A stretch of DNA of 64,000 nt from an uncultured Litoreibacter sp. (GTDB lineage: Bacteria > Pseudomonadota > Alphaproteobacteria > Rhodobacterales > Rhodobacteraceae). The position numbers were made by a program, and so were the translations under genes. The notes beneath the pieces were generated by a model. It made no database searches. It saw only the letters and a list, made by a program, of their open reading frames with translations, and was not told where the DNA came from. Each line of letters opens with the position of its first letter. Within the stretch, counting starts at the first letter, position 1. Of the stretch, positions 1 through 64,000 are shown piece by piece. Where the stretch lies: contig NZ_CANMXB010000001.1 in NCBI RefSeq assembly GCF_947501785.1, positions 3,724,501-3,788,500 on the forward strand, given 5' to 3'.

Positions 1-192
1 CGCCGGGCGCTTGCCGGGGTTGACGCGGTGGACCGCCGGAAGCGACCAATGCGCGAGCGCGGTGTCCGTCTTGTCCTTGATGATCAGTGAGGCATCGCCG
101 AAGGTGACCGCCACGTCGCGCCTTTGGGTCTCGCTGCTTTCGCGCCAGATGCCGATGGATTCCAGTCTGTCGTAGTCTTTGAGCGCCGTCAT
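1..192 (-). CDS. Conserved hypothetical protein, N-terminal part (cut by window edge)
   Basis: An open frame reads leftward from an ATG at 192 and leaves the window after 64 codons. The visible protein begins MTALKDYDRLESIGIWRES and continues with a stretch predicted to be beta-rich (VAVTFGDASLIIKDKTD, then LAHWSLPAVHRVNPGKRPA). I recall this N-terminus as a conserved Rhodobacteraceae protein of unknown function that has a membrane segment further on, but that part is not visible here. The ribosome binding site is weak. It is divergent from nothing and head-to-tail with the acyl-CoA synthetase to its right, with a hairpin repeat between them. No function is proposed. Confidence 0.6.
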   Translation of the reverse strand, partial: MTALKDYDRLESIGIWRESSETQRRDVAVTFGDASLIIKDKTDTALAHWSLPAVHRVNPGKRPA

Positions 193-309
193 TTTGTGCG
201 GCTTGCCTGTTTTACTTGTTATTGGAGCAGCCTAACGGGGAATGGGCGGCGGCTCAATTATATTGTGTGCTGCGCACGCGTGACGTTTTTGCGTTCGCCA
301 CGCAGGCTA

Positions 310-361
310 TATGGGGGCGCTGCCCCCAAACCCCCGAGGTATTTTTGAAACAATGATGGGG
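310..361. repeat. Hairpin repeat, copy 1 of a 40-bp identical element
   Basis: A hairpin (TGGGGGC, loop GCT, GCCCCCA at 312-328) runs into a segment ending in a T-rich tract and AATGATGGGG. Bases 322-361 are identical over 40 bp to 26766-26805. It sits directly after the stop codon of the minus-strand acyl-CoA synthetase, so it probably ends transcription. The type is familiar as a dispersed intergenic element in Rhodobacteraceae genomes. Confidence 0.75.
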
Positions 362-1987
362 TCAGAGGGTTTTGGCCTGCGTCCGCAGCTCGAATTTCTG
401 GATTTTGCCGGTAGAGGTTTTGGGAAGCTCCAGAAAGACCACCTGTTTGGGGGTTTTGAAGCCCGCCAGCTGCGCGCGGGCGTGATCGATCAGGGCTTGG
501 GCGTCTTCTTTGGCGCCGTCTTTGAGTTCCACAAAGGCGCAGGGGACTTCGCCCCATTTGTCATCTGGTTTGGCGACCACGGCGCAGAGGTTCACGTCGG
601 GGTGGGACATCAGCACGCCCTCGACCTCCACGCTTGAGATGTTCTCGCCGCCTGAAATGATGATGTCCTTGGCGCGGTCGGCGATCTGAATGTAGCTGTC
701 GGGGTGCTGGAAGGCGATGTCGCCGGAATGGAAATGCCCGCCCTCGAATGCCTCGGCGGTGGCGTCGGGGTTTTTGAAATAGCCTTTCATCACCGCATTG
801 CCGCGCATGACAATTTCGCCCTGAGTCTGCTTGTCCATGGGGACCTGGCTGTTCTTCTCATCCACCACGGTGACATATTCCATCATCGGGAAGGCCACGC
901 CCTGGCGGGCCTTGATGGCGGATTTTTCATCCTGGCTTTGCGCGTCCCAGTCGCTGTCCCAGACGCATTCGGTGACATGGCCGTAGGTTTCCGTCAGCCC
1001 GTAAACCTGCGTGACGTTGAAGCCCAAGGTTTCGATCTTGGCCAGCGTCGCGGGGGCGGGGGGGGCGCCTGCGGTGAAGACCTCGACCGTGTGGTCGAAG
1101 GGTTTGCGGGCAGTTTCCGGCGCGTTGACGATCATGTTGAGCACAATCGGCGCGCCGCCAAAATGGGTGACGCCTTCATCCGCGATGGCGGTGTAGATGG
1201 CTTCGGGTGTGATGTCGCGGCAGCAATGCACGGTGCCGCCAAGCACCGGCATCATCCAGCTGTGGTTCCAGCCGTTGCAGTGGAACAGCGGCACGATGGC
1301 CAGAAAGCGCGGGTGCAGCTGCATGCGCCACGAAATGACCGTGCCCATCGTCATCAGATAGGCGCCGCGGTGGTGGTAGACGACGCCTTTGGGCCGGCCG
1401 GTGGTGCCGGAGGTGTAGTTGAGGCTGAGGCTTTCCCATTCGTCCATGGGCATCAGCCAATGGAACGCCGGGTCGCCGCCTTTCAGCACGTCCTCATATT
1501 CGGGGAACCGGCCGGTGGCGGGGTAGTCGGCCTGCGGGTCGGCGACTTCGATGATTTCGGGGCCGTCGCCGTCGCAGGCGTCCTTGGCGGCCTCGGCCAG
1601 CGGCAGGAATTGCGTGTCACACAGCACAATCTTGGCCTCGCCGTGATCGAAGATGTAGGCGACCGTGCCGGTGTCCAGCCGCGTGTTGATCGTGTTGAGC
1701 ACCGCGCCGCAGGCGGGCACGCCGAAATGGGCCTCTGCCTGCGCGGGCAGGTTGGGGATCAGGGTGGCGACCACGTCGCCCGGCTTGATGCCGCGCTGGT
1801 GCAGGGCGGAGGCCAGCTGCGACACCCGCGCGTGGTATTGCGCGTACGTGTAGCGGCGGGCCCCGTAGACCAGCGCTTCTTTGTTGGGGAACACCGTTTT
1901 GGCGCGGTTGAGGTGGCTCAGCGGCGTCAGCGGCACGTAATTCGCGGCGCGTTTTTCGAGACCCGTCTCGTCTGACATCCAACCCAT
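362..1987 (-). CDS. Acyl-CoA synthetase (AMP-binding family)
   Basis: A 541-residue adenylate-forming ligase that would activate a carboxylic acid to its CoA thioester through an acyl-AMP intermediate in the cytoplasm. The ATP loop YTSGTTGRPKG lies at about residues 191-201. The VYGLTET motif, the GDI motif, the DRAKDIIISGGENIS hinge and the C-terminal TSTGKIQKFELR lysine motif are all intact. The start at 1987 is chosen because GGGAGAG stands just upstream; an in-frame ATG at 1978 is also possible, while extension to 2044 lacks a binding site. It resembles the medium/long-chain or aromatic acyl-CoA ligases common in Roseobacters. The substrate cannot be read from sequence. A DMT exporter is divergent at 2071. 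Confidence 0.9.
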   Translation of the reverse strand: MGWMSDETGLEKRAANYVPLTPLSHLNRAKTVFPNKEALVYGARRYTYAQYHARVSQLASALHQRGIKPGDVVATLIPNLPAQAEAHFGVPACGAVLNTINTRLDTGTVAYIFDHGEAKIVLCDTQFLPLAEAAKDACDGDGPEIIEVADPQADYPATGRFPEYEDVLKGGDPAFHWLMPMDEWESLSLNYTSGTTGRPKGVVYHHRGAYLMTMGTVISWRMQLHPRFLAIVPLFHCNGWNHSWMMPVLGGTVHCCRDITPEAIYTAIADEGVTHFGGAPIVLNMIVNAPETARKPFDHTVEVFTAGAPPAPATLAKIETLGFNVTQVYGLTETYGHVTECVWDSDWDAQSQDEKSAIKARQGVAFPMMEYVTVVDEKNSQVPMDKQTQGEIVMRGNAVMKGYFKNPDATAEAFEGGHFHSGDIAFQHPDSYIQIADRAKDIIISGGENISSVEVEGVLMSHPDVNLCAVVAKPDDKWGEVPCAFVELKDGAKEDAQALIDHARAQLAGFKTPKQVVFLELPKTSTGKIQKFELRTQAKTL

Positions 1988-2070
1988 TTCAGCTCTCCCA
2001 AACTGTAATTTGATGGACACGGATACTGGACAAATGTCAGACATTTGGAAAGAGGGAAAACGAGGATTTC

Positions 2071-2982
2071 ATGGCAGCATCACGCACCACCCAGGCGGCG
2101 TTGTTTTCGGTGACCGGCATGGCGCTGATCGGGTTCATCGACAATTTTGTGCGGGTGATGGCGCAGGATATCGGGTTGTGGCAGTTCCATTTGGCGCGCT
2201 CCTGCTTTGTGCTGGCGATGATGGTGCCACTGGCCTTGGCAATGGGGTGGCAGGTGCGGCCCCTGCGCTTTTGGGCGGTTGCGGTGCGCAGCTTTTTCAT
2301 TGCCACGTCCATGGTGCTCTATTTCGGCGCGGTGGCGGTGCTGCCGATTGCACAGGTGGGGGCGGGTCTGTTCACTGCGCCGATTTTCATTCTGGTGTTT
2401 TCGGCGCTGTTTTTCGGGCTGTCGGTTGGCAAGTGGCGCATCTTTGCGGTGATGCTTGGCTTTGCGGGCGTGCTGGTGCTGCTGAGGCCGGAAGCGGGCG
2501 CGTTCAGCGCCTTTTCCCTGATCCCGGTGCTGGCGGGGGCGCTTTACGGGTTCGGGTCGGTCTGCACCCGGCAATATTGCGAGGGCGAGGGAACGATTGC
2601 CCTGTTAACCGGCTTCTTTGTGGTGTTGGGGCTGTGGGGCACGTTGGGGCTGATCTGGTTTGCGGCGACGGGCCAGGTGACCGACCCCGCGCGCGACGGC
2701 TTTTTTGGCACGGGCTGGCAGCCTTGGGTGGCATCGTCGGTGTTCTGGACGGCGGCGCAAGGGATTGTCTCGGTTGTTGCCATTGGCTGCATCACCCGCG
2801 CCTACCAGATCGGGGAGGCCAGCCGCGTGGCGGTGTTTGAGTATTCTTTTCTGATCTTTGCGGGCTTTTGGTCCTACATCTTGTTCAATGAGCTGCCGGA
2901 CGCTTTGGGCCTGCTCGGCATTGCGTTGATTATTGCCGCCGGTGTGGTCATCATCCTGCGCAGCGGGCAGGAGAGCACATGA
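2071..2982 (+). CDS. DMT-superfamily (EamA) transporter
   Basis: A 303-residue inner-membrane protein with about ten hydrophobic helices and the two-fold EamA repeat, from LFSVTGMALIGFIDNFVR to LGLLGIALIIAAGVVIIL. EamA proteins usually export small metabolites, amino acids or drugs; the substrate is unknown. A GAGG site precedes the ATG. Its stop overlaps the next start (ATGA), so it is probably translated together with the sulfotransferase gene. Confidence 0.88.
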   Translation: MAASRTTQAALFSVTGMALIGFIDNFVRVMAQDIGLWQFHLARSCFVLAMMVPLALAMGWQVRPLRFWAVAVRSFFIATSMVLYFGAVAVLPIAQVGAGLFTAPIFILVFSALFFGLSVGKWRIFAVMLGFAGVLVLLRPEAGAFSAFSLIPVLAGALYGFGSVCTRQYCEGEGTIALLTGFFVVLGLWGTLGLIWFAATGQVTDPARDGFFGTGWQPWVASSVFWTAAQGIVSVVAIGCITRAYQIGEASRVAVFEYSFLIFAGFWSYILFNELPDALGLLGIALIIAAGVVIILRSGQEST

Positions 2983-3629
2983 TTTATTCACCCAAACACG
3001 GCTACATCTTCATCCACATCCCCAAGACGGGCGGGACCTCCATGGCATTGGCGCTGGAAAACCGCGCCGCCAAGGACGATGTGATGCTGGGCGACACGCC
3101 GAAGGCCATTAAGCGGCGCACGCGGGTGAAAGACGTGGCGGCGGCGGGGCGGCTTTGGAAACATTCGACCCTGTTTGACATTGACGGGCTGGTGACGCGC
3201 GAACAGGTCGCCGCCAGCAAGGTTTTCTGCATGGTGCGTAACCCGTGGGACCGCGTTGTCAGCTACTACCACTGGCTGCAAACCCAGAATTTCTACCACG
3301 AGGCGGTGCGCATCGCCAAAACGTCTGATTTCAGCGAATTCCTGAACCACGACCACACCAAGGCGACCTTCAAGGCCAACCCCTATGGCCGATACGTGAC
3401 CGGCGCGGACGGCAGGGAACAGTGCGACCTGTTCGTGCGGCTGGAGCATCTGGACGAGGACCTGCCAAAGCTGGAGGCGCTGATTGGCCTGAAGCTGCAG
3501 CCCTTCCCGCATGAGAACAGCTCGGAGCGGGGCGCGGCCTATCAAGGCTATTACGGGCTGTCGGACAAACGGCTGGTGTCGCAGCTGGCGGCGGAAGACA
3601 TCGAACGGTTCGGCTACAGCTTCGATTGA
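2979..3629 (+). CDS. Sulfotransferase family protein
   Basis: A 216-residue protein with the PAPS-binding 5'-phosphosulfate loop near the N-terminus (FIHIPKTGGTSM, residues 10-21) and the 3'-phosphate motif VRNPWDRVVSYYHW around residue 86. The family moves a sulfuryl group from PAPS onto a sugar, lipid or small-molecule hydroxyl. The acceptor is unknown. It overlaps the upstream transporter by 4 nt, so an exported sulfated product is conceivable, though this is only inference from gene order. Confidence 0.85.
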   Translation: MIYSPKHGYIFIHIPKTGGTSMALALENRAAKDDVMLGDTPKAIKRRTRVKDVAAAGRLWKHSTLFDIDGLVTREQVAASKVFCMVRNPWDRVVSYYHWLQTQNFYHEAVRIAKTSDFSEFLNHDHTKATFKANPYGRYVTGADGREQCDLFVRLEHLDEDLPKLEALIGLKLQPFPHENSSERGAAYQGYYGLSDKRLVSQLAAEDIERFGYSFD

Positions 3630-3745
3630 GTCATTGTTCTCAATCTGGACACAATTCGCCCCGAAATGACCACTTTGCCGCCGAACGAGCGGCCAGTTCC
3701 CAACGCATCCTCACCTCAATCGAACGTAAACGACAGGTGGGACTG

Positions 3746-4363
3746 ATGTTTTTCAAATCGAAAGCCAAGGCCGCAAAGGCCGCCGCACCGCTGGTGCTGA
3801 ACGTGGCCCCGGCTCCGGGGTTCTTTGCCGGGACCGAGGTGGCGACGCGCTACGCCTGGACCAAGGTAGAAGACCTCAAGGTTGGCGACACGGTGCTGAC
3901 CGCCCAAAATGGCGAGCAGGACATCGTGCGGATCGAAACCGGTGAATTGAACGTGTCGGCCCACGCGGCGGCGGCGGGGCAGTGGCCTTTGCTGGTGCCC
4001 GAAGGCGCGCTGGGAAACGAAAAGGCGATGATGGTGTCACCGGGCATGCGGGTGGTGATCGAGGATGACGCGGCCGAGGCGCTGTTTGGGCAAAGCTGTG
4101 TGGCAGTTCAGGCCGAAGCGCTCATCGGATATAATGGTATCGCGCGTGCACGGGTCTCTGGCCCGATGGCGCATGTCACTTTGGTTTTTGCTGACCCGCA
4201 ATGCGTGGTGGCCGGGGGCGGGCTGTTCTTTGACCTTCCCGACGCCCGCGGCGTGAGCAACTTCTTACCGCTGGACGAGCGGCAATCCCGCCAGCTGGTC
4301 AGCCGCATGTCGAACGCCGAGCGCAAGCAGCGCGGGCCGACGCCAAAGGCGGCTTGGATATAA
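3746..4363 (+). CDS. Hint-domain protein, nucleophile cysteine absent
   Basis: A 205-residue protein. After a Lys/Ala-rich start, residues 23-55 follow the Hint_2 pattern (GFFAGTEVATRYAWTKVEDL, then VGDTVLTAQNG), typical of Roseobacter Hint proteins. The family usually starts this motif with Cys (CF.xGT), but here a Gly stands in that place, so self-splicing or cleavage is unlikely. The start at 3746 is chosen because AGGTGG lies 6 nt upstream and the longer in-frame extension to 3626 has no binding site. A rho-independent terminator follows at 4405. Confidence 0.7.
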   Translation: MFFKSKAKAAKAAAPLVLNVAPAPGFFAGTEVATRYAWTKVEDLKVGDTVLTAQNGEQDIVRIETGELNVSAHAAAAGQWPLLVPEGALGNEKAMMVSPGMRVVIEDDAAEALFGQSCVAVQAEALIGYNGIARARVSGPMAHVTLVFADPQCVVAGGGLFFDLPDARGVSNFLPLDERQSRQLVSRMSNAERKQRGPTPKAAWI

Positions 4364-4404
4364 CCCTCCTGAGACGTCCTCCTCCAATGACGGTTTCCAA
4401 ATGA

Positions 4405-4440
4405 AAAGGCCCGCTCAGTCCGAGCGGGCCTTTCTTTCGT
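4405..4440 (+). terminator. Rho-independent terminator
   Basis: A 12-bp perfect stem (AAAGGCCCGCTC at 4405-4416 with GAGCGGGCCTTT at 4422-4433) has a 5-nt loop and T-rich sequence on the right. It lies between the convergent Hint gene and the metallo-hydrolase gene. The A-tract on the left lets it work in both directions. Confidence 0.85.
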
Positions 4441-4466
4441 GTCCCGGTTGGCTACGCGGAGATCTC

Positions 4467-5378
4467 TTAGAGCAGCTGGTAGCTATGCGGCACGTAGCGG
4501 TAGCCGCCCTCGCCGCGTGTTTCGATAAAGCCCATGCCGGGGAAGGGCATGTGGTAGCCGATGATCGGGAAGCGGTCCGCGGCGGCCATGTCCATCAGCT
4601 TTTTGCGGCTGGCGGCGGCCGCGGCCTTGTCCATGTCGAACCGCACTTCCCATTCGGGGTAGGCCACGGACCAGACGTAGTGGTTGGCCAGATCAGCCAT
4701 CAAGAACAGCTGCTTTCCACCGCTTTCGAGCATATAACCCATATGGCCCGGGGTGTGGCCGAACGCGTCCACGGCGGTGACCCCGCCGCGCACGTCCTGG
4801 CCGGGGCTGAGGAAGGTCATCTTTTCCGCCAGCGGGCGGACTTTGGCCTCGAAGTTTTCGTTCTCCGCCTTGGCCCAGGCGTCGAATTCCACCTGGCCGG
4901 TCAGATAGGCGGCGCCCGCAAAGGTCTCTGCGCCGCCTTCGTCGCTTAGACCGCCAATGTGGTCGCCATGCATGTGGGTGATGACCACGTGGGTGACGTC
5001 GGATGCGGCGTAGCCCGCGGCCTCAAGCGCCTTGGTGGTGCCAGCGGGGTTCAGGCCTGTGTCGAACAAGATCACCTCCGACCCGGTGTTGACCACGGTC
5101 GGGGTAAAGAAGAACTGCGCGGCGTCGGTGGGCAGGAAGTTGGCGGCGCTGACCTCGTTGAAAGTGGCGTCATCCACGTTCAGCCCGAAGATCTTGTGCG
5201 GGTCCTCCACGCTGCGGCTGCCGACCAGCAAGGTGGTGACCTTGAAGTCGCCGAGCGTGAAGTCGCGGTGGGTCGGCATGGTCGTTGCCGCATGGCCGTC
5301 GGCCAGCGTGACGGTGGGGACGGCGGCCATCGGCAGGGCGGCCCCCGCAAGAAGGGTTTGGCGGCGGGTGAGTTTCAT
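4467..5378 (-). CDS. Secreted MBL-fold metallo-hydrolase
   Basis: A 303-residue metallo-beta-lactamase-fold hydrolase. It starts with a Tat-like signal (MKLTRRQTLLAGAALPMAAV, cleavage probably near ADGHA), so it is expected in the periplasm. The metal site THMHGDHIGGL, a downstream GHTPGHMGY histidine and an aspartate (LMADLANH) give the binuclear zinc ligands. Substrates in this large family range from lactones to phosphoesters and cannot be assigned. The start at 5378 is preferred over 5405 because the signal peptide begins there and AAAGG lies upstream. It is divergent from the lipoprotein gene at 5575. Confidence 0.85.
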   Translation of the reverse strand: MKLTRRQTLLAGAALPMAAVPTVTLADGHAATTMPTHRDFTLGDFKVTTLLVGSRSVEDPHKIFGLNVDDATFNEVSAANFLPTDAAQFFFTPTVVNTGSEVILFDTGLNPAGTTKALEAAGYAASDVTHVVITHMHGDHIGGLSDEGGAETFAGAAYLTGQVEFDAWAKAENENFEAKVRPLAEKMTFLSPGQDVRGGVTAVDAFGHTPGHMGYMLESGGKQLFLMADLANHYVWSVAYPEWEVRFDMDKAAAAASRKKLMDMAAADRFPIIGYHMPFPGMGFIETRGEGGYRYVPHSYQLL

Positions 5379-5574
5379 GGGGTGAACCTTTCTGTTGAGC
5401 AGCATTGGGTAGAAAATAGGGCAAGATGACGCTGCGGCAACTCAAGCTGCCGTGAACGGGGTGCTGCATCGGGTGCGCCCGGGCGTTCGGGGCGGGGCTG
5501 ATTTGCATGGAATCGGTTTGTTGGGTACGCTTGCCTGCATATTTTGACGAAGAGATTTGATTTAGGAGATTGTG

Positions 5575-6426
5575 ATGCTGAGCGCGCTCAGACCAAAGGC
5601 TCTCGCCGTTTTTATGGTGTTGCTGGGGGCCTGCACGGACCCTTTGTCACAAGAAACGGGCGAAGAATTCCAAAGCCTTGCAAATGCAGCGGCGTCTTTC
5701 GTAGGAGCCCCCGGAGAGTTGCAACGCAAAGCCTTGCGCGGCGCGCGGGAGCACCAGAACGTCTGCAACTATCTGAACGGCAGACCCTACGCGCTGGGCG
5801 AGGATCGCACCAAAATCAACGTGTCCAAGCTGGCGGCGGAACAGGAAGCGGCGGGCAAAGCGCTCAAAAGCTACGTCGAGGCGCTGGTAGACGCGTCGCG
5901 TGGCGGCAGCATCAGCAAGCTGGACGAGGCCAAAGAGAAATTCCAGTCCGGCGCAGGCGATCTGTTGAAGGCCGCGAATGTGTCCTCGCTGAAGGCAGGT
6001 GTCATTTCCGCTGGCGTCGCCTTGGCCGTCCGGGCAGGGGAATCGCGCAGGCAGCAAAAGATCAGGGACGTGATGTGGAGCAACGTCGACACATTGGCCC
6101 GGTTGGAAATTTTGCTGTCAGACGATCTCAGCCGCGTCACCCGCGAAACGGAAGCGGCCGTTGCCGCCTGGGACCGCGCCACCAGATGCGTGCTGCGCGC
6201 CAATAGAAGCCGCTCCGACGCCATCCCGCGGCTTCAGGATTACGACCAGCAACGGTTGGAAATGTCCAAATTGCTTGGCGCGGTGCGCAACGCCCCGGCG
6301 GCAGTGAAGAAGCTGCGCTTTGCGCATCTGATCGCCGCCAAAAGCCCGGAGAGTTTCGAGGACACAATCAAGGACGTGGTTGAGGTCCTGCAAGAGCTCG
6401 ACGCGATACGCGATGCGGTCAATTAG
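5575..6426 (+). CDS. Putative lipoprotein of unknown function
   Basis: A 283-residue protein with a clear lipoprotein signal: a basic/hydrophobic start and the lipobox LLGAC, after which Cys-20 or so would be lipidated. Asp follows at C+2 or so (CTD), but in alphaproteobacteria this does not settle inner or outer membrane location. The rest is rich in charged heptad-like helices (about residues 70-110 and 170-270) and has no domain I recognise. GTG at 5572 is adjacent, but ATG at 5575 sits better after GGAGA. It is followed 18 nt later by a small helical protein and the two share one terminator, suggesting a functional pair. Confidence 0.7.
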   Translation: MLSALRPKALAVFMVLLGACTDPLSQETGEEFQSLANAAASFVGAPGELQRKALRGAREHQNVCNYLNGRPYALGEDRTKINVSKLAAEQEAAGKALKSYVEALVDASRGGSISKLDEAKEKFQSGAGDLLKAANVSSLKAGVISAGVALAVRAGESRRQQKIRDVMWSNVDTLARLEILLSDDLSRVTRETEAAVAAWDRATRCVLRANRSRSDAIPRLQDYDQQRLEMSKLLGAVRNAPAAVKKLRFAHLIAAKSPESFEDTIKDVVEVLQELDAIRDAVN

Positions 6427-6444
6427 CAGTGAGGGAGTGAGGAT

Positions 6445-6789
6445 ATGCCAGCTACCAACGTCAATTATGGGCTTGCAAAGAACCGGCTGAAGAACGCGTT
6501 GGGTGACTTGCTGCTGATCCAGTTGAAAACCGACAACCTGACCGCGGCCGACAAGAAGGCGTTGGAGGCGTCTATCGACGCTTTGGATGCCGAATATCTT
6601 GGGATCATTCGCAAGCAGATGCAGGACGAAGACGATGATGGGTCGCCCTACGCCAGGGTCACCCAGAAATTCAAGCAGGCGGAGGCCGACCTGACGAAGA
6701 TCAAGGAGGATCGCCAAAGGTTGGCAAATGCCCTTGTGTCCGTGTCGAAAATTCTGGGGTCGATTACCAAGGTGCTTAGCTTGATTTAG
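6445..6789 (+). CDS. Small helical protein of unknown function
   Basis: A 114-residue protein, mostly charged helix, with a likely coiled coil from about residues 70-95 and a C-terminal hydrophobic heptad-like segment (LVSVSKILGSITKVLSLI). It has no signal peptide and no domain I recognise. GAGG at 6433 region precedes the ATG. It follows the lipoprotein gene by 18 nt and is closed by a strong terminator, so the two are likely one transcript. It may be a cytoplasmic or membrane-associated partner of that protein; this is inference only. Confidence 0.65.
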   Translation: MPATNVNYGLAKNRLKNALGDLLLIQLKTDNLTAADKKALEASIDALDAEYLGIIRKQMQDEDDDGSPYARVTQKFKQAEADLTKIKEDRQRLANALVSVSKILGSITKVLSLI

Positions 6790-6798
6790 GCCCCAAAG

Positions 6799-6835
6799 AA
6801 AAAGGCCCGCACCGTTATGGGCGGGCCTTTTTCAA
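6799..6835 (+). terminator. Rho-independent terminator
   Basis: A 12-bp stem (AAAAAGGCCCGC at 6799-6810 with GCGGGCCTTTTT at 6821-6832) encloses a 10-nt loop. T-tract and A-tract on the two sides allow bidirectional termination between the convergent small-protein gene and fadJ. It shares the GGCCCGC core with the terminator at 4405. Confidence 0.85.
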
Positions 6836-6849
6836 GCTATGTTAGTGAC

Positions 6850-9042
6850 TTACGCCGCTTTGGCGGGGTCAAACCGGCCGTAGAATTCCTGACCTTTCGC
6901 GGCCATGTCTTCCAGCAAAGCCGGGGCCTTGAACCGGGGCCCGTGCTTTTCGGCCAGCGCGTTGGTGGTTTCCGCCGCCCAAGGTGTGCCGACCATGTCG
7001 AGCCAGGACAGCGGCCCGCCCGACCAAGGCGCAAAGCCCCAGCCCAGGATCGCGCCGACATCGCCTTCGCGGATGTCGAGCAGCACGTTGTCCTCAATCG
7101 CGCGCACGGCCTCCAGCACTTGCGCGAACAGCAGGCGGTTCTGCACCTCGGCCAGTTCTGGCTGGTCGTCGGAGACGGGGTATTTGGCTTCCAACCCGTC
7201 CCAAAGCAGCTGACGCTTGCCCTTTTCGTCGTAGCTGTAGAAGCCCGCGTTGGCTTTGCGGCCCAAGCGGCCCTCCGCCTCCATCCAGAACAGGATTTCG
7301 TCGACGGCGTCGTCGTATTCGTCGCCCAAAGCGGCCTTGGTGGCTTTGGCGATTTTGACGCCCAGATCGACGGATGTTTCATCGACCAGTTGCAGCGGGC
7401 CAAGTGGCATGCCGACCAGCTTGGCGGCGTTTTCGATCAGCGCGGGCTCCACGCCCTCGGTGACCATGCGAATGCCCTCGTTGATGTAAGGGATAATGCA
7501 GCGGTTGGCGTAGAAGAAGCGCTCATCATTGACCACGATCGGCGTTTTGCGGATCTGGCGGACATAATCCAGCGCCTTGGCGACCGCGCGGTCGCCGGTT
7601 TTGGCGCCTTTGATGATCTCCACCAGCAGCATCTTGTCCACCGGGGAGAAGAAGTGGATGCCGATGAACTGCTCCTCGTCGTTGGACGCCTTCGCCAATT
7701 CGGTGATCGGCAGGGTGGAGGTGTTGGTGGCGAAGATGCAGTCCTTGCCGACGACGGCTTGCACCTTCTTGGTGACCTCCGCCTTGACGCCCACGTCTTC
7801 GAACACCGCCTCCACGATCAGGTCGCAGCCCTCAAGGGCTGCGTAATCGGTGGTGGCGTTGATCAGGCCAAGCACCTTTTCCTTCTTCTCTTCCGTGGCC
7901 TTTTTGCGGGCGATGCCCTTGTCCATATAGGCGGTGGTGTAGGCTTTGCCCTTGTCGGCGGCTTCCTGTTTGCTGTCGATCAGCACCACTTCGATGCCGG
8001 CCAGCGCGGAGACCAGAGCGATGCCCGCCCCCATCATGCCCGCGCCGATGATGCCGACCTTCTTGACGGATTGGTCTTCGATCCCTTGCGGTCGGACCGC
8101 GCCTTTTTCCAGCGCTTCCTTGTTGATGAAGAGCGACCGGATCATTGCGCCAGACGATGGGTTCAGCAGCACATTGGTGAACCAGCGCGCCTCAATGCGA
8201 AGCGCAGTGTCAAACGGCACCATGGAGCCTTCGTAGGCCGCCGACAGCAGCGCTTTGGCGGCGGGGTAGACGCCTTGGGTCTTGCCGTTGATCATCGCGG
8301 ACGCGCCGACATATGTCATGAAGCCCTCGGCGGAATAGGGCTTGCCGCCGGGCATTTTGTAGCCCTTTTCGTCCCATGGTTTCACGATTTTGGGCTCCGA
8401 CAGGACCCATTCCTTGGCTTTGGCCAGCAGCTCATCGACAGGCACAACCTCGTCCACCAATCCGGCCATCTTGGCCTTCTTCGGGTCGCTCAGCTTGCCT
8501 TCCAACAGGAAGGGCGATGCCGCCATGGCGCCCATTTTGCGCACCAAGCGCGTGGTGCCGCCCATGCCGGGGAAGATGCCAACCAGAATTTCGGGCAGGC
8601 CGATTTTGGCCTTGGGGTTGTCGGCCACAAAGATGCGGTGACACGCCAGCGGGATCTCAAAGCCGATGCCAAGGCCGGTGCCCTGCATGGCGCAGGCAAT
8701 AGGCTTGCCGCCCTTGTTTTTGTCGTCCATGCCGCCGCGTTCCATCTTGCGCAGCATCTGGTGGGTGGCCATCAGCCCGTCCATCAGGCCCTTGGCGGGG
8801 TTGTCGCCCGCGCTTTCCTTCATCTTGGCGATGATGTTGAGGTCCATACCGCCTGCAAAGGAACCCTCCTTGCCCGAGGTCAGGATCACGCCCTTGATCT
8901 TGTCGTCGCCCAAAGCCTCGTCAATCAGCGCGTCGAGGTCGTAAAACCCCTGCTGGTTCATGACGTTCATGGATTTGCCTACGGTGTCCCATGTGATGGT
9001 GGCGACGCCGTCCGCGTCGGTTTTCATGGTGAAGTCGGTCAT
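6850..9042 (-). CDS. fadJ: Bifunctional enoyl-CoA hydratase / 3-hydroxyacyl-CoA dehydrogenase (FadJ/FadB type)
   Basis: A 730-residue multifunctional beta-oxidation enzyme. The N-terminal crotonase domain (about 1-190) has the oxyanion-hole stretch GSFAGGMDL and the catalytic-Glu region GLPEILVGIFPGMGG. The NAD-binding domain starts near residue 320 with VGIIGAGMMGAGIA, followed by the dehydrogenase C-terminal domains (HFFSPVDKMLLVEII). It hydrates enoyl-CoA and oxidises the L-3-hydroxyacyl-CoA. It is the last gene of a long minus-strand operon and overlaps the NTF2-like gene upstream by 4 nt (ATGA). The thiolase partner lies at 11512, separated by four small genes. Confidence 0.95.
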   Translation of the reverse strand: MTDFTMKTDADGVATITWDTVGKSMNVMNQQGFYDLDALIDEALGDDKIKGVILTSGKEGSFAGGMDLNIIAKMKESAGDNPAKGLMDGLMATHQMLRKMERGGMDDKNKGGKPIACAMQGTGLGIGFEIPLACHRIFVADNPKAKIGLPEILVGIFPGMGGTTRLVRKMGAMAASPFLLEGKLSDPKKAKMAGLVDEVVPVDELLAKAKEWVLSEPKIVKPWDEKGYKMPGGKPYSAEGFMTYVGASAMINGKTQGVYPAAKALLSAAYEGSMVPFDTALRIEARWFTNVLLNPSSGAMIRSLFINKEALEKGAVRPQGIEDQSVKKVGIIGAGMMGAGIALVSALAGIEVVLIDSKQEAADKGKAYTTAYMDKGIARKKATEEKKEKVLGLINATTDYAALEGCDLIVEAVFEDVGVKAEVTKKVQAVVGKDCIFATNTSTLPITELAKASNDEEQFIGIHFFSPVDKMLLVEIIKGAKTGDRAVAKALDYVRQIRKTPIVVNDERFFYANRCIIPYINEGIRMVTEGVEPALIENAAKLVGMPLGPLQLVDETSVDLGVKIAKATKAALGDEYDDAVDEILFWMEAEGRLGRKANAGFYSYDEKGKRQLLWDGLEAKYPVSDDQPELAEVQNRLLFAQVLEAVRAIEDNVLLDIREGDVGAILGWGFAPWSGGPLSWLDMVGTPWAAETTNALAEKHGPRFKAPALLEDMAAKGQEFYGRFDPAKAA

Positions 9043-10025
9043 GTGCGTGTTGTCCTTTCTTGGATGTCTCGCAGGGAGACCAGCGCGTCGCTGAGCTCCG
9101 GTATGGAATAGGGGAATTGGTTATTCTTGACTGAATTGGTGATCGACACGGCGCGCCAGCTGGTGCCGGTGCGCCGCAGGATGTAGCGGCTGGAAACGGG
9201 GCCGAGCTTCAGCTTGCCCTTCGAGTAGAGCGTGGCCTCGTGATAGCCGCAAAGCTGGGTGGCGCTGACAAATTCGGCCCGGTGGGCGGTGCGACGGAAT
9301 TCGTCGATATCGTGGTGCTCGATCTGCTCCTTCAGCATCTCGAAGAAGGGGCGGATTTGGGCGGGGCTTTCGATGACCTCGTCGATCCGCTCCATATGCA
9401 CGGTGTGGGGGAAGTCGCACAGCTCGCACCAGGCATCGAAATCGTCTTCCATGTTGGATTTGGTCAGCGCGTCCAAATACTCCTGATACAGCCGCAACGG
9501 GGAGGAGTTGGTGCGCCGAATGTCGCGTTCGGCGTCGGTCTGGGAAAAGATCGGCTTGGCGCTGGTGTCAATCCGCGGGATGGCGATGGGGTAGCTGTTG
9601 TTGACCAGCGAGGTCTCAAGCAGCGTCATCTTCCATTCGCCATTCTCTCGGCTGAGGGTTGCGCGGTTTTCATAGGACGGGATCATCGGCGTCGAGTTGC
9701 ACAACGTGTGCGTGATATGCGTGCCCTCAATGTAATTTTCGCTCAGGAACTCGGCGCGGTTGGCCAGCCGGATGTAATGGTTGATCCCCATCGCATGCAG
9801 GCTGCGCTGCATCCGCTTGATCATCACCAGCCAGTCTTCCTCTGACTCCATCAAGAAATCCGTGGTCTGGGTGGTGACCCGCAGCGGCAGTTTGATACGC
9901 GAGGTCAGCACATCGGTGTCGTAATTCATCACCGCAACCGACATCTCGTCCAGAAACTTCTGGTAGATGGCCTTGGCGGCGGCCTGCGAAACGGACGCGT
10001 CGGGATATGCCTGATCTTTACTCAA
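9039..10025 (-). CDS. Tandem NTF2-like (SnoaL-type) protein, two domains
   Basis: A 328-residue protein made of two related halves (about 10-150 and 175-320), each with the order seen in the two neighbouring NTF2-like genes: an N-terminal helix, a FDAW/VLTSR turn, an ESPAQI or ESEEDW helix, then AEF and strands ending in a GxW motif. The second half has LCDFPHTVHMER. NTF2-like folds form small cone-shaped pockets used for isomerases, hydrolases or ligand binding; no catalytic residues can be named. The start is TTG at 10025, because later ATGs would remove the first helix. It overlaps the cupin gene by 8 nt and fadJ by 4 nt. Confidence 0.72.
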   Translation of the reverse strand: MSKDQAYPDASVSQAAAKAIYQKFLDEMSVAVMNYDTDVLTSRIKLPLRVTTQTTDFLMESEEDWLVMIKRMQRSLHAMGINHYIRLANRAEFLSENYIEGTHITHTLCNSTPMIPSYENRATLSRENGEWKMTLLETSLVNNSYPIAIPRIDTSAKPIFSQTDAERDIRRTNSSPLRLYQEYLDALTKSNMEDDFDAWCELCDFPHTVHMERIDEVIESPAQIRPFFEMLKEQIEHHDIDEFRRTAHRAEFVSATQLCGYHEATLYSKGKLKLGPVSSRYILRRTGTSWRAVSITNSVKNNQFPYSIPELSDALVSLRDIQERTTRT

Positions 10026-10479
10026 GGGCCGATCCGTCTTTGCGGGTGAAGTTGAAAGTGCCGCCTTCGACGGTAACCATCATGTCTTCGTCGCTGTAAT
10101 AGCCGATCTCGGTGGGCGTGCGGGTGCCCACGACCACAAAAGACGCGTCCGCGTCGGTCTTGTTGACCAGATGGTGCCCGTTGGCGTCGCCGGCAGGGAA
10201 GGCGGCGCAGTCGCCGGGGCGCAATTCTGTTTCGCCGCTGTCGTCGATCAGGGTGCAGACCCCGGCGGTGACCACCAGAAATTCGTCTTGCTGTTCGTGC
10301 CAGTGGCGCAGGGATGACAGCGCGCCCGGTCCCAGGGTGACCAGATTGGCCCCAAACTGGGTCAGGCCGCTGGGGTCACCAAGGGCGACCTGGCGGCGGT
10401 CGCCAACCATGGCGGCGCGATGGCCGGGGTAGCCGGACCCGGTCTTTACGGGCAACGAGGCGATATCAATCTTGGGCAT
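10018..10479 (-). CDS. Cupin-domain protein
   Basis: A 153-residue single-domain cupin. Motif 1 is LRHWHEQQDEFLVVTAG (the HxHx4E pattern, here with an HWH start) and motif 2 lies around LRPGDCAAFPAGDANGHHLVN. It probably binds one divalent metal. Such short cupins act as sugar/acid isomerases, dioxygenase-like enzymes or sensors; the ligand is unknown. It lies inside the fad operon, overlapping NTF2-like genes on both sides (14 nt upstream, 8 nt downstream). A GGAGC site precedes the ATG. Confidence 0.82.
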   Translation of the reverse strand: MPKIDIASLPVKTGSGYPGHRAAMVGDRRQVALGDPSGLTQFGANLVTLGPGALSSLRHWHEQQDEFLVVTAGVCTLIDDSGETELRPGDCAAFPAGDANGHHLVNKTDADASFVVVGTRTPTEIGYYSDEDMMVTVEGGTFNFTRKDGSALE

Positions 10480-10996
10480 TTTCAGAGCTCCAGCGAGGGG
10501 GTTGGGTCAATTCGCGCTGCGCCACGTAGCTTGGCATTTTCGGGGGCTGCGCGCTGCGGGACGGTCTGGGCATCAACATGCGGTCGCCGTCGCATTTCAC
10601 GGCGTTGGCGGCTTTGGTTTCGAACCAGCCGCCGTTGAGCCGTTCCAGCCGCAGGCGGTTGGCATATGGGGGGACCAGTCGGAACCCGTCGCGGATGATA
10701 TGCGTTTCATGCTGGCCGCAAATCGCATCTGGGGTGATGAAATCGGCCCCGGTGGACAGGCGCACAAATTCGGTCACCCCCTGCGATGTCAACGTCCGGT
10801 GGAAAGAGAAAAACAGCCGTTCCAGATGGGCAGGGCTTTCTATCAGGGTTTCGGTGTCTTCGCAGATCATGGTGTGGGGCAATCCGATGCCCGCCAGAAA
10901 GGCGTCGAAGTCGCCGCTCAGCTGCGCGATGGAGAGCGCGTCCAGATGGGCTTGGTGAATGTCGGCTGCGTCTCGCAGCTTGGACAGACGGGTCAT
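10466..10996 (-). CDS. NTF2-like (SnoaL-type) protein
   Basis: A 176-residue protein with one NTF2-like domain (about 8-130). It shares SGDFDAFLAGIGLPHTM, IESPAHLERLF and GVTEFVRLSTGADF with the gene at 11034 and with both halves of the gene at 9039. The C-terminal 45 residues are Pro/Ser-rich and probably disordered. The start at 10996 is chosen because GAGGAG lies 8 nt upstream; the frame stays open to 11149 without support. It is part of the fadA-to-fadJ operon. The function is unknown. Confidence 0.72.
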   Translation of the reverse strand: MTRLSKLRDAADIHQAHLDALSIAQLSGDFDAFLAGIGLPHTMICEDTETLIESPAHLERLFFSFHRTLTSQGVTEFVRLSTGADFITPDAICGQHETHIIRDGFRLVPPYANRLRLERLNGGWFETKAANAVKCDGDRMLMPRPSRSAQPPKMPSYVAQRELTQPPRWSSENAQD

Positions 10997-11033
10997 GTCA
11001 CGGTCTCCTCTTTCTGGCGATTGATCATCACAT

Positions 11034-11504
11034 TCACTCTTTATTGCCAGGGATGGGGCAGGGCGCGCCGCTGCCAAGAATGGCGCTTTCCTGCGCGCCT
11101 CGCGGTTTGACCGCGTAGTCGGAAGATACGCCTTTCCAGTCGCCATCAATCAATTCGATGATCGAAAAGACCGGGTAGGGGTCCTCTAGCTGGGAGCCTC
11201 CCGACAACAGGTACGAGATATGCGTCGACGCGATCTGCGTGGGCGATCTGAATTCTGCCACCTCGACGAAGCGTACCAGTTCAGTGATGCCGGCATTTTT
11301 CAACTTTTCGCGGACCCCGTTAAAAACCCGCCGCAGATGGTCTTCATCCTCGACGACGATGGTTCCGGACGACGTGGTCATGGTGTTCGGCAGGTGGAAC
11401 GCCGCCGCAAACGCGTCAAAATCGCCGGTGATCATGGCGTTACCCGTGATCTCCAGCAATTCTTCGGCGATTGCCGAGGCTGATATGGCCTGCCTGTCTT
11501 CCAC
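11034..11504 (-). CDS. NTF2-like (SnoaL-type) protein directly after thiolase
   Basis: About 156 residues with one NTF2-like domain carrying TGDFDAFAAAFHLPNTM, VEDEDHLRRVF and GITELVRFVEVAEF, paralogous to its two neighbours. The likely start is GTG at 11504, 7 nt after the thiolase stop, because the first helix aligns with the paralogs only from about there; the binding site is weak, so the start is uncertain. It lies between fadA and the next paralog (37-nt gap), which argues for one transcript. Confidence 0.68.
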   Translation of the reverse strand: MEDRQAISASAIAEELLEITGNAMITGDFDAFAAAFHLPNTMTTSSGTIVVEDEDHLRRVFNGVREKLKNAGITELVRFVEVAEFRSPTQIASTHISYLLSGGSQLEDPYPVFSIIELIDGDWKGVSSDYAVKPRGAQESAILGSGAPCPIPGNKE

Positions 11505-11511
11505 CGGGGGC

Positions 11512-12723
11512 TTACACCCGCTCGATGATGGTGGCGGCACCCATGCCCGATGCGACACATAAGGTGGCCATGCCAACCTCTTTGTCCGAGCGTTCCAGCT
11601 CGTCCAGCAGCGTGCCGATGATGATCGCGCCGGTGGCGCCCAGCGGGTGGCCCATGGCAATCGATCCGCCGTTCACGTTGACCTTGGACTGGTCCACGTC
11701 AAAGGCCTGCATGAAGCGCAGCACGACAGAGGCGAAGGCCTCGTTCACCTCGAACAGATCAATGTCCGAGATGCTCATGCCGGATGTCTTCATGATGTGC
11801 TCGGTCACGGGAACCGGGCCGGTCAGCATAATGGTCGGGTCCAGCCCGATCTTGGCCGTCGCGCGGATTTTGGCGCGCGCGGTCAATCCGAACTGCTCGC
11901 CAAATTCCTTGGAGCCGATCAGCACGGCGGCCGACCCGTCCACGATCCCCGACGAGTTGCCAGCGTGGTGGATGTGGTTGATCTTTTCAAGATGCGGGTA
12001 CTTCATCAGCGCGACCTTGTCGAAGCCCGGCATCACCTCGCCCATGGCCTGAAAAGCCGGGTTCAGCGACCCCATCGACTGCATGTCGCTGTTTGGGCGC
12101 ATGTACTCGTCATGATCCAGAATGGGCAACCCGTTCTGGTCCTTGACGGTGATCACCGATTTTTCAAACCGGTTGTCGTCCCACGCCGCTTTGGCGCGTT
12201 GCTGCGATTGCACCGCCAGCTGATCCGCCTCGTCGCGGCTGAAGCCGTACTCGGTCGCGATGATGTCGGCGGAGATACCTTGCGGCACGAAGTAGCTGTC
12301 CATTGCGATGGACGGGTCCACGGCAATCGCCGCCCCGTCGCTGCCCATGGCCACGCGGCCCATCATTTCCACGCCGCCCGCGATGTAGCCGTCGCCCGCG
12401 CCGCCTTTGACTTGGTTGGCGGCCAGGTTCACGGCTTCCATGCCCGAGGCGCAGAAGCGGTTGATGGAGAGGCCCGGAATACGCTCATCCAGATCAGAGG
12501 CCAGCACCGCCGTGCGGGCCAGACAACCGCCTTGCTCCATCACTTGGGTGGCGTTGCCCCAGATCACGTCCTCGACGGCGTGGCCTTCAAGGTTGTTGCG
12601 CTCCTTCACGGCGTTCAGGATTTGCGCCGACAGGCGCGCGGCGGTCACTTCATGAAGCGCGCCGTCTTTGCGGCCCTTGCCGCGGGGGGAGCGCACGGCG
12701 TCGTAGATATAGGCTTCAGCCAT
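11512..12723 (-). CDS. fadA: Acetyl-CoA acyltransferase / thiolase (FadA type)
   Basis: A 403-residue thiolase. The acyl-accepting cysteine is in QGGCLARTAVL (near residue 90), the histidine motif is GGSIAMGHPLGATGA, and the C-terminal Cys motif is CVASGMGAATIIERV. It would carry out the last step of beta-oxidation, splitting 3-ketoacyl-CoA with CoA. It overlaps the upstream small membrane-protein gene by 8 nt and is followed by NTF2-like genes, a cupin and fadJ in one direction. Pairing with fadJ in an operon supports a degradative role over a biosynthetic acetoacetyl-CoA thiolase role. Confidence 0.93.
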   Translation of the reverse strand: MAEAYIYDAVRSPRGKGRKDGALHEVTAARLSAQILNAVKERNNLEGHAVEDVIWGNATQVMEQGGCLARTAVLASDLDERIPGLSINRFCASGMEAVNLAANQVKGGAGDGYIAGGVEMMGRVAMGSDGAAIAVDPSIAMDSYFVPQGISADIIATEYGFSRDEADQLAVQSQQRAKAAWDDNRFEKSVITVKDQNGLPILDHDEYMRPNSDMQSMGSLNPAFQAMGEVMPGFDKVALMKYPHLEKINHIHHAGNSSGIVDGSAAVLIGSKEFGEQFGLTARAKIRATAKIGLDPTIMLTGPVPVTEHIMKTSGMSISDIDLFEVNEAFASVVLRFMQAFDVDQSKVNVNGGSIAMGHPLGATGAIIIGTLLDELERSDKEVGMATLCVASGMGAATIIERV

Positions 12724-13054
12724 TGGGGAGTCCTTCCATCATGTTGAGCACGCCCACCCAGACCAGCACGCTGCACACCAGCGCGCCAATCCCGAGGGGC
12801 ATTTTGTAAGGGGCAAGCGGCGAGATCGCCGTGCCGAAATTCGTTGTTCGCAAAACCAGTACCACGGCGGCCAGCAGTCCCGGGATCACAATCCCGAGGC
12901 CCCATGTCCCGCCCATCAAAAGCATCCCAAAGGCGCACCACGCGGCGAACATCGCCACGGCGCTGCCGAACTTGTCGCCGCTATCCTCAGCGTGGATCAG
13001 CGCCAGCGTCATGGCGCACAGCGCCATGCCGATTATGAAGGCCGCGAGGATCAT
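12716..13054 (-). CDS. Small membrane protein of unknown function
   Basis: A 112-residue protein with four predicted transmembrane helices: MILAAFIIGMALCAMTLAL, then AVAMFAAWCAFGMLLMGG, LGIVIPGLLAAVVLVL and LGIGALVCSVLVWVGVL. I recognise no family. It overlaps the thiolase start by 8 nt and follows the YidD-like gene by 18 nt, so it belongs to the fad operon. Confidence 0.65.
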   Translation of the reverse strand: MILAAFIIGMALCAMTLALIHAEDSGDKFGSAVAMFAAWCAFGMLLMGGTWGLGIVIPGLLAAVVLVLRTTNFGTAISPLAPYKMPLGIGALVCSVLVWVGVLNMMEGLPNG

Positions 13055-13072
13055 GCGCGGGCCTCGTGCAGT

Positions 13073-13537
13073 TTATCCGCCGCAGGAACACACGTCGCAA
13101 GAGCACGCGTCGCAGCTGCCGCACCCAATGTCGCCGTCGCACGGGTTGAGGTCACACATCTTGCTGCTGCCCGCGCTGCGCGCAGCAGAGCCGCCGCAGC
13201 CCCCGCAATCGCCGCATCCGATGCAGAAGTCACCCGCGTTGCATTTGCCGTCTTTCTTGCGCCGCCGCTCCCGCTCAGCGCGCGCGTCTTCGTTGAGCGG
13301 CTCGCTTCGGCAGGTGCAGCTGGATTTGATATCCTCATAGGCCGCTTTGCAGTCGCGCAGGCGTTGCCGGATGATGGGGATGGCGCGCCACAGGCCGTGG
13401 TCGCGGATCGCGTATTTGGCGTAGCCCGAACAGCCCGTGCCGCCGTGATGCACCGAATAGGCGCAGCGGAACCCTTTGCGGGGAGAGACATATTGCTGGT
13501 AGCCCCAGATCGCGCCAAGCGCCAATTTGCTGAACAT
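13073..13537 (-). CDS. YidD-like membrane-insertion factor with Cys-rich tail
   Basis: A 154-residue protein. Residues 1-71 match the YidD (membrane protein insertion efficiency factor) pattern: an amphipathic start, YQQYVSPRKGFRCAYSVH, TGCSGYAKYAIRDHG and a basic helix IIRQRLRDCKAAYED. YidD proteins are small, membrane-associated and normally end about there. Here a tail (72-154) follows with 15 cysteines in CxxC-like clusters such as CIGCGDCGGCGG and CGSCDACSCDVCSCGG, suggesting metal or Fe-S binding. GGAG lies 7 nt before the ATG. It heads the fad operon, not the usual rnpA-yidC context. Confidence 0.75.
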   Translation of the reverse strand: MFSKLALGAIWGYQQYVSPRKGFRCAYSVHHGGTGCSGYAKYAIRDHGLWRAIPIIRQRLRDCKAAYEDIKSSCTCRSEPLNEDARAERERRRKKDGKCNAGDFCIGCGDCGGCGGSAARSAGSSKMCDLNPCDGDIGCGSCDACSCDVCSCGG

Positions 13538-13610
13538 ACATTCTCCGCAACCTTGTGCGCATCATTGCGGGCAGGGCTTGGATAATCCAGCAAAATGTGG
13601 GCTATGCGGC

Positions 13611-14234
13611 TCATCCGGCATAGGCCCGTTGCATCAGGTCATAAGGGTGCTTCCACCCCGGCGTCTCGCTGATCCGGGTCAGCCACGCGTCAATGTTGGG
13701 CCAGGCCTTGCGGTCAAAGCCAAAGGGCTCTTCATAGAACAGATAGCCGCAGTTGGAGATGTCGGCCACGGTCAGGCCGTCGCCCGCGATCCAGTCGCGC
13801 CCCGCCAGATGGTCGTCCAGCGTTTTGTAGGCGGCCTGCAGGCGGCCTTGCATGAAACCAATGGCTTCTTTGGGGCGCTTGTCCTCGGGCAGGAAGTTCA
13901 TCAGGAACCGGGTCACGCCCGCCTGCGACGACATCTTGTGGTTATCCCACAAGACCCAGCGCAGCACCTCGTATTTGTCGGCGGGTGCACCGCCCAGTTT
14001 GCCGGTCTGGTCCACGATATATTGCTGGATCACACCCGACTGGGTCAGCGTCAGATCGCCATCTTGCAAGACCGGCGCCTCACCCATTGGGTTGATCGCG
14101 CGGAATTCCTCGCTGCGGGCCGCGCCCTTGAAGAAGTCGACGAATACGGGCTCCCATGGCACGCCCGCCAACTCAAGGGTCAGGGCGGCTTTGTAAGCGT
14201 TTCCGCTTTCGCCGAAGCAATGCAGTTTCATCAT
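13611..14234 (-). CDS. Glutathione S-transferase family protein
   Basis: A 207-residue GST. The N-terminal thioredoxin-like domain (1-80) has MKLHCFGESGNAYKAALTL and the cis-Pro/SNAIL-type stretch INPMGEAPVLQDGDLTLTQS; the all-helical C-terminal domain follows (about 90-200, with an LTVADISNCGYL motif). It would conjugate or bind glutathione in the cytoplasm; the substrate is unknown. It starts MM; the first ATG at 14234 is used because GGAG lies about 10 nt upstream. Confidence 0.9.
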   Translation of the reverse strand: MMKLHCFGESGNAYKAALTLELAGVPWEPVFVDFFKGAARSEEFRAINPMGEAPVLQDGDLTLTQSGVIQQYIVDQTGKLGGAPADKYEVLRWVLWDNHKMSSQAGVTRFLMNFLPEDKRPKEAIGFMQGRLQAAYKTLDDHLAGRDWIAGDGLTVADISNCGYLFYEEPFGFDRKAWPNIDAWLTRISETPGWKHPYDLMQRAYAG

Positions 14235-14268
14235 GGTCTGGCGCTCCGTGTGTGGTGGGGGCGGATTT

Positions 14269-14330
14269 GAGTATTTGAGCCAAAACGAAGCTCAAGGCGG
14301 TCTGCTGGTTTCGTTTTGGCAAAAATACTC
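14269..14330. repeat. 21-bp imperfect inverted repeat
   Basis: The arm at 14269-14289 (GAGTATTTGAGCCAAAACGA...) pairs with 14310-14330 at 19 of 21 positions around a 20-nt loop. It lies in the 124-bp gap upstream of the GST gene and downstream of the small protein gene. It resembles the dispersed Rhodobacteraceae palindromes ending in a GAGTATTT motif and may act as a terminator for the minus-strand gene at 14359. Confidence 0.7.
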
Positions 14331-14358
14331 ATGTTGGAAGGTCGCAAATGGCAAAGCG

Positions 14359-14571
14359 TCATTTCTTGCGCGCCTCCAGCTCGGAATTGAAGATGCGCAA
14401 GCGGTGGGTGAGGTTGTCCTCGTCCATGACGGAGCCGAAATTCTCGAAGAGGAACGAGATCGCCTCGCCCTCATCCAAACCGGCCTCCGTGCTGAATTTC
14501 TTGAGGTTGCGCCAGCCGCGTTCGGTCAACGCAAGGTTGACGCGGCGGGTGGGTTTGAAACGCTCTGCCAT
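14359..14571 (-). CDS. Small protein of unknown function
   Basis: A 70-residue, mostly helical, charged protein (MAERFKPTRRVNLALTER to FNSELEARKK). The N-terminal basic strand plus helices vaguely recall ribbon-helix-helix antitoxin/repressor proteins, but I cannot confirm it. The ATG at 14571 follows GGGAGG by 4 nt. It stands between GST and the acyl-CoA dehydrogenase, in the same direction as both. Confidence 0.6.
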   Translation of the reverse strand: MAERFKPTRRVNLALTERGWRNLKKFSTEAGLDEGEAISFLFENFGSVMDEDNLTHRLRIFNSELEARKK

Positions 14572-14624
14572 GGATCCTCCCAAAACATGCGGCGGGGTAG
14601 GGCGGGGTTCACCCCGCCCCCAGC

Positions 14625-16403
14625 TTAGAAGTTTGCCGCCTCAAGCGCCATTACGGTATCTGCGCCCGAATTGATGCGGGCCAGATGCATCGCTGTCGCC
14701 GGCAATTGCCGTGCCATGTAGTAGCGGCCGGTGGCGATTTTGGTCTCGTAGAACGCTTTGTCCGACGCGCCGCCATCCAGCGAGGCCTGCGCGGCTTTCG
14801 CCATACGCGCCCACATCAGGCCCAGGCAAACATGGCCCATCATGTGCATGAAGTCATAAGAACCAGCCAGGGCGTGGTTGGGGTTCTTCATGCCGTTCTG
14901 CATGAAATACATGCCCGCAGCCTGCAGGTCCTTGGACGCGGCTTTCAGCGGCTCAAGGAATTCCTTGTCGAACGCCTCGTCGCCGGAATTCTCCTTGATG
15001 AAGCTTTTGACCATTTCAAAGAACGCCATGACATGCTTGCCACCGTCTTGCGCCAGCTTGCGGCCCACGAGGTCCAGCGCTTGCACGCCGTTTGCGCCCT
15101 CGTAGATCATCGCAATCCGTGCGTCGCGGGCGAACTGCGACATGCCCCATTCTTCGATGTAGCCGTGGCCGCCATAAACCTGCTGCGCCGCGGTGGCATA
15201 TTCAAAGCCCTTGTCGGTCAGGAAGCCCTTGATCACAGGCGTCATCAGCGAAATCAGCCCGTCCGCGTCATCATCGCCCGCGCGGTGGTGGCGGTCGATC
15301 AGGTTGGCGCCCCAGAACACAAACGCGCGCGCGCCTTCGACAAAGGATTTCTGGTCCATCAGGTTGCGGCGAATGTCGGGGTGCACGATCAGCGGATCAG
15401 CTGGTTTGTCAGGGTACACATCGCCTGTTACCGCGCGGCCTTGCAGCCGGTCATTGGCGTACCAGGCGGCGTTTTCATAAGCGACGGAGGCTTGCGCGTA
15501 GCCCTGCAGCCCCACGCCCAGACGCGCCTCGTTCATCATGGTGAACATGGCGCGCATGCCTTTGTGTTCGGTCCCCAGCAGGTAGCCGGTCGCCTCGTCA
15601 TAATTCATCACGCAGGTGGAATTGCCGTGGATGCCCATCTTTTCTTCGATGTTGCCCACGGACACGCCGTTGCGCGCGCCCAGCGAGCCGTCTTCATTGA
15701 CCATGAATTTCGGCACGATGAATAATGACACGCCTTTGATGCCCTCGGGGCCACCCTCGATCTTGGCCAAAACCAGGTGGATGATGTTGTCCGACAAGTC
15801 ATGCTCGCCCGCCGAGATGAAGATCTTCTGGCCGGAGATTTTGTAGCTGCCGTCATCTTGCGGGGCCGCTTTGGTGCGCATCAGGCCCAGATCGGTGCCG
15901 CAATGCGGCTCCGTCAGGTTCATGGTGCCGGTCCAGTCGCAGCTGACCATCTTGGGCAGATACGTGGCTTTCTGCTCATCCGTGCCATGGGCGTGGATGG
16001 CCGAATAGGCGCCGTGGGTCAGGCCCTGATACATGTTGAAGGCCATGTTGGCCGACACCATCATCTCGCCCACAGCCGTGCCCATCAGGTAGGGCAGGCC
16101 CTGGCCGCCATAGTCGGGGTCGCAATCCAACGCGGTCCAGCCGCCTTCCTTCATTTGGTCGAAGGCGTCTTTGAACCCGGTCGGCGTGCGCACGACGCCG
16201 TTTTCCAGCGTGCAGCCCTCTTTGTCGCCAACGGCATTCAAAGGTTGCAGCACCTCGGAGGAGATTTTGCCGGCTTCTTCCAGAATTGCGTTGGTGAAAT
16301 CCGCATCAAGGTCCTCGTATCCGGGGACCTCCTGGTCAGTCACGTTCAGCACCTCGTGCAATACGAATTGCATGTCTTTTACTGGAGCGGTGTAAGTCGG
16401 CAT
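14625..16403 (-). CDS. Acyl-CoA dehydrogenase (DmdC-like)
   Basis: A 592-residue FAD enzyme, about 200 residues longer than short-chain acyl-CoA dehydrogenases, as is typical of the DmdC/FadE-like group that includes 3-methylmercaptopropionyl-CoA dehydrogenase. Visible motifs are the FAD/substrate stretch [31 protein letters not shown], the [20 protein letters not shown] motif and the catalytic-Glu region [16 protein letters not shown] (Glu-437 or so). It introduces the alpha-beta double bond. The DMSP-pathway assignment is possible but not proven; other long-chain acyl-CoAs are equally likely. The MerR gene upstream is 31 nt away and probably regulates it. Confidence 0.85.
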
Positions 16404-16434
16404 GTTGTCCTCCGGTTAGGCGTCGTTTGTCAGG

Positions 16435-16845
16435 TTAGCCCGCAGCGGCGCGGGGCATGGATTGGGTGTCAAAGGAGGCCAGCATCTTCTCGCCCCAGCG
16501 CAGCTGGTTGGAGAGGTCCTCGATGGCCTCGGTCAGCTCGTCGCGCTGGCGGATCATGTCGGCCAGACGGTCTTTTGCGATCTCGTAGGTTTTGGCCAGC
16601 TGCGTCTCTTGCTGGTCACCAAGGTTGTACATGTCCAGCAGCTGGCGGATTTCCTCCAGCGAGAAGCCGAAGCGCTTGCCGCGCAGGATCAGCTTCAGCC
16701 GCGCCCGGTCGCTTCTGTTGTACAGTCGTTTCTGCCCGTCGCGGACGGGGAAGATCAGTTCCTTCGCTTCATAGAAGCGCAGGGTCCGTGGCGTTACGCC
16801 GAAGGCTTCGCACATTTCACGGATCGTCATAATTTCCTCGGTCAT
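16435..16845 (-). CDS. MerR-family transcriptional regulator
   Basis: A 136-residue MerR protein: winged helix at the N-terminus (MTIREMCEAFGVTPRTLRFY), FGFSLEEIRQLLDMY in the linker, and a long coiled-coil dimer helix (about 75-120). It has no metal-binding Cys motif, so it belongs to the group that senses acyl-CoA or related metabolites. The start at 16845 has GAGGG 8 nt upstream. It precedes the DmdC-like gene in the same operon, and a cluster of palindromes lies just upstream (16938-16987). Confidence 0.9.
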   Translation of the reverse strand: MTEEIMTIREMCEAFGVTPRTLRFYEAKELIFPVRDGQKRLYNRSDRARLKLILRGKRFGFSLEEIRQLLDMYNLGDQQETQLAKTYEIAKDRLADMIRQRDELTEAIEDLSNQLRWGEKMLASFDTQSMPRAAAG

Positions 16846-16937
16846 GGTGTTTCCCTCACTTTGCCGAAATACAAATTAAGTATCAGTGTCGATGAGGGCG
16901 ACGTGAGCGTGTTGCCCCCTTCTTACAACCTTAGTTG

Positions 16938-16987
16938 ACGTTTACGTAAACGTGACGTCGCGTCAAAACGAGGTTGACGTAATGTCA
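16938..16987. promoter_or_regulatory. Cluster of MerR-type operator palindromes
   Basis: A perfect 16-bp palindrome, ACGTTTACGTAAACGT (16938-16953), is followed by TGACG-TCG-CGTCA (16953-16965) and TGACG-TAA-TGTCA (16975-16987). All three share TGACG or TTTACG half-sites. They lie in the 286-bp gap between two minus-strand MerR genes, upstream of the gene at 16435 and its acyl-CoA dehydrogenase. Palindromes of this TTTACG/TTGACG type are what MerR regulators of acyl-CoA metabolism bind; the match to either protein here is inference. Confidence 0.6.
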
Positions 16988-17131
16988 GCAAAGGTAACCC
17001 TAGGTCATAGGAAATATTCTGTCGCAGCCAAAGCGCTTAAAATTGGCGAAATACGGGGAAAACCTCAGGTTTTTCGTCATTTTTGAGGCATCGGAGGCGG
17101 CGGGAATCGCGTTTGGCGGCAGGCTCGGACC

Positions 17132-17500
17132 TCAAAGCCCTTTGGCAACCTGGTCGCGCAGGGCCTGCAATTCCGATATCGCCTCTTCGATTTGGTCGCG
17201 GCGGCTGGTCAGCTCGCCCATCTGGGCGTCGGCCAGTTCAATCCAGGCCTGCATCTGGGCGGTGTTCTTCTCGGTGGTGTCGTACAGGTCCAGCCATTGG
17301 CGGATGTCTTCCAACGAGAATCCGAACTTGCGGCCCCGCATGATCAGCTTCATCCGCGCCACTTCGCGGGCGTGGTAAAACCTCGACCGGCCGTCGCGTT
17401 CGGGCTGCAGCAGTTCGATATATTCGTAATACCGCAGCGTGCGCGGGGTGACGTCGAATTCGGCGCACATGTCTTTGAAGCTGAGGCGGGTTGTGGGCAT
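17132..17500 (-). CDS. MerR-family transcriptional regulator
   Basis: A 122-residue MerR protein, clearly paralogous to the gene at 16435 (shared CAEFDVTPRTLRYYEYIELL, KFGFSLEDIRQWLDLYD) with a coiled-coil C-terminus. It has no metal-binding cysteines. It is divergent from the thioesterase-MATE operon at 17666 across 165 bp and could control it or itself. No convincing copy of the 16938 palindrome lies in its own upstream gap, which suggests different operator specificity. Confidence 0.9.
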   Translation of the reverse strand: MPTTRLSFKDMCAEFDVTPRTLRYYEYIELLQPERDGRSRFYHAREVARMKLIMRGRKFGFSLEDIRQWLDLYDTTEKNTAQMQAWIELADAQMGELTSRRDQIEEAISELQALRDQVAKGL

Positions 17501-17665
17501 GGCTACAGTTTACAATATCTTGGGTGACGGTTCCATACTGAACGCGTTGCGCAAATATTTCCAGTTTTAATGTCGGAGATAATGTATACATCACCCGGCT
17601 ATTCCGGCTTGCGGGTTCCGCCCGGGCCTGACTAACTGGGCGGCAAGCAACAGAGCGCAGGCCCA

Positions 17666-18109
17666 ATGACACAGACCGACCGCACCAAATTGGCACGACA
17701 GTTTATCGAGGCCATCCCATTCTCCAAAGCGCTCGCCATGACGCTCGATGAGATCGGGGAGGGGCGCGCGGTGATCTCGATGCCCTATGACGCCAAGCTA
17801 GTGGGCGACCCGCGCACCGGGGTCATCCATGGCGGCGCGGTGTCTGCGCTGATGGACACATGCGGCGGCGCGGCGGTGATGAGCCACCCTGATGCCCCGA
17901 TTTCCACCGCCACGATTGACCTGCGCATCGACTACATGCGCGCCGCCACCCCCGGCCAGCGTATCCGGACCGAGGCCAACTGCTACCACGTCACTCGCGC
18001 CGTGGCCTTCGTTCGCGCAACCGCTTGGGATGAAGACACGGACCGTCCGGTGGCGGCGGCCACGGGGGCCTTCACGTTTCAGCGTGCGAAAGAGGGGGGC
18101 AAACAATGA
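17666..18109 (+). CDS. PaaI-family acyl-CoA thioesterase
   Basis: A 147-residue hotdog-fold thioesterase with the PaaI motif GVIHGGAVSALMDTCGG (about 52-68) and TIDLRIDYMRAATPG. It would hydrolyse acyl- or aromatic acyl-CoA. It overlaps the next thioesterase gene by 4 nt; both are transcribed with the MATE pump. Confidence 0.88.
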   Translation: MTQTDRTKLARQFIEAIPFSKALAMTLDEIGEGRAVISMPYDAKLVGDPRTGVIHGGAVSALMDTCGGAAVMSHPDAPISTATIDLRIDYMRAATPGQRIRTEANCYHVTRAVAFVRATAWDEDTDRPVAAATGAFTFQRAKEGGKQ

Positions 18110-18603
18110 AAACGCCCGAACCCGTGCAAGTCGTCAAAACCCGCCGCGACGCGATGTTGAATAAGCTCACCGGCGCGGTGCCCTATATCGGCTTTCTGGG
18201 CATCGAATTTGAACGCCGCGGCGACGAGCTGACGGCGATCCTGCCCTACAAGCCCGAATTGGTCGGCAACCCCGCGCTGCAGGCGCTGCATGGCGGGGCC
18301 ACGGCGTCATTTCTGGAGGTCACCTCGATTGTTGAGCTCACATGGGCTACCCTCTGGGCCGATCTGGAGGCCGGGCGCATCGACCCGGAAAGCGATGTGA
18401 TGCCGCGCATCCCCAAGACCATCGACTTTACCGTTGACTATCTGCGCTCCGGCCTGCCGCGCGACGGCTATGCGCGGGCGCGCATCAACCGCTCCGGCCG
18501 GCGCTACGCAAGCGTCCATGTCGAGGCGTGGCAAGACAATCGCGACCGGCTGTTTGCGCAGGCCACCGGGCATTTCCTGATGCCTCCCCCGCAAGGTGGC
18601 TAG
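18106..18603 (+). CDS. PaaI-family acyl-CoA thioesterase, second copy
   Basis: A 165-residue hotdog protein, related to the gene just upstream: LQALHGGATASFLEVTS in the active-site helix and KTIDFTVDYLRSGLPRD. An Asp/Glu to Leu-Glu change in the helix (SFLEVTS in place of SALMDT) may shift its specificity. Tandem hotdog genes can form hetero-oligomers. It overlaps its neighbours by 4 nt and 8 nt. Confidence 0.87.
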   Translation: MKTPEPVQVVKTRRDAMLNKLTGAVPYIGFLGIEFERRGDELTAILPYKPELVGNPALQALHGGATASFLEVTSIVELTWATLWADLEAGRIDPESDVMPRIPKTIDFTVDYLRSGLPRDGYARARINRSGRRYASVHVEAWQDNRDRLFAQATGHFLMPPPQGG

Positions 18604-19927
18604 CGCTCCTTTACAGGACATCACCTACCGCCGCGTGATGAAAATCGCGCTGCCTATCGTGCTGTCAAACGCCACTGTGCCGATCCTGGGCGCCGTCGAT
18701 GTGGGCGTCGTCGGCCAGTTGGGGGAGGCCGCGCCCATTGGCGCCGTCGCCATGGGCGCGATCATCCTGACCACGATCTACTGGATCTTCGGCTTTCTGC
18801 GCATGGGCACGGTCGGCATGGTGGGCCAAGCCGAGGGGGCAGGGGACCGCGCCGAGGTTTCCGCCCTTCTGACCCGTGCCCTGCTGATCGCGGGCGCGGG
18901 CGGGCTGCTGCTGATTGTCCTGCAACCGCTGATCTTTCTGGCCGCCTTCGCCCTGTCGCCCGCCACGCCCGAGGTCGAAAGCCTCGCCCGCGACTACCTC
19001 TATATCCGCATCTGGTCCGCCCCTGCCGCCATTGCCGTCTACGCGCTGACCGGCTGGCTGGTCGCGATGGAAAAAACCACCGGCGTCTTCTGGGTGCAGC
19101 TGGTGATGAACGGGATCAACGTGGCGCTCGATTTCCTCTTCGTGCTCGGCTTCGGCTGGGGGGTGGAGGGCGTGGCTATTGCCACCGTCATCGCCGAGGT
19201 CACGGGTGCCGCACTGGGCCTCTACCTCTGCCGCTCTGCCTTTGATCACCCCGCATGGCGCGAATGGCCGCGCATTTTCGCGCGGGCGCGGCTAATCAAG
19301 ATGATGCTGGTCAATGTCGACATCCTGATCCGCTCCGCGCTTTTGATGATCATCTTCTCGTCTTTCGTGTTCCTCGGGGCGGGCTTTGGCGACGTGACGC
19401 TGGCCGCCAACGAGGTGCTGATCCAGTTCATGTATATCACCGCCTATGCGATGGACGGTTTCGCCTTCGCCGCCGAGACGCTGATCGCCCGCGCCTATGG
19501 CCGCGGCCTGCCTGAACGCGTCCGCCGTTCGGCCATCGTCACCTCCGGCGGCGGGGCCATGGTTTGCGTGTCCATGTCCGCCTTCTTCGCGTTGGCAGGC
19601 CCGTGGCTGATCGACGTCATGGCCAAAGCCCCCGAGGTGCAGGCCGACGCGCGGCTTTATCTGTGGTGGATGGTCGCCGCCCCCTTGGTGGGCTGCGCCG
19701 CATGGATGCTGGATGGCATCTTCATCGGCGCCACCCGAGGCCGCGACATGCGCAACATGATGATGCTGTCTTTCGTCATCTACTGGGCCGCGATCTTCGC
19801 GCTGATGCCGTGGCTGGGCAACCACGGCCTCTGGGCGGCGCTCTTGATCAGCTTCATCGCGCGCGGCGTGACCCTTGGCGCAAAATACCCGGCATTGGAG
19901 CGCGCGGCGGCGGCGGGGGACGGGTAA
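18596..19927 (+). CDS. MATE-family efflux transporter (DinF-like)
   Basis: A 443-residue inner-membrane protein with about twelve hydrophobic helices in two MATE halves. The start MKIALPIVLSNATVPILGAV and VDVGVVGQLGEAAPIGAVAMG match the DinF branch. It exports cationic compounds in exchange for H+ or Na+. The start is GTG at 18596, overlapping the thioesterase gene by 8 nt; an internal ATG at 18638 would remove 14 residues. Confidence 0.9.
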   Translation: MASAPLQDITYRRVMKIALPIVLSNATVPILGAVDVGVVGQLGEAAPIGAVAMGAIILTTIYWIFGFLRMGTVGMVGQAEGAGDRAEVSALLTRALLIAGAGGLLLIVLQPLIFLAAFALSPATPEVESLARDYLYIRIWSAPAAIAVYALTGWLVAMEKTTGVFWVQLVMNGINVALDFLFVLGFGWGVEGVAIATVIAEVTGAALGLYLCRSAFDHPAWREWPRIFARARLIKMMLVNVDILIRSALLMIIFSSFVFLGAGFGDVTLAANEVLIQFMYITAYAMDGFAFAAETLIARAYGRGLPERVRRSAIVTSGGGAMVCVSMSAFFALAGPWLIDVMAKAPEVQADARLYLWWMVAAPLVGCAAWMLDGIFIGATRGRDMRNMMMLSFVIYWAAIFALMPWLGNHGLWAALLISFIARGVTLGAKYPALERAAAAGDG

Positions 19928-19953
19928 CTACTGCGCTCCAAACCTTAACAAGG

Positions 19954-20748
19954 TCACCGGCGCTGGCTTTGCCACCCGATGGCGTTCAAAGCGGCAAAGA
20001 GAAACGCGGCGACGCAGACAATCGATGGTCCCGCGGGGGTGTCGAACAGGTAGGCCCCCTGCAGCCCGGCAACCGCCGATGCCGCGCCAATGAATGCCGA
20101 GATTATGGCCATTGCTTCGGGGGTGCGGGCCAACCCCCTTGCGGCGGCGGCGGGGATGATCAACATCGCGGCGATCAGCAGGACGCCGACCACCTTTATG
20201 GCGACCGCAACGGTTATGGCCAGGCATAGCGTGAGGATCAGCTGTTCGCGTTTCGGGTTGATGCCGCTGGCATGGGCCAGCTCTTCGTTTAACGTTGATG
20301 TCAGCAGGGCCGCCCACCGCCACATGATCAAGGCGACCACCATGGCCGCGCCCCCCCAAATCACCAAAAGGTCGGTGCGCGACACCGCAAGAATGTCGCC
20401 AAAAAGGTAGGCCATCAGGTCAATCCGAATGCCCGACAGGAAGGAGACCGCAACAAGGCCGAAGGCCAGGGCGGAATGCGCCAGAACCCCCAACAGGGTA
20501 TCCATGGCGTAACCCCGTCCCGCCAGAAGCGTCACCGTCAGCGCCATCACAAGGGCCACGGCCAGGACGCCGGGGAAAATTGACATCTCAAAGGTCAGGG
20601 ACAGGGCCACGCCCAGGATCGCCGCATGGGCCGTGGCGTCGCCGAAATAGGCCATCCGCCGCCAGACCACGAAACATCCCAAGGGCGCCGCCGCAAAGGC
20701 CACGCCGACGCCGGCGAGCGTGGCGCGGGTCATGAAATCGTCAAACAC
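19954..20748 (-). CDS. znuB: Zinc ABC transporter permease ZnuB
   Basis: A 264-residue permease with about eight hydrophobic helices and the family stretch WRRMAYFGDATAHAAILGVAL. It forms the membrane channel of the high-affinity zinc importer with ZnuC and ZnuA. It is the last gene of zur-znuC-znuB and starts one base from the znuC stop (shared base at 20748). Confidence 0.93.
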   Translation of the reverse strand: MFDDFMTRATLAGVGVAFAAAPLGCFVVWRRMAYFGDATAHAAILGVALSLTFEMSIFPGVLAVALVMALTVTLLAGRGYAMDTLLGVLAHSALAFGLVAVSFLSGIRIDLMAYLFGDILAVSRTDLLVIWGGAAMVVALIMWRWAALLTSTLNEELAHASGINPKREQLILTLCLAITVAVAIKVVGVLLIAAMLIIPAAAARGLARTPEAMAIISAFIGAASAVAGLQGAYLFDTPAGPSIVCVAAFLFAALNAIGWQSQRR

Positions 20749-21521
20749 TATTCTGCAACCTCATGCTCATGCTCATGCGTATGGTCGTGGTCATGCGGGT
20801 GCGCGTGGTCATGCTCATGGTGGTGATCATGTTCATGCCGGTACAGGGCAAGGGCGCCGCCCGTTCCGGCGCCGAACAACGCCCGGTATTCGGGCGCGGA
20901 GGCGACGACCGCGGGGGTGCCCTCGCAGCAGACATGCCCGTTGAGGCAAATCACCCGGTCCGATGCACTCATCACGACATGCAGGTCGTGGCTGATCATC
21001 AGGACGGCGCATCCGGTGTCGTTGCGCACCGCCTCGATGTGCTGGTAAAACGCGGCGGACCCCGGTTGGTCGAGCCCCTGGGTCGCCTCATCCAGCAGCA
21101 GCACGTCGGGTTGGTTGATCAACGCGCGCGCAAGCAGGACGCGTTGGAACTGCCCGCCGGACAGGCCCGACATTTGCCGTTTCAGAAGGTCGGGCACGCC
21201 GGCCGCGCCCAAGGCGGCTTTGCAGGCGTCCGTCCCCACGCGATCCGTCAGGGTCATGAAGCGTTCCACGGTGATTGGCAGCGTCTGGTCAATATGCAGG
21301 CGTTGCGGCACGTATCCGATCTTGATGCCCGGCTTTTGGCGGACGTCGCCGCTGACGGGGGTCGTTGCCCCGATAATCGCGCGCAATAGGCTGGTCTTGC
21401 CGGAGCCGTTGGGCCCGACAATGGTGACGATCTCCCCGGGCTCCAAATCAAGCGCGACGTTGCGAAGGACAACGTGCGCCCCGTAGGCGATGCTCAGGTT
21501 CTTCACGGAGATCAGGCTCAT
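20748..21521 (-). CDS. znuC: Zinc ABC transporter ATP-binding protein ZnuC
   Basis: A 257-residue ABC ATPase: Walker A VGPNGSGKTS, Q-loop VPQRLH, signature LSGGQFQRVLLARAL, Walker B VLLLDEATQGLD and H-loop ISHDLHVV. The C-terminal 30 residues form a His/Asp/Glu-rich tail (HEHDHHHEHDHAHPHDHD) that can bind zinc near the channel mouth. The start at 21521 gives an ATGA overlap with zur; the longer frame to 21551 lies inside zur and is not used. Confidence 0.94.
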   Translation of the reverse strand: MSLISVKNLSIAYGAHVVLRNVALDLEPGEIVTIVGPNGSGKTSLLRAIIGATTPVSGDVRQKPGIKIGYVPQRLHIDQTLPITVERFMTLTDRVGTDACKAALGAAGVPDLLKRQMSGLSGGQFQRVLLARALINQPDVLLLDEATQGLDQPGSAAFYQHIEAVRNDTGCAVLMISHDLHVVMSASDRVICLNGHVCCEGTPAVVASAPEYRALFGAGTGGALALYRHEHDHHHEHDHAHPHDHDHTHEHEHEVAE

Positions 21522-22036
21522 GCCGGGGCCTTGTCCGAACAGCCGGGGCAAACCCCTTCAGCCTCAACAACCGTCTTTTCAATCTGAAACCCGGCCGCCC
21601 GTGCGGCGTCGCCAAGCGCGCCTTTGGCGGGGGCGGATTGCGCCTCGGCGACGGCGTCGCAAAGTCGGCAGATCATGAAGGCGGGCGAATGATGTTCGCC
21701 CGGGTGAGCGCAGGCGACAAAGGCGTTCAATCGCTCAATCTTGTGGACAAACCCATGCTCGGACAGAAATTCGAGGGCCCGGTAGGCGACGGGGGGCTGG
21801 GACCCGAACCCGGCGTCCCGCAGCAGATCCAGAATTGCGTAGGCCCCAAGCGCGCGATGTTCCTGCAAAAGCAGCTCCAGCACCTTGCGCCGAACAGGCG
21901 TCAGGCGCAGGCCCTGTTGGGCACAACGCGATTCAGCCGCCGACAAGGCCTGCGCCACGCACTGGTCGTGATCATGCCGTTCAAAGCCCAGCGGTGTGGG
22001 GTCGCCTTTGGCCGCAGCGCGTTCGTCACTTGTCAT
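21518..22036 (-). CDS. zur: Zinc uptake regulator Zur (Fur family)
   Basis: A 172-residue Fur-family repressor: winged helix with RLTPVRRKVLELLLQEH, VAYRALEFLSEHGFVHKIE, metal ligands HHSPAFMICRLC and a second CPGC pair near the C-terminus for structural zinc. It should repress znuA and its own operon when zinc is sufficient. The start at 22036 has GGAA upstream; the frame remains open to 22114 but crosses the regulatory gap. It is divergent from znuA. Confidence 0.92.
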   Translation of the reverse strand: MTSDERAAAKGDPTPLGFERHDHDQCVAQALSAAESRCAQQGLRLTPVRRKVLELLLQEHRALGAYAILDLLRDAGFGSQPPVAYRALEFLSEHGFVHKIERLNAFVACAHPGEHHSPAFMICRLCDAVAEAQSAPAKGALGDAARAAGFQIEKTVVEAEGVCPGCSDKAPA

Positions 22037-22092
22037 GTTATTCCATATCATATAGATGGATGTTAATGTTATAAAATCACATGGGGTCCCCA
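22037..22092. promoter_or_regulatory. Divergent zur/znuA control region with candidate Zur box
   Basis: The only 56 bp between zur and znuA is AT-rich in an otherwise GC-rich region. AATGTTATAAAATCA (22065-22079) resembles one and a half arms of the alphaproteobacterial Zur palindrome (TGTTATNNNATAACA type). The location is exactly where Zur would block both promoters. Confidence 0.55.
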
Positions 22093-23220
22093 ATGTCCAG
22101 AAAGCTTCTCCCACTCTCTACAGCTGCCATATTGTTGGGCGGCACGGCTGTCGCCGACGTCCCCAGCGTGGCGGTTGATATCGCACCGGTGCATTCGTTG
22201 GTGGCCCGGGTGATGGATGGCGTTGGTGCGCCGGATCTGATCGTGCAATCCGGCGCCTCCCCGCATGAATACAGCTTGCGCCCCTCCGAGGCGGCGGCTT
22301 TGCAGAATGCCGATCTGGTCTTTTGGATGGGCGAAGATCTGACCCCCTGGCTGGAGGACGCGATAGGCAATTTGGCCGCGAAGGCGTCGGTCACCGCACT
22401 GCTGGAGACGGAGGGGACCAAGCTCCTCGACTTCCGGGAAGGCACGTTGTTTGAGGCGCATGATCACGACGACCATGCCGAGGGCGAAGATCATGACCAC
22501 GACGACCACGATGATCACGCGGAAGACAAAGAGCACGACCATGCCGAGCATGCTGACGAAGACCATGCTGACGAGGAACATGCCGAAGGAAAAGATCACG
22601 ATGAACACGATCACGATGAGCATGGTCATGAAGAACATGCGGACCACGATGAGCATGAAGAACATGCCGAGCACGATGACCATGATGATCACGAGGGCCA
22701 TGCGCATGGCGATCACGACCCCCACGCCTGGCTTTCGCTCCAAAACGCGGGCACTTGGCTAAACGTGATTGCCGCACAGTTGTCGGCGGCTGACCCGGAC
22801 AATGCCGGGGCCTATTTCGCCAATGCCGCCGCTGCCAAAACCGAGATCGAGACATTGTCAGCCGAGGTAACCGCCACACTTGAGCCCGTGCGCGGCGGCA
22901 GCTTCATCGTCTTCCACGATGCCTATCAGTATTTCGAGGCGGAATTCGATTTCCCGGCATCTGGCGCAATCTCCATTGCGGATGCCGCGGACCCAAGCCC
23001 GGCGCGCATCGCTGAAATCCAAGGGCGCATCCGCGAAGAGGGCATTGATTGCGTGCTGGCAGAACCCCAGTTCAACGCGGGCCTGATCGCTACCGTTCTG
23101 GAAGGCACAGATGCGCAAACCGGTGTGATCGACCCACTTGGGGCAGAGCTTGAGTTGGGGGCCGCGCTTTATCCGCAGCTCATTCGCAATATGGCGACCA
23201 CTTTGGCGGACTGCTTGTAG
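22093..23220 (+). CDS. znuA: Periplasmic zinc-binding protein ZnuA
   Basis: A 375-residue substrate-binding protein of the zinc ABC importer. It has a signal peptide (MSRKLLPLSTAAILLGG then TAVADV), zinc ligands in PVHSLVARV, GASPHEYSLRPS and FHDAYQYF, and a very long His/Asp/Glu loop (22459-22728, about 90 residues, repeated HDHDDH, AEHADE, DEHDHDEH units). Such loops bind extra zinc; this one is longer than the 20-40 residues usual in enterobacterial ZnuA. The start at 22093 is chosen over 22081 because the signal peptide begins there. Confidence 0.94.
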   Translation: MSRKLLPLSTAAILLGGTAVADVPSVAVDIAPVHSLVARVMDGVGAPDLIVQSGASPHEYSLRPSEAAALQNADLVFWMGEDLTPWLEDAIGNLAAKASVTALLETEGTKLLDFREGTLFEAHDHDDHAEGEDHDHDDHDDHAEDKEHDHAEHADEDHADEEHAEGKDHDEHDHDEHGHEEHADHDEHEEHAEHDDHDDHEGHAHGDHDPHAWLSLQNAGTWLNVIAAQLSAADPDNAGAYFANAAAAKTEIETLSAEVTATLEPVRGGSFIVFHDAYQYFEAEFDFPASGAISIADAADPSPARIAEIQGRIREEGIDCVLAEPQFNAGLIATVLEGTDAQTGVIDPLGAELELGAALYPQLIRNMATTLADCL

Positions 23221-23233
23221 CGCCACAAAACAT

Positions 23234-23261
23234 ATCGGCTGCCGCTCATGCGGCGGCCGAT
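23234..23261. terminator. Hairpin between convergent znuA and arsC
   Basis: A 12-bp stem with one G-T pair (ATCGGCTGCCGC at 23234-23245 with GCGGCGGCCGAT at 23250-23261) has a TCAT loop. There is no T-tract, so it is likely a weak or Rho-assisted bidirectional terminator. Confidence 0.55.
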
Positions 23262-23273
23262 CCCCGAAAATTC

Positions 23274-23606
23274 CTAGATGATCGCCAGCACGGCCTCTGG
23301 CGGCCTGCCGATGGCGGCCTTGCCATTGGCAAAAACGATAGGGCGTTCGATCAGGATCGGGTTTTGCGCCATGGCGTCGATCAGCGTGGCGCCGTCCTCT
23401 GACTTGCTCAGGCCCAATTCCTTGAACAGCGTCTCGTCGGTGCGCATCAGCTCGATCGGGGCCATGTCCAGAAGCGCCAAGGCCTGCGTGATCTCGGCAA
23501 CGCTTGGCGGGTCCTTCAGATAAAGCCGAACCTCGGGCGCGTCCAGCAGCGCCAATGTTTGGCGCGACTTGCTGCAGCGCGGGTTGTGCCAGATGGTTAC
23601 AGCCAT
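23274..23606 (-). CDS. arsC: Arsenate reductase, glutaredoxin-type (ArsC)
   Basis: A 110-residue ArsC with the catalytic HNPRCSKSR motif (Cys-11) and the R triad residues near [15 protein letters not shown]. It reduces arsenate using glutathione/glutaredoxin. It lacks an arsB or arsR neighbour and instead overlaps pyrD by 10 nt, so it may be a Spx/ArsC-family reductase in a housekeeping operon. The three-residue catalytic triad favours true ArsC. Confidence 0.88.
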
Positions 23607-24655
23607 GCGTCTCTCCCGGTGCCAACGGCGTCTTGCAGGCAGGCATGCCCGTCGCGTTCCAGCAGCGCGTCCAACCCTTTGGCGATGTCCGCCGCCAGCG
23701 ACACGCCGGCGTAAACCATCGCGGTGTATAACTGCACCGCCGACGCGCCGGCCTTGATCTTGGCATAGGCCTGTTCGGCGTTGCTGACGCCGCCCACGCC
23801 AATCAGCGGCAGCTTGCCGTCCGTCAGCTTGGACAGCTGCGCCAGCACGCGGGTTGAGGCCTCGAACACCGGCTGGCCGGACAACCCGCCCGCTTCGCCT
23901 TTGTGCGGGCTTTGCAGCCCGTCACGCGACAGGGTGGTGTTGGTGGCGATGATGCCGTTGATCTTGGTATGGGCCGCGACCTCGACAATCTCGGCCAGCT
24001 CGTCGCCGCTCAGGTCGGGGGCGATTTTCAGGAAAATCGGCGTGCCGCGGGCATGGGCGTTGCGCACCGATATGACGCGGTCCAGCAGGTCCAGCAGCGC
24101 GGCTTTGCCCTGCAGGTCGCGCAAACGCTCGGTGTTGGGGGAGGAGACGTTGACGGTGGCAAAATCCACCACATCGCCCGCGCGCTCCAGCACCGTGGCG
24201 AAGTCGGCGGCGCGGTCGGCGCTGTCCTTGTTGGCCCCAAGGTTGAGGCCCACGGGGATGGTCGCCCGCGCGCCGTCCAGCCGGTCGGCAATGGCGTGCA
24301 TGCCGTCATTGTTGAAGCCAAACCGGTTGATGGCGGCCTGGTCCTCGTCCAGCCGGAACAGGCGCGGCTTGGGATTGCCGGGCTGGGCGCGGGGGGTGGC
24401 GGCGCCGACCTCAAGGAAACCGAACCCCACTTTGGACAGCGGCCCCACGGCCTGCGCGTTCTTGTCAAAGCCCGCCGCCAGCCCCACGGGGTTGGCCATC
24501 TCGATGCCCGCGACGGATGTTTTCAGCCGGGGGGAGGTGACCGGCCCACGCCCGCCCGCCAGCCCCATGTTCAGCGCCTTGATCGACAGCCCATGCGCGG
24601 TTTCGGGGGGGAAGCTTTTGAGAAGGGGCAGCCCGATGCGTTCCAGCAGGCTCAT
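23597..24655 (-). CDS. pyrD: Dihydroorotate dehydrogenase (quinone), class 2
   Basis: A 352-residue FMN enzyme of pyrimidine synthesis, bound to the inner membrane by its N-terminal helix ([14 protein letters not shown]). It has [27 protein letters not shown], the catalytic serine in [12 protein letters not shown], and the C-terminal phosphate site [12 protein letters not shown] and [11 protein letters not shown]. It passes electrons to quinone. The start at 24655 overlaps the DUF952 stop by 4 nt. Confidence 0.95.
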
Positions 24656-24996
24656 GCGATGCCCTCCGGGAACTGGTGGTGGCCACCCTTCAGCGGCAGT
24701 TCCGCGTGGCCCAGCACCTCTGACATGGGCCAGTCGCGGTAGAGATGCGGGAATTGGTCGCCACCCCGCGACACCTCCCATTTCAACGCGCCGCCCATCG
24801 CGTCCGCGTCGCCCCAGGCCAGATACAGGCCGTCTTGGCCCGCGAAATGTTTGGCGGCGGTCTCCCGCGCCTGGGAGGCGGTGGAGAAATGGATGAACCC
24901 GTCGGCCAGATCAATCGGCGCGCCTTTGAAAACGCCGTTCTGTTCAAATTCTGCCCATTGGGCGCGGGTCAGTATCTTGTAAATCAGCATGGCCAT
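24652..24996 (-). CDS. DUF952-family protein
   Basis: A 114-residue protein beginning [21 protein letters not shown] and containing [19 protein letters not shown], the features of DUF952. Structures in that family show an ADP-ribosyltransferase-like fold, but no activity is established. It precedes pyrD with an ATGA overlap. The start at 24996 is used; the in-frame extension to 25464 runs antisense to the next gene and is rejected. Confidence 0.85.
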
Positions 24997-25110
24997 GACT
25001 TGCCTTGTGCCGGACGCAGGGTCAAGCGCGATAGCCCTTTGACTCTGGGCGGGCCTGCCGCCAAGCTGGGGGCAATCAAATACGATCCATTCAACTGGGG
25101 GATTTATCCT

Positions 25111-26685
25111 ATGCTCAAGACATTCATGACATCTGCGGCGGCGCTTGCACTGGGCACCGGGGTCGCGGCGGCGGATTATTCGTTGACCATCCTGCACACC
25201 AACGATTTCCACGCGCGGTTCGAGCCGATCAGCAAATATGACAGCGGCTGCTCTGCCGAGGACAACACCGCCGGCGAATGCTTCGGCGGCTGGGCGCGGT
25301 TGGTCAACGCGGTCAAGGACGCGCGCGCGCGCACCAACAACTCCATTCTGGTGGATGGCGGCGACCAGTTCCAGGGCACGCTGTTCTACACCTATTACAA
25401 GGGCAAGGTCGCGGCCGAGATGATGAACGGGTTGGGCTATGACGGCATGACCGTTGGCAACCACGAATTCGACGACGGGCCGGAGGTGCTGGCGGGCTTC
25501 ATGGCGTCGGTCAACTTCCCCGTGTTGATGTCCAACGCCGATGTCTCGGGCGAGCCTGCCTTGGCGGGCAAGCTGGCCAAATCGACGGTGATCGAGCGCG
25601 GCGGCGAGAAGATCGGCCTGATCGGGCTGACCCCGCAGGACACCCCTGATCTGGCGTCACCGGGCAAAAACATCACCTTCACCGAGCCCGCAGGCGCGGT
25701 GCAAGGCGAGGTGGACAAGCTGACCGCCGAGGGCGTGAACAAGATCGTGGTGCTGTCGCACTCGGGCTTCGCGGTCGACAAGGTGGTCGCGGCCAATACC
25801 ACGGGTGTGGATGTGATCGTCGGTGGCCACTCCAACACGCTGCTGTCGAATACGCAGGACCGCGCGGTGGACGTCTACCCCGTAATGGTCGGCGACACGG
25901 CGATCGTGCAGGCCTATGCCTACGGCAAGTTCCTGGGCGAGCTGAACGTCACCTTCGACGACGCAGGCAAGATCACCGAGGCCAAAGGCGAGCCGCTGCT
26001 GATTGACGGCGGCGTGCCTGAGGATGAAACCATCGTCGCCCGTATCGGCGAGCTGGCAGGCCCGCTCGATGAGATCCGCAATAAGGTCGTGGCCAATGCG
26101 GCGGGTGCGCTGGAAGGCGACCGCTCGGTCTGCCGGGTTGAGGAATGTGCCATGGGCAACCTGATCGCCGACGCCATGCTGGCGCGGGTGAAAGATCAGG
26201 GCATCGACATTGCGATCATGAATTCCGGCGGCATCCGCGCCTCGATTGACGCGGGCGAAGTGACGATGGGCGAGGTGCTGACCGTGCTGCCGTTCCAGAA
26301 CACGCTGTCCACGTTCCAGGTGTCGGGCCAGACCATCATTGACGCGCTGGAAAACGGCGTGAGCCAAGTGGAGGAGGTCAAAGGCCGCTTCCCGCAGGTG
26401 GCAGGTCTGAAATACACGTGGGACGCCTCGGTCGCGCCGAATGAGGGCCGCATCAAAGAGGTCATGGTGATGGAGGGCGACGCGTTCGTGCCGATTGACC
26501 CGGCCAAGACCTATGGTGTTGCGTCGAACAACTTCGTGCGCAATGGCGGGGACGGGTTCAAAATGTTCACCACCGCCGAGAACGCCTATGACTTTGGCCC
26601 CGACGTGGCTGATGTTGTGGCGGAGTATATGGCCGCCAATGGTGACAACGCGATATCTGTCGAAGGCCGCATCACCAAGCAGTAA
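25111..26685 (+). CDS. Periplasmic bifunctional metallophosphatase / 5'-nucleotidase (UshA-like)
   Basis: A 524-residue secreted enzyme with a signal peptide (MLKTFMTSAAALALGTGVAA). Metal-binding motifs are in order: LTILHTNDFHARFEP, VDGGDQFQGTLFY, VGNHEFDDG, LSHSGF and GGHSNT. The C-terminal nucleotide-binding domain has NSGGIRASIDAG. It hydrolyses nucleotides, and possibly UDP-sugars, for phosphate and nucleoside recovery. GGGGGA lies upstream of the ATG. Confidence 0.92.
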   Translation: MLKTFMTSAAALALGTGVAAADYSLTILHTNDFHARFEPISKYDSGCSAEDNTAGECFGGWARLVNAVKDARARTNNSILVDGGDQFQGTLFYTYYKGKVAAEMMNGLGYDGMTVGNHEFDDGPEVLAGFMASVNFPVLMSNADVSGEPALAGKLAKSTVIERGGEKIGLIGLTPQDTPDLASPGKNITFTEPAGAVQGEVDKLTAEGVNKIVVLSHSGFAVDKVVAANTTGVDVIVGGHSNTLLSNTQDRAVDVYPVMVGDTAIVQAYAYGKFLGELNVTFDDAGKITEAKGEPLLIDGGVPEDETIVARIGELAGPLDEIRNKVVANAAGALEGDRSVCRVEECAMGNLIADAMLARVKDQGIDIAIMNSGGIRASIDAGEVTMGEVLTVLPFQNTLSTFQVSGQTIIDALENGVSQVEEVKGRFPQVAGLKYTWDASVAPNEGRIKEVMVMEGDAFVPIDPAKTYGVASNNFVRNGGDGFKMFTTAENAYDFGPDVADVVAEYMAANGDNAISVEGRITKQ

Positions 26686-26718
26686 GCAGTTTCGCCGCGC
26701 CTCTGGCGCGTCGACACG

Positions 26719-26805
26719 CTGGGGAGGCTCTGCCTCCCCAGACCCCTCCGGATTATTGGGGGCCAGCCCCCAAACCCCCGAGGTATTTTTGAAACAATGA
26801 TGGGG
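26719..26805. repeat. Double hairpin with copy 2 of the 40-bp element
   Basis: A 10-bp hairpin (CTGGGGAGGC, loop TCT, GCCTCCCCAG at 26719-26741) is followed by TTGGGGGC-CA-GCCCCCAA (26756-26773). Bases 26766-26805 are identical to 322-361. It lies between the nucleotidase stop and the SRAP gene and probably terminates the former. The element is not specific to this locus since a copy occurs 26 kb away. Confidence 0.78.
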
Positions 26806-26813
26806 ACGCGGCC

Positions 26814-27494
26814 ATGTGCGGACGCCAAGCACTGACATTGCCGCATGATGCGATGAGCCAGATGTTTGGCGCGACCCTCGCCAATGATCTGCCCGATGTG
26901 CCGAATTACAATATTTGCCCGACCAATCAGGTCTGCGCCGTGACCTCGGATGCGGGCGTGCGGCATGTGACCTCCATGCGCTGGGGGTTCATCCCGCATT
27001 GGTACGCCAAGCCCAATGGCGGGCCATTGTTGATCAATGCCCGCAGCGAGACGATTGCGGAGAAACCCGCCTTCAAGGCTGCCGTCCGGCAGCGCCGCTG
27101 CCTGATCCCCGCCACCGGGTTTTATGAATGGACCAAGGATGAGACTGGCAACCGGCTGCCCTGGTATATCCACCCCGCAGCGGAGGAGGCGCTGGCCTTT
27201 GCCGGCGTCTGGCAGCGCTGGGAGCGGGACGGGGAGGCCCATACCACCTGCGCCATTGTCACCACCTTGGCCAATGACCGCATGGCGGAGCTGCATTCGC
27301 GCCAGCCCGTGACCATTGCGCCTGCGGATTACGGGCTGTGGCTGGGCGAGGAGGGGCATGGCGCGGCCACCCTGATGACCGCCGCCCCGCCCGAACAGCT
27401 GGAGTTTTTCCGCGTGGACCCGGCCGTGAATTCCAACCGCGCCTCGGGCCCTGAGCTGATTGAGCCCTATGACGCGGAGACCAAGACTGCCTGA
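26814..27494 (+). CDS. SOS-response-associated peptidase (SRAP, YedK/HMCES type)
   Basis: A 226-residue SRAP protein. Cys-2 (MCGRQ) forms the thiazolidine crosslink to abasic sites in single-stranded DNA. NARSETI, RRCLIPATGFYEW and the histidine motif ELHSRQPVTI complete the active site. It protects abasic sites during replication. It starts right after the 40-bp hairpin element; the binding site is weak. Confidence 0.93.
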   Translation: MCGRQALTLPHDAMSQMFGATLANDLPDVPNYNICPTNQVCAVTSDAGVRHVTSMRWGFIPHWYAKPNGGPLLINARSETIAEKPAFKAAVRQRRCLIPATGFYEWTKDETGNRLPWYIHPAAEEALAFAGVWQRWERDGEAHTTCAIVTTLANDRMAELHSRQPVTIAPADYGLWLGEEGHGAATLMTAAPPEQLEFFRVDPAVNSNRASGPELIEPYDAETKTA

Positions 27495-27554
27495 ACCCTT
27501 GCACTCCCCCGCGCCCTGCGGCAGGTCAGGGGGGCTGATGATGAAGGACACGAT

Positions 27555-29074
<1,520 letters not shown>

Positions 29075-29078
<4 letters not shown>

Positions 29079-30049
29079 AAATCTGCATCTTCGGCGCGGG
29101 CGCGATCGGCGGCTATCTCGGGGCCAAACTGGCCCAAACCGACGCGCAGGTCTCGATGATCGCGCGCGGGCCGCATCTGGAGGCGATGCAGGACAACGGC
29201 CTCACGCTCATGGACGAAAACGGCTACGTCAATGTCGACGTCATCGCGTCGGACACCGCCACTTTCCTCGGCCCGCAGGACTACGTCTTCATCACGCTCA
29301 AGGCGCATTCCGTGCCCCCCGTGGTGGACAAAATCGCGCCGCTCATCGGGCCCGACACCACTGTCGTCTCCGCCGTCAACGGGGTGCCGTGGTGGTATTT
29401 CTACGGCCTCGACGGGCCCCATGAAAACACGCGCCTCGCCTCCGTCGACCCCGGCGACGCGCAATGGCATACCTTCACGCCCGAAAAGACGCTGGGCTGC
29501 GTCGTCTACCCGGCCGCAGAAGTCGTCCAACCCGGCGTCATCCGCCATATCGAGGGCAATCGTTTCACCCTGGGCGAGCCCTCCGGCGAGAAATCACCTC
29601 GCGCGCTTGCCCTGTCGAAAAAGCTGATCGAGGCCGGACTGAAAGCGCCTGTGCGCCCCAAAATCCGCGACGAGATCTGGGTCAAGCTCTGGGGCAATCT
29701 CAGCTTCAACCCGATCTCCGCCCTGACACACGCCACGTTGGAGCAGCTCTGCACCGACCCCGGCACCCGCGCCGTCGCCCGCGCGATGATGGTAGAGGCC
29801 CAACAGGTCGCCGAGACCCTGGGCGTCAAATTCCCCATCACTGTCGAAAAACGCATAGACGGAGGCGCCGCCGTCGGCGCGCACCGCACGTCTATGTGGC
29901 AGGATTTGGACGCTGGAAGGCCGATGGAGATCGACGCCCTGATAGGCTCCGTCGCCGAGCTGGGCGATCTGGTGGGGGTGGAGACACCGACGGTCGATAC
30001 GCTGCTGGCGTTGATCAGGCTCAGGGCGGTGACGGCAGGAACAGCGTAA
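29075..30049 (+). CDS. 2-dehydropantoate 2-reductase family protein
   Basis: A 324-residue NADPH-dependent reductase. It has the Rossmann motif MKICIFGAGAIGGYLGAKLA, the KPR catalytic lysine region KLWGNLSFNPISALT and the C-terminal helix with HRTSMWQDLDAGRPMEID. The HRTSMWQDL pattern is typical. It reduces a 2-keto acid; ketopantoate is only one possible substrate. Its coupling to a CoA ligase points to a catabolic oxidoreductase role more than coenzyme A synthesis. Confidence 0.85.
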
Positions 30050-30051
30050 TT

Positions 30052-30191
30052 GTCATCCCCACGAAAGTGGGGACCCCGATGAATCAGCGCACCACGTCAT
30101 TTCATCGAGGTCCCCGCTTTCGCGGGAATGACAGCGCTAGTGTCCACCGCGTCCCCACATGTCATCCCCGCGAAAGCGGGGACCCCGATGA
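30052..30191. repeat. Three palindromic repeat units left of GIY-YIG gene
   Basis: Three roughly 31-bp units have a GAAA tetraloop hairpin core. A is forward at 30052-30082 (CCCCACGAAAGTGGGG), B reverse at 30102-30132 (CCCGCGAAAGCGGG core) and C forward at 30161-30191 (CCCCGCGAAAGCGGGG). In A one base pair has changed on both sides (G-C to A-T), keeping the stem. Flanks GTCAT on one side and ACCCCGATGA on the other are shared. A more decayed unit is at about 30220-30247. Confidence 0.85.
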
Positions 30192-30283
30192 ACCGGCAGT
30201 CCAACCCAACAACTGCGAACTTCCCGCTTCAGCCGGAATTTCATCAATAAACCGTTAACCCTTGACCACTCAAACTACGGGCC

Positions 30284-30574
30284 ATGCCCTACCACGTCTA
30301 CATCATGGCCTCTCGCCCCCATGGCGCGATCTATACCGGTGTCACAAACGATCTGGTCCGCCGCGCCAACGAACACCGCAATGGCCTCATCTCTGGTTTC
30401 ACCGAAAAATACCAATGCAAAACGCTGGTTTGGTATGAGGAGCATCAGGACATAAACGAGGCGATCCTACGCGAAAAACGCATCAAGAAATGGAAACGCG
30501 CGTGGAAGATAGCGTTGATCGAAGCGAGTAATCCTTCGTGGGAAGATCTGCTGGAACTTGCAGAGCGGCCCTGA
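30284..30574 (+). CDS. GIY-YIG nuclease-family protein
   Basis: A 96-residue single-domain GIY-YIG protein. It has HVYIMASRPHGAIYTGVTND (the two GIY/YIG strands, residues 4-23), the catalytic Arg in VRRANEH and the Glu in ILREKRIKKWKRAWK. Small proteins of this group are predicted endonucleases without an obvious DNA-binding domain. It is flanked by palindromic repeat units pointing inward (30161 and 30579), an arrangement seen in miniature mobile units. It is AT-neutral relative to its neighbours, and the role is unknown. Confidence 0.88.
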   Translation: MPYHVYIMASRPHGAIYTGVTNDLVRRANEHRNGLISGFTEKYQCKTLVWYEEHQDINEAILREKRIKKWKRAWKIALIEASNPSWEDLLELAERP

Positions 30575-30578
30575 ACTG

Positions 30579-30659
30579 CGAGGTCCCCGCTTTCGCGGGA
30601 ATGACACCATCACGCCGTTCCCCCCCGTCATCCCCGCGAAAGCGGGGACCCCGATATGA
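30579..30659. repeat. Two palindromic repeat units right of GIY-YIG gene
   Basis: Unit D is reverse at 30579-30605 and unit E is forward at 30627-30659. Both have the CCCCGC-GAAA-GCGGGG (or CCCGC) core and the flanks found left of the gene. D starts 5 nt after the GIY-YIG stop. Together with unit C they place the gene inside an inverted pair. Confidence 0.85.
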
Positions 30660-30800
30660 TGGCGCCGAACGCTTGGACAATTACTGATATTGGTTGGTAT
30701 CAACTCTATCCTGAAAGCCAATTGTCTTTGTTGGGTGAAGCAACCCGTAGGGTGGGAGGTTCCGCAGGCGGCACGCCGAAAGGAGCACCCACCACCCCCC

Positions 30801-31229
30801 TCACCAAAACCACCACCACCGCCGCCGCCTGACCTGCTGGTCTGCCTCAACCTCCCGCACCACAGCAACCTCCTCCGTCAACTCCCCGCCCGGCACCGGC
30901 TCCAGTCCGGCTTTCGCCAGCACCTCCCGCTCGATCCGGCGGTCCATTTGCAGCTGTTGGATATGCTCCGCCGCCTCCGCGTTGGTCCAGAACCCGTGTG
31001 AGCCGACCGTAAATCTCGACGGGCGGTGCCCGTGCTCGGTGATCGCTTCGATGTCATGTTGCTTGTCGATCCGGTTCAGCTCCGCCATCGACACAATCGC
31101 GGCGACGTCCTTGCCGTGGCGGGTCAGGATGCAGGCCGCGCGGGGGTCCTGGACGAGGTGGATCAGCGCGGGCAGCTGGTTGCGCGCCGCAGAGGTCGCC
31201 ACGCGGTGGGTTTTACAGATTGGTAACAT
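30801..31229 (-). CDS. Orphan Phd/YefM-type antitoxin-like protein
   Basis: A 142-residue protein whose residues about 8-60 fit the Phd/YefM fold (SAARNQLPALIHLVQDPRAA, then CILTRHGKDVAAIVSMAELN). The remainder (NAEAAEHIQQLQMDRRIERE) is a helical extension ending in a basic and Trp-rich tail (RRRRWWWFW) encoded by a GGT-repeat-like stretch, which looks eroded. No toxin gene lies beside it. The 31244-31300 inverted repeats upstream are likely its operator. It may be a remnant of a toxin-antitoxin pair or a stand-alone repressor. Confidence 0.62.
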   Translation of the reverse strand: MLPICKTHRVATSAARNQLPALIHLVQDPRAACILTRHGKDVAAIVSMAELNRIDKQHDIEAITEHGHRPSRFTVGSHGFWTNAEAAEHIQQLQMDRRIEREVLAKAGLEPVPGGELTEEVAVVREVEADQQVRRRRWWWFW

Positions 31230-31243
31230 TTGGGGCCTTGAAA

Positions 31244-31300
31244 ATTTTGGGACATTTTGGGTTTTGAGGCCAAATGTTTTGTCCCAAAATGTCTCAAAAC
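31244..31300. promoter_or_regulatory. Inverted repeats upstream of the antitoxin-like gene
   Basis: ATTTTGGGACA (31244-31254) has its exact inverse TGTCCCAAAAT at 31280-31290, and a variant TGTCTCAAAAC follows at 31290-31300. The repeat lies 15 nt upstream of the minus-strand start at 31229, where an autoregulatory site of a Phd-type protein is expected. Confidence 0.6.
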
Positions 31301-31392
31301 CCGTAAACGCACCGTTCGGTGCGGTTAAGCGCCGGTAAACACCGTGCTGAAAAGGTTAATGCGGGCAGGGGTGATTTGCCCGCAAAGCTCGC

Positions 31393-32349
31393 TTACAAAT
31401 GCGCGCATTCCGGCACCGGCGTTATAACCGTACCGTCTTGTTTCCATTGGATTAAGTTGTCCACGGTCAGCTTGCCCATCGCCGCCCGCGTCTCATGTGT
31501 GGCGGACCCCACATGCGGCAGCAGAACCACATTCTCCATCTCTTTCAACGCGTTAGGGATTTTCGGCTCCTGCTCAAACACGTCCAAACCGGCCTTCCCC
31601 AGCTTGCCCGATTGCAGCGCCTCGATCAGCGCCTCCTCGTCAATCACCGACCCGCGCGACACGTTGATCACCATACCCTCTGGCCCTAGCGCCTCAAGCA
31701 CTTGTTTATTCACGATTTTATTCGTGGACGCGCCGCCCGGCGTGATGCAGATCAACACGTCACTCCGCTCCGCCATGCCCACCAACGTCTCGCAATACTC
31801 GTATGGCAGGTCCTTCCTGGACCGCGTGTGATACAGGATCGTCGGGTTGAACACCTGCAACCTTTCCGCAATTTCCTGCCCGATCCGCCCCATCCCCAGG
31901 ATGCCAATCGTGCGGTTGTCGGGTGAGTTTGACAGCGGCGCGTTGCCGTCCCGCTCCCAGTCTCCGGACCGCGCATGTCGTTCATCTGAAAGGAAATTTC
32001 GGAAGCAGGCCAGCATCAGCATCATGGCCGTGTTGGCGACCTCGGCGTTCAAAACGTTCGGCGTGTGCGTCACCTTGATGCCCCGCGCCACGCAGGCGTC
32101 GGTGTCAATCGCGTCATAGCCAACCCCATAGGCAGAGGCGACCTGCAGGTTCGGGCACGCCGCCATCACATGCGCAGGCACCCCGTCATGGCCGTTGGTC
32201 GCCAAAGCCACGATTTTGCCGCCATGCTCCGCCACCCAAGCGTCGAAGTCTTTGATATCATTCATCTTATGAAGCGTGAATTCCGCTTCCATCCGCTCCA
32301 GCATCACATCCGTCGCGCCGCCAATCATCAACAGATCTGGCTTGCTCAT
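31393..32349 (-). CDS. D-2-hydroxyacid dehydrogenase
   Basis: A 318-residue NAD(P)H-dependent dehydrogenase. The Rossmann motif is GILGMGRIGQEIAERL (about 148-163), with catalytic Arg in INVSRGSVIDEEAL, Glu in FEQEPKIP and His in LLPHVGSATHE. It resembles glyoxylate/hydroxypyruvate reductases. It would convert the hydroxy acid or glyoxylate released by the neighbouring hydrolase. It overlaps the FAH gene by 4 nt. Confidence 0.88.
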   Translation of the reverse strand: MSKPDLLMIGGATDVMLERMEAEFTLHKMNDIKDFDAWVAEHGGKIVALATNGHDGVPAHVMAACPNLQVASAYGVGYDAIDTDACVARGIKVTHTPNVLNAEVANTAMMLMLACFRNFLSDERHARSGDWERDGNAPLSNSPDNRTIGILGMGRIGQEIAERLQVFNPTILYHTRSRKDLPYEYCETLVGMAERSDVLICITPGGASTNKIVNKQVLEALGPEGMVINVSRGSVIDEEALIEALQSGKLGKAGLDVFEQEPKIPNALKEMENVVLLPHVGSATHETRAAMGKLTVDNLIQWKQDGTVITPVPECAHL

Positions 32350-33194
32350 GCGTCCGCCCCCACGTTCTGGCGCTGGGTCCCGAGGCCTTCAATGGTTAAA
32401 TCCATCACGTCGCCCTCCCTCAAGAACACAGGCTCCGGCTTCATGCCGCCCCCCACACCCGGTGGCGTCCCGGTCGAGATCACGTCACCCGGATGCAACG
32501 TCATCAGCTGGCTGAGGTGGGAAATGATCTCCGCCACCCCGAAAATCATCGTCGCGGTGGTCCCGGTCTGCATCCGTTTTCCGTTTACATCCAACGACAT
32601 GGACAAGTTTTGAACGTCCGTCACTTCGTCCCTTGTCACCAGCCAGGGCCCCGTCGGCCCGAATGTGTCGCAGCTTTTGCCCTTGGTCCATTGGCCCGAA
32701 AGCTCGGTCTGAAAATGCCGTTCGCTGACATCGTTAACGATGCAGTAACCCGCCACATAATCCAGCGCGTCCGCCTCGCTGACGTATTTGCAGGCCTTTC
32801 CAATGACCACACCCAGCTCAACCTCCCAGTCGGTTTTGTTCGAGTTGCGCGGGATCATCACGTCGTCATTTGGCCCGACAATCGCTGAGTTGGCCTTGAA
32901 AAACAGGATCGGATGTTTCGGGTAATCCAGCCCCATTTCATCGGCATGGTCCGTGTAATTCAGCCCGATGCAAAGAAATTTTCCGATATCCCCCACGCAG
33001 GGTCCCATGCGTGGGGAGCCGGTCACTGCTGGCAAAGACGACGTATCAAGGGCGCGCAGAGCCTCGAGACCGGCATCTGACAAGGTCTCTCCCGAGATGT
33101 CAGCAACCTGAGTGCTCAGATCTCGCAACGTGCCTTCGGCATCAATGAGGCCGGGTTTCTCCTGGCCAGGTTCACCATAGCGGACGAGTTTCAT
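32346..33194 (-). CDS. Fumarylacetoacetate hydrolase-family protein (2,4-diketo-3-deoxy-sugar-acid hydrolase-like)
   Basis: A 282-residue FAH-fold hydrolase: FLCIGLNYTDHADEMG, metal ligand stretch WEVELGVVIGK, NDVSERHFQ, and the C-terminal STGTPPGVGGG. In the non-phosphorylative sugar-acid routes such enzymes split a 2,4-diketo-3-deoxy acid into pyruvate and a hydroxy acid. Its place between a 2-hydroxyacid dehydrogenase and an IlvD-type dehydratase supports that. GGAG precedes the ATG. Confidence 0.87.
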   Translation of the reverse strand: MKLVRYGEPGQEKPGLIDAEGTLRDLSTQVADISGETLSDAGLEALRALDTSSLPAVTGSPRMGPCVGDIGKFLCIGLNYTDHADEMGLDYPKHPILFFKANSAIVGPNDDVMIPRNSNKTDWEVELGVVIGKACKYVSEADALDYVAGYCIVNDVSERHFQTELSGQWTKGKSCDTFGPTGPWLVTRDEVTDVQNLSMSLDVNGKRMQTGTTATMIFGVAEIISHLSQLMTLHPGDVISTGTPPGVGGGMKPEPVFLREGDVMDLTIEGLGTQRQNVGADA

Positions 33195-33205
33195 TGCAGG
33201 TCTCC

Positions 33206-34993
33206 TTAGTGGTTGTCGCGCGGCATGTATTTGCGCGCAATGTCTTGATATTTGGCTGCCCCCTCAAGGGTCATGCCCTCACTGAAGGGGCGGACCATGG
33301 CGCGGAAGATTTCCTGCCAAGGGGTCTGGCTGTCGGGCACCTCGATGGACCCATCCACCAGCTTTTCGGCGCGGGCTTTCAGCGTCGCGTCATCTACCAG
33401 CATGTCCGCGGTACATTTTTTCAGGTCGATCCTGAGCATGTCGCCGGTCTGCACCAAGGCCAGCCCGCCACCATCGGCCGCCTCTGGCGACGCGTTCAGA
33501 ATAGAGGGGCTGCCAGACGTGCCCGATTGCCGCCCATCGCCGACACAAGGAAGGGCATGAATGTCCCTCTTCAACAGATATGACGGCGGGCGCATGTTCA
33601 CGACCTCGGCCCCACCAGGGTAGCCCTTTGGCCCGGCGCCACGCATGATCAAAATGCAGTTTTCGTCGATGCCAAGGCTCTCGTCGTCGATCCGGTGATG
33701 AAAATCCTCCGGCCCGTCAAACACGATGGCGCGGCCCTCAAAGGCCTCCGGGTCATCCGGGTTGGACAGGTAGCGGTCGCGGAACTCCTTGGAGATAACC
33801 GAAGTTTTCATGATCGCGCTGTCAAACAGGTTGCCCTTGAGGTTGATGAAGCCCGCATCCTGCAGCATCGGTTCAGAAGCGGATCGGATCACATCGGGGT
33901 TGCCGGTCAACGTGTCACCGCAGTTTTCCCGCATGGTCTTGCCGTTGGCGGTCATCACATCCGGGTGGGGCAGCAGGCCCGCGTTGATCAACTCGCCAAT
34001 GACCGCCGGAACACCACCGGCGCGGTGGTAGTCCTCGCCCAAATACTTCCCCGCGGGCTGCATGTTGACCAGCAAAGGCACCTTATGCCCGACGCCCTGC
34101 CAATCATCGTTGGTCAGCTCCAGCCCCAAATGCTTCGCAACGCCGTTCAGATGGATCGGCGCATTGGTCGACCCGCCAATCGCGGAGTTGATGACGATGG
34201 TGTTCTCAAACGCTTCCCGGGTCATGATGTCAGAGGGGCGCAGGTCCTCATGCACCATTTCAACGATGCGCTTGCCGGTCTCGTAGCTGATTTGGCCACG
34301 CTCCCGATAAGGTGCGGGGATTGCGGCGGAGCCGGGCAATTGCATGCCCAAGGCTTCAGCCAAGGAGTTCATCGTGGTGGCCGTCCCCATCGTGTTGCAG
34401 TAGCCCACCGACGGCGTGGAAGACGCCACCAGCTCCATGAACCCGTCATCATCGATTTCCCCCGCAGCCTGCATTTCGCGGGCCTTCCAGACGATAGTGC
34501 CGGACCCAGTGCGCTCGCCGTTGAACCAGCCGTTTAGCATTGGGCCCACGGACAGCGCGATTGCGGGGATGTTCACCGTGGCCGCAGCCATCAACAGGGC
34601 AGGGGTGGTCTTGTCGCACCCGATATTCAGGACCACGCCGTCAAGCGGGTAGCCAAACAGCGTCTCGACCAAAGACAGATAGGCAAGGTTGCGGTCCAGC
34701 ATGGCCGTGGGGCGCTTGCCGGTCTCCTGAATGGGATGCACTGGCACCTCAATCACCGTGCCGCCCGCAGCGATGACGCCGTCGCGGACACGCTTGGTCA
34801 GCTCGATATGGTGGCGGTTGCAGGGCGACAGGTCGGACCCGGTCTGCGCGATGCCAATGATTGGTTTGCCGGATTGCAGTTCTTCGCGGGTCAGCCCGTA
34901 ATTCAGGTAGCGCTCCAGATACAGCGCGGTCATTTCCTGATTGTCCGGGTTGTTAAACCATTTCTGCGATCTCAGCTTCGACTTGTCCGCCAT
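33206..34993 (-). CDS. IlvD/Edd-family sugar-acid dehydratase
   Basis: A 595-residue iron-sulfur dehydratase with [27 protein letters not shown] (cluster cysteines) and [11 protein letters not shown] near the C-terminus. The length and N-terminal [18 protein letters not shown] are those of the L-arabonate/D-xylonate/fuconate-type branch, not of branched-chain amino acid IlvD. It removes water to give a 2-keto-3-deoxy acid. It is 11 nt upstream of the FAH gene start in the same operon. Confidence 0.9.
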
Positions 34994-35039
34994 GTGCTCT
35001 CTTCATCCATAGTAAAGGTTAACGCCGCCCCTTGAGAGA

Positions 35040-35089
35040 GTGACTTGTTGTTTCATCTTGGCACAAATATGCCCGCCGGAGGCCCCCCC
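35040..35089. repeat. Degenerate copy of a Rhodobacteraceae intergenic element
   Basis: TTGGCACAAATATGCCCGCC and the following GGAGGCCCC look like the dispersed TTGGC..AAATACTCCCGCCGGAGGC element of this group. It lies in the 96-bp gap between the SDR stop and the dehydratase start. No stable palindrome remains. Confidence 0.35.
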
Positions 35090-35833
35090 TCAGCCAGACC
35101 ATCCGCCGTCAATTATGTGCGGCTGCCCTGTGGTGAATGCGCTCTCGTCACTGGCCAGATACACAACCAATGCCGCGATCTCCTCTGCAGTGGCCACACG
35201 TCCCATGGGCTGGCGCGAGACAAATTGCTCCATCGCTGCCTCGTAGCTGCCGAGCTGTTCGCCCAAGGCTCTGACACGGCCATGCCAGCTGGGGCTTTCT
35301 ACTGTGCCAGGGCAGATGCAATTGCACCGAATGCCTTCCTTGATGAACTCGATGGCAACAGATTTGGTCATGCCAATGACGGCGGCCTTGGTGGTGCCAT
35401 ACACAAACCGGTTTGGCGCGCCGATGATGGAGGACAGCGCGGAAGACATGTTGATGATCGACCCGGTGCCGCGTTCGCGCATCCCGGGCAGGGCCGCCTG
35501 CATGGTGCGAAACATCGACCGCACATTCAGGTCAAACGCCATGTCCCAGTCTTCGTCAGTCGTGTCCAGGATCGAGCCGCTATGCACGAAGCCTGCGCAG
35601 TTGAACAACACATCCGGCGTCGCCCGCTCGATGCCCTCCTTGACGGACGCATCGTCGCGCACGTTCAGCACGAAGGTCTCAATGTTGGGATGTTCCAATT
35701 CGGCCAGAGCATCTTCATTGATGTCGGTGGCAAAGACGGTCGCGCCCTCCTCGGCCATGGCTAGGGCGCTCGCGCGACCAATGCCTTGACCGGCGGCGGT
35801 GACCAGCGCGCGCTTACTACTCAGTCTGTCCAT
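35090..35833 (-). CDS. SDR oxidoreductase, 2-keto-3-deoxy-L-fuconate dehydrogenase-like
   Basis: A 247-residue SDR: KRALVTAAGQGIGRASALAMA (cofactor site), NCAGFVHSGSILDTTDEDW, catalytic Ser in INMSSALSSI and YxxxK in FVYGTTKAAVIGMTKSVA, ending TGQPHIIDGGWSG. The DWDMAFDLNVRSMFR, RCNCICPGTVESPS and QPMGRVATAEEIAAL stretches match the Xanthomonas-type 2-keto-3-deoxy-L-fuconate dehydrogenase. It would oxidise C4 of a 2-keto-3-deoxy acid. The start at 35833 follows a GAAGGA site; the frame opens to 35866 without support. Confidence 0.87.
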   Translation of the reverse strand: MDRLSSKRALVTAAGQGIGRASALAMAEEGATVFATDINEDALAELEHPNIETFVLNVRDDASVKEGIERATPDVLFNCAGFVHSGSILDTTDEDWDMAFDLNVRSMFRTMQAALPGMRERGTGSIINMSSALSSIIGAPNRFVYGTTKAAVIGMTKSVAIEFIKEGIRCNCICPGTVESPSWHGRVRALGEQLGSYEAAMEQFVSRQPMGRVATAEEIAALVVYLASDESAFTTGQPHIIDGGWSG

Positions 35834-36012
35834 TCCGACGGAGTCCTTCCGAATTTCGCCACACACATCTTGCTCTGACCAAGGTCAGCCAAGGGTGTTG
35901 GCAAGGCAGCTTTGCCTCAAGACCTAAGGTCAATTTGGAGGCTCGGCAATGCTTTTAAGTCCCCAGCACCTGTTCTATCGTTACCGCAAACATTTTGAGG
36001 GGGACTCTTCGC

Positions 36013-36981
36013 ATGACCAAAGTCTTGATCCTTGGCGGCGGCGGCATGGTGGGCCAAAAATTGGCGCATCGATTGAATGTGGACGGATTGAACGGCCGGC
36101 CATGCGACATCACGCTGCATGACATTGCGTTTCCAACGCAAGGCGGCGCCAAAGGTGCCCGGCGCCTGGGAAATCTGGCAGATGCCGGGCAGATGGAGGT
36201 GCTGGCGGCAGAGAAGTTTGATGTGATCTTTCATCTCGCCTCGATCGTGTCGGGCGAAGCGGAAACCGACTTTGAAAAGGGCTGGCAGGTCAACATGTTC
36301 CCGACCTGGCGGCTGCTTGAAGGGTTGCGGGCCGAGCATGAGGCCGACCCCAGCTACGTGCCGCGTATGGTCTTCACCTCGTCCATAGCGGTGTTTGGCG
36401 GGCCATACCCCGACAAGATCAGCGACACGTTCCTGTCGGCCCCGCAGACCAGCTACGGCGCGCAGAAATCCATTTGCGAGACGATGATCTCTGACTTCTC
36501 GCGCAAAGGGTTCATTGACGGGATGTCGATCCGGTTGCCCACGATTTGCGTGCGGCCCGGCAAAGCAAATCTCGCGGCATCCTCGTTCTTCTCAGGCATT
36601 ATCCGCGAGCCTTTGAACGGGATGGAGGCGCTGCTTCCGGTCCCGGACACGGTCCGTCATTGGCATGCCAGCCCCAGAGCGGCGGCGAGGTTTTTGACCC
36701 ACGCGGCAACGCTGGACACAGCGCGGCTAGAAGGGCGGCGGGCTTTGAATCTGCCCGGCGTGAGTTGCACCGTAGCGGAACAAATCGAGGCTTTGAGGCA
36801 GGCTGCGGGCAATGACGTTGTGCGGCTGATCAAGCCGGAGCCCAATGGAGCCATTATGAAAATCGTTCAGGGCTGGCCGCGCAACTTTGACCCACAGAGG
36901 GCGATATCTTTGGGCTTCGAGGCGGAGAAGAATTTTGGAGAGATAATTCAGGTCTATCTGGAGGATGACCTGAAGAGGTGA
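36013..36981 (+). CDS. denD: NAD-dependent epimerase/dehydratase family, D-erythronate dehydrogenase-like
   Basis: A 322-residue extended SDR: VLILGGGGMVGQKLAHRL, VIFHLASIVSGEAETDFEKG, FTSSIAVFGGPYP with YGAQKSICE (Tyr/Lys) and the family-specific RLPTICVRPGKANLAASSFF. These are the signatures of DenD, which oxidises D-erythronate to 2-keto-D-erythronate in acid-sugar pathways. It is divergent from the SDR gene at 35090 across 179 bp. The start at 36013 has GAGGGGG upstream. The symbol is a family assignment. Confidence 0.82.
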   Translation: MTKVLILGGGGMVGQKLAHRLNVDGLNGRPCDITLHDIAFPTQGGAKGARRLGNLADAGQMEVLAAEKFDVIFHLASIVSGEAETDFEKGWQVNMFPTWRLLEGLRAEHEADPSYVPRMVFTSSIAVFGGPYPDKISDTFLSAPQTSYGAQKSICETMISDFSRKGFIDGMSIRLPTICVRPGKANLAASSFFSGIIREPLNGMEALLPVPDTVRHWHASPRAAARFLTHAATLDTARLEGRRALNLPGVSCTVAEQIEALRQAAGNDVVRLIKPEPNGAIMKIVQGWPRNFDPQRAISLGFEAEKNFGEIIQVYLEDDLKR

Positions 36982-37001
36982 CCGCCTTGAGTGCGGCTTA
37001 G

Positions 37002-37691
37002 CTAACCAGCGCGTGCTGCGTCCGGGTGCAGCACGCCGCTGGCCCCTCCGTCGCGCAGGTTACGTTTCATATGCTCGTAAATCGCGACGCGGCAGGCATG
37101 GGCGTCGCGGTCGAGCGCGGCTGTCACGATTGCATGGTGCTCGGCTATATTTTCGGGATGGTAGCCGTATTTGGGCTGCATGATCTTTTGCTGGCGGAAC
37201 TGGTCATAGGTCCGCCGGTAGCTGGAGCGCAGGAAAGGGGAATCACAGGCCGACAGTAGCGTGTCGTGAAACTCCAACTCGGCCAGTGACCACAGCTTGA
37301 GGGTGTTTCCGCTGAGCGGGGTATCGGTGAGCTTACGCTCGATATGGCTGAGTTTGTGATGGGAGGCGGCAAGCTGTGCCTCCCATTCCAGCCCGCCATG
37401 TTGGATCGAGGCGGTCGCACCCTCCTGTTCCAGCATGATCCGAAATTTGGCGAGGTAATGCAGGCGCTCTGGGTCGGTGGGGCGGGCACGGAAACCGCGC
37501 TGGTCTTCAAAGATGACCAACCCTTCGGAGGCCAGACGAAAAAGCACTTCCCGTATCGTGTTGGCCGAGCAATCATAATCTTCGCGCAGCCGCTCGGAGC
37601 GCATTTTCTGACCTTGTGGGATTTGCGCCGTGACCAATTGCATATGCAGATCATCGTATATCTGCGGCGTGGACAGCTTTTGTTTCAGCAT
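37002..37691 (-). CDS. GntR-family transcriptional regulator (FadR subfamily)
   Basis: A 229-residue regulator: winged helix with YDCSANTIREVLFRLASEGL, then the all-helical FCD ligand-binding domain (LAELEFHDTLLSACDSPFL, HHAIVTAALDRDAHACR). It is convergent with denD and divergent from the TRAP operon across 197 bp, so it probably represses dctP onward and responds to a sugar acid. Confidence 0.88.
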   Translation of the reverse strand: MLKQKLSTPQIYDDLHMQLVTAQIPQGQKMRSERLREDYDCSANTIREVLFRLASEGLVIFEDQRGFRARPTDPERLHYLAKFRIMLEQEGATASIQHGGLEWEAQLAASHHKLSHIERKLTDTPLSGNTLKLWSLAELEFHDTLLSACDSPFLRSSYRRTYDQFRQQKIMQPKYGYHPENIAEHHAIVTAALDRDAHACRVAIYEHMKRNLRDGGASGVLHPDAARAG

Positions 37692-37760
37692 TTTGTGGTC
37701 TTCCCCCGCACAGTATGTTCGTCATTCAACTTACCGAAAAATCTCGCGATTTCTACAAAA

Positions 37761-37777
37761 TTTCAAAATTTTTGAAA
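37761..37777. promoter_or_regulatory. Candidate GntR operator
   Basis: TTTCAAAA-T-TTTTGAAA is a perfect palindrome with a one-base centre, in the AT-rich part of the gap between the divergent GntR gene and dctP. Its length and symmetry suit a GntR dimer; the assignment is inference. Confidence 0.5.
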
Positions 37778-37888
37778 ATCAGGTTTTTTGTTGTCGGGTG
37801 GAGATTCGCTCGCTAGGCTCATCGTCACGCGGCGTGCACTCTGTCGAGAAACGAAAAGCGCCGGACGTATTAAACTGGGAGGAAACCA

Positions 37889-38914
37889 ATGAGTTTCGTT
37901 AAAACCGCTGCGGCATCCGTCGCAGCAGCAGCTATTGCTGCAACTGCCGCACTTGCAGATGGCCACGCCACAACCAAGTTGCGCATTCAAACACACTACG
38001 CGCCTGAGACAACATCCGGCAAATTGCTGACCGAATGGAAAGACAACGTAGAAGCTATGTCTGGCGGCGATATCGCTATTGAGATGTTCTACTCCTCCTC
38101 CGTTGTGAAATCGGTTGAGACATTTGACGCCGCTGCGACAGGCATTCTGGATTGCGACGCGACAGGCGGCGGCTACCAAACTGGTAAAAACCCTGCGTTC
38201 CAATTCGTTGGGGACATCATGGGCGGCTACGCGACACCTGCGCAGCAGCTGTCTTGGCTCTACTACGGCGGCGGTCGCGAAGCGGCGCAAGCGCTGTACA
38301 ACCAATATGACATGCAGCTGGTTGGCTGGATTGTTTACGGCCAGGAATCCTTCGCATCGACCAAGCCAATCGCGGGCCTGTCCGACCTGAAAGACTGGAA
38401 ATTCCGTTCGCCTCCGGGCATGGAAACCAAGATCTTCGAAAAGCTGGGCGCAAAGCCGATCGTTATGGATTTCACCGAAATCTTTACCGCGCTTGAAACC
38501 GGCATCATCGACGGTGCTGACGCATCCGGTCTGGCCAACAATGTGGGTCTGGGTTTGTACGACATCGCGAAATACGCAAACTTCCCAGGCTTCCACTCGA
38601 TGCCATCTGACCACATTGCTTGTAACAAAGCAGTTTGGGACGCAATGCCAGAGAACCACCGCCTGATCATGGAAACTGCAATCTCCGACATCGCGCTGAA
38701 ATCCGCGTTGATCTTCGAAAAAGAGAACGCAGAAGCGGCGGCAGCTTTGGCTGAACAGGGCGTAACCATTTCGCAGTGGTCCGCTGAAGACCTGCAAGAG
38801 TTCCGCAACGCCGCTCAAGCCACATGGCCTGAGTTCGCGACAACCCCAGAGGCGAAAGCTCTGGTGGCAAGCCACGTTGCGTACCTGAAACAGCTGGGCC
38901 TCGTACAAGAGTAA
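37889..38914 (+). CDS. TRAP transporter substrate-binding protein (DctP)
   Basis: A 341-residue periplasmic binding protein with a Sec signal peptide (MSFVKTAAASVAAAAIAATA, cleavage near LADGHA). It has the DctP stretches ETFDAAATGILDCDAT, LSDLKDWKFRSPPGM and MDFTEIFTALETGIIDGAD, where the Arg that pairs with a substrate carboxylate is expected (KFRSP). It binds an organic acid for the membrane components at 40196 and 41028. GGAGG lies 6 nt upstream. The codon use is more optimised than its neighbours, suggesting high expression. Confidence 0.93.
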   Translation: MSFVKTAAASVAAAAIAATAALADGHATTKLRIQTHYAPETTSGKLLTEWKDNVEAMSGGDIAIEMFYSSSVVKSVETFDAAATGILDCDATGGGYQTGKNPAFQFVGDIMGGYATPAQQLSWLYYGGGREAAQALYNQYDMQLVGWIVYGQESFASTKPIAGLSDLKDWKFRSPPGMETKIFEKLGAKPIVMDFTEIFTALETGIIDGADASGLANNVGLGLYDIAKYANFPGFHSMPSDHIACNKAVWDAMPENHRLIMETAISDIALKSALIFEKENAEAAAALAEQGVTISQWSAEDLQEFRNAAQATWPEFATTPEAKALVASHVAYLKQLGLVQE

Positions 38915-38929
38915 GCCTGACGTTTCCGG

Positions 38930-38964
38930 CGCGGGGCCTTGTGACCGAGGCCCCGCGTTTTTTT
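38930..38964 (+). terminator. Rho-independent terminator after dctP
   Basis: A 10-bp GC stem (CGCGGGGCCT at 38930-38939 with AGGCCCCGCG at 38948-38957) is followed by seven Ts. It lies between the binding protein gene and the rest of the operon, so it likely limits transcription to favour the binding protein over the permeases and enzymes. Confidence 0.85.
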
Positions 38965-38998
38965 GTCCCTGCCGCCTTTTTTGGACAGCCTTGAGCCG

Positions 38999-40171
38999 AT
39001 GAAAATCACCCGCATCACCAGCCATGTATTGCAATACGACATGCCCGAACCGCTTGGGTATTCGCAGCAATATTATGACAAGCGCACCGCGCATCTGGTG
39101 GAGGTGGAGACCGACGAAGGCGTCACCGGATGGGGCGAATGTTTTGGGCCGGGCGCCATTGCGCTGGCCAATAAGGGGATCGTCGAGGGAGTGATTGCCC
39201 CCATGGTCGTGGGCATGGACCCGCTGGACCGCGACGTGATCTGGCACAAAGTTTACAACCTGATGCGCGACCACGGCCAGAAGGGGATGCCGATGCAATC
39301 CCTGTCCGGCGTCGATATCGCGCTGTGGGATATTGCCGGCAAAGCCGCGGGCATGCCATTGCACAAACTGATCGGCGGGGCGCATCGGGCGGACGTGCCG
39401 GTTTACGGCTACGGCATGATGCTGCGGCCTGAGCACAGCGCTGACGATCTGGTGGCACTGTTCAAGGACGAGGCCGCCGCGATCCGTGACGCTGGCTTCG
39501 TTGCCACCAAGATGAAAACCGGGCTGGGCCCGCGTGACGACGTGCGGCTGTGCGAGGCCGTGCGTGACGGGGTGGGGCCGGAGTTCAAATTCATGGTGGA
39601 TGCCAACCACTGCTACACCACATCGGACGCCTTCTACGTTGGCCGCGCCTTAGACGAGATGGAGGCTTACTGGTTCGAAGAACCGGTGGCCCCTGAGGAC
39701 CACGACGGCTACCGCGAATTGCGGTCGGGGCTGCAGGTGAACATTTCCGGCGGGGAGGCCGAATTTGGTCGCTGGGGATGGCGCGCCATTTTGGAAAACC
39801 GAGGCTTGGACATTGCGCAACCCGAGGTGTGTGCCTTGGGCGGCGTCAGCGAGTATTTGCGGGTGCTGGCACTGTGCCACGCGCATTTCACGCCGGTGAT
39901 CAACCACGTCTGGGGATCGGCCATTGCCGTGGCCACCAACCTGCAATTGCTGGCGGCCATGCCGCCGATGCCCGGCGGCCTGCACCCGTGGGAGCCGATG
40001 CTGGAATTCGATACCACCGACAATAAATTCCGCGACAACCTGCTGGCTGAACCTTTGGACATTCAGGGGCAGGTCAAAGCCAACGGGGGGCGGGTGGCTA
40101 TCCCGCAGGGACATGGGATCGGCGTTGAGCCGGACCGCGACTTTATCAATCACTACGCCGTGGCCGCGTAA
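38999..40171 (+). CDS. Enolase-superfamily dehydratase (mandelate racemase/muconate cycloisomerase type)
   Basis: A 390-residue enzyme. The catalytic KxK is KMK (171-173), metal ligands are D201 and N203 region (VDANHCY), E227/E228 (WFEEPVAPED) and E253 (GGEAEFGRWG), and the base-pair His is H303 (INHVWGSAIA). This KxK plus His arrangement marks the mandelate-racemase group, mostly acid-sugar dehydratases. It probably dehydrates the substrate imported by the TRAP system. ATG at 38999 is used because homologs begin MKITRI. It lies between DctP and the permeases. Confidence 0.87.
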   Translation: MKITRITSHVLQYDMPEPLGYSQQYYDKRTAHLVEVETDEGVTGWGECFGPGAIALANKGIVEGVIAPMVVGMDPLDRDVIWHKVYNLMRDHGQKGMPMQSLSGVDIALWDIAGKAAGMPLHKLIGGAHRADVPVYGYGMMLRPEHSADDLVALFKDEAAAIRDAGFVATKMKTGLGPRDDVRLCEAVRDGVGPEFKFMVDANHCYTTSDAFYVGRALDEMEAYWFEEPVAPEDHDGYRELRSGLQVNISGGEAEFGRWGWRAILENRGLDIAQPEVCALGGVSEYLRVLALCHAHFTPVINHVWGSAIAVATNLQLLAAMPPMPGGLHPWEPMLEFDTTDNKFRDNLLAEPLDIQGQVKANGGRVAIPQGHGIGVEPDRDFINHYAVAA

Positions 40172-40195
40172 CGCCACATGACTGGAGGAGGGGAC

Positions 40196-41026
40196 ATGGA
40201 ACAGAAATCAGGATCGCTCATAGAGTGGTTGATGCCCTTGGCATTCATCCTCTGCGCGGCTTGGGTCACGTGGCACATGCCTGCCTTCATTCTCGATTGG
40301 GGCGGCGACGGCCAGCAGCTCTCGGAACAGTACAAGCGACTGGACGTGGCTCCGGGTATGCCGGTGGTGATGGGGCAGTATATCGACATCATCGATATCT
40401 TGGCGCTACTCGCCCTACCGGTGCTGGGCTATTTCGGGATCAAGACCGTGCGCCGTGCGGCGATGGAATATGAAAGCTGGGGGCCGCTTGACCGGGTGTC
40501 GGTGTTTATTGGCCGGGTCACCATGTTGTTGGTGGTGCTGCTGACCTGCGTAATGCTGTATGAGGTATTTGTGCGCTACGTGCTGAATGCAGGCACGCTT
40601 TGGGCCAACGAGTTGTCGCTGTGGCTGGCTGGCTTCGTGTTCCTGTGCGCCGGGCTTTACGCCATGCAGCAGCGTAGCCACATCCGCATCTTCCTGATCT
40701 ACGACATGTTCCCGCGCTGGTTGCAGCGGGTGTGCGACTGTGTCTCGACCTTGTTGATCGTCACCTTCGCGGGCTTTCTGGTCTACGGCGGCTACGGCGA
40801 GGCCTTCGCCAAGTTTGGCCGCTGGGAGACGTTTGGCACCGCTTTTGACCCACCGATCCCGGCGACGATCAAGCCGACGGTGCTGATCGTGGTGACGCTG
40901 GTGGCGATCCAGTCGGTGATCAACCTGATCTCGGATTGGAACAACGAGCCGGTGGTGCACAGCGCTGCCGACGACATTGACGAAGACGAAATTGAGCGGC
41001 TGAAAAAAGCCGTGGGGGCCGACTAA
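40196..41026 (+). CDS. TRAP transporter small permease (DctQ type), enlarged
   Basis: A 276-residue inner-membrane protein with six predicted helices; common DctQ proteins have about 170 residues and four helices. The two extra ones are N-terminal (LIEWLMPLAFILCAAWVTW and IIDILALLALPVLGYFG). The core has YEVFVRYVLNAGTLWANELS and WLAGFVFLCAGLYAMQQRS, typical of DctQ. GGAGGAGGGG precedes the ATG. It pairs with the large permease one base downstream. Confidence 0.88.
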   Translation: MEQKSGSLIEWLMPLAFILCAAWVTWHMPAFILDWGGDGQQLSEQYKRLDVAPGMPVVMGQYIDIIDILALLALPVLGYFGIKTVRRAAMEYESWGPLDRVSVFIGRVTMLLVVLLTCVMLYEVFVRYVLNAGTLWANELSLWLAGFVFLCAGLYAMQQRSHIRIFLIYDMFPRWLQRVCDCVSTLLIVTFAGFLVYGGYGEAFAKFGRWETFGTAFDPPIPATIKPTVLIVVTLVAIQSVINLISDWNNEPVVHSAADDIDEDEIERLKKAVGAD

Positions 41027-41027
41027 C

Positions 41028-42653
41028 ATGGATATCGGAACAATCTCACTGGTCCTGCTTTTGGGCCTTTTGGTGCTACTGGCCATCGGCATGCCGCTGG
41101 GCTTTGCATCGGCCATTCTGGCGGTGCTGGTGCTGGTCATGAAATTTGAGCCGCAGCTGCTAACCGCACCCTGGACCTTTGGGGACGGGATATTGACGGG
41201 GAGGCCGGGGTCGGGACCCTTAAATATCTTAGCGCAGAAGATATACGGGCTCTTAACGGACTATGTTCTCATATCCATCCCGCTATTCATTTTCATGGCG
41301 GCGCTGCTGGAACGCTCCGGCATTGCCAAGGACATGTATTCTTCGCTCAACATCTGGCTGAACCGCACGCGGGGCGGCATCGCGGTGGTGACCTCGATCA
41401 TGGCTGTGATCATGGCGGCGATGTCGGGCATCATTGGCGGCGAGGTCGTGCTGCTGGGCCTCATCGCGCTGCCGCAGATGTTGCGGCTTGGGTATAATCA
41501 GAACCTTGCCATCGGGACGATTTGTGCATCCGGCTCGCTGGGTACTATGATCCCGCCCTCGATCGTTTTGATCATCTACGGGCTGATCACTGAGACCTCG
41601 ATCAAGGCGCTGTTTACCGCGTCGTTCTTGCCGGGCTTCATGCTGGCGTCGTTCTTCATCATCTACATTCTGGTGCGCACCCGATTGCGCCCTGAAGACG
41701 CGCCATTGCCGGAGCCTGTACCGGGCGAGCCGGAAGGTTTGGAGAAATGGCTGCTGTTTCTTGGCTTCCTGTGCGTGGTCGTTGTGGGCGCATGGAGCTT
41801 CTTCACCGCCCGGGTTTTGTTCTTTGAATTCTCCGGACAGAACGCGTCCAACACAGGCGACGCAATCCGGTTTGGCACGATGAACTACCTGCCTTGGTTC
41901 CTTGGCACCATCGCTGCTGCGCTAGCGTTGATCTTCTTCGTGGTGGGCGTTGAACGCACCAAAAAGGGCTGGAGCATGGGCAAAGGCCTTGTGCCGCCGA
42001 TCATCATTATCGGCGTGGTGCTGGGTTCGATCTACATGGGCATCACTGGTATCACGGAAGCAGCTGGCATGGGCGCATTCGCAGTGCTGGTCATGGCCGC
42101 CTTGCGGGGCGAGGCGTCTTGGGATCTTCTTTGGGACTCCCTGATGCGGACGCTGAAATCCACCGGTACGATCATCTGGGTGACCATCGGGGCTGCGGCG
42201 CTTGCGGGCGCTTACACCATCGCGGGCGGTCCTGTTTTCGTGGCCGATCTGGTTGTTGGTCTGGATGTGCCGACCATGGGTATCATCCTCGTGATGATGG
42301 TGATCTTGCTCTTTATGGGTGCGTTCATGGACTGGGTCGGCATCGTGCTGCTGATCATTCCGGTATTCCTACCCATCGTGCTGCGCCTGCCTATCGACGA
42401 GATCGGATTCTTCGGCCAGCTGGAGCCGAAGCATGTCGCGATTTGGTTTGGGGTGGTGTTCTGTATGAACATGCAAGTGTCATTCCTCAGCCCGCCCTTT
42501 GGGCCTGCGGCCTTCTACCTGAAATCTGTGGCCCCGCCGCATATCTCGCTGACTGATATCTTCAAAGGCTTCCTGCCTTTCATCGGCATCCAGATTTGCG
42601 CGCTGTCGGTTCTGTTGATCTGGCCGCCCATCGTGGCGCTGCTGCTGCCGTAG
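41028..42653 (+). CDS. TRAP transporter large permease (DctM type), enlarged
   Basis: A 541-residue permease, longer than the usual 425-450. It has the DctM stretches MDIGTISLVLLLGLLVLLAI, IPLFIFMAALLERSGIAKDM, GSLGTMIPPSIVLIIYGLIT and SPPFGPAAFYLKSV. The extra length is an insertion at about residues 230-320 with two helices (WLLFLGFLCVVVVGAWSFF and YLPWFLGTIAAALALIFFV). It drives uptake with a sodium gradient. The start is two bases after the small permease stop. Confidence 0.92.
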   Translation: MDIGTISLVLLLGLLVLLAIGMPLGFASAILAVLVLVMKFEPQLLTAPWTFGDGILTGRPGSGPLNILAQKIYGLLTDYVLISIPLFIFMAALLERSGIAKDMYSSLNIWLNRTRGGIAVVTSIMAVIMAAMSGIIGGEVVLLGLIALPQMLRLGYNQNLAIGTICASGSLGTMIPPSIVLIIYGLITETSIKALFTASFLPGFMLASFFIIYILVRTRLRPEDAPLPEPVPGEPEGLEKWLLFLGFLCVVVVGAWSFFTARVLFFEFSGQNASNTGDAIRFGTMNYLPWFLGTIAAALALIFFVVGVERTKKGWSMGKGLVPPIIIIGVVLGSIYMGITGITEAAGMGAFAVLVMAALRGEASWDLLWDSLMRTLKSTGTIIWVTIGAAALAGAYTIAGGPVFVADLVVGLDVPTMGIILVMMVILLFMGAFMDWVGIVLLIIPVFLPIVLRLPIDEIGFFGQLEPKHVAIWFGVVFCMNMQVSFLSPPFGPAAFYLKSVAPPHISLTDIFKGFLPFIGIQICALSVLLIWPPIVALLLP

Positions 42654-42666
42654 CGAAAGGACACGT

Positions 42667-43590
42667 ATGCTCACCAACGACCAGATCGCCCGGTTCAACC
42701 GAGACGGCTATCTGGTCGTAGAGGATTTGCTGACCGACAAGCTGCCCGCCCTGAAAGCGGAATATGCAGCGCTGCTGGACCGGTTATGTGCGGAATGGGG
42801 GATTGAGGGCGACAGCTTTGAGGAGAAGCTGATTGCGGCGTACCGCGCCGGGCATGATTGGCATCAGCCGATGGATATCTCGCTGCCGGGGGATCGCATC
42901 TATGCCGATACCCCGTTTCATATTGGCCCTGCCGTTTTCGACTTCATGACCGCGCCTGCATTGCTGGATGTGGTGGAAAGCCTGATTGGGCCTGAATTGG
43001 TGTCGAACCCCATTCAGCATGTGCGGATCAAACCTCCGGCGGTGGACCTGCATCGTGACGAGGTGCGGGCGCATATCACGGCCACCGATTGGCATCAGGA
43101 CCGCGCCGTTGGGCTGGAAGAGGCGGATGAGACCGACATGATCACCTGTTGGGTCGCCGTGACGGATGCGACGGTGGAGAACGGGTGTTTGCAAGTGCAG
43201 CCTTTCAACGGCCCGCAAGAGATATTGCCGCATTGTCCAAAGCAACAGACAGCGATTGCGGATGCGTTTGTCAATGAAGAGGGGGCCGTGCCTTTGCCCG
43301 TGAAAGCGGGGGGCATGGTGCTGTTTCACCCGCTGGTGCCGCATTCATCCTTAGTCAACACAACCGACGGCATCCGCTGGTCTTTCGACTTGCGATTCAA
43401 CAAATTGGGCCAGCCTACGGGGCGGGCGCATTTCCCGGATTTTGTGGCGCGGTCCAAGGCTGCGCCCGAGACTGAGATGCGCGATTGGCGGCAGTACAAA
43501 ACCATGTGGGAGGACGCCCGCGCGAGGCTTGCGGCGCAACCACATATCGATATTCACAGATGGCAATCAGACGCGCCCTATTGCGCGTAA
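42667..43590 (+). CDS. Phytanoyl-CoA dioxygenase (PhyH)-family protein 1
   Basis: A 307-residue Fe(II)/2-oxoglutarate oxygenase-like protein. The iron motif is WHQDRAV (H.D, around residue 140) and the distal His and Arg lie in FHPLVPHSSLVNTTDGIRW. The N-terminus LTNDQIARFNRDGYLVVEDL is typical of the family. It would hydroxylate a small substrate or remove a methyl group as formaldehyde. It is co-transcribed with the TRAP permeases (13 nt downstream). Confidence 0.87.
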   Translation: MLTNDQIARFNRDGYLVVEDLLTDKLPALKAEYAALLDRLCAEWGIEGDSFEEKLIAAYRAGHDWHQPMDISLPGDRIYADTPFHIGPAVFDFMTAPALLDVVESLIGPELVSNPIQHVRIKPPAVDLHRDEVRAHITATDWHQDRAVGLEEADETDMITCWVAVTDATVENGCLQVQPFNGPQEILPHCPKQQTAIADAFVNEEGAVPLPVKAGGMVLFHPLVPHSSLVNTTDGIRWSFDLRFNKLGQPTGRAHFPDFVARSKAAPETEMRDWRQYKTMWEDARARLAAQPHIDIHRWQSDAPYCA

Positions 43591-43605
43591 CCCGAAAGAA
43601 AACAG

Positions 43606-45111
43606 ATGAAAGACTATATCCGCCTTGATGCCGACGACAATGTCGTGACGGCCACCCGCGCTTTGGAGGTCGGGGTTGAGGTCGCCGATGGGAAGCGGAC
43701 CACAGCGTTGATCCCATCCGGCCATAAGGTGGCAATTCGCGCGATCCCGAAAGGCGACCAAATCCGCAAATACGCGCAGATGATCGGGGTGGCGTCGGAC
43801 CACATTGCGCCGGGTGAGCACGTGCATGTGCACAATTGCGACTTCGTGGCGACGGATCAGGACTATGAGTTCGGGACGGATATGAGGGAGGTTGTTCCTG
43901 CATCTGGTGATACTTTTTTGGGGTATCGGCGAGAGAACGGCGCGGTCGGGACGCGGAACTACATTGCGATTGTGACGAGCGTGAATTGTTCTGCCACTGC
44001 GGCACGCCGGATTGCGGATTACTTCACCCCTGAGCGTCTGGCGGATTATCCCAATGTGGATGGGGTCTGCGCCTTTGTTCATGGCACCGGATGCGGCATG
44101 GCTGATAGCGGCGACGGGTTTGAGGCCCTGCAACGCGTGATGTGGGGTTATGCCAAACACCCCAACCATGCGGGCGTTTTGATGGTTGGTCTGGGATGCG
44201 AAATGAACCAGATCGACTGGCTGCTGGAGGCCTACGGGCTAAAGGCGTCAGACACGTTTCAGGTGATGAACATTCAGGGCGTGGCCGGGTTGCAGCGCAC
44301 CATTGAGATGGGGATTTCGAAGATTGAGGCGATGTTGCCGATTGCCAATGAGGCGGTGCGGGAGGAATGCCCCGTGTCGGAACTGAAGGTGGCGTTGCAA
44401 TGCGGCGGCTCTGACGCGTGGTCGGGCGTGACGGCGAACCCGGCACTTGGGTATGCGTGCGATTTGCTGGCGGCGCAGGGCGGCACGGGGGTGTTGGCAG
44501 AGACGCCGGAGATTTACGGCGCCGAGCATTTGTTGACGCGGCGGGCGGTCTCGAGGGCCGAAGGGGAGCGGCTGATTGGGCTGATTGATTGGTGGAAGGA
44601 TTACACTGAGCGTAACCGCGGCTCGATGGATAACAACCCCTCGCCGGGAAACAAGAAGGGTGGGTTGACCACCATTTTGGAGAAATCGCTGGGGGCGGCG
44701 GCGAAAGGGGGGACGTCTCCGTTGACCGGCGTTTATAAATACGCGGAGCCGGTGACGGCGAAAGGGTTCACGTTCATGGACTCGCCGGGCTACGACCCCG
44801 CTTCGGTCACAGGCCAGATCGCGGGGGGCTGCAATGTGGTGGTGTTCACGACGGGCCGCGGCTCGGCCTTCGGGTCCAAGCCCGCGCCGACAATCAAGGT
44901 GGCGACCAACACCGAGATGTACCAGCGCATGACCGACGACATGGACGTCAACGCGGGCGACATGTTGTCGGGCGGCGTGACGTTGGAGGAGAAGGGGCGC
45001 GAGATTTATGAGCTGATCCTGAAGGTGGCCTCGGGTGAAGTGTCGAAGTCGGAGGCGCAAGGCCTTGGCGACTACGAATTCGTGCCGTGGCAGATCGGGG
45101 CGGTGATGTGA
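43606..45111 (+). CDS. uxaA: Altronate dehydratase (UxaA family)
   Basis: A 501-residue UxaA-type enzyme with an N-terminal SAF domain (about 1-85, KDYIRLDADDNVVTATRALE) and the C-terminal dehydratase domain: HGTGCGMADSGDGFE, VGLGCEMNQIDWL, NPSPGNKKGGLTTI and FTTGRGSAFGSKPAPTIKV. It removes water from D-altronate to give 2-keto-3-deoxygluconate, or acts on a related acid such as galactarate. Full length supports a true dehydratase. It overlaps the next gene by GTGA. Confidence 0.9.
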   Translation: MKDYIRLDADDNVVTATRALEVGVEVADGKRTTALIPSGHKVAIRAIPKGDQIRKYAQMIGVASDHIAPGEHVHVHNCDFVATDQDYEFGTDMREVVPASGDTFLGYRRENGAVGTRNYIAIVTSVNCSATAARRIADYFTPERLADYPNVDGVCAFVHGTGCGMADSGDGFEALQRVMWGYAKHPNHAGVLMVGLGCEMNQIDWLLEAYGLKASDTFQVMNIQGVAGLQRTIEMGISKIEAMLPIANEAVREECPVSELKVALQCGGSDAWSGVTANPALGYACDLLAAQGGTGVLAETPEIYGAEHLLTRRAVSRAEGERLIGLIDWWKDYTERNRGSMDNNPSPGNKKGGLTTILEKSLGAAAKGGTSPLTGVYKYAEPVTAKGFTFMDSPGYDPASVTGQIAGGCNVVVFTTGRGSAFGSKPAPTIKVATNTEMYQRMTDDMDVNAGDMLSGGVTLEEKGREIYELILKVASGEVSKSEAQGLGDYEFVPWQIGAVM

Positions 45112-46100
45112 GACTGCTGATCGCGGGTATCGGACTGATTGGCGCGCGGCATTTGCGGCATGCTTTGGAGATGCCCGGGGTCGAGGTCGTGGGGTGCATT
45201 GACCCCGCCTTGACGCAGCCGGATGTGCCGCATTTCGCGGCGATTGAGGATGTGGACGTGTCGGCGGACGCGATTGTGATCGCCACCCCATCACACCTGC
45301 ATGCCCGCCACGCAGAGGCTGCGGCTGTGCGCGGCTGGCATATGCTGATCGAGAAACCGGTGGCGCATAGCGTGGAGGCGGCAGAACGTATTTCGCGCGC
45401 GGCGCGGGCGGCGGGCGTGCAGACGCTGGTAGGCCATCACCGGCGGCACCATGCGGGGGTGGCGCAGCTGAAGGCTATGATTGAAGGCGGGGCGATTGGC
45501 GCACCGATTCTTGCCTCGATGATTTGGGCGATGAAGAAGCCGGACAGTTATTTCGAGGACAACTGGCGGTCTGGGGCGGATGGCTCGCCGGTGCTGATCA
45601 ATCTGGTCCATGAGGTCGATTTGCTGCGGCATTTATTCGGTGAGGTGGTCTCGGTCACCGGTGTCGGCTCAAACGCACAACGCGGGGCCGCGCGGGTGGA
45701 AAGCGGGGCGGTGAGTTTGATGTTTGAGAGCGGGTTGGCCGCATCGATTGCATTTGCTGACAGTGCGTTGAGCCCTTGGGGGTTTGAGGCCGGGACCGGG
45801 GAGAACCCAAATATCGGGACGACAGGCGAGGATTACCTGCGCATCAGTGGGAGCCGTGGGTCGATCGGGTTTCCGTCACTAACTGTGTGGGGTGGGGCGG
45901 AGGATTGGTCGCAGCCTGCGGTGCCTGAGGCTTGCACGGGCGAGAATAACGTGCCGCTCGTGGCGCAGCTAGAACATTTTGCGGAGGTCGTGGCTGGTCA
46001 CGCCACACCTTTGGTCAGCGCGGCGGATGCGACGGAAAGCCTGCGGGTGACGTTGGCGATTGAGGAGGCGGTTGCGCCACGTCGTGAGGTGGCGGCGTGA
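45108..46100 (+). CDS. Gfo/Idh/MocA-family oxidoreductase
   Basis: A 330-residue NAD(P)-dependent sugar oxidoreductase: VRLLIAGIGLIGARHLRHAL (Rossmann), ATPSHLHARHAEAAA, EKPVAHSVEAAERI (catalytic Lys) and a C-terminal beta-sheet domain. It starts at GTG 45108 within a GTGA overlap with uxaA, and ends in a GTGA overlap with the next gene. The substrate is unknown. Confidence 0.87.
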   Translation: MRLLIAGIGLIGARHLRHALEMPGVEVVGCIDPALTQPDVPHFAAIEDVDVSADAIVIATPSHLHARHAEAAAVRGWHMLIEKPVAHSVEAAERISRAARAAGVQTLVGHHRRHHAGVAQLKAMIEGGAIGAPILASMIWAMKKPDSYFEDNWRSGADGSPVLINLVHEVDLLRHLFGEVVSVTGVGSNAQRGAARVESGAVSLMFESGLAASIAFADSALSPWGFEAGTGENPNIGTTGEDYLRISGSRGSIGFPSLTVWGGAEDWSQPAVPEACTGENNVPLVAQLEHFAEVVAGHATPLVSAADATESLRVTLAIEEAVAPRREVAA

Positions 46101-46915
46101 CGTTGCGGGCAGGGCTAATCGGATCGCATATCTCGCGCACGCGGTTGCCGGCGGCGTTGGAGATCATGTGCGACGCGCATGGCCTGTCGCTCGCATTTGA
46201 GTTGATTGATACCGCCGAGCTGGCCGCATTTGACTTTGACGCCACGGTGCACGGGTTGACCAATCGCGGGTGGAACGGCGTGACGGTGACGCATCCCTAC
46301 AAGACCAATGCCGCACGCTATGCGGAGGACGGCATGCACCCGGATGTTGCGCATTTGGGGGCGTGTAACACGTTGATCTTTGGCGATTACCTGATCGGCT
46401 ACAACACGGATTACACCGGGTTTATGGCGGCGTTTGTGCGGGTCGAAGACCGTGGGCCGGTTGTGATGGTGGGGGCGGGCGGCGTGGCGCGCTCTATTGG
46501 CTCGGCTTTGGTAGCGCTGGGCGTCAAGGATCTGGCGATTTACGACACGGATACGCTGCGGGCGAAGGACCTCGCTTTCAGCATCGGCCCACCCGCCCGC
46601 GCCATCCCGGTGTCAGCGCTGCATGATACCGTGCGCACAGCGTCGGGTTTGGTCAACGCAACGCCGGTGGGCATGGTGGAATATCCCGGCTCCGCCTTTG
46701 ATCCAACGCTGATTGGCGGGCAGGTCTGGGCGTTTGACGCGGTCTACACCCCCACGGATACAGCCTTTCTGAACGCGTCGCAGGCGGCGGGGCTGGAATG
46801 TGTCACGGGCTTCGATCTGTTCCGCCATATGGCGATCCGCTCCTTCGCGGCCTACACTGGCTTTGCCGTAGACGCAGATGATATTTTGCCCAAGCTGGAG
46901 GCGCTCAGGCCATGA
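46097..46915 (+). CDS. Shikimate/quinate dehydrogenase-family protein (AroE-like)
   Basis: A 272-residue AroE-fold enzyme: LIGSHISRTRLPAALE (substrate site), the catalytic Lys in VTHPYKTNAARYA, YNTDYTGFMAAF and the Rossmann motif VMVGAGGVARSIGSALVAL. In a sugar-acid operon it may oxidise a quinate- or shikimate-like cyclic acid, or an unrelated substrate, and is unlikely to be the aromatic pathway enzyme. The start is GTG at 46097, sharing GTGA. Confidence 0.83.
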   Translation: MTLRAGLIGSHISRTRLPAALEIMCDAHGLSLAFELIDTAELAAFDFDATVHGLTNRGWNGVTVTHPYKTNAARYAEDGMHPDVAHLGACNTLIFGDYLIGYNTDYTGFMAAFVRVEDRGPVVMVGAGGVARSIGSALVALGVKDLAIYDTDTLRAKDLAFSIGPPARAIPVSALHDTVRTASGLVNATPVGMVEYPGSAFDPTLIGGQVWAFDAVYTPTDTAFLNASQAAGLECVTGFDLFRHMAIRSFAAYTGFAVDADDILPKLEALRP

Positions 46916-47802
46916 CGTTGGAAACCCTCACCCGCGACCAGAAGGCGTTCTATGAGGAGAACGGGTATCTGGTGCTGGAAAACCGCATACCAGAGGTCAC
47001 GCTGCAAGATATCCGTGACGAGATCGCCAAATATCAGGAGCAGGCGCGGGGGATGACGGCCCCGAACGCGGAGATTGACCTGGAAGACAGTCACACGCGC
47101 GACGACCCGCGGATCCGACGCATCAAGCTGCCGCATACCCATATCAAGGTGATGCGCGATCTGATGTATTCAGACCATGTGCTGGCCCCGGCGCGCGACC
47201 TCATTGGCCCGGCATTGCGGCTGCACACAACCAAACTGAACATGAAGATGGGGGGCTACGGTGCCGCCGTCGAATGGCATCAGGATTTCGCCTTCTACCC
47301 CCATACCAATGACGATGTATTGGCGATTGCGGTGATCATAGACGACATGGCCAGCGAGAACGGCCCGCTGATGGTGTTTCCTGGCTCGCACAAACACCCG
47401 ATTAACAACCACCATGTGGACGGGGTGTTTGCCGGGGCCATGGACCTGGAGGCTTGCGGCTACGACATCAAGGACGCGGTTGAGCTGACCGGGCCTGCAG
47501 GGTCCATTTCAATTCATCACGGGCGCATCGTGCACGGCTCGGCCCTCAATGTCAGCGACCGGGACCGGCGGCTTCTGTTTTACGAGATGATGGCCGCGGA
47601 TGCGTTCCCGATCATGGGGTCGATGACCAAATGGAACGGGATTGAGGATTACAACACACGGTTGCTTTGTGGTGATCCGGTGCTGGAGCCTCGCGTGGCC
47701 TCCATCGGCGCGCGCATACCCGCCCCGTTGCCCACCGAAGAGTTCACGATTTACGAAGTGCAAAAGCAGCTCAAGAACCGCAGTTTTGGAGTCGTGGAGT
47801 GA
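46912..47802 (+). CDS. Phytanoyl-CoA dioxygenase (PhyH)-family protein 2
   Basis: A 296-residue PhyH-like oxygenase. The iron motif is VEWHQDFAFYPHTN and the distal His/Arg region is HHGRIVHGSALNVSDRDRRL. The N-terminus DQKAFYEENGYLVLENRIPE is typical. It is only distantly related to the copy at 42667, so the operon has two different oxygenases. ATGA overlap upstream and GTGA overlap downstream. Confidence 0.87.
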   Translation: MTLETLTRDQKAFYEENGYLVLENRIPEVTLQDIRDEIAKYQEQARGMTAPNAEIDLEDSHTRDDPRIRRIKLPHTHIKVMRDLMYSDHVLAPARDLIGPALRLHTTKLNMKMGGYGAAVEWHQDFAFYPHTNDDVLAIAVIIDDMASENGPLMVFPGSHKHPINNHHVDGVFAGAMDLEACGYDIKDAVELTGPAGSISIHHGRIVHGSALNVSDRDRRLLFYEMMAADAFPIMGSMTKWNGIEDYNTRLLCGDPVLEPRVASIGARIPAPLPTEEFTIYEVQKQLKNRSFGVVE

Positions 47803-48899
47803 AGGTAGGCATTATCGGTCGCGGGCTGATGGGCTCTGCCGCCGCGCGGCATCTGGCCAAGGCGGGCGCCGATGTAACCTTGATTGGCCCGTCGGAGCCT
47901 GCGGACAAACGCAGCCATCGAGGTGCGTTCGGATCGCATTATGACGAGGGCCGGATTACGCGGCACAACGCCTCCAATCCGTTTTGGGTGGAGGTGTCGA
48001 AAGCCTCGATTGCGCGCTACGAGGAGATTGAGGAGGAGGGCGGCGTGGCGTTCTTCGCGGAAGTGGGCGCGCTGATGGCGGGGGGCGACGCGTGGATGGC
48101 GCGTGTAGATGCGGCGGCTGCTGCGCATGGGGTGGAAAGCCATGCATTGGACAGCGGCGGGCTTGCAGAGACCTTCCCATTTTTCGAGTTTCCCGGCGGG
48201 TATTCCGGAGCCTATGAGCGCCGCCGCGCCGGCCATGTCAGTCCACGCCGATTGGTCGCCGCGCAAACGGCAGCTGCCACGCGGCACGGGGCGACGCTGG
48301 TGGAGACCGAAGTCCGCAGCGTCACTGAGGGCGGCGCGGTCGAGACCAGCCAGGGCCGGATAAGCTTTGACCAAATACTGGTCACTGCAGGTGGCTGGAC
48401 GGATGCAATATTGGGGAGGCCCGCGATGCTGGATGTATATGCCCGCACTGTCGCCCTGTTTGAGATTGATGCGGGCGAGGCGGCACGGCTCAAAAGCATG
48501 CCCTCACTGGTCTGGGAAGCGCCGGAGGACCCGTATTTGCTGCCACCAATCATGTACCCGGATGGCAAAACCTATGTGAAATTGGGCGGCGACCCCGAGG
48601 ATGTGCGGCTGGACGGGCCGCAGGCTGTGGGCGACTGGTTCCGCTCTGGCGGCAACGCGGATGTGCGCGACCGGCTGGAAGAAATGATCCGCGCGTTGAT
48701 GCCCTCGCTGGACATTCGGAGCGTAACCATGGATGCGTGTGTGACCAGCTGGACGCCCGACCGGATGCCGGAAATCCGGCGACTGGGGGAGCGCGTCGCG
48801 GTGTGCACCGGCGGCAACGGCGCGGGCGCAAAATGTTCTGACGAATTGGGCCGACGCGGTGCTGCGCTGGTCGGCGAAAAAATAGGAGTGGCGGTATGA
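47799..48899 (+). CDS. FAD-dependent oxidoreductase (DAO/sarcosine oxidase type)
   Basis: A 366-residue flavoprotein of the DAO family: VGIIGRGLMGSAAARHLAKA (dinucleotide site), GAFGSHYDEGRITRH, DQILVTAGGWTDAILG, and the C-terminal SWTPDRMPEIRRLGERV with GGNGAGAKCSDELGR, where a covalent-FAD cysteine (KCSDE) could sit as in MSOX. It oxidises an N-methyl or secondary amine or an alcohol using oxygen. The start is GTG at 47799. Confidence 0.85.
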   Translation: MKVGIIGRGLMGSAAARHLAKAGADVTLIGPSEPADKRSHRGAFGSHYDEGRITRHNASNPFWVEVSKASIARYEEIEEEGGVAFFAEVGALMAGGDAWMARVDAAAAAHGVESHALDSGGLAETFPFFEFPGGYSGAYERRRAGHVSPRRLVAAQTAAATRHGATLVETEVRSVTEGGAVETSQGRISFDQILVTAGGWTDAILGRPAMLDVYARTVALFEIDAGEAARLKSMPSLVWEAPEDPYLLPPIMYPDGKTYVKLGGDPEDVRLDGPQAVGDWFRSGGNADVRDRLEEMIRALMPSLDIRSVTMDACVTSWTPDRMPEIRRLGERVAVCTGGNGAGAKCSDELGRRGAALVGEKIGVAV

Positions 48900-49777
48900 G
48901 TGAGATCGGATTTATCGGGCTGGGCCTGATGGGCGACGCGATGGTTCAGTGTTTGCAGAAAAAAGGCCATGCGCTGACGGTGATGGCAAATGTGTCACGC
49001 GGCAACGTGGAGGCCGCCGTTGGACGCGGCGCGGTCGAGGTCGGAACTGCCCGCGAGGTTGCCGCTGCCAGCGACATTGTGATGCTGTGTATGGGGACCT
49101 CGGATCAGGTGGAAAGCCGGATGAATGGCCCCGACGGGGTGATTGCGGGACTGCGCGACGGCGCTGTGGTCATTGATTTCGGCACCTCGTTGCCGGGCTC
49201 CACCCGCGCGCTGGGCGACGCCGTGGCGGCCGCCGGCGGCACCTATCTGGACGCGCCTTTGGGGCGGACGCCGGCCCATGCGGTTGACGGATTGCTGAAC
49301 ATCATGTGTTCGGGCGATAAGGCGGCGTTTGAAAAAGTGAAGCCGGTGTTGGAGGACTTGGGCGAGAACGTCTTCCACCTGGGCGCGCTGGGCTCGGGCC
49401 ACACCATCAAGTTGATCAACAACTTCTTCGGCATGACCGTGGCCAATGCCATGGCCGAGGCCTTCGCCATGGCCGACGCCCAAGGGGTGGAGCGCAAGGC
49501 GATTTACGACGTGATGAGCGCCGGGCCGTTGCATTCGGGGATGATGGATTTCGTGTCCGCCTACGGGGTTGAGGGTGACCCCAACAAGCTGGAATTTGCG
49601 ATCAAGAACGCGGCCAAAGACGTGGGATACTACGCCCAAATGGCCGACGACGCGGGCGTCGACAGCATCATGTCGCAATCGACGCTGAAGGCGCTGCAGA
49701 CGGCCCGCGACGAGGGGCGCGGCGACGACATGGTCAGCCAGATGGTAGATTTCTACGCCAAACGATTTAACGGCTAA
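48896..49777 (+). CDS. 3-hydroxyisobutyrate/tartronate semialdehyde dehydrogenase-family protein
   Basis: A 293-residue beta-hydroxyacid dehydrogenase: IGFIGLGLMGDAMVQCLQKK, the substrate motif AAGGTYLDAPLGRTP, and catalytic Lys in SGHTIKLINNFFGMT. It interconverts a hydroxy acid and its semialdehyde using NAD(P). It overlaps by 4 nt and is followed one base after its stop by an exporter. Confidence 0.88.
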   Translation: MSEIGFIGLGLMGDAMVQCLQKKGHALTVMANVSRGNVEAAVGRGAVEVGTAREVAAASDIVMLCMGTSDQVESRMNGPDGVIAGLRDGAVVIDFGTSLPGSTRALGDAVAAAGGTYLDAPLGRTPAHAVDGLLNIMCSGDKAAFEKVKPVLEDLGENVFHLGALGSGHTIKLINNFFGMTVANAMAEAFAMADAQGVERKAIYDVMSAGPLHSGMMDFVSAYGVEGDPNKLEFAIKNAAKDVGYYAQMADDAGVDSIMSQSTLKALQTARDEGRGDDMVSQMVDFYAKRFNG

Positions 49778-49778
49778 G

Positions 49779-50675
49779 GTGTCAAAGGTCGCCATTCTTG
49801 CGACCGAGGACCGCGCGCAGCTGGGCATCGCCATGATGCTGGGCGCGTGGTTCTTCTTCTCGCTGATTGACACGTCGGTAAAGTGGCTGGTTTTGGCGGG
49901 GCTGCCCGCGCTGCAGCTGGCCTTCATGCGGTACTTCGCGCATTTCTTCATCTCCACAGCGCTGGTTTTGCGGGGCGGGGCGGATTTGGAGCGGTTCAAG
50001 ACCGACAAGCCGGGATGGGTGGTGTTCCGCGCCTACCTGCTGACCTCGTCGACCGCGCTGAATTTCATCGCGCTGCTGTACCTGCCGTTGACCGTCACCG
50101 GCGCGATCATGTTCACCTCGCCAATCCTGGTGTGCTTGCTGGGCTGGCCGTTGCTGGGCGAACGTGCGGGGCCGTGGCGGGTGTTCGGCATTTGCATGGG
50201 GTTTGTGGGCGTATTGGTGGTGATGCGGCCCTTTGGGGCAGAGTTTCACTGGGCGATGCTGCTTTCGGTTCACAACGCCTTCGCCTTGGCGCTGTATTCG
50301 ATCATCACCCGCAAGCTGTCGGGGGTGGTCTCGACCGAAACGATGCAGTTCTACATGGGGGCGTTTGGCACCGCGGCGCTGCTGCCCTTTGCTGTGTGGC
50401 AATGGGTCAATCCGGCCACGGCGTTTGACTGGGTGATCATGTTCCTGCTGGGCATCTGGGGCTGGGCGGGTCACGAAATTCTGACGCGCGCGCACCGGTA
50501 TGCGGCGGCCAACACGTTGATGCCCTACACCTACTCGTTTCTGATCTTCCTGACCGCGTGGAGCTACCTGATCTGGGGGCATATCCCTGATTTTTACACG
50601 GTGCTTGGGGCTGCGATCATCATTGCGTCAGGCCTGCTGATCTGGGCCCGGGAGCGGCGGCGTCAGCCGGTGTAG
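49779..50675 (+). CDS. DMT-superfamily transporter
   Basis: A 298-residue inner-membrane protein with about ten helices of the EamA type (MMLGAWFFFSLIDTSVKWLV; LIFLTAWSYLIWGHIP). The start is GTG at 49779, 1 nt after the dehydrogenase TAA. It is the last gene of the plus-strand operon and its 3' end overlaps the convergent gene at 50663 by 13 nt. It may export a dead-end product or import the substrate. Confidence 0.87.
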   Translation: MSKVAILATEDRAQLGIAMMLGAWFFFSLIDTSVKWLVLAGLPALQLAFMRYFAHFFISTALVLRGGADLERFKTDKPGWVVFRAYLLTSSTALNFIALLYLPLTVTGAIMFTSPILVCLLGWPLLGERAGPWRVFGICMGFVGVLVVMRPFGAEFHWAMLLSVHNAFALALYSIITRKLSGVVSTETMQFYMGAFGTAALLPFAVWQWVNPATAFDWVIMFLLGIWGWAGHEILTRAHRYAAANTLMPYTYSFLIFLTAWSYLIWGHIPDFYTVLGAAIIIASGLLIWARERRRQPV

Positions 50676-51889
50676 CCAATTAGCTTTGCGAGGTCTGCTT
50701 TGGGCGTCTCGCCCGTGCAGGCGGCCTTGATATCTGCGGATTTCGGGTCGTCCACCACGCTGCCCGCCCATGTCTCGGAAATGGCGAAATCCATCCATGC
50801 CTCAACCGCCTTGCGGCACCACGGCGCGCGGCCGTCATGGGCCTCGATCGTGCCCAGAAGGCGCACTGGCAGTTTCAGTGTGCCGTCCATCGCGATCTGG
50901 CGCAGCCGGTGTTTCAGTGCGGGGTTGGCAAAGCGGTCGAGCAGGGCGGCCCGGTAGTTCTCCGTCTCGATGCCTGATGGCAGCGTGGCGCTTGCCTCGT
51001 CGAAGATACCGTTGACCAGCGCGCGCAATTCAGGCTCTGCAATGGCCTGATGCACATATTCAAAGCCCGCGAGCGTACCGGCATAGGCGAGCGCGGAATG
51101 CGCGCCGTTCAAAAGCCGCAGCTTGCGCAGCTCGTAGGGGGTCGCGTCAGTGACAATCTGCGCGCCAACCTTGTCCCAAGCCGGGCGCGGGGTGACGAAG
51201 CGGTCTTCGATGACCCATTCGCAGAACGTCTCGGTCTCGACGGGAGAGGCGCAGCGCATATCCTTGTTTGCAACATGGTTGCGCAACGCATCTGTCGTGG
51301 CTGGCGTGATCCGATCGACCATGGTGTTTGGAAAGCTTGTTTCGGGCCAGTTTTTCTTCCCCATCGCGCCTGCGAAGCGGTCCAAAGCCGTGCTTAAGCT
51401 GTCCCCGTTTGCAGAGAGGTTGTCGCAGGAGATGATCGTGACCGGGGCGTCGCGCTTTTGCAGCGCGTGAAACAAGTATGAATAGACGGTAGTTGGCGTC
51501 CCGGCGAGGTCGGCCCGAATGGCGGCGTGGTCCAGGTCAAGCTGGCCGTCCGGGCCGAGATGGTAGCCCTTTTCGGTGACTGTAAGCGTGATGATGTCGG
51601 CCTTGATCGCGGCATTCAACACTGCCTCTTGCGCGGTTGTGTCATTTGGGTCGGCGAAGAGGATATCGTCCAGCACGGAGATACGGTCGAGCGTTTCGCC
51701 TGCGGCATCACGGATAGCGAGCGTGTAGTCGAACCCTTGCGGGTTGAGCGTGTCGCGCATGGCAGGGCTGCGCAGGGAGACGCCTATTATGGACCAGTCT
51801 TCGCCTGCTGCAAGGTTGGCGTGATGGGTGTACCACGCCTGATGGGCGCGATGAAAATTGCCGATGCCGAAATGCAGAATTTCGGTCAT
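50663..51889 (-). CDS. uxuB: Mannitol dehydrogenase-family protein, fructuronate reductase-like (UxuB)
   Basis: A 408-residue long-chain alcohol dehydrogenase: LHFGIGNFHRAHQAWYTHHA (N-terminal), DFVTPRPAWDKVG-like motif (RFVTPRPAWDKVG), catalytic Lys region KLRLLNGAHSALAYAG. It reduces fructuronate or tagaturonate to mannonate or altronate. It is shorter than typical UxuB (about 480 residues) but keeps the catalytic residues. It overlaps the uxaC gene by 4 nt. UxuB and UxaB cannot be told apart from sequence alone. Confidence 0.82.
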   Translation of the reverse strand: MTEILHFGIGNFHRAHQAWYTHHANLAAGEDWSIIGVSLRSPAMRDTLNPQGFDYTLAIRDAAGETLDRISVLDDILFADPNDTTAQEAVLNAAIKADIITLTVTEKGYHLGPDGQLDLDHAAIRADLAGTPTTVYSYLFHALQKRDAPVTIISCDNLSANGDSLSTALDRFAGAMGKKNWPETSFPNTMVDRITPATTDALRNHVANKDMRCASPVETETFCEWVIEDRFVTPRPAWDKVGAQIVTDATPYELRKLRLLNGAHSALAYAGTLAGFEYVHQAIAEPELRALVNGIFDEASATLPSGIETENYRAALLDRFANPALKHRLRQIAMDGTLKLPVRLLGTIEAHDGRAPWCRKAVEAWMDFAISETWAGSVVDDPKSADIKAACTGETPKADLAKLIGYTG

Positions 51890-53262
51890 GGCAGCAGCAG
51901 GTTGTAGCTGTCGCGCGCCAGATCATAGCTGAGCTGGCGCGCAAGCGCGGCGGCGTCTTCCTTGCCGAAAAAGCCTCGCTCAACCTGACCAGCAAGATGG
52001 AGCGCCACGCAGCGCCGCCACACATCATGGCGCGCGGGAATGGACATGAAGGCCCGCGTGTCGTCGTTGAAACCGGCGAGGTTCTGGTAGCCCGCAGTTT
52101 CCACCACCTGATCAAAATAGCGCGCGATGCCTGCCACGGAATCGTGGAACCACCAGGGCGGGCCAATTTTCAGGCAGGGCCAGTGGCCCGCCATGGGTGC
52201 CAGTTCGCGGGCATATGTGGTTTCGTCCAATGTGAAGGCAATAAGGGTGAAATTCGGGTTATTCCCGCAGCGGTTCAACAGCCCTTCGAGGCCGCGCACC
52301 CAATCTGTTGCGACGGGAATGTCGGCGCCCATATCGCGACCATATGTGTCGAAGATTGCGGGGTTGGAGTTGCGCCTGCTGCCCGCATGTAACTGCATGA
52401 CCAAGCCGTCCTCGCAAGACATCTGTGCCATCTCGGTCAGCATGTGGCCGTGGAAAAGGGCAGCCTCGTATTCATCAATTTCGCCCTTGCGCGCTTTGTC
52501 GAATAGTTCAGCCGCGAAGCGAGGGGCACACAGATCGGTTTGCAGGGTTTCGATGGCATGGTCGGTGGCCGTGGCGCCAAGATCTTTGAAAAAGGCGCGG
52601 CGGGCGCGCAGGGCGTTGAGATAGGCCTCAAAGGTAGTGATGTCTGTGTCAGTGATTTGGGCGAGTGTTGTCAGCTCGGCCGCGAAGCGGGGATCGGACG
52701 GGTCCAACACCGCATCGGGCCGGAAGGTTGGCACGACACGGCCGCGCCAACCGCTGTCGAGAATGGCCTGATGATGTGTCAGCGGGTCGGTGGCGGCGTC
52801 GGTGGTGGCCAGTACCTCCAGGTTCATCGTCTCAAACAGTGCGCGGGGGCGGAACGCGTCGGTCTTCAGCGCGGCGTCAATCCGGTCGTAGATGTCCATG
52901 GCATTGGCGCTGGTCAGCGCATCGGTGATCCCGAACCCACCGCGCAACATGTCCGCGATCCACAGCCGCGAGGGGGTGCCCAGAAACAGGTGCCAATTGT
53001 CTGCAAATATCTGGAACACCTTGCGTGGGTCGGTGCTGCCGGCAGGTTGGCCGATGCCCAGAGCATCCAGGGAGACGCCTTGCGAATATAGCATGCGGAA
53101 CACGTAGTGATCGGGCGTGATGATCAGCGCGGCTGGGTCAGCGAAGGGCGTGTTCTGTGCGAACCAGACCGGATCACAATGGCCATGGGGCGACACGATC
53201 GGTAGGTCGCGCAGCGGCGCGTATAGCTCGGCGGCAAGGCCGGTCAGGGCGAGTTCTGTCAT
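51886..53262 (-). CDS. uxaC: Uronate isomerase (UxaC)
   Basis: A 458-residue amidohydrolase-fold isomerase: VSPHGHCDPVWFAQN (metal His pair), DNWHLFLGTPSRLWIADML, the stretch VMQLHAGSRRNSNPAIF and GFNDDTRAFMSIPARHDVWRR. It turns D-glucuronate into D-fructuronate, or galacturonate into tagaturonate. The start at 53262 has only a weak binding site but agrees with family length (about 470). The frame continues to 53457 without support. It is divergent from a Gfo/Idh/MocA gene. Confidence 0.92.
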   Translation of the reverse strand: MTELALTGLAAELYAPLRDLPIVSPHGHCDPVWFAQNTPFADPAALIITPDHYVFRMLYSQGVSLDALGIGQPAGSTDPRKVFQIFADNWHLFLGTPSRLWIADMLRGGFGITDALTSANAMDIYDRIDAALKTDAFRPRALFETMNLEVLATTDAATDPLTHHQAILDSGWRGRVVPTFRPDAVLDPSDPRFAAELTTLAQITDTDITTFEAYLNALRARRAFFKDLGATATDHAIETLQTDLCAPRFAAELFDKARKGEIDEYEAALFHGHMLTEMAQMSCEDGLVMQLHAGSRRNSNPAIFDTYGRDMGADIPVATDWVRGLEGLLNRCGNNPNFTLIAFTLDETTYARELAPMAGHWPCLKIGPPWWFHDSVAGIARYFDQVVETAGYQNLAGFNDDTRAFMSIPARHDVWRRCVALHLAGQVERGFFGKEDAAALARQLSYDLARDSYNLLLP

Positions 53263-53359
53263 GCGCCCAAGCCTAGCCGTGTGGCGGGCCGGGTGCCAGT
53301 TCATTTCGCCCTTTCGTCCCGCGCGCGCGCCCGTAAGATGGGCGCAGATGGAGGGGCGG

Positions 53360-54385
53360 ATGAACGCAGCATTAATCGGAACCGGCATGGTGGCGGACAC
53401 CCATGTTCTGGCTTGCCGCGACAGCGACAAGGTTGCATTGGCCGGCGTTTGCGCCACCTCGATCGCGTCGGCAAGGCGGTACGCTGACAGGCTGGACGCA
53501 GAGTATGGCTTGCAGGTTCAGGCCTATGATGATGTGGCCGCAGTTGCGGACGATCCCTCCGTAGACTTCGCCATCATCGCAACCCCTCCCAATGCCCGGC
53601 TTGATATCGTGCGTGCCCTGGCCGAGGCCGGGAAACCGATCCTTATGGAGAAGCCACTGGAAAGAAACCTGGAGGCGGCGACGGCGTTGGTTACGCTTTG
53701 CGATGGGCGGGTGCCGTTTGGCATCGTCTTTCAGCACCGCGTTCGGGAGGCGTCGATAGCGTTGCTTGAAAAGCTGCCCCTCCTGGGTCCAGTGCAGGTC
53801 GTGGAAATAACTGTGCCGTGGTGGCGAGACCAAAGCTACTATGACGCGCCGGGGCGTGGGACCTATACGCAGGATGGCGGGGGAGTGTTGATCACGCAGG
53901 CGATCCACACTCTGGATTTGGCGCTGTCCCTGGTCGGACCGGTTTCTTCAGTGCAGGCCTTCGCGCGAACCAGTGCCAGCCACGAGATGGAGGCCGAAGA
54001 TTTCGTGTCCGCTGGCTTGGAATTCGCGAATGGTGCGATCGGCTCCTTGCACGCCAGTACAGCAAGTTACCCCGGCGGCGCTGAGGTGATCACCCTGCAT
54101 TGTGCCCATGCAAGCGCTGTCCTGGGCAATGGCGTTTTGACGTTGAATTGGCGCGACGGGCGGACAGAGCAGGTCGGTGCCCGCGCCGCCACCGGTGGCG
54201 GCGCAGATCCGATGGCATTCACCCATGCCTGGCACCAATCGATCATCGAGGATTTTTCTGAAGCCGTGAAACATGGTCGACCTCCCTTGGTGCCGGGGCG
54301 TGAGGCGTTGCAGGTGCATGCGCTCATTGATGCGCTGACATTGTCTTCCAAAGAACGGAAATTGATTGAGGTTCCCCATGTCTGA
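53360..54385 (+). CDS. Gfo/Idh/MocA-family oxidoreductase
   Basis: A 341-residue enzyme: NAALIGTGMVADTHVLACRD, IIATPPNARLDIVRALAEAG, MEKPLERNLEAAT (Lys) and a C-terminal domain with GGGVLITQAIHTLDLALSLV. It starts a four-gene operon divergent from uxaC-uxuB. GGAGGGG stands just before the ATG. It overlaps the next gene by 8 nt. Confidence 0.87.
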   Translation: MNAALIGTGMVADTHVLACRDSDKVALAGVCATSIASARRYADRLDAEYGLQVQAYDDVAAVADDPSVDFAIIATPPNARLDIVRALAEAGKPILMEKPLERNLEAATALVTLCDGRVPFGIVFQHRVREASIALLEKLPLLGPVQVVEITVPWWRDQSYYDAPGRGTYTQDGGGVLITQAIHTLDLALSLVGPVSSVQAFARTSASHEMEAEDFVSAGLEFANGAIGSLHASTASYPGGAEVITLHCAHASAVLGNGVLTLNWRDGRTEQVGARAATGGGADPMAFTHAWHQSIIEDFSEAVKHGRPPLVPGREALQVHALIDALTLSSKERKLIEVPHV

Positions 54386-55385
54386 CCCGCTTCGCATTGG
54401 CATTGTTGGGATTGACCACCGCCACATCTACGGAATGGCCGCCGAGATGGTGAAGGTGGGATGCGAGCTAGTGTGCTGGTGGACTGAAGGGACGCCCGCC
54501 ACGCAGGACGGGTTTCTCAAGCGGTTTCCCGATCTGCCGAGGGTTGGAGCCGCCGCCGAGGTGATCGAGCGCGACGACATAGACCTAATCCTGCTTTCAG
54601 GCATCCCGGCGGACCGCGCAGATCAGGCGATCGCCGCCATGCGCGCAGGCAAGGACGTCATGAGCGACAAACCGGGCTGCACCACATTGGGTCAGTTGGC
54701 CGCGATCAAGGCCTGTGTGGCGGAAACGGGTCGCATTTGGTCGATTGATTTTTCCGAACGGTTCGAGGTGCCCGCGGTCACCCGCGCCGCCGAATTGGTG
54801 GCGGAAGGAGCCATTGGCCGGGTGATCCAAACCGTGGGCATCGGGCCGCATCGTTTGAACCTCAACACGCGGCCGGATTGGTTTTACCAGCGCGACCGGT
54901 TTGGTGGGATCCTGACGGATATTGCCTCGCATCAGATTGATCAGTTCCTGTTTTTCACCGGCTCCACGGACGCTGAGGTGACGCTGGCCAGCACCGGCAA
55001 TTACGGTAACCCCGATACGCCGGATCTACAGGATTTCGGCCAAATAGTACTGCATAGCGACCGGGGCGAGGGGTATATCCGCGTGGACTGGTTCACGCCG
55101 GACGCTTTGCCCAGCTGGGGCGACGGGCGGTTAATGCTGCTGGGGACCGAGGGCACAATCGAGCTGCGCAAATACGTGGATGTTGGTGGCGCCCAAGGCG
55201 GTGATCATCTGTTTCTGGTCAATGGCAGCCGGTGCGAAGGGATTGACTGCAAAGACGCGGGGTTGCCGTATTTCGCGCGGCTGGCTGATGACATTCGCAA
55301 GCGAACCGAAACAGCGATGCCGCAGGCGCATGCGTTCAAGGTGATGGAGCTGGCGATCAAAGCGCAAGAGATGGCGGAAGCATGA
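54378..55385 (+). CDS. Gfo/Idh/MocA-family oxidoreductase
   Basis: A 335-residue enzyme: RIGIVGIDHRHIYGMAAEMV. The usual GxGxxG is altered to GIDHRH, suggesting a different cofactor grip or a non-canonical role. It also has SDKPGCTTLGQLAAI (Lys-like position) and RFGGILTDIASHQIDQFLFF. It overlaps both neighbours (8 nt and 4 nt). The start at 54378 uses GAGG 7 nt upstream. Confidence 0.83.
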   Translation: MSDPLRIGIVGIDHRHIYGMAAEMVKVGCELVCWWTEGTPATQDGFLKRFPDLPRVGAAAEVIERDDIDLILLSGIPADRADQAIAAMRAGKDVMSDKPGCTTLGQLAAIKACVAETGRIWSIDFSERFEVPAVTRAAELVAEGAIGRVIQTVGIGPHRLNLNTRPDWFYQRDRFGGILTDIASHQIDQFLFFTGSTDAEVTLASTGNYGNPDTPDLQDFGQIVLHSDRGEGYIRVDWFTPDALPSWGDGRLMLLGTEGTIELRKYVDVGGAQGGDHLFLVNGSRCEGIDCKDAGLPYFARLADDIRKRTETAMPQAHAFKVMELAIKAQEMAEA

Positions 55386-56440
55386 TCCGCGTCGGCATCC
55401 TTGGTGCGGGCATCGGGGCGGAGCATCTGCAGGGCTATCGCGCCTTGCCCGATCTGTTTGAGGTCGTCGTGATCTGTGATCTGGACGAGGCGCGCGCCAA
55501 AGACATCGCAGGCGGGACGCCAACGACTGCTGATGCGGGCGTGGTCTTTGAGAACCCGCAGATTGACCTGATTGACGTCTGCCTGCCGCCCCATCTGCAT
55601 GTGCCCATGAGTCTTCGGGCGTTGGAGGCGGGCAAGTCGGTGATCTGCGAAAAGCCGATTGCGACGTCATTGAAAGACGTCTCAGTTCTGGAAAAGGCTG
55701 AGGCGCAGTCGGGCGGCCAAATATACCCTGTTTTCCAATACCGGTTTGGTCGCGCCATGGCGCAATTGCAGGCGTTGGGCGACGCCGGCCTGCTTGGCGC
55801 GCCGCAGATGGCCAGCCTGGAGACCCATTGGGCAAGGCGCGCGGATTACTACACGGTTCCGTGGCGCGGGACGTGGGCGGGGGAAAAGGGCGGCGCGGTG
55901 GTGGGCCACGCGATTCACGCGCATGACTTGTTGAGCACGCTGTTTGGCAAGGTTGCCCAAGTTTCAGCGGTGCTGGATACCCGGATCAACCTGATCGAGA
56001 CCGAAGATTGCGCGGCGTTGACCCTCAAGATGAGAAATGGCGCACTTGCGACAAGCTCGGTCACTTTGGGCGGGGCAGACGACAAAACAAGGATCAAACT
56101 GATCTATGAAAAGCTGACCGCAACGAGTGGCTCCAAGCCCTACGCGCCGATGGATCAGGATTGGGCGTTTCAAGCGCGCGACCCTGAAAATCAGGCGGCG
56201 ATTGACGCTGTGGTGGCAGCAGTGCCCGAAACGGGTGCGGGGTTCACAGGTTACTTGGCGGAGGTTGCCGCCGCGATGAATGGCGCGTCGAATAAGGCGG
56301 TGCGTTTGGCGGATGGTCGCGCCTCGATTGAGCTGATCACGGCAATCTACGCCTCCGCACGCTCTGGTGGTGCGCCGGTTACTTGCCCGGTCGGCACGGA
56401 TCATCCACTTTATGGCGGCTGGCAGCCGTTGGAGGATTAA
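55382..56440 (+). CDS. Gfo/Idh/MocA-family oxidoreductase
   Basis: A 352-residue enzyme: IRVGILGAGIGAEHLQGYRA, DVCLPPHLHVPMSLRALEAG, CEKPIATSLKDVSV (Lys), and EKGGAVVGHAIHAHDLLSTL in the C-terminal domain. Third member in a row; the three are clearly different from each other. It is followed 3 nt later by a ribokinase. Confidence 0.87.
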   Translation: MIRVGILGAGIGAEHLQGYRALPDLFEVVVICDLDEARAKDIAGGTPTTADAGVVFENPQIDLIDVCLPPHLHVPMSLRALEAGKSVICEKPIATSLKDVSVLEKAEAQSGGQIYPVFQYRFGRAMAQLQALGDAGLLGAPQMASLETHWARRADYYTVPWRGTWAGEKGGAVVGHAIHAHDLLSTLFGKVAQVSAVLDTRINLIETEDCAALTLKMRNGALATSSVTLGGADDKTRIKLIYEKLTATSGSKPYAPMDQDWAFQARDPENQAAIDAVVAAVPETGAGFTGYLAEVAAAMNGASNKAVRLADGRASIELITAIYASARSGGAPVTCPVGTDHPLYGGWQPLED

Positions 56441-56443
56441 GCG

Positions 56444-57346
56444 ATGGGCAAGGTGGCCGTTCTGGGCGTGTTTGTTGTGGACTTGGCGTTTCGCGCCGAC
56501 CGTATGCCGGTGATGGGGGAAACCTTCCTTGGCAACTCTTTCGCCATGAACCCCGGCGGAAAGGGGTCTAACCAAGCTGTCGCCGCTGCGCGGATGGGGG
56601 CTGATGTGTCGATGATCACCCGGCTGGGCGCGGATGATTTCGCCGCCATGGCGCGGGAATTATGGACCGGGGACGGCATCACGGCAGAAGTGGTTGAGGA
56701 TGCGGGAAGCTACACTGGGGCAGCTCATATATTCATTAATGAGGCAACCGGCGACAACGCAATCATCATTGCGCCGGGGGCGGCCGCAGAAATCAGCCCG
56801 GCGGACCTTGAGGCAGCGCGCTCCGTGATCGAAGGCGCGGATGTGTTCATCACCCAGCTGGAACAACCGCTGGACGCGGCAATGCGCGGGTTGCAGATCG
56901 CGCGGGCCGCGGGCGTGACGACGATCCTGAACCCGGCCCCGGCCGTGGAATTACCACGCGAGATGCTGGCGCTGTGCGACTTCGTCACCCCGAACGAAAC
57001 CGAGACCGAAATTCTGACGGGCCTTCCAGTGGCGAACGCCGAAGACGCGGCCCTCGCCTGCGAAGCGTTGAAGGGTTTGGGCGTCGCGCGTCCAATCATC
57101 ACAATGGGCGCGCAAGGCGCCTATCTGGACGGCTTCGGTCTGGTTCCGGCGGTTGCCGCGGGCAAAGTGGTCGAAACGACCGGGGCAGGGGATGCCTTTA
57201 ACGGCGGCTTTGCGGCTTGCCTCGCTGACGGTATGGCGCCCGAGAAGGCCGTGACCTACGCCTGCGCCGTTGCAGGTCTGTCGGTCACCCGCGCCGGTGC
57301 TGCACTGTCCATGCCGCAGCGGGAGGAGGTGCTGGCGCTGATCTGA
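56444..57346 (+). CDS. Ribokinase-like PfkB sugar kinase
   Basis: A 300-residue PfkB kinase: substrate motif NPGGKGSNQAVAAARMG, ILNPAPAVELP, FVTPNETETEIL and the catalytic TTGAGDAFNGGFAACL (Asp). These are ribokinase signatures. It phosphorylates ribose or a similar sugar. Whether it acts on the product of the preceding dehydrogenases is unknown. It is last in its operon and convergent with the injection-system operon 9 nt away. Confidence 0.87.
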   Translation: MGKVAVLGVFVVDLAFRADRMPVMGETFLGNSFAMNPGGKGSNQAVAAARMGADVSMITRLGADDFAAMARELWTGDGITAEVVEDAGSYTGAAHIFINEATGDNAIIIAPGAAAEISPADLEAARSVIEGADVFITQLEQPLDAAMRGLQIARAAGVTTILNPAPAVELPREMLALCDFVTPNETETEILTGLPVANAEDAALACEALKGLGVARPIITMGAQGAYLDGFGLVPAVAAGKVVETTGAGDAFNGGFAACLADGMAPEKAVTYACAVAGLSVTRAGAALSMPQREEVLALI

Positions 57347-57355
57347 CCGTAACGC

Positions 57356-58399
57356 TTAGATGTTTACATACATCGTCGATACGAGCTGATTGCCCAGAGA
57401 GGTTTGCTCCATCCGCGTCGTTTGCGGCGAGGCGATGGGAAGCGCAATCTTTGCCGGTACCCCGTTATGGTCATTGAATGTCAGCGCGAAGCTGTCCCGC
57501 GCCGTTTGGGATTGTCGCAGTGGCAAGGCAGCTTTGGACATAAACTCAACTGCTGCCCGCCCCGTCACCTGCAGTGGTTTAGGGGAGGTGAATGTGTCTC
57601 CACCTTCTTTTGTGGTGATCGTCGCCGCTTGGTCTGGCAGGCCGGAAACCACGTATCGCCAGATTGACGTTCTGGGCTCCAGTTTCAAAATCAGGGTTTG
57701 AGGCTGGATAGTATTGCCGTCCAACACCATGCGCTGAGTTGGTGGAATGTCTTTGCCCGCTGGCGTCAGAGAAATGTAGCCGACGGCATTCGGCGTGTTC
57801 AGCAACACAAAGTCCATAACGGTGTCATGGTCAAACCGCAGGGAATACAGGCCCTCGGGCACGCCCGTTAACTTCAGGGCCAACGATTTGAATGCGGTTT
57901 GCAGGTTCGGCTCCTGCCAGTAGATCACCCCGTCACTGGCACCGACGACGCTGACTTGTTGGGCCGCGCGAGGGGTCCGAAAGGACTGCTGGAAGTCGGC
58001 TGATTTGACTGGCATCCCGACGCCTGCCGGGGGCGAAAAAAACCGGGCATCCATTCCTAGAGCACCAGTGGACGCAGTTTGGGTATCCCGAAACACAAGC
58101 ACGTCTTCCATCCCGGCGTCAGCGGTCTGCGTGAACGTATGAAAATATTGGGTGGATGAAGACAGGATAAACCCCAACGACGTCTCCGCCGGTATGGATT
58201 TCAGAGGGGCTACGCCGTTGTTTGTTTGATACCAGATTTCGGCCCCTGCCGCCGTCTTGCGCAGTCGGCATCCATAGCGCTGAAACATCAGCGCTGTGGT
58301 TTCTGAGGGTTCGATCTCGGCATCCTGCCAGATGTCGTTTGCGTAATAGCCGTGGCGTAAGTCCAGCACGCAAAGCAACGACCATTCGGTGGTACTCAT
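57356..58399 (-). CDS. eCIS-linked protein of unknown function (last gene of operon)
   Basis: A 347-residue protein without signal peptide or membrane helix. The first half (DIWQDAEIEPSETTALMFQR, then CRLRKTAAGAEIWYQTN, then ETSLGFILSSSTQYFHTF) resembles a conserved protein I recall from other extracellular contractile injection loci, where a P.aeT...l..yGl.f stretch precedes a FaL.l.....f segment. The second half is beta-rich. It overlaps the DUF4255 gene by 4 nt. It could be an accessory assembly protein or structural fibre/cap component; no evidence chooses between them. Confidence 0.65.
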   Translation of the reverse strand: MSTTEWSLLCVLDLRHGYYANDIWQDAEIEPSETTALMFQRYGCRLRKTAAGAEIWYQTNNGVAPLKSIPAETSLGFILSSSTQYFHTFTQTADAGMEDVLVFRDTQTASTGALGMDARFFSPPAGVGMPVKSADFQQSFRTPRAAQQVSVVGASDGVIYWQEPNLQTAFKSLALKLTGVPEGLYSLRFDHDTVMDFVLLNTPNAVGYISLTPAGKDIPPTQRMVLDGNTIQPQTLILKLEPRTSIWRYVVSGLPDQAATITTKEGGDTFTSPKPLQVTGRAAVEFMSKAALPLRQSQTARDSFALTFNDHNGVPAKIALPIASPQTTRMEQTSLGNQLVSTMYVNI

Positions 58400-58968
58400 G
58401 GCACGAGGTCACTGCTTGTGCCGGTGATGATCGGTACGTCTTCGGTCACCCAGTTTTCCTGAACACTGAGCATGCGAAGCTTGAACATCATCGAGGGCAT
58501 GTATTTGCCACCGAGAACCGTCCAAAGGTTATGTAATTCCTGCCGGTTCTGGTCGACCCATTCGGTGGTGAGCTTGTCCAGCCCCTGCGGCAAATCAGGC
58601 GCGCTGCTGGCGGTGTAGTGCGAGGAGCCTTGAAAAAAGCCCAATGCCGCGGACAGCAAAACGAGGCCGTCGGAATAGTTGGTCTCAAATTGAGCGGAGA
58701 CAAGGATATCGAGATTGATCCGCATGGCGGGGTTCATTTTGGCAATGGACTTGTCTTCGACCTTCGACTTCGGGTGAGTGGCCGTGGCTGTCGCGTCTCG
58801 CTCGATATTGACAAGGGTAAGAACGATTTTGTTGTTCGTCGCCAGCGGAGGGGTGCCGCCAGGGCCTGTGACGGAGGACGTGACGACCCAGTCGCTGGCA
58901 GATGGAAACCGCGACATCAGGTATTGATTTAAGCGTTTCTCAATGAAGAGAATTGTTTGTTGGATCAT
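58396..58968 (-). CDS. DUF4255 protein, CIS cap/terminator (Pvc16-like)
   Basis: A 190-residue protein of the Pvc16/DUF4255 family: IEKRLNQYLMSRFPSASDWV, NKIVLTLVNIERDATATA, and the middle motif MNLDILVSAQFETNYSDGLV-like (INLDILVSAQF). The homolog Pvc16 terminates the sheath-tube end (cap). It overlaps the ATPase gene by 4 nt. Confidence 0.85.
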   Translation of the reverse strand: MIQQTILFIEKRLNQYLMSRFPSASDWVVTSSVTGPGGTPPLATNNKIVLTLVNIERDATATATHPKSKVEDKSIAKMNPAMRINLDILVSAQFETNYSDGLVLLSAALGFFQGSSHYTASSAPDLPQGLDKLTTEWVDQNRQELHNLWTVLGGKYMPSMMFKLRMLSVQENWVTEDVPIITGTSSDLVP

Positions 58969-60308
58969 TGCTCGGCCCTTCGTACGCGGTCTTGTTTCAG
59001 GAATTCCCGCCGGATAGCGGCCTCCATATCTTTCATCGACAATGCCTGCCGTTGCGTGCGCGCGGCTTCCAGCATTGCGGTGCGCAGACTGTTGGCGATG
59101 GTGGCTCCGGTCAGCTCAAATTTCTCCGCAAGCACATCGATGTCGATGTCCGCGCCTTTCCAGCCGCTGTCACCAAACGCGTTGCTCCATAGCAGGTGCC
59201 GCTCAGCGGCGCCCGGTTCCGGGAAAAAGATGGTTGATTGGAATCTGCGGGAAAATGCCGGGTCAATGTTGCTCTTCAGGTTGCTGGCAAGGATCACCAA
59301 CCCGGTAAATGTTTCAATGCGTTGGAGGATAAAGGCAACCTCCTGATTGGCATGGCGGTCATTGGAGGATGAGACCGCGGTGCGCTTTCCGAACAGCGCG
59401 TCTGCCTCGTCAAAAAACAAGATCCAGCCTTTGTTTTCGGCCTCGGAAAAGACCCGCGCCAGATTTTTCTCGGTCTCGCCGATCCATTTCGAGACGATCA
59501 GTGACAAATCAACGCGGTAAACATCGCGACCGGTTTTTTGACCCAGAAGAGAAGCCGACAGTGTTTTCCCTGTACCGGGTGGGCCGTAGAACAGGCTGCG
59601 ATAGCCCGGGGCGATCAGACGCCCAGGCCCAGAGGTGGCTGTAATGTTGCTCTCAAATTTGACCCAGGCCAAAATTTCGTCCAACGCATGTCTGGTTTGA
59701 GCGGGCAAGATCAGATCGTCCCAGGTCAGTTGCGTCTCTATCCGTTGAGCAGGAAAGCCGAGCACCGACGCCGCTTGATCTGCAAACGTGGAGCCCAATG
59801 GATCTAGCAGAGCGGTGCCTGGCGATAATGGGCTGTCATTGAACCCGCCTCCCTCTGGATTGCCCAGCACAAGGTACCGGCCGCGCATTAGGGCACTGTC
59901 CTCCGCAAATGTTGTGGAAAGCCGGAGCCGTCGGTCCAGCTGACTTCCTGCCAACAAAAATATCGCGGTTTCAACCGTTGGCCTGAACCCTGACTGGCTG
60001 GTCTGGGTGCCGCCAAATTCGGTGAATCGACGGTTCAGCGCTTCGTTGCGGATCATGAATTGGTCGAGCGCTTCGGGCTTCAGCAGCGGGGCGAGCGCGA
60101 GGATGAAAACCAGCCTTTCATCGTCGCTAAAACCACCTTCTTTCAGGAAACTGGCGTATTCTGACGGATCATTGGCCAGGTCAGGTGGTGCGCTATCGGG
60201 CAGTTTGGATTGATCAAACGCGGCGTCAAAGTGAAGCGTAATGGTCCGTTCAATATGGGCGCTGAGCCAGTCAAGCTCTCGGCCGAGCGTGTCTGCATTT
60301 GTTGTCAT
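58965..60308 (-). CDS. AAA+ ATPase of contractile injection system (Pvc15-like)
   Basis: A 447-residue AAA+ protein with an N-terminal eCIS-specific domain (about 1-220) and one ATPase domain: Walker A FYGPPGTGKTLSASL (about 242-249), Walker B GWILFFDEADALFGKR, sensor 1 ILASNLKSN and arginine finger FSRRFQ. Pvc15-type ATPases are needed for cargo or assembly of extracellular injection particles. The start at 60308 gives the ATGA overlap with the tape-measure gene; the frame to 60347 is longer. Confidence 0.88.
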   Translation of the reverse strand: MTTNADTLGRELDWLSAHIERTITLHFDAAFDQSKLPDSAPPDLANDPSEYASFLKEGGFSDDERLVFILALAPLLKPEALDQFMIRNEALNRRFTEFGGTQTSQSGFRPTVETAIFLLAGSQLDRRLRLSTTFAEDSALMRGRYLVLGNPEGGGFNDSPLSPGTALLDPLGSTFADQAASVLGFPAQRIETQLTWDDLILPAQTRHALDEILAWVKFESNITATSGPGRLIAPGYRSLFYGPPGTGKTLSASLLGQKTGRDVYRVDLSLIVSKWIGETEKNLARVFSEAENKGWILFFDEADALFGKRTAVSSSNDRHANQEVAFILQRIETFTGLVILASNLKSNIDPAFSRRFQSTIFFPEPGAAERHLLWSNAFGDSGWKGADIDIDVLAEKFELTGATIANSLRTAMLEAARTQRQALSMKDMEAAIRREFLKQDRVRRAEQ

Positions 60309-62689
60309 TGGTCGCGCCACTTCACATGTAAAGGGTGCGCCATCCAACTAAGTGAAATCGTCGAAATTGCCCAGGTCAGGCGGTCCAGCAGCATGTCAAA
60401 CGGGCCGCTTTCGACATGCAAAACCGTCTCCTCGAGCTGAAGTTTTAGTACCCCGCTTCGGGTCAGGAAGGTTTCCCTCAGCCCGTCGGAAGATGTGTTT
60501 TCCAAGCCCGGCCAATTCTGGGTCACGGCATGAAGCAAGTCGGCCGACAAGCTTCGTTCTTCCTGAGTAAGCGTTTGCCCCACCTCGGCCACGTCATGCA
60601 GTGGGATGCCGCACAACAGCTTTGGGAGACCGACGGCGTGTTCTGCAGGGGTCTCCTCGCCGGTTGCAAGGAAATGTACGAGCTGAGCTGATTTGTGTTG
60701 CGCGGCGCGGGACCGAAATTCTCCATCCACAAACAAATCCAACGCGCGCAGAAGCTGCGGAAGAAACGGCCACAGCAAAACGCAACCTGCGTTGTCGACA
60801 TAGATGGTTTCCGGCATGTCCATGGCAGATTTGCTTTCAAGCCCTTTCCTTTGGGTCGCGCCGCCCGGGCCGCGCAGAAAGGCGGACGCCGTTTTGGCCT
60901 GTGCAACCAGCAATTCGGCGACGTCCGCCGGTGTTTCTTTGTTGGTGTTGAGCATGGCCGTTGCCAGATCATCAGGCAATAGGCCCGTTTGCTCGGCCAA
61001 TGTGCCGAACACCTCGCGGACCAAGACGCGGCATCGGTCAGGTCCAGACTGTGTTTCGAACGTTGCCGTCAGGGCTGCCGCGGCTGCAATCCGGAATGCG
61101 GCGTTATCAGTCTCAAGTATCACCCCTTTTGCCATATCCTGCAGCACATTTACGGCCTCAAAGAATGTTCGGTCCGCCCCAACGGCGTTCAAGAGCTCAA
61201 TCCGAGTTGATGGTTCAAGGAGGTCGACCAAGCGGTTGCGGCAAAAGGGGAATGCGTCAATCAGATCACGAAGCGTCGCGGCGTCCGACGTTATGATGTC
61301 CGACACTTGGTTGCGCAGTTCCAAGATCGTTTGCCCGCCCATCAACCCGTAGCGCAAAAAGGTGTGCAATTGGGTTGCGGATGCTGGCCACTCCTGCGCC
61401 TTTGTTGCGGCTGGTGGACGTTGCGACCCCGCTGGGTCGCGACGGTTTGACATGATCGCGTCTACGGCGGTCTTGATCATGGTCCGCTGATCAGGCCGCA
61501 ACCTCTTGGACGCGTCGATAAGATCGGCTGGATGTAGATCCGCTGAACCCAGCAGTCTTGAGAAAGTGTCCTGCAGGATCGCCTCGCCATTGGATGGTTG
61601 TTGTTGGAGCCCCACCATCAACAGTCGCCGCACTAGGGCAGCCTGCCCGTGGAAATGGGAGGTGTCGGCCAGGTCCACCAGTAAGTTGGCATGTGCTTCG
61701 GTGCTGGAGAACAAGACGCGAAGCAACGACATTAACGACCACGGGGGCAGGGCTTCGATTAGCCTGGTCACGTTGATAGCGCGCATTTCAGCCGATTTGA
61801 CCGAGCGGGCCAATGTGCCAAGCTGCTGTTGGTCAAGCCCTGCGAATATCTCGGCAAGTCGGCTGAGCGCCTCTGCGGACGGCGTGCCAATTTCCGTCAG
61901 TGCGTGCAGTGCCGATAAAAACTCCGGCACGGAGGCAATCTTCGCCGGTTCCTTGCTTTTGCTGGGTGGGTTGTCGCCGCCGAAAGACGGCGCTGCGGCA
62001 GGGATTGGTGCGTCAATTGTGGACGCCGCCAGATAGGCCTCGATACGCCGAATATCTATCGCTGCCCTATCGGAAATGAGGTGCAGAATGGCCAGCCGGG
62101 AACGGGATCGAAATTCGACAACATTCCATCCAAGGCGGTGCCGCAGCGCGTCAAGCGCAGTTTTGATCTGGTCGGCGTCATGAATGCCAGTAAGGGCCGC
62201 GAACTCGGGCCAAGTGGTAATCCCGACAAGGCGTTTGGCCGCCGTAGCGCTTTCAAGCGCGCGCTGCAGCAAGGTCTGCCGCTGTTGAACCGGCATCGCC
62301 AACATGTGCTGCGCGACGTTGGCCGGCTCAACAATCCCGCCGGCAATGGGTTGCCCGACGCCAGTCGCCAACATGTTGAACGCGGCGTCCGGCGGATCAT
62401 TCTCGACCTGGTCAGTTGTGTTATTAATGGCACTTGGGACGTCGCCTTCCAGATTGCTCAGGGCCGCGATGATCCGCTCCTCGGTGCGCGGTTCCAATTC
62501 GCGCATTGGCAGGTCGCCCAGGTCTACTTCCAGCCTCCCTAGGCGGAACGATTTATCGCCAAAACCGGTGTCGATTGCGGCCTCCAGACGGGTTGCACCA
62601 AAGTGTGACAGGCGTGATAGAAGCTGCTCTCCGGCCCGCATTGAGGGGACGTCGAATTCGAACATCACTCGGGACACCTGATGCGTCAT
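60305..62689 (-). CDS. CIS tape-measure-type protein
   Basis: A 794-residue protein that begins HQVSRVMFEFDVPSMRAGEQ and continues SHFGATRLEAAIDT and RLGRLEVDLGDL, which is the start of the contractile injection system tape measure family (CIS_TMP). The middle is helix-rich, as expected for a length ruler; the C-terminal part has YVDNAGCVLLWPFLPQLLRA, a motif also seen in that family. It overlaps the genes on both sides by 4 nt. Confidence 0.82.
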   Translation of the reverse strand: MTHQVSRVMFEFDVPSMRAGEQLLSRLSHFGATRLEAAIDTGFGDKSFRLGRLEVDLGDLPMRELEPRTEERIIAALSNLEGDVPSAINNTTDQVENDPPDAAFNMLATGVGQPIAGGIVEPANVAQHMLAMPVQQRQTLLQRALESATAAKRLVGITTWPEFAALTGIHDADQIKTALDALRHRLGWNVVEFRSRSRLAILHLISDRAAIDIRRIEAYLAASTIDAPIPAAAPSFGGDNPPSKSKEPAKIASVPEFLSALHALTEIGTPSAEALSRLAEIFAGLDQQQLGTLARSVKSAEMRAINVTRLIEALPPWSLMSLLRVLFSSTEAHANLLVDLADTSHFHGQAALVRRLLMVGLQQQPSNGEAILQDTFSRLLGSADLHPADLIDASKRLRPDQRTMIKTAVDAIMSNRRDPAGSQRPPAATKAQEWPASATQLHTFLRYGLMGGQTILELRNQVSDIITSDAATLRDLIDAFPFCRNRLVDLLEPSTRIELLNAVGADRTFFEAVNVLQDMAKGVILETDNAAFRIAAAAALTATFETQSGPDRCRVLVREVFGTLAEQTGLLPDDLATAMLNTNKETPADVAELLVAQAKTASAFLRGPGGATQRKGLESKSAMDMPETIYVDNAGCVLLWPFLPQLLRALDLFVDGEFRSRAAQHKSAQLVHFLATGEETPAEHAVGLPKLLCGIPLHDVAEVGQTLTQEERSLSADLLHAVTQNWPGLENTSSDGLRETFLTRSGVLKLQLEETVLHVESGPFDMLLDRLTWAISTISLSWMAHPLHVKWRDQ

Positions 62690-64000
62690 TTTGGGCTGTC
62701 TGCGGGAAATTGATCCAGCTCAGCCAAAAAGGCAGCGCAAGCATTGCGGTTAATCAGTTGTATCAGCGCGCCCGGATCCGCCATGCCGCCGTTCAGCCAG
62801 GTCTTATGGGCTTGCGCCAATGTCGCGTAGGCCTTTTTGGGCAGCCAAAAAATCGAAGAAGTCAGGTGGGCGGGTAAGCAATCAGACAGCGTTCTTTCCG
62901 TCAGACTGCGAATGTCGGCATGGCCCGCCTTCGCAGGCGTTTCGAAGAACGCGCTTAGCTGACCATCAAAAAATGGGGTGGGGAAGAGTTGGCGTTCGAT
63001 GGTCAACCGGTCCGTGGTCAGCAGTTTCTTGGCCCAGTTGATCTCGGCAAAGGAGCCGAACCTTTCGACAAAGAAAAACTGCGGGTGATTTGGAGCCGAA
63101 CAGCTCAACGCCACGGTATAGTCCGGCATCGGCGATGCGGCGAAGTCGGCGCCGTTTCTCAGGGCCTCGGCAATGGCGACGCGGGTCTGCGGCCATTGAT
63201 GGGTCTGGATCGGGTCGCGCAGGACAGCCAGCAGCGACACTTTGCCGGCGCGCACGCGGAAGGCCTGAACCTCGTCCAATTGGTAGGAACCGGACGCTAA
63301 TGTGGCATGTTCGATGATCAGGCAACGCTCCGTGTAGCCTGACTTCAGCCGCACCCGTGTTTGAAGAGCGGTTTCCTTGTAGTCGGTCAGGTCCGGGCCC
63401 AACCCGCGATCGCGGCCAAGCGTCACGCAATGGGACAGGAAGGCACGTTTCAGCCGGATGCGGGTGTCGTCGGCATGTTCCTTCGTGATACCGGCCGCGC
63501 GCAGCCGCAGCCAAAGTGCGTCATTGTCAAAAACTTCTCCGAAGCGGGCAAGCATATGATCCAGCGCGCGGTCGTTTCGGTCGCGGTAGGGATCGTTATG
63601 GGAATTCAGGTTTGACAGGTCGCGAACGTAGTGGGCGTGCCAGTCGCTATCTTTGCCTGACCCGAGTATCTGGTCCACATGTGGAGGGTTGTCAGGGTTG
63701 GGCTTTGCGGAGGCAATGGGTTGCGCGAAGTAACTCGCATCGGACGCCTTGAAGGAAAAGAGCTCTGCAATGTGATCTAGTTGCCCAAGCTGGTCGGCCA
63801 GAAGCTGTTCGAACAAGAACAGGTAGCCTTTGAGCTGCCGGATTGCGGCCTGATGGGCGATACTGGCAGGCTTGGGTGATTTTTGTAACCCGAATTCTCC
63901 CAAACCGTAAATCTGCGGAAACAGATGCTGGATGGATCGGTAGCGGTCCAGGTGGCGATTGGCGTTACCTTGGGGGATGGTTGCGTAGGGCAGAGTTTTG
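62686..64000 (-). CDS. eCIS-conserved protein, partial (N-terminus beyond window)
   Basis: At least 437 residues are visible; the frame runs without a stop to base 64000, and TTG at 63903 is not the start because the sequence before it (LPYATIPQGNANRHLDRYRS, then QHLFPQIYGLGEFGL) still belongs to the conserved family I recall from eCIS loci. Further on, AAIRQLKGYLFLFEQLLADQ and QLGQLDHIAELFS follow. The function is unknown, possibly a baseplate or assembly factor. It overlaps the tape-measure gene by 4 nt, placing it in the same operon. Confidence 0.78.
   Translation of the reverse strand, partial: KTLPYATIPQGNANRHLDRYRSIQHLFPQIYGLGEFGLQKSPKPASIAHQAAIRQLKGYLFLFEQLLADQLGQLDHIAELFSFKASDASYFAQPIASAKPNPDNPPHVDQILGSGKDSDWHAHYVRDLSNLNSHNDPYRDRNDRALDHMLARFGEVFDNDALWLRLRAAGITKEHADDTRIRLKRAFLSHCVTLGRDRGLGPDLTDYKETALQTRVRLKSGYTERCLIIEHATLASGSYQLDEVQAFRVRAGKVSLLAVLRDPIQTHQWPQTRVAIAEALRNGADFAASPMPDYTVALSCSAPNHPQFFFVERFGSFAEINWAKKLLTTDRLTIERQLFPTPFFDGQLSAFFETPAKAGHADIRSLTERTLSDCLPAHLTSSIFWLPKKAYATLAQAHKTWLNGGMADPGALIQLINRNACAAFLAELDQFPADSPK

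Follow-up and report, generated by a model that had tools for sequence, protein, structure and literature searches.

Contractile injection systems (CIS) can be released or shot from inside the cell, and for most CIS clusters it is not known which mode applies. That question is raised by the end of the window, by which we mean the whole stretch of 64,000 nucleotides analyzed here from an uncultured Litoreibacter sp. (NZ_CANMXB010000001.1, positions 3,724,501 to 3,788,500). An earlier note, made from these letters, had described the locus as an extracellular CIS in a Roseobacter-type genome. From our analysis, the machine may be tethered to the membrane of its own producer and not set free, because its fibre-type protein bears two apparent membrane-spanning segments.

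Gene content of the cluster

The locus is a CIS of 16 genes with a complete gene set, extending from 57356 to about 76473, and all 16 open reading frames are intact and stand in order. The products include a sheath, gp19-type tube, CIS_tube, VgrG spike, PAAR tip, gp25, Cis11 and Cis12, along with a CIS_TMP tape measure, an AAA+ ATPase and a Pvc16-type cap. The genes that the argument needs are the following.

57356..58399, minus strand: cis16B, cap adaptor, 347 aa, profile match to All3326
58396..58968, minus strand: cis16A, cap protein, 190 aa, Pfam Pvc16_N E=1.9e-25
58965..60308, minus strand: cis15, AAA+ ATPase, 447 aa, Pfam AAA E=1.5e-27
60305..62689, minus strand: cis14, tape measure, 794 aa, Pfam CIS_TMP E=5e-77
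62686..65055 (62686..64000 in the window), minus strand: cis12, baseplate wedge, 789 aa, All3315 E=6.7e-54 and Algo12 E=4.2e-43
65060-66112 (beyond the window): cis13, the single fibre-type gene of the cluster

The first five genes are in place with the signatures that the earlier note had reported, and each adjoining pair of them, from Cis12 through tape measure, ATPase and cap to the last gene, is joined by a 4-nt overlap; the overlap with the tape measure depends on our choice of the ATG at 60308 as the start of cis15. Reading past position 64000, as had been proposed, revealed on the same strand a Baseplate_J protein, gp25, PAAR, VgrG, CIS_tube, DUF5908, two gp19 tubes and the sheath. Eleven of the 16 genes, cis13 among them, lie in this part outside the window.

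The protein that had been recognized by its RQLKGYL motif is Cis12. It matches All3315 of Anabaena (6.7e-54), Algo12 (4.2e-43), Pvc12 (5.3e-11) and Afp12 (2.6e-9), sequence similarities that lie far beyond chance. The cap protein resembles the solved caps 9r9n_B (1.8e-21), that of Algo (2.6e-13) and All3327 (4.9e-12). The last of the five overlapping genes had been called unknown, and searches with its single sequence gave no match. A profile of six homologues (A4) recovered All3326 (E=3.4e-26), SalCis16b (E=9.9e-17; a literature search on SalCIS yielded no paper) and the AlgoCIS cap adaptor (E=4.1e-13). Judged by these profile matches, the gene is the cap adaptor Cis16B, and the cluster thus has an AlgoCIS-type cap module, in which a short cap protein is paired with a cap adaptor.

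The remark that no phage genes lie nearby agrees with our survey of the flanks. Neither capsid, portal nor terminase was seen among 10 flanking genes by Pfam, these being metabolic, transport or regulatory; other neighbours were viewed as translations only. Within the cluster, no long receptor-binding fibre was recognized among the 16 genes, one of which (236 aa) is without assignment. The IcmF/TssM membrane complex of T6SS subtypes i-iii is absent from the cluster, and the one IcmF match in the genome lies elsewhere (C1:2597641).

Membrane segments in Cis13

By sequence homology, Cis13 has an N-terminal domain of the baseplate-binding type, which is common to the window genome's protein and Anabaena Cis13 (All3316). 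Profile A5, with cyanobacteria left out, matches All3316 at E=1.4e-5; a direct three-row profile reaches it at E=0.083 only. An HMM of 52 Cis13, built with the cyanobacterial members and the hairpin members described below left out, recovers 11 of 11 cyanobacterial Cis13, as well as the proteins of the window genome (1e-7), L022 (9e-10), L023 (7e-9), L026 (2e-5) and G706 (7.5e-4).

In the C-terminal domain of the window genome's Cis13, hydrophobicity predicts two inserted membrane segments. Segments were predicted with a simplified hydrophobicity scale, scanning lengths of 19-23 residues, and shuffled sequences were treated on equal terms. Among 85 Cis13, such an internal pair occurs in five, namely those of the window genome, three other Rhodobacterales and Thiocapsa marina, while 11 (cyanobacterial) have a C-terminal helix and 69 have neither. 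The pair is inserted at the same alignment position in all five. Their best segments score from -2.1 to -5.1 and their second-best 2.48 or better; for the 69 without segments the corresponding scores are no better than 1.23 and 4.18. Over the 15 residues that follow the second segment, the five proteins have 6, 6, 4, 2 and 4 K/R against 0, 0, 0, 1 and 0 D/E, the Cis13 of L026 having few positive charges there.

Individual members are less clear. In the L023 protein the first-ranked segment is clear (-2.33) but the other is weak (2.48), and the second segment of the window genome's Cis13 is marginal (0.29). When the latter was shuffled, 18 of 400 sequences equaled its better segment and 5 of 400 equaled both; taken alone, this pair is marginal. 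Cis13 of two congeners, G298 and G301, is without the segments.

Docked, released or self-directed

What stood of the earlier description is a CIS of the AFP/PVC/AlgoCIS/tCIS group on a Rhodobacterales-type chromosome; the word extracellular did not find support, given a cluster without a recognized long fibre and a fibre-type Cis13 with a predicted pair of membrane segments. On the same two grounds, a membrane-docked particle appears at least as likely as an extracellular one. While the presence of a complete system of the AFP/AlgoCIS/tCIS group is certain, we infer its anchoring by Cis13, a reading that we favour by a small measure.

Under docking, the N-terminal domain of Cis13 would bind the baseplate on the cytoplasmic side, and each copy would insert a helical hairpin in the inner membrane, both termini staying on that side. 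Together the hairpins could hold the loaded particle baseplate-down on that membrane until a trigger, perhaps contact or envelope stress, caused the sheath to contract. The PAAR-tipped tube would then be driven outward across the producer's own envelope, as in a T6SS or tCIS, and no particle would be released to seek targets by fibres.

The nearest precedent is the tCIS of Anabaena (PMC8894136; PDB 7b5h, 7b5i), which provides the best match for both Cis12 (All3315) and Cis16B (All3326), along with a homologous Cis13 N-terminal domain and a membrane segment in the same protein. According to the available text of that study, a transmembrane helix of Cis13 moors the machine in the thylakoid, and removal of the transmembrane part left the CIS free-floating (9/14). 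Yet the two systems differ in several respects. Anabaena Cis13 has a single helix at its C-terminus, which the window genome's protein does not have, its two segments being internal. Cis12 is 789 aa long here and 1335 in Anabaena, so the tCIS extension (All3315 residues 610-1100) is missing; the best-aligned stretch pairs residues 163-551 with 185-580 of All3315. Moreover, no crown gene was recognized in the cluster, in which no large gene is left without assignment.

Phylogeny also sets the two apart. In two quick trees the five hairpin genomes form one group (SH-aLRT 92 with VgrG+gp25+Cis7, 98 with Cis12). A single clade of these five with the cyanobacteria was rejected (AU test, p 2.6e-12), and neither tree places them in a lineage shared with the cyanobacterial tCIS. 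The best reading is an inner-membrane-docked CIS whose anchor would have an origin separate from the cyanobacterial one. The tCIS authors, in the text available, confine the Cis13 helix to filamentous cyanobacteria, and the literature searched, which included few subscription papers and no preprints, contained no Cis13 membrane segment outside cyanobacteria. More tentatively, and at somewhat less than even confidence, an alpha- and gammaproteobacterial CIS lineage may have become a cell-anchored, T6SS-like weapon through insertion of the hairpin in Cis13, independently of T6SS and tCIS, in which case the role of the fibre gene would have shifted more than once from holding targets to tethering the machine in its own cell.

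The strongest alternative is an ordinary extracellular CIS freed by lysis of some cells, with the segments buried in a Cis13 trimer or inserted in the target-cell membrane. We consider this possible, but unlikely. Several characterized relatives (AFP, PVC and AlgoCIS) are extracellular in the portions of published work available, the cap and cap adaptor are AlgoCIS-like, and the genome has proteins of eCIS_core, a family named for eCIS. AlgoCIS of Algoriphagus (PMC8894135; PDB 7aeb, 7adz) also resembles the present system in Cis12 and gene set. However, AlgoCIS, which accords with an extracellular mode, has tail fibres (Alg19; PMC8894135), and among the 16 genes here neither such a fibre nor a lysis gene was recognized. 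In addition, the 69 Cis13 without segments include that of the Algoriphagus relative L067, and multiple exposed hydrophobic hairpins would probably leave a free particle poorly soluble.

Less probable by a clear step is a self-directed CIS of the Streptomyces kind, which would sit in the cytoplasm, fire under stress at the producer's own membrane and kill the cell, Cis13 bringing the machine to that membrane. Ghost-cell formation has been linked to tCIS in the available text of PMC8894136. The Streptomyces system (PMC12237407) likewise is without a clear fibre homologue and encodes a membrane protein, CisA, beside its baseplate genes. As far as published descriptions of architecture allow comparison, CisA is a separate single-pass protein with a periplasmic domain, outside the particle, whereas the segments here lie in a protein with a baseplate-binding-type domain; furthermore, Streptomyces CIS belong to lineage IId, and the best Cis12 match here is tCIS. 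Finally, a myovirus prophage or decayed phage tail is scarcely credible, since the phage descent of sheath, tube and baseplate genes is set against CIS-specific components (CIS_TMP, Pvc16_N cap, cap adaptor and DUF5908), 16 open frames and the character of the 10 flanking genes.

Docking by Cis13 has also been considered elsewhere. For T6SS subtype iv of Amoebophilus, compared here by description, Cis13 is proposed to aid inner-membrane anchoring, and the available text (PMC12210884) does not mention a transmembrane segment in it. At the same time, PMC12998442 warns, in the part available, that sequence is no reliable guide to the mode of action of a CIS. If a second lineage does carry another kind of membrane part, at a constant site of Cis13, this protein would be a switch between release and anchoring that has been used repeatedly. 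The trait extends to named relatives, Pseudaestuariivita atlantica and Thiocapsa marina. Because Rhodobacteraceae hold both hairpin and hairpin-less states, the idea can be tested inside one family. The hairpin-less CIS of that family (G034, G745, G689 and relatives) share the core genes and the position of Cis13 between Cis11 and Cis12, but they fall in a different tree clade, their Cis13 has no membrane segments, and their ATPase is followed by a protein, some 1100 aa long, that has a signal peptide and C-terminal membrane helices.

Distribution and associated traits

CIS loci are in a minority in the order, yet they are not exceptional. CIS_tube matches occur in 29 of 390 genomes, with E values of 5e-26 or better in 24 of the 389 sampled when the window genome is excluded. 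Within the genus, the tape measure alone (PF19268) was found in 3 of 21 genomes; within the class it was found in 4 of 385, three of these four above the family cut-off. Searching 72,556 plasmid records by tblastn gave no matches to Cis13 and Cis16B.

Two associations with the hairpin were considered and set aside. Photosynthetic reaction-centre genes in the hosts of the window system, L022, L023 and L026 gave rise to the idea of an anchor in photosynthetic membranes. But such genes occur in 161 of 390 order genomes, and G706, a hairpin host, is not one of these; they are also present in 8 of 13 hairpin-less Cis13 hosts of the order sample and in the hairpin-less congeners G298 and G301. As for cargo, a 607-aa eCIS_core protein of the genome has kin in the hairpin hosts G706, G785 and G786, with no eCIS_core match in Thiocapsa; it is also akin to proteins of the hairpin-less G298 and G301, so eCIS_core is no marker of the hairpin lineage. 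A second sheath locus in the genome was considered as a prophage, a view that was rejected, as it reads as a second CIS.

Gene content of the injection system cluster

Our analysis reveals a contractile injection system (CIS) that is real and complete in the 3.9-Mb window genome. The window spans C1:3724501-3788500. Its opening 24 kb match 76 plasmid records, among them 48 from Phaeobacter, 9 from Leisingera and 5 each from Paracoccus and Azospirillum; Paracoccus records score highest, at 77-78% identity, and the Rhodobacterales/roseobacter placement of the earlier note is accordingly taken as probable. As stated in the earlier note, five minus-strand genes with 4-nt overlaps lie at 57356-64000, and the reading beyond 64000 that it had called for found sheath, tubes, gp25 and a VgrG-like spike on the same strand. 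Specifically, the chromosome sequence places the end of the cluster past the window edge, at 76473 (window position = contig C1 position minus 3724500), giving 16 minus-strand genes among which the biggest intergenic gap is 35 bases.

Genes of the cluster, listed 5' to 3' in window positions
75763-76473, minus: Ala-rich protein, 236 aa
74246-75727, minus: sheath, 493 aa (Phage_sheath_1, E=3.6e-8)
73763-74218, minus: inner tube 1, 151 aa (gp19, E=8.8e-49)
73264-73752, minus: inner tube 2, 162 aa (gp19, E=5.7e-43)
73077-73241, minus: DUF5908 protein, 54 aa (E=2.3e-9)
72411-73061, minus: Cis7, 216 aa (CIS_tube, E=5.1e-44)
70627-72411, minus: VgrG-like spike Cis8, 594 aa (Phage_base_V, E=2.8e-21)
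70325-70627, minus: PAAR, 100 aa (E=2.4e-23)
69874-70320, minus: gp25/Cis9, 148 aa (E=1.4e-21)
66109-69849, minus: Cis11, 1246 aa (Baseplate_J, E=5.7e-6)
65060-66112, minus: Cis13, 350 aa, between cis11 and cis12
62686-65055, minus: Cis12, 789 aa
60305-62689, minus: tape measure, 794 aa
58965-60308, minus: AAA+, 447 aa
58396-58968, minus: cap Cis16A, 190 aa
57356-58399, minus: cap adaptor Cis16B, 347 aa

Ten flanking genes were searched against Pfam, and none of them proved to be a phage head or packaging gene. One flank carries Gfo/Idh/MocA oxidoreductases and a PfkB kinase, and the other LamB/YcsF, PfkB, EamA, a metallo-beta-lactamase-fold protein, TetR, urate oxidase and an ABC transporter. 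Among seven genomes searched, the Ala-rich protein directly upstream of the sheath occurs only in the window genome and in G706 (locus L161), a member of the same family.

The product of the last gene, taken alone, had no match in Pfam, NCBIfam, PHROGs or PDB. HMM iteration over 84 compared loci (the best 80 of 494 in a genome scan, plus the window genome, its congeners G298 and G301, and G574, an alphaproteobacterium of another family) recovered homologues in seven. In five (window genome, L022, L023, L026 and G574) the homologue directly follows a Pvc16_N-type cap gene, and in the remaining two it lies at the edge of the sequence stretch. A profile built from six of the seven matched the solved cap adaptors All3326 of the thylakoid-anchored CIS (tCIS) of Anabaena (E=3.4e-26), SalCis16b (9.9e-17) and that of AlgoCIS (4.1e-13). 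Because of these matches and the position after the cap gene, we identify the last gene by homology as the cap adaptor Cis16B. In AlgoCIS, this adaptor is reported to stabilise the cap and last sheath layer, and its loss leads to misassembled particles (PMC8894135). The CIS on contig C12 of G574 (L019 and L020) has the order cap, cap adaptor, sheath, and an N-terminal HMM detected no Cis13 there.

Hydrophobic segments in Cis13

The start of the window's Cis13 was set by homologues and the 4-nt overlap with cis11, and residues ~1-40 form an N-terminal domain of Cis13 type. Built from 15 Cis13 proteins, none cyanobacterial, a profile matched All3316, the solved Anabaena Cis13, over residues 1-39 (E=1.4e-5); an earlier three-row profile had reached it only at E=0.083. 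An HMM of 52 Cis13 proteins that excluded helix-bearing cyanobacterial members and those with two internal segments, described below, recovered both excluded groups. Cis13-type genes were present in 71 of the 84 compared loci and in 14 of another 26 from the order; of the 12 without one, 10 showed no identifiable Cis12 either within the sequence examined, and some reach the end of their contig.

We scored these 85 Cis13 proteins, many so closely related that counts are not independent, for membrane insertion of every 19-23-residue stretch, using a simplified scale. Five carry two internal hydrophobic segments that are predicted to span the membrane.

Segment scores and charges of the five proteins (best score; second score; shuffles of 400 equalling the best segment; equalling both; K/R, then D/E, in the 15 residues past the second segment; K/R ahead of the first)
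Window genome: -2.1; 0.29; 18; 5; 6; 0; 3
Uncultured Roseovarius (L022): -4.5; -1.9; 3; 1; 6; 0; 0
Pseudaestuariivita atlantica (L023): -2.3; 2.5; 6; 2; 4; 0; 2
Thiocapsa marina (L026): -5.1; -3.6; 1; 0; 2; 1; 4
G706: -3.5; -0.8; 11; 3; 4; 0; 2

Eleven cyanobacterial proteins had one C-terminal helix (-4.0 to -5.0), as published for Anabaena, and the other 69, including that of the cyanobacterium Crocosphaera (L083), scored 1.23 or worse for the best segment and 4.18 or worse for the second. Given the shuffle counts, the case for the segments rests more on all five proteins than on the window protein alone. In all five, the segments occupy a single alignment site, between two portions of the C-terminal domain that are contiguous in other Cis13. 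The charge past the second segment fits a cytoplasmic C-terminus, less so in Thiocapsa; charge ahead of the first is less telling. Three more Cis13 proteins from a 398-genome phylum sample had no segment below a cut of 1.5, and a fourth match had no CIS gene around it in the sequence examined.

Within the order, CIS_tube was matched in 29 genomes out of a sample of 390: besides the window genome itself, 24 reached E of 5e-26 or better, and four lay near 1e-5. With 26 of the 28 other loci fetched, the two segments were found, among the Cis13 genes recognised in this sample, only in those of the window genome and G706.

Origin and possible role of the segments

The five systems grouped together in two trees. 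In the first, built from the VgrG, gp25 and Cis7 sequences of 90 loci, the group had an SH-aLRT of 92, and the four members other than Thiocapsa one of 99; in the second, a Cis12 tree of 100 rows for which the tool warns of long branches, the five had 98. Their neighbour in the first tree was Trinickia (L100), with a Cis13 that lacks such a segment. A single clade of the five with 11 cyanobacterial systems (Crocosphaera and 10 that have the helix) was rejected (p-AU 2.6e-12), and a clade uniting the same four and the main Rhodobacteraceae CIS, which lack the segments, was disfavoured (p-AU 0.013); these groupings were tested once the tree was known, and both trees came from quick searches without bootstrap. 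The common ancestor may already have been anchored, with several later losses. Yet, because the joint clade is rejected and tCIS has one C-terminal helix in place of the internal pair, separate origins of the two membrane parts are the simpler reading.

In Anabaena, the N-terminal domains of Cis13 are reported to bind the baseplate while C-terminal helices enter the thylakoid membrane; without the transmembrane part, CIS were free-floating (9/14 seen), and the tCIS authors report finding it in filamentous cyanobacteria only (PMC8894136). The portions available of PMC8213781 and PMC13314943 make no mention of a Cis13 membrane part. By analogy, we infer that Cis13 probably moors the particle of the window genome at the inner membrane. 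What the data establish is which genes are present, the homology of the domain and where the segments sit; anchoring, trigger and firing direction are deduced. The label "extracellular" that the earlier note had applied should be marked as open. Other anchors are described: the separate protein CisA in Streptomyces (PMC12237407), a separate six-helix candidate in haloarchaea (PMC11566945), and Cis13 itself, proposed to aid inner-membrane anchoring in T6SS subtype iv (PMC12210884). Since such anchors are described and sequence is cautioned to be a poor guide to CIS mode (PMC12998442), a Cis13 without segments does not prove that particles are free. One catalogue of eCIS fibres reports excluding loci without fibre candidates as possibly intracellular (PMC12923769).

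Other contractile and eCIS-type genes

Two further proteins occur in the main Rhodobacteraceae CIS clade, neither with a Pfam match. One, of ~1100 aa, follows the ATPase gene (e.g., L134:56-3391, minus) in 16 loci (13 Rhodobacterales and three others; incomplete in several). It has a signal peptide and, at the C-terminus, membrane helices (three in complete copies), and may represent a further type of envelope anchor. The other, of ~300 aa, is encoded in 13 loci, between gp25 and Cis11 (e.g., L134:14738-15697, minus), and has a lipoprotein-like start, judged by eye.

A lone 607-aa eCIS_core protein (G000:C1:2293413-2295236; L160:9414-11237), distant from both CIS loci of the window genome, is a candidate cargo; each of the five further Rhodobacterales CIS hosts that were compared has related proteins, whether or not its Cis13 carries the paired segments. 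In G706, a 541-aa eCIS_core gene lies near the CIS on the opposite strand (C110, about 18723-20348; L161). The second CIS of the window genome, of another type, adjoins a glucokinase gene and runs from about 880138 to at least 903451 on C1 (L005 from 5139, L159), with a 528-aa sheath, gp19 tube, Pvc16_N protein, AAA+ ATPase, weak CIS_tube match and a 1300-aa eCIS_core protein. Finally, an IcmF (TssM) match (E=6e-72; G000:C1:2597641-2598573) suggests that the genome also has a T6SS, which would be its third contractile system.
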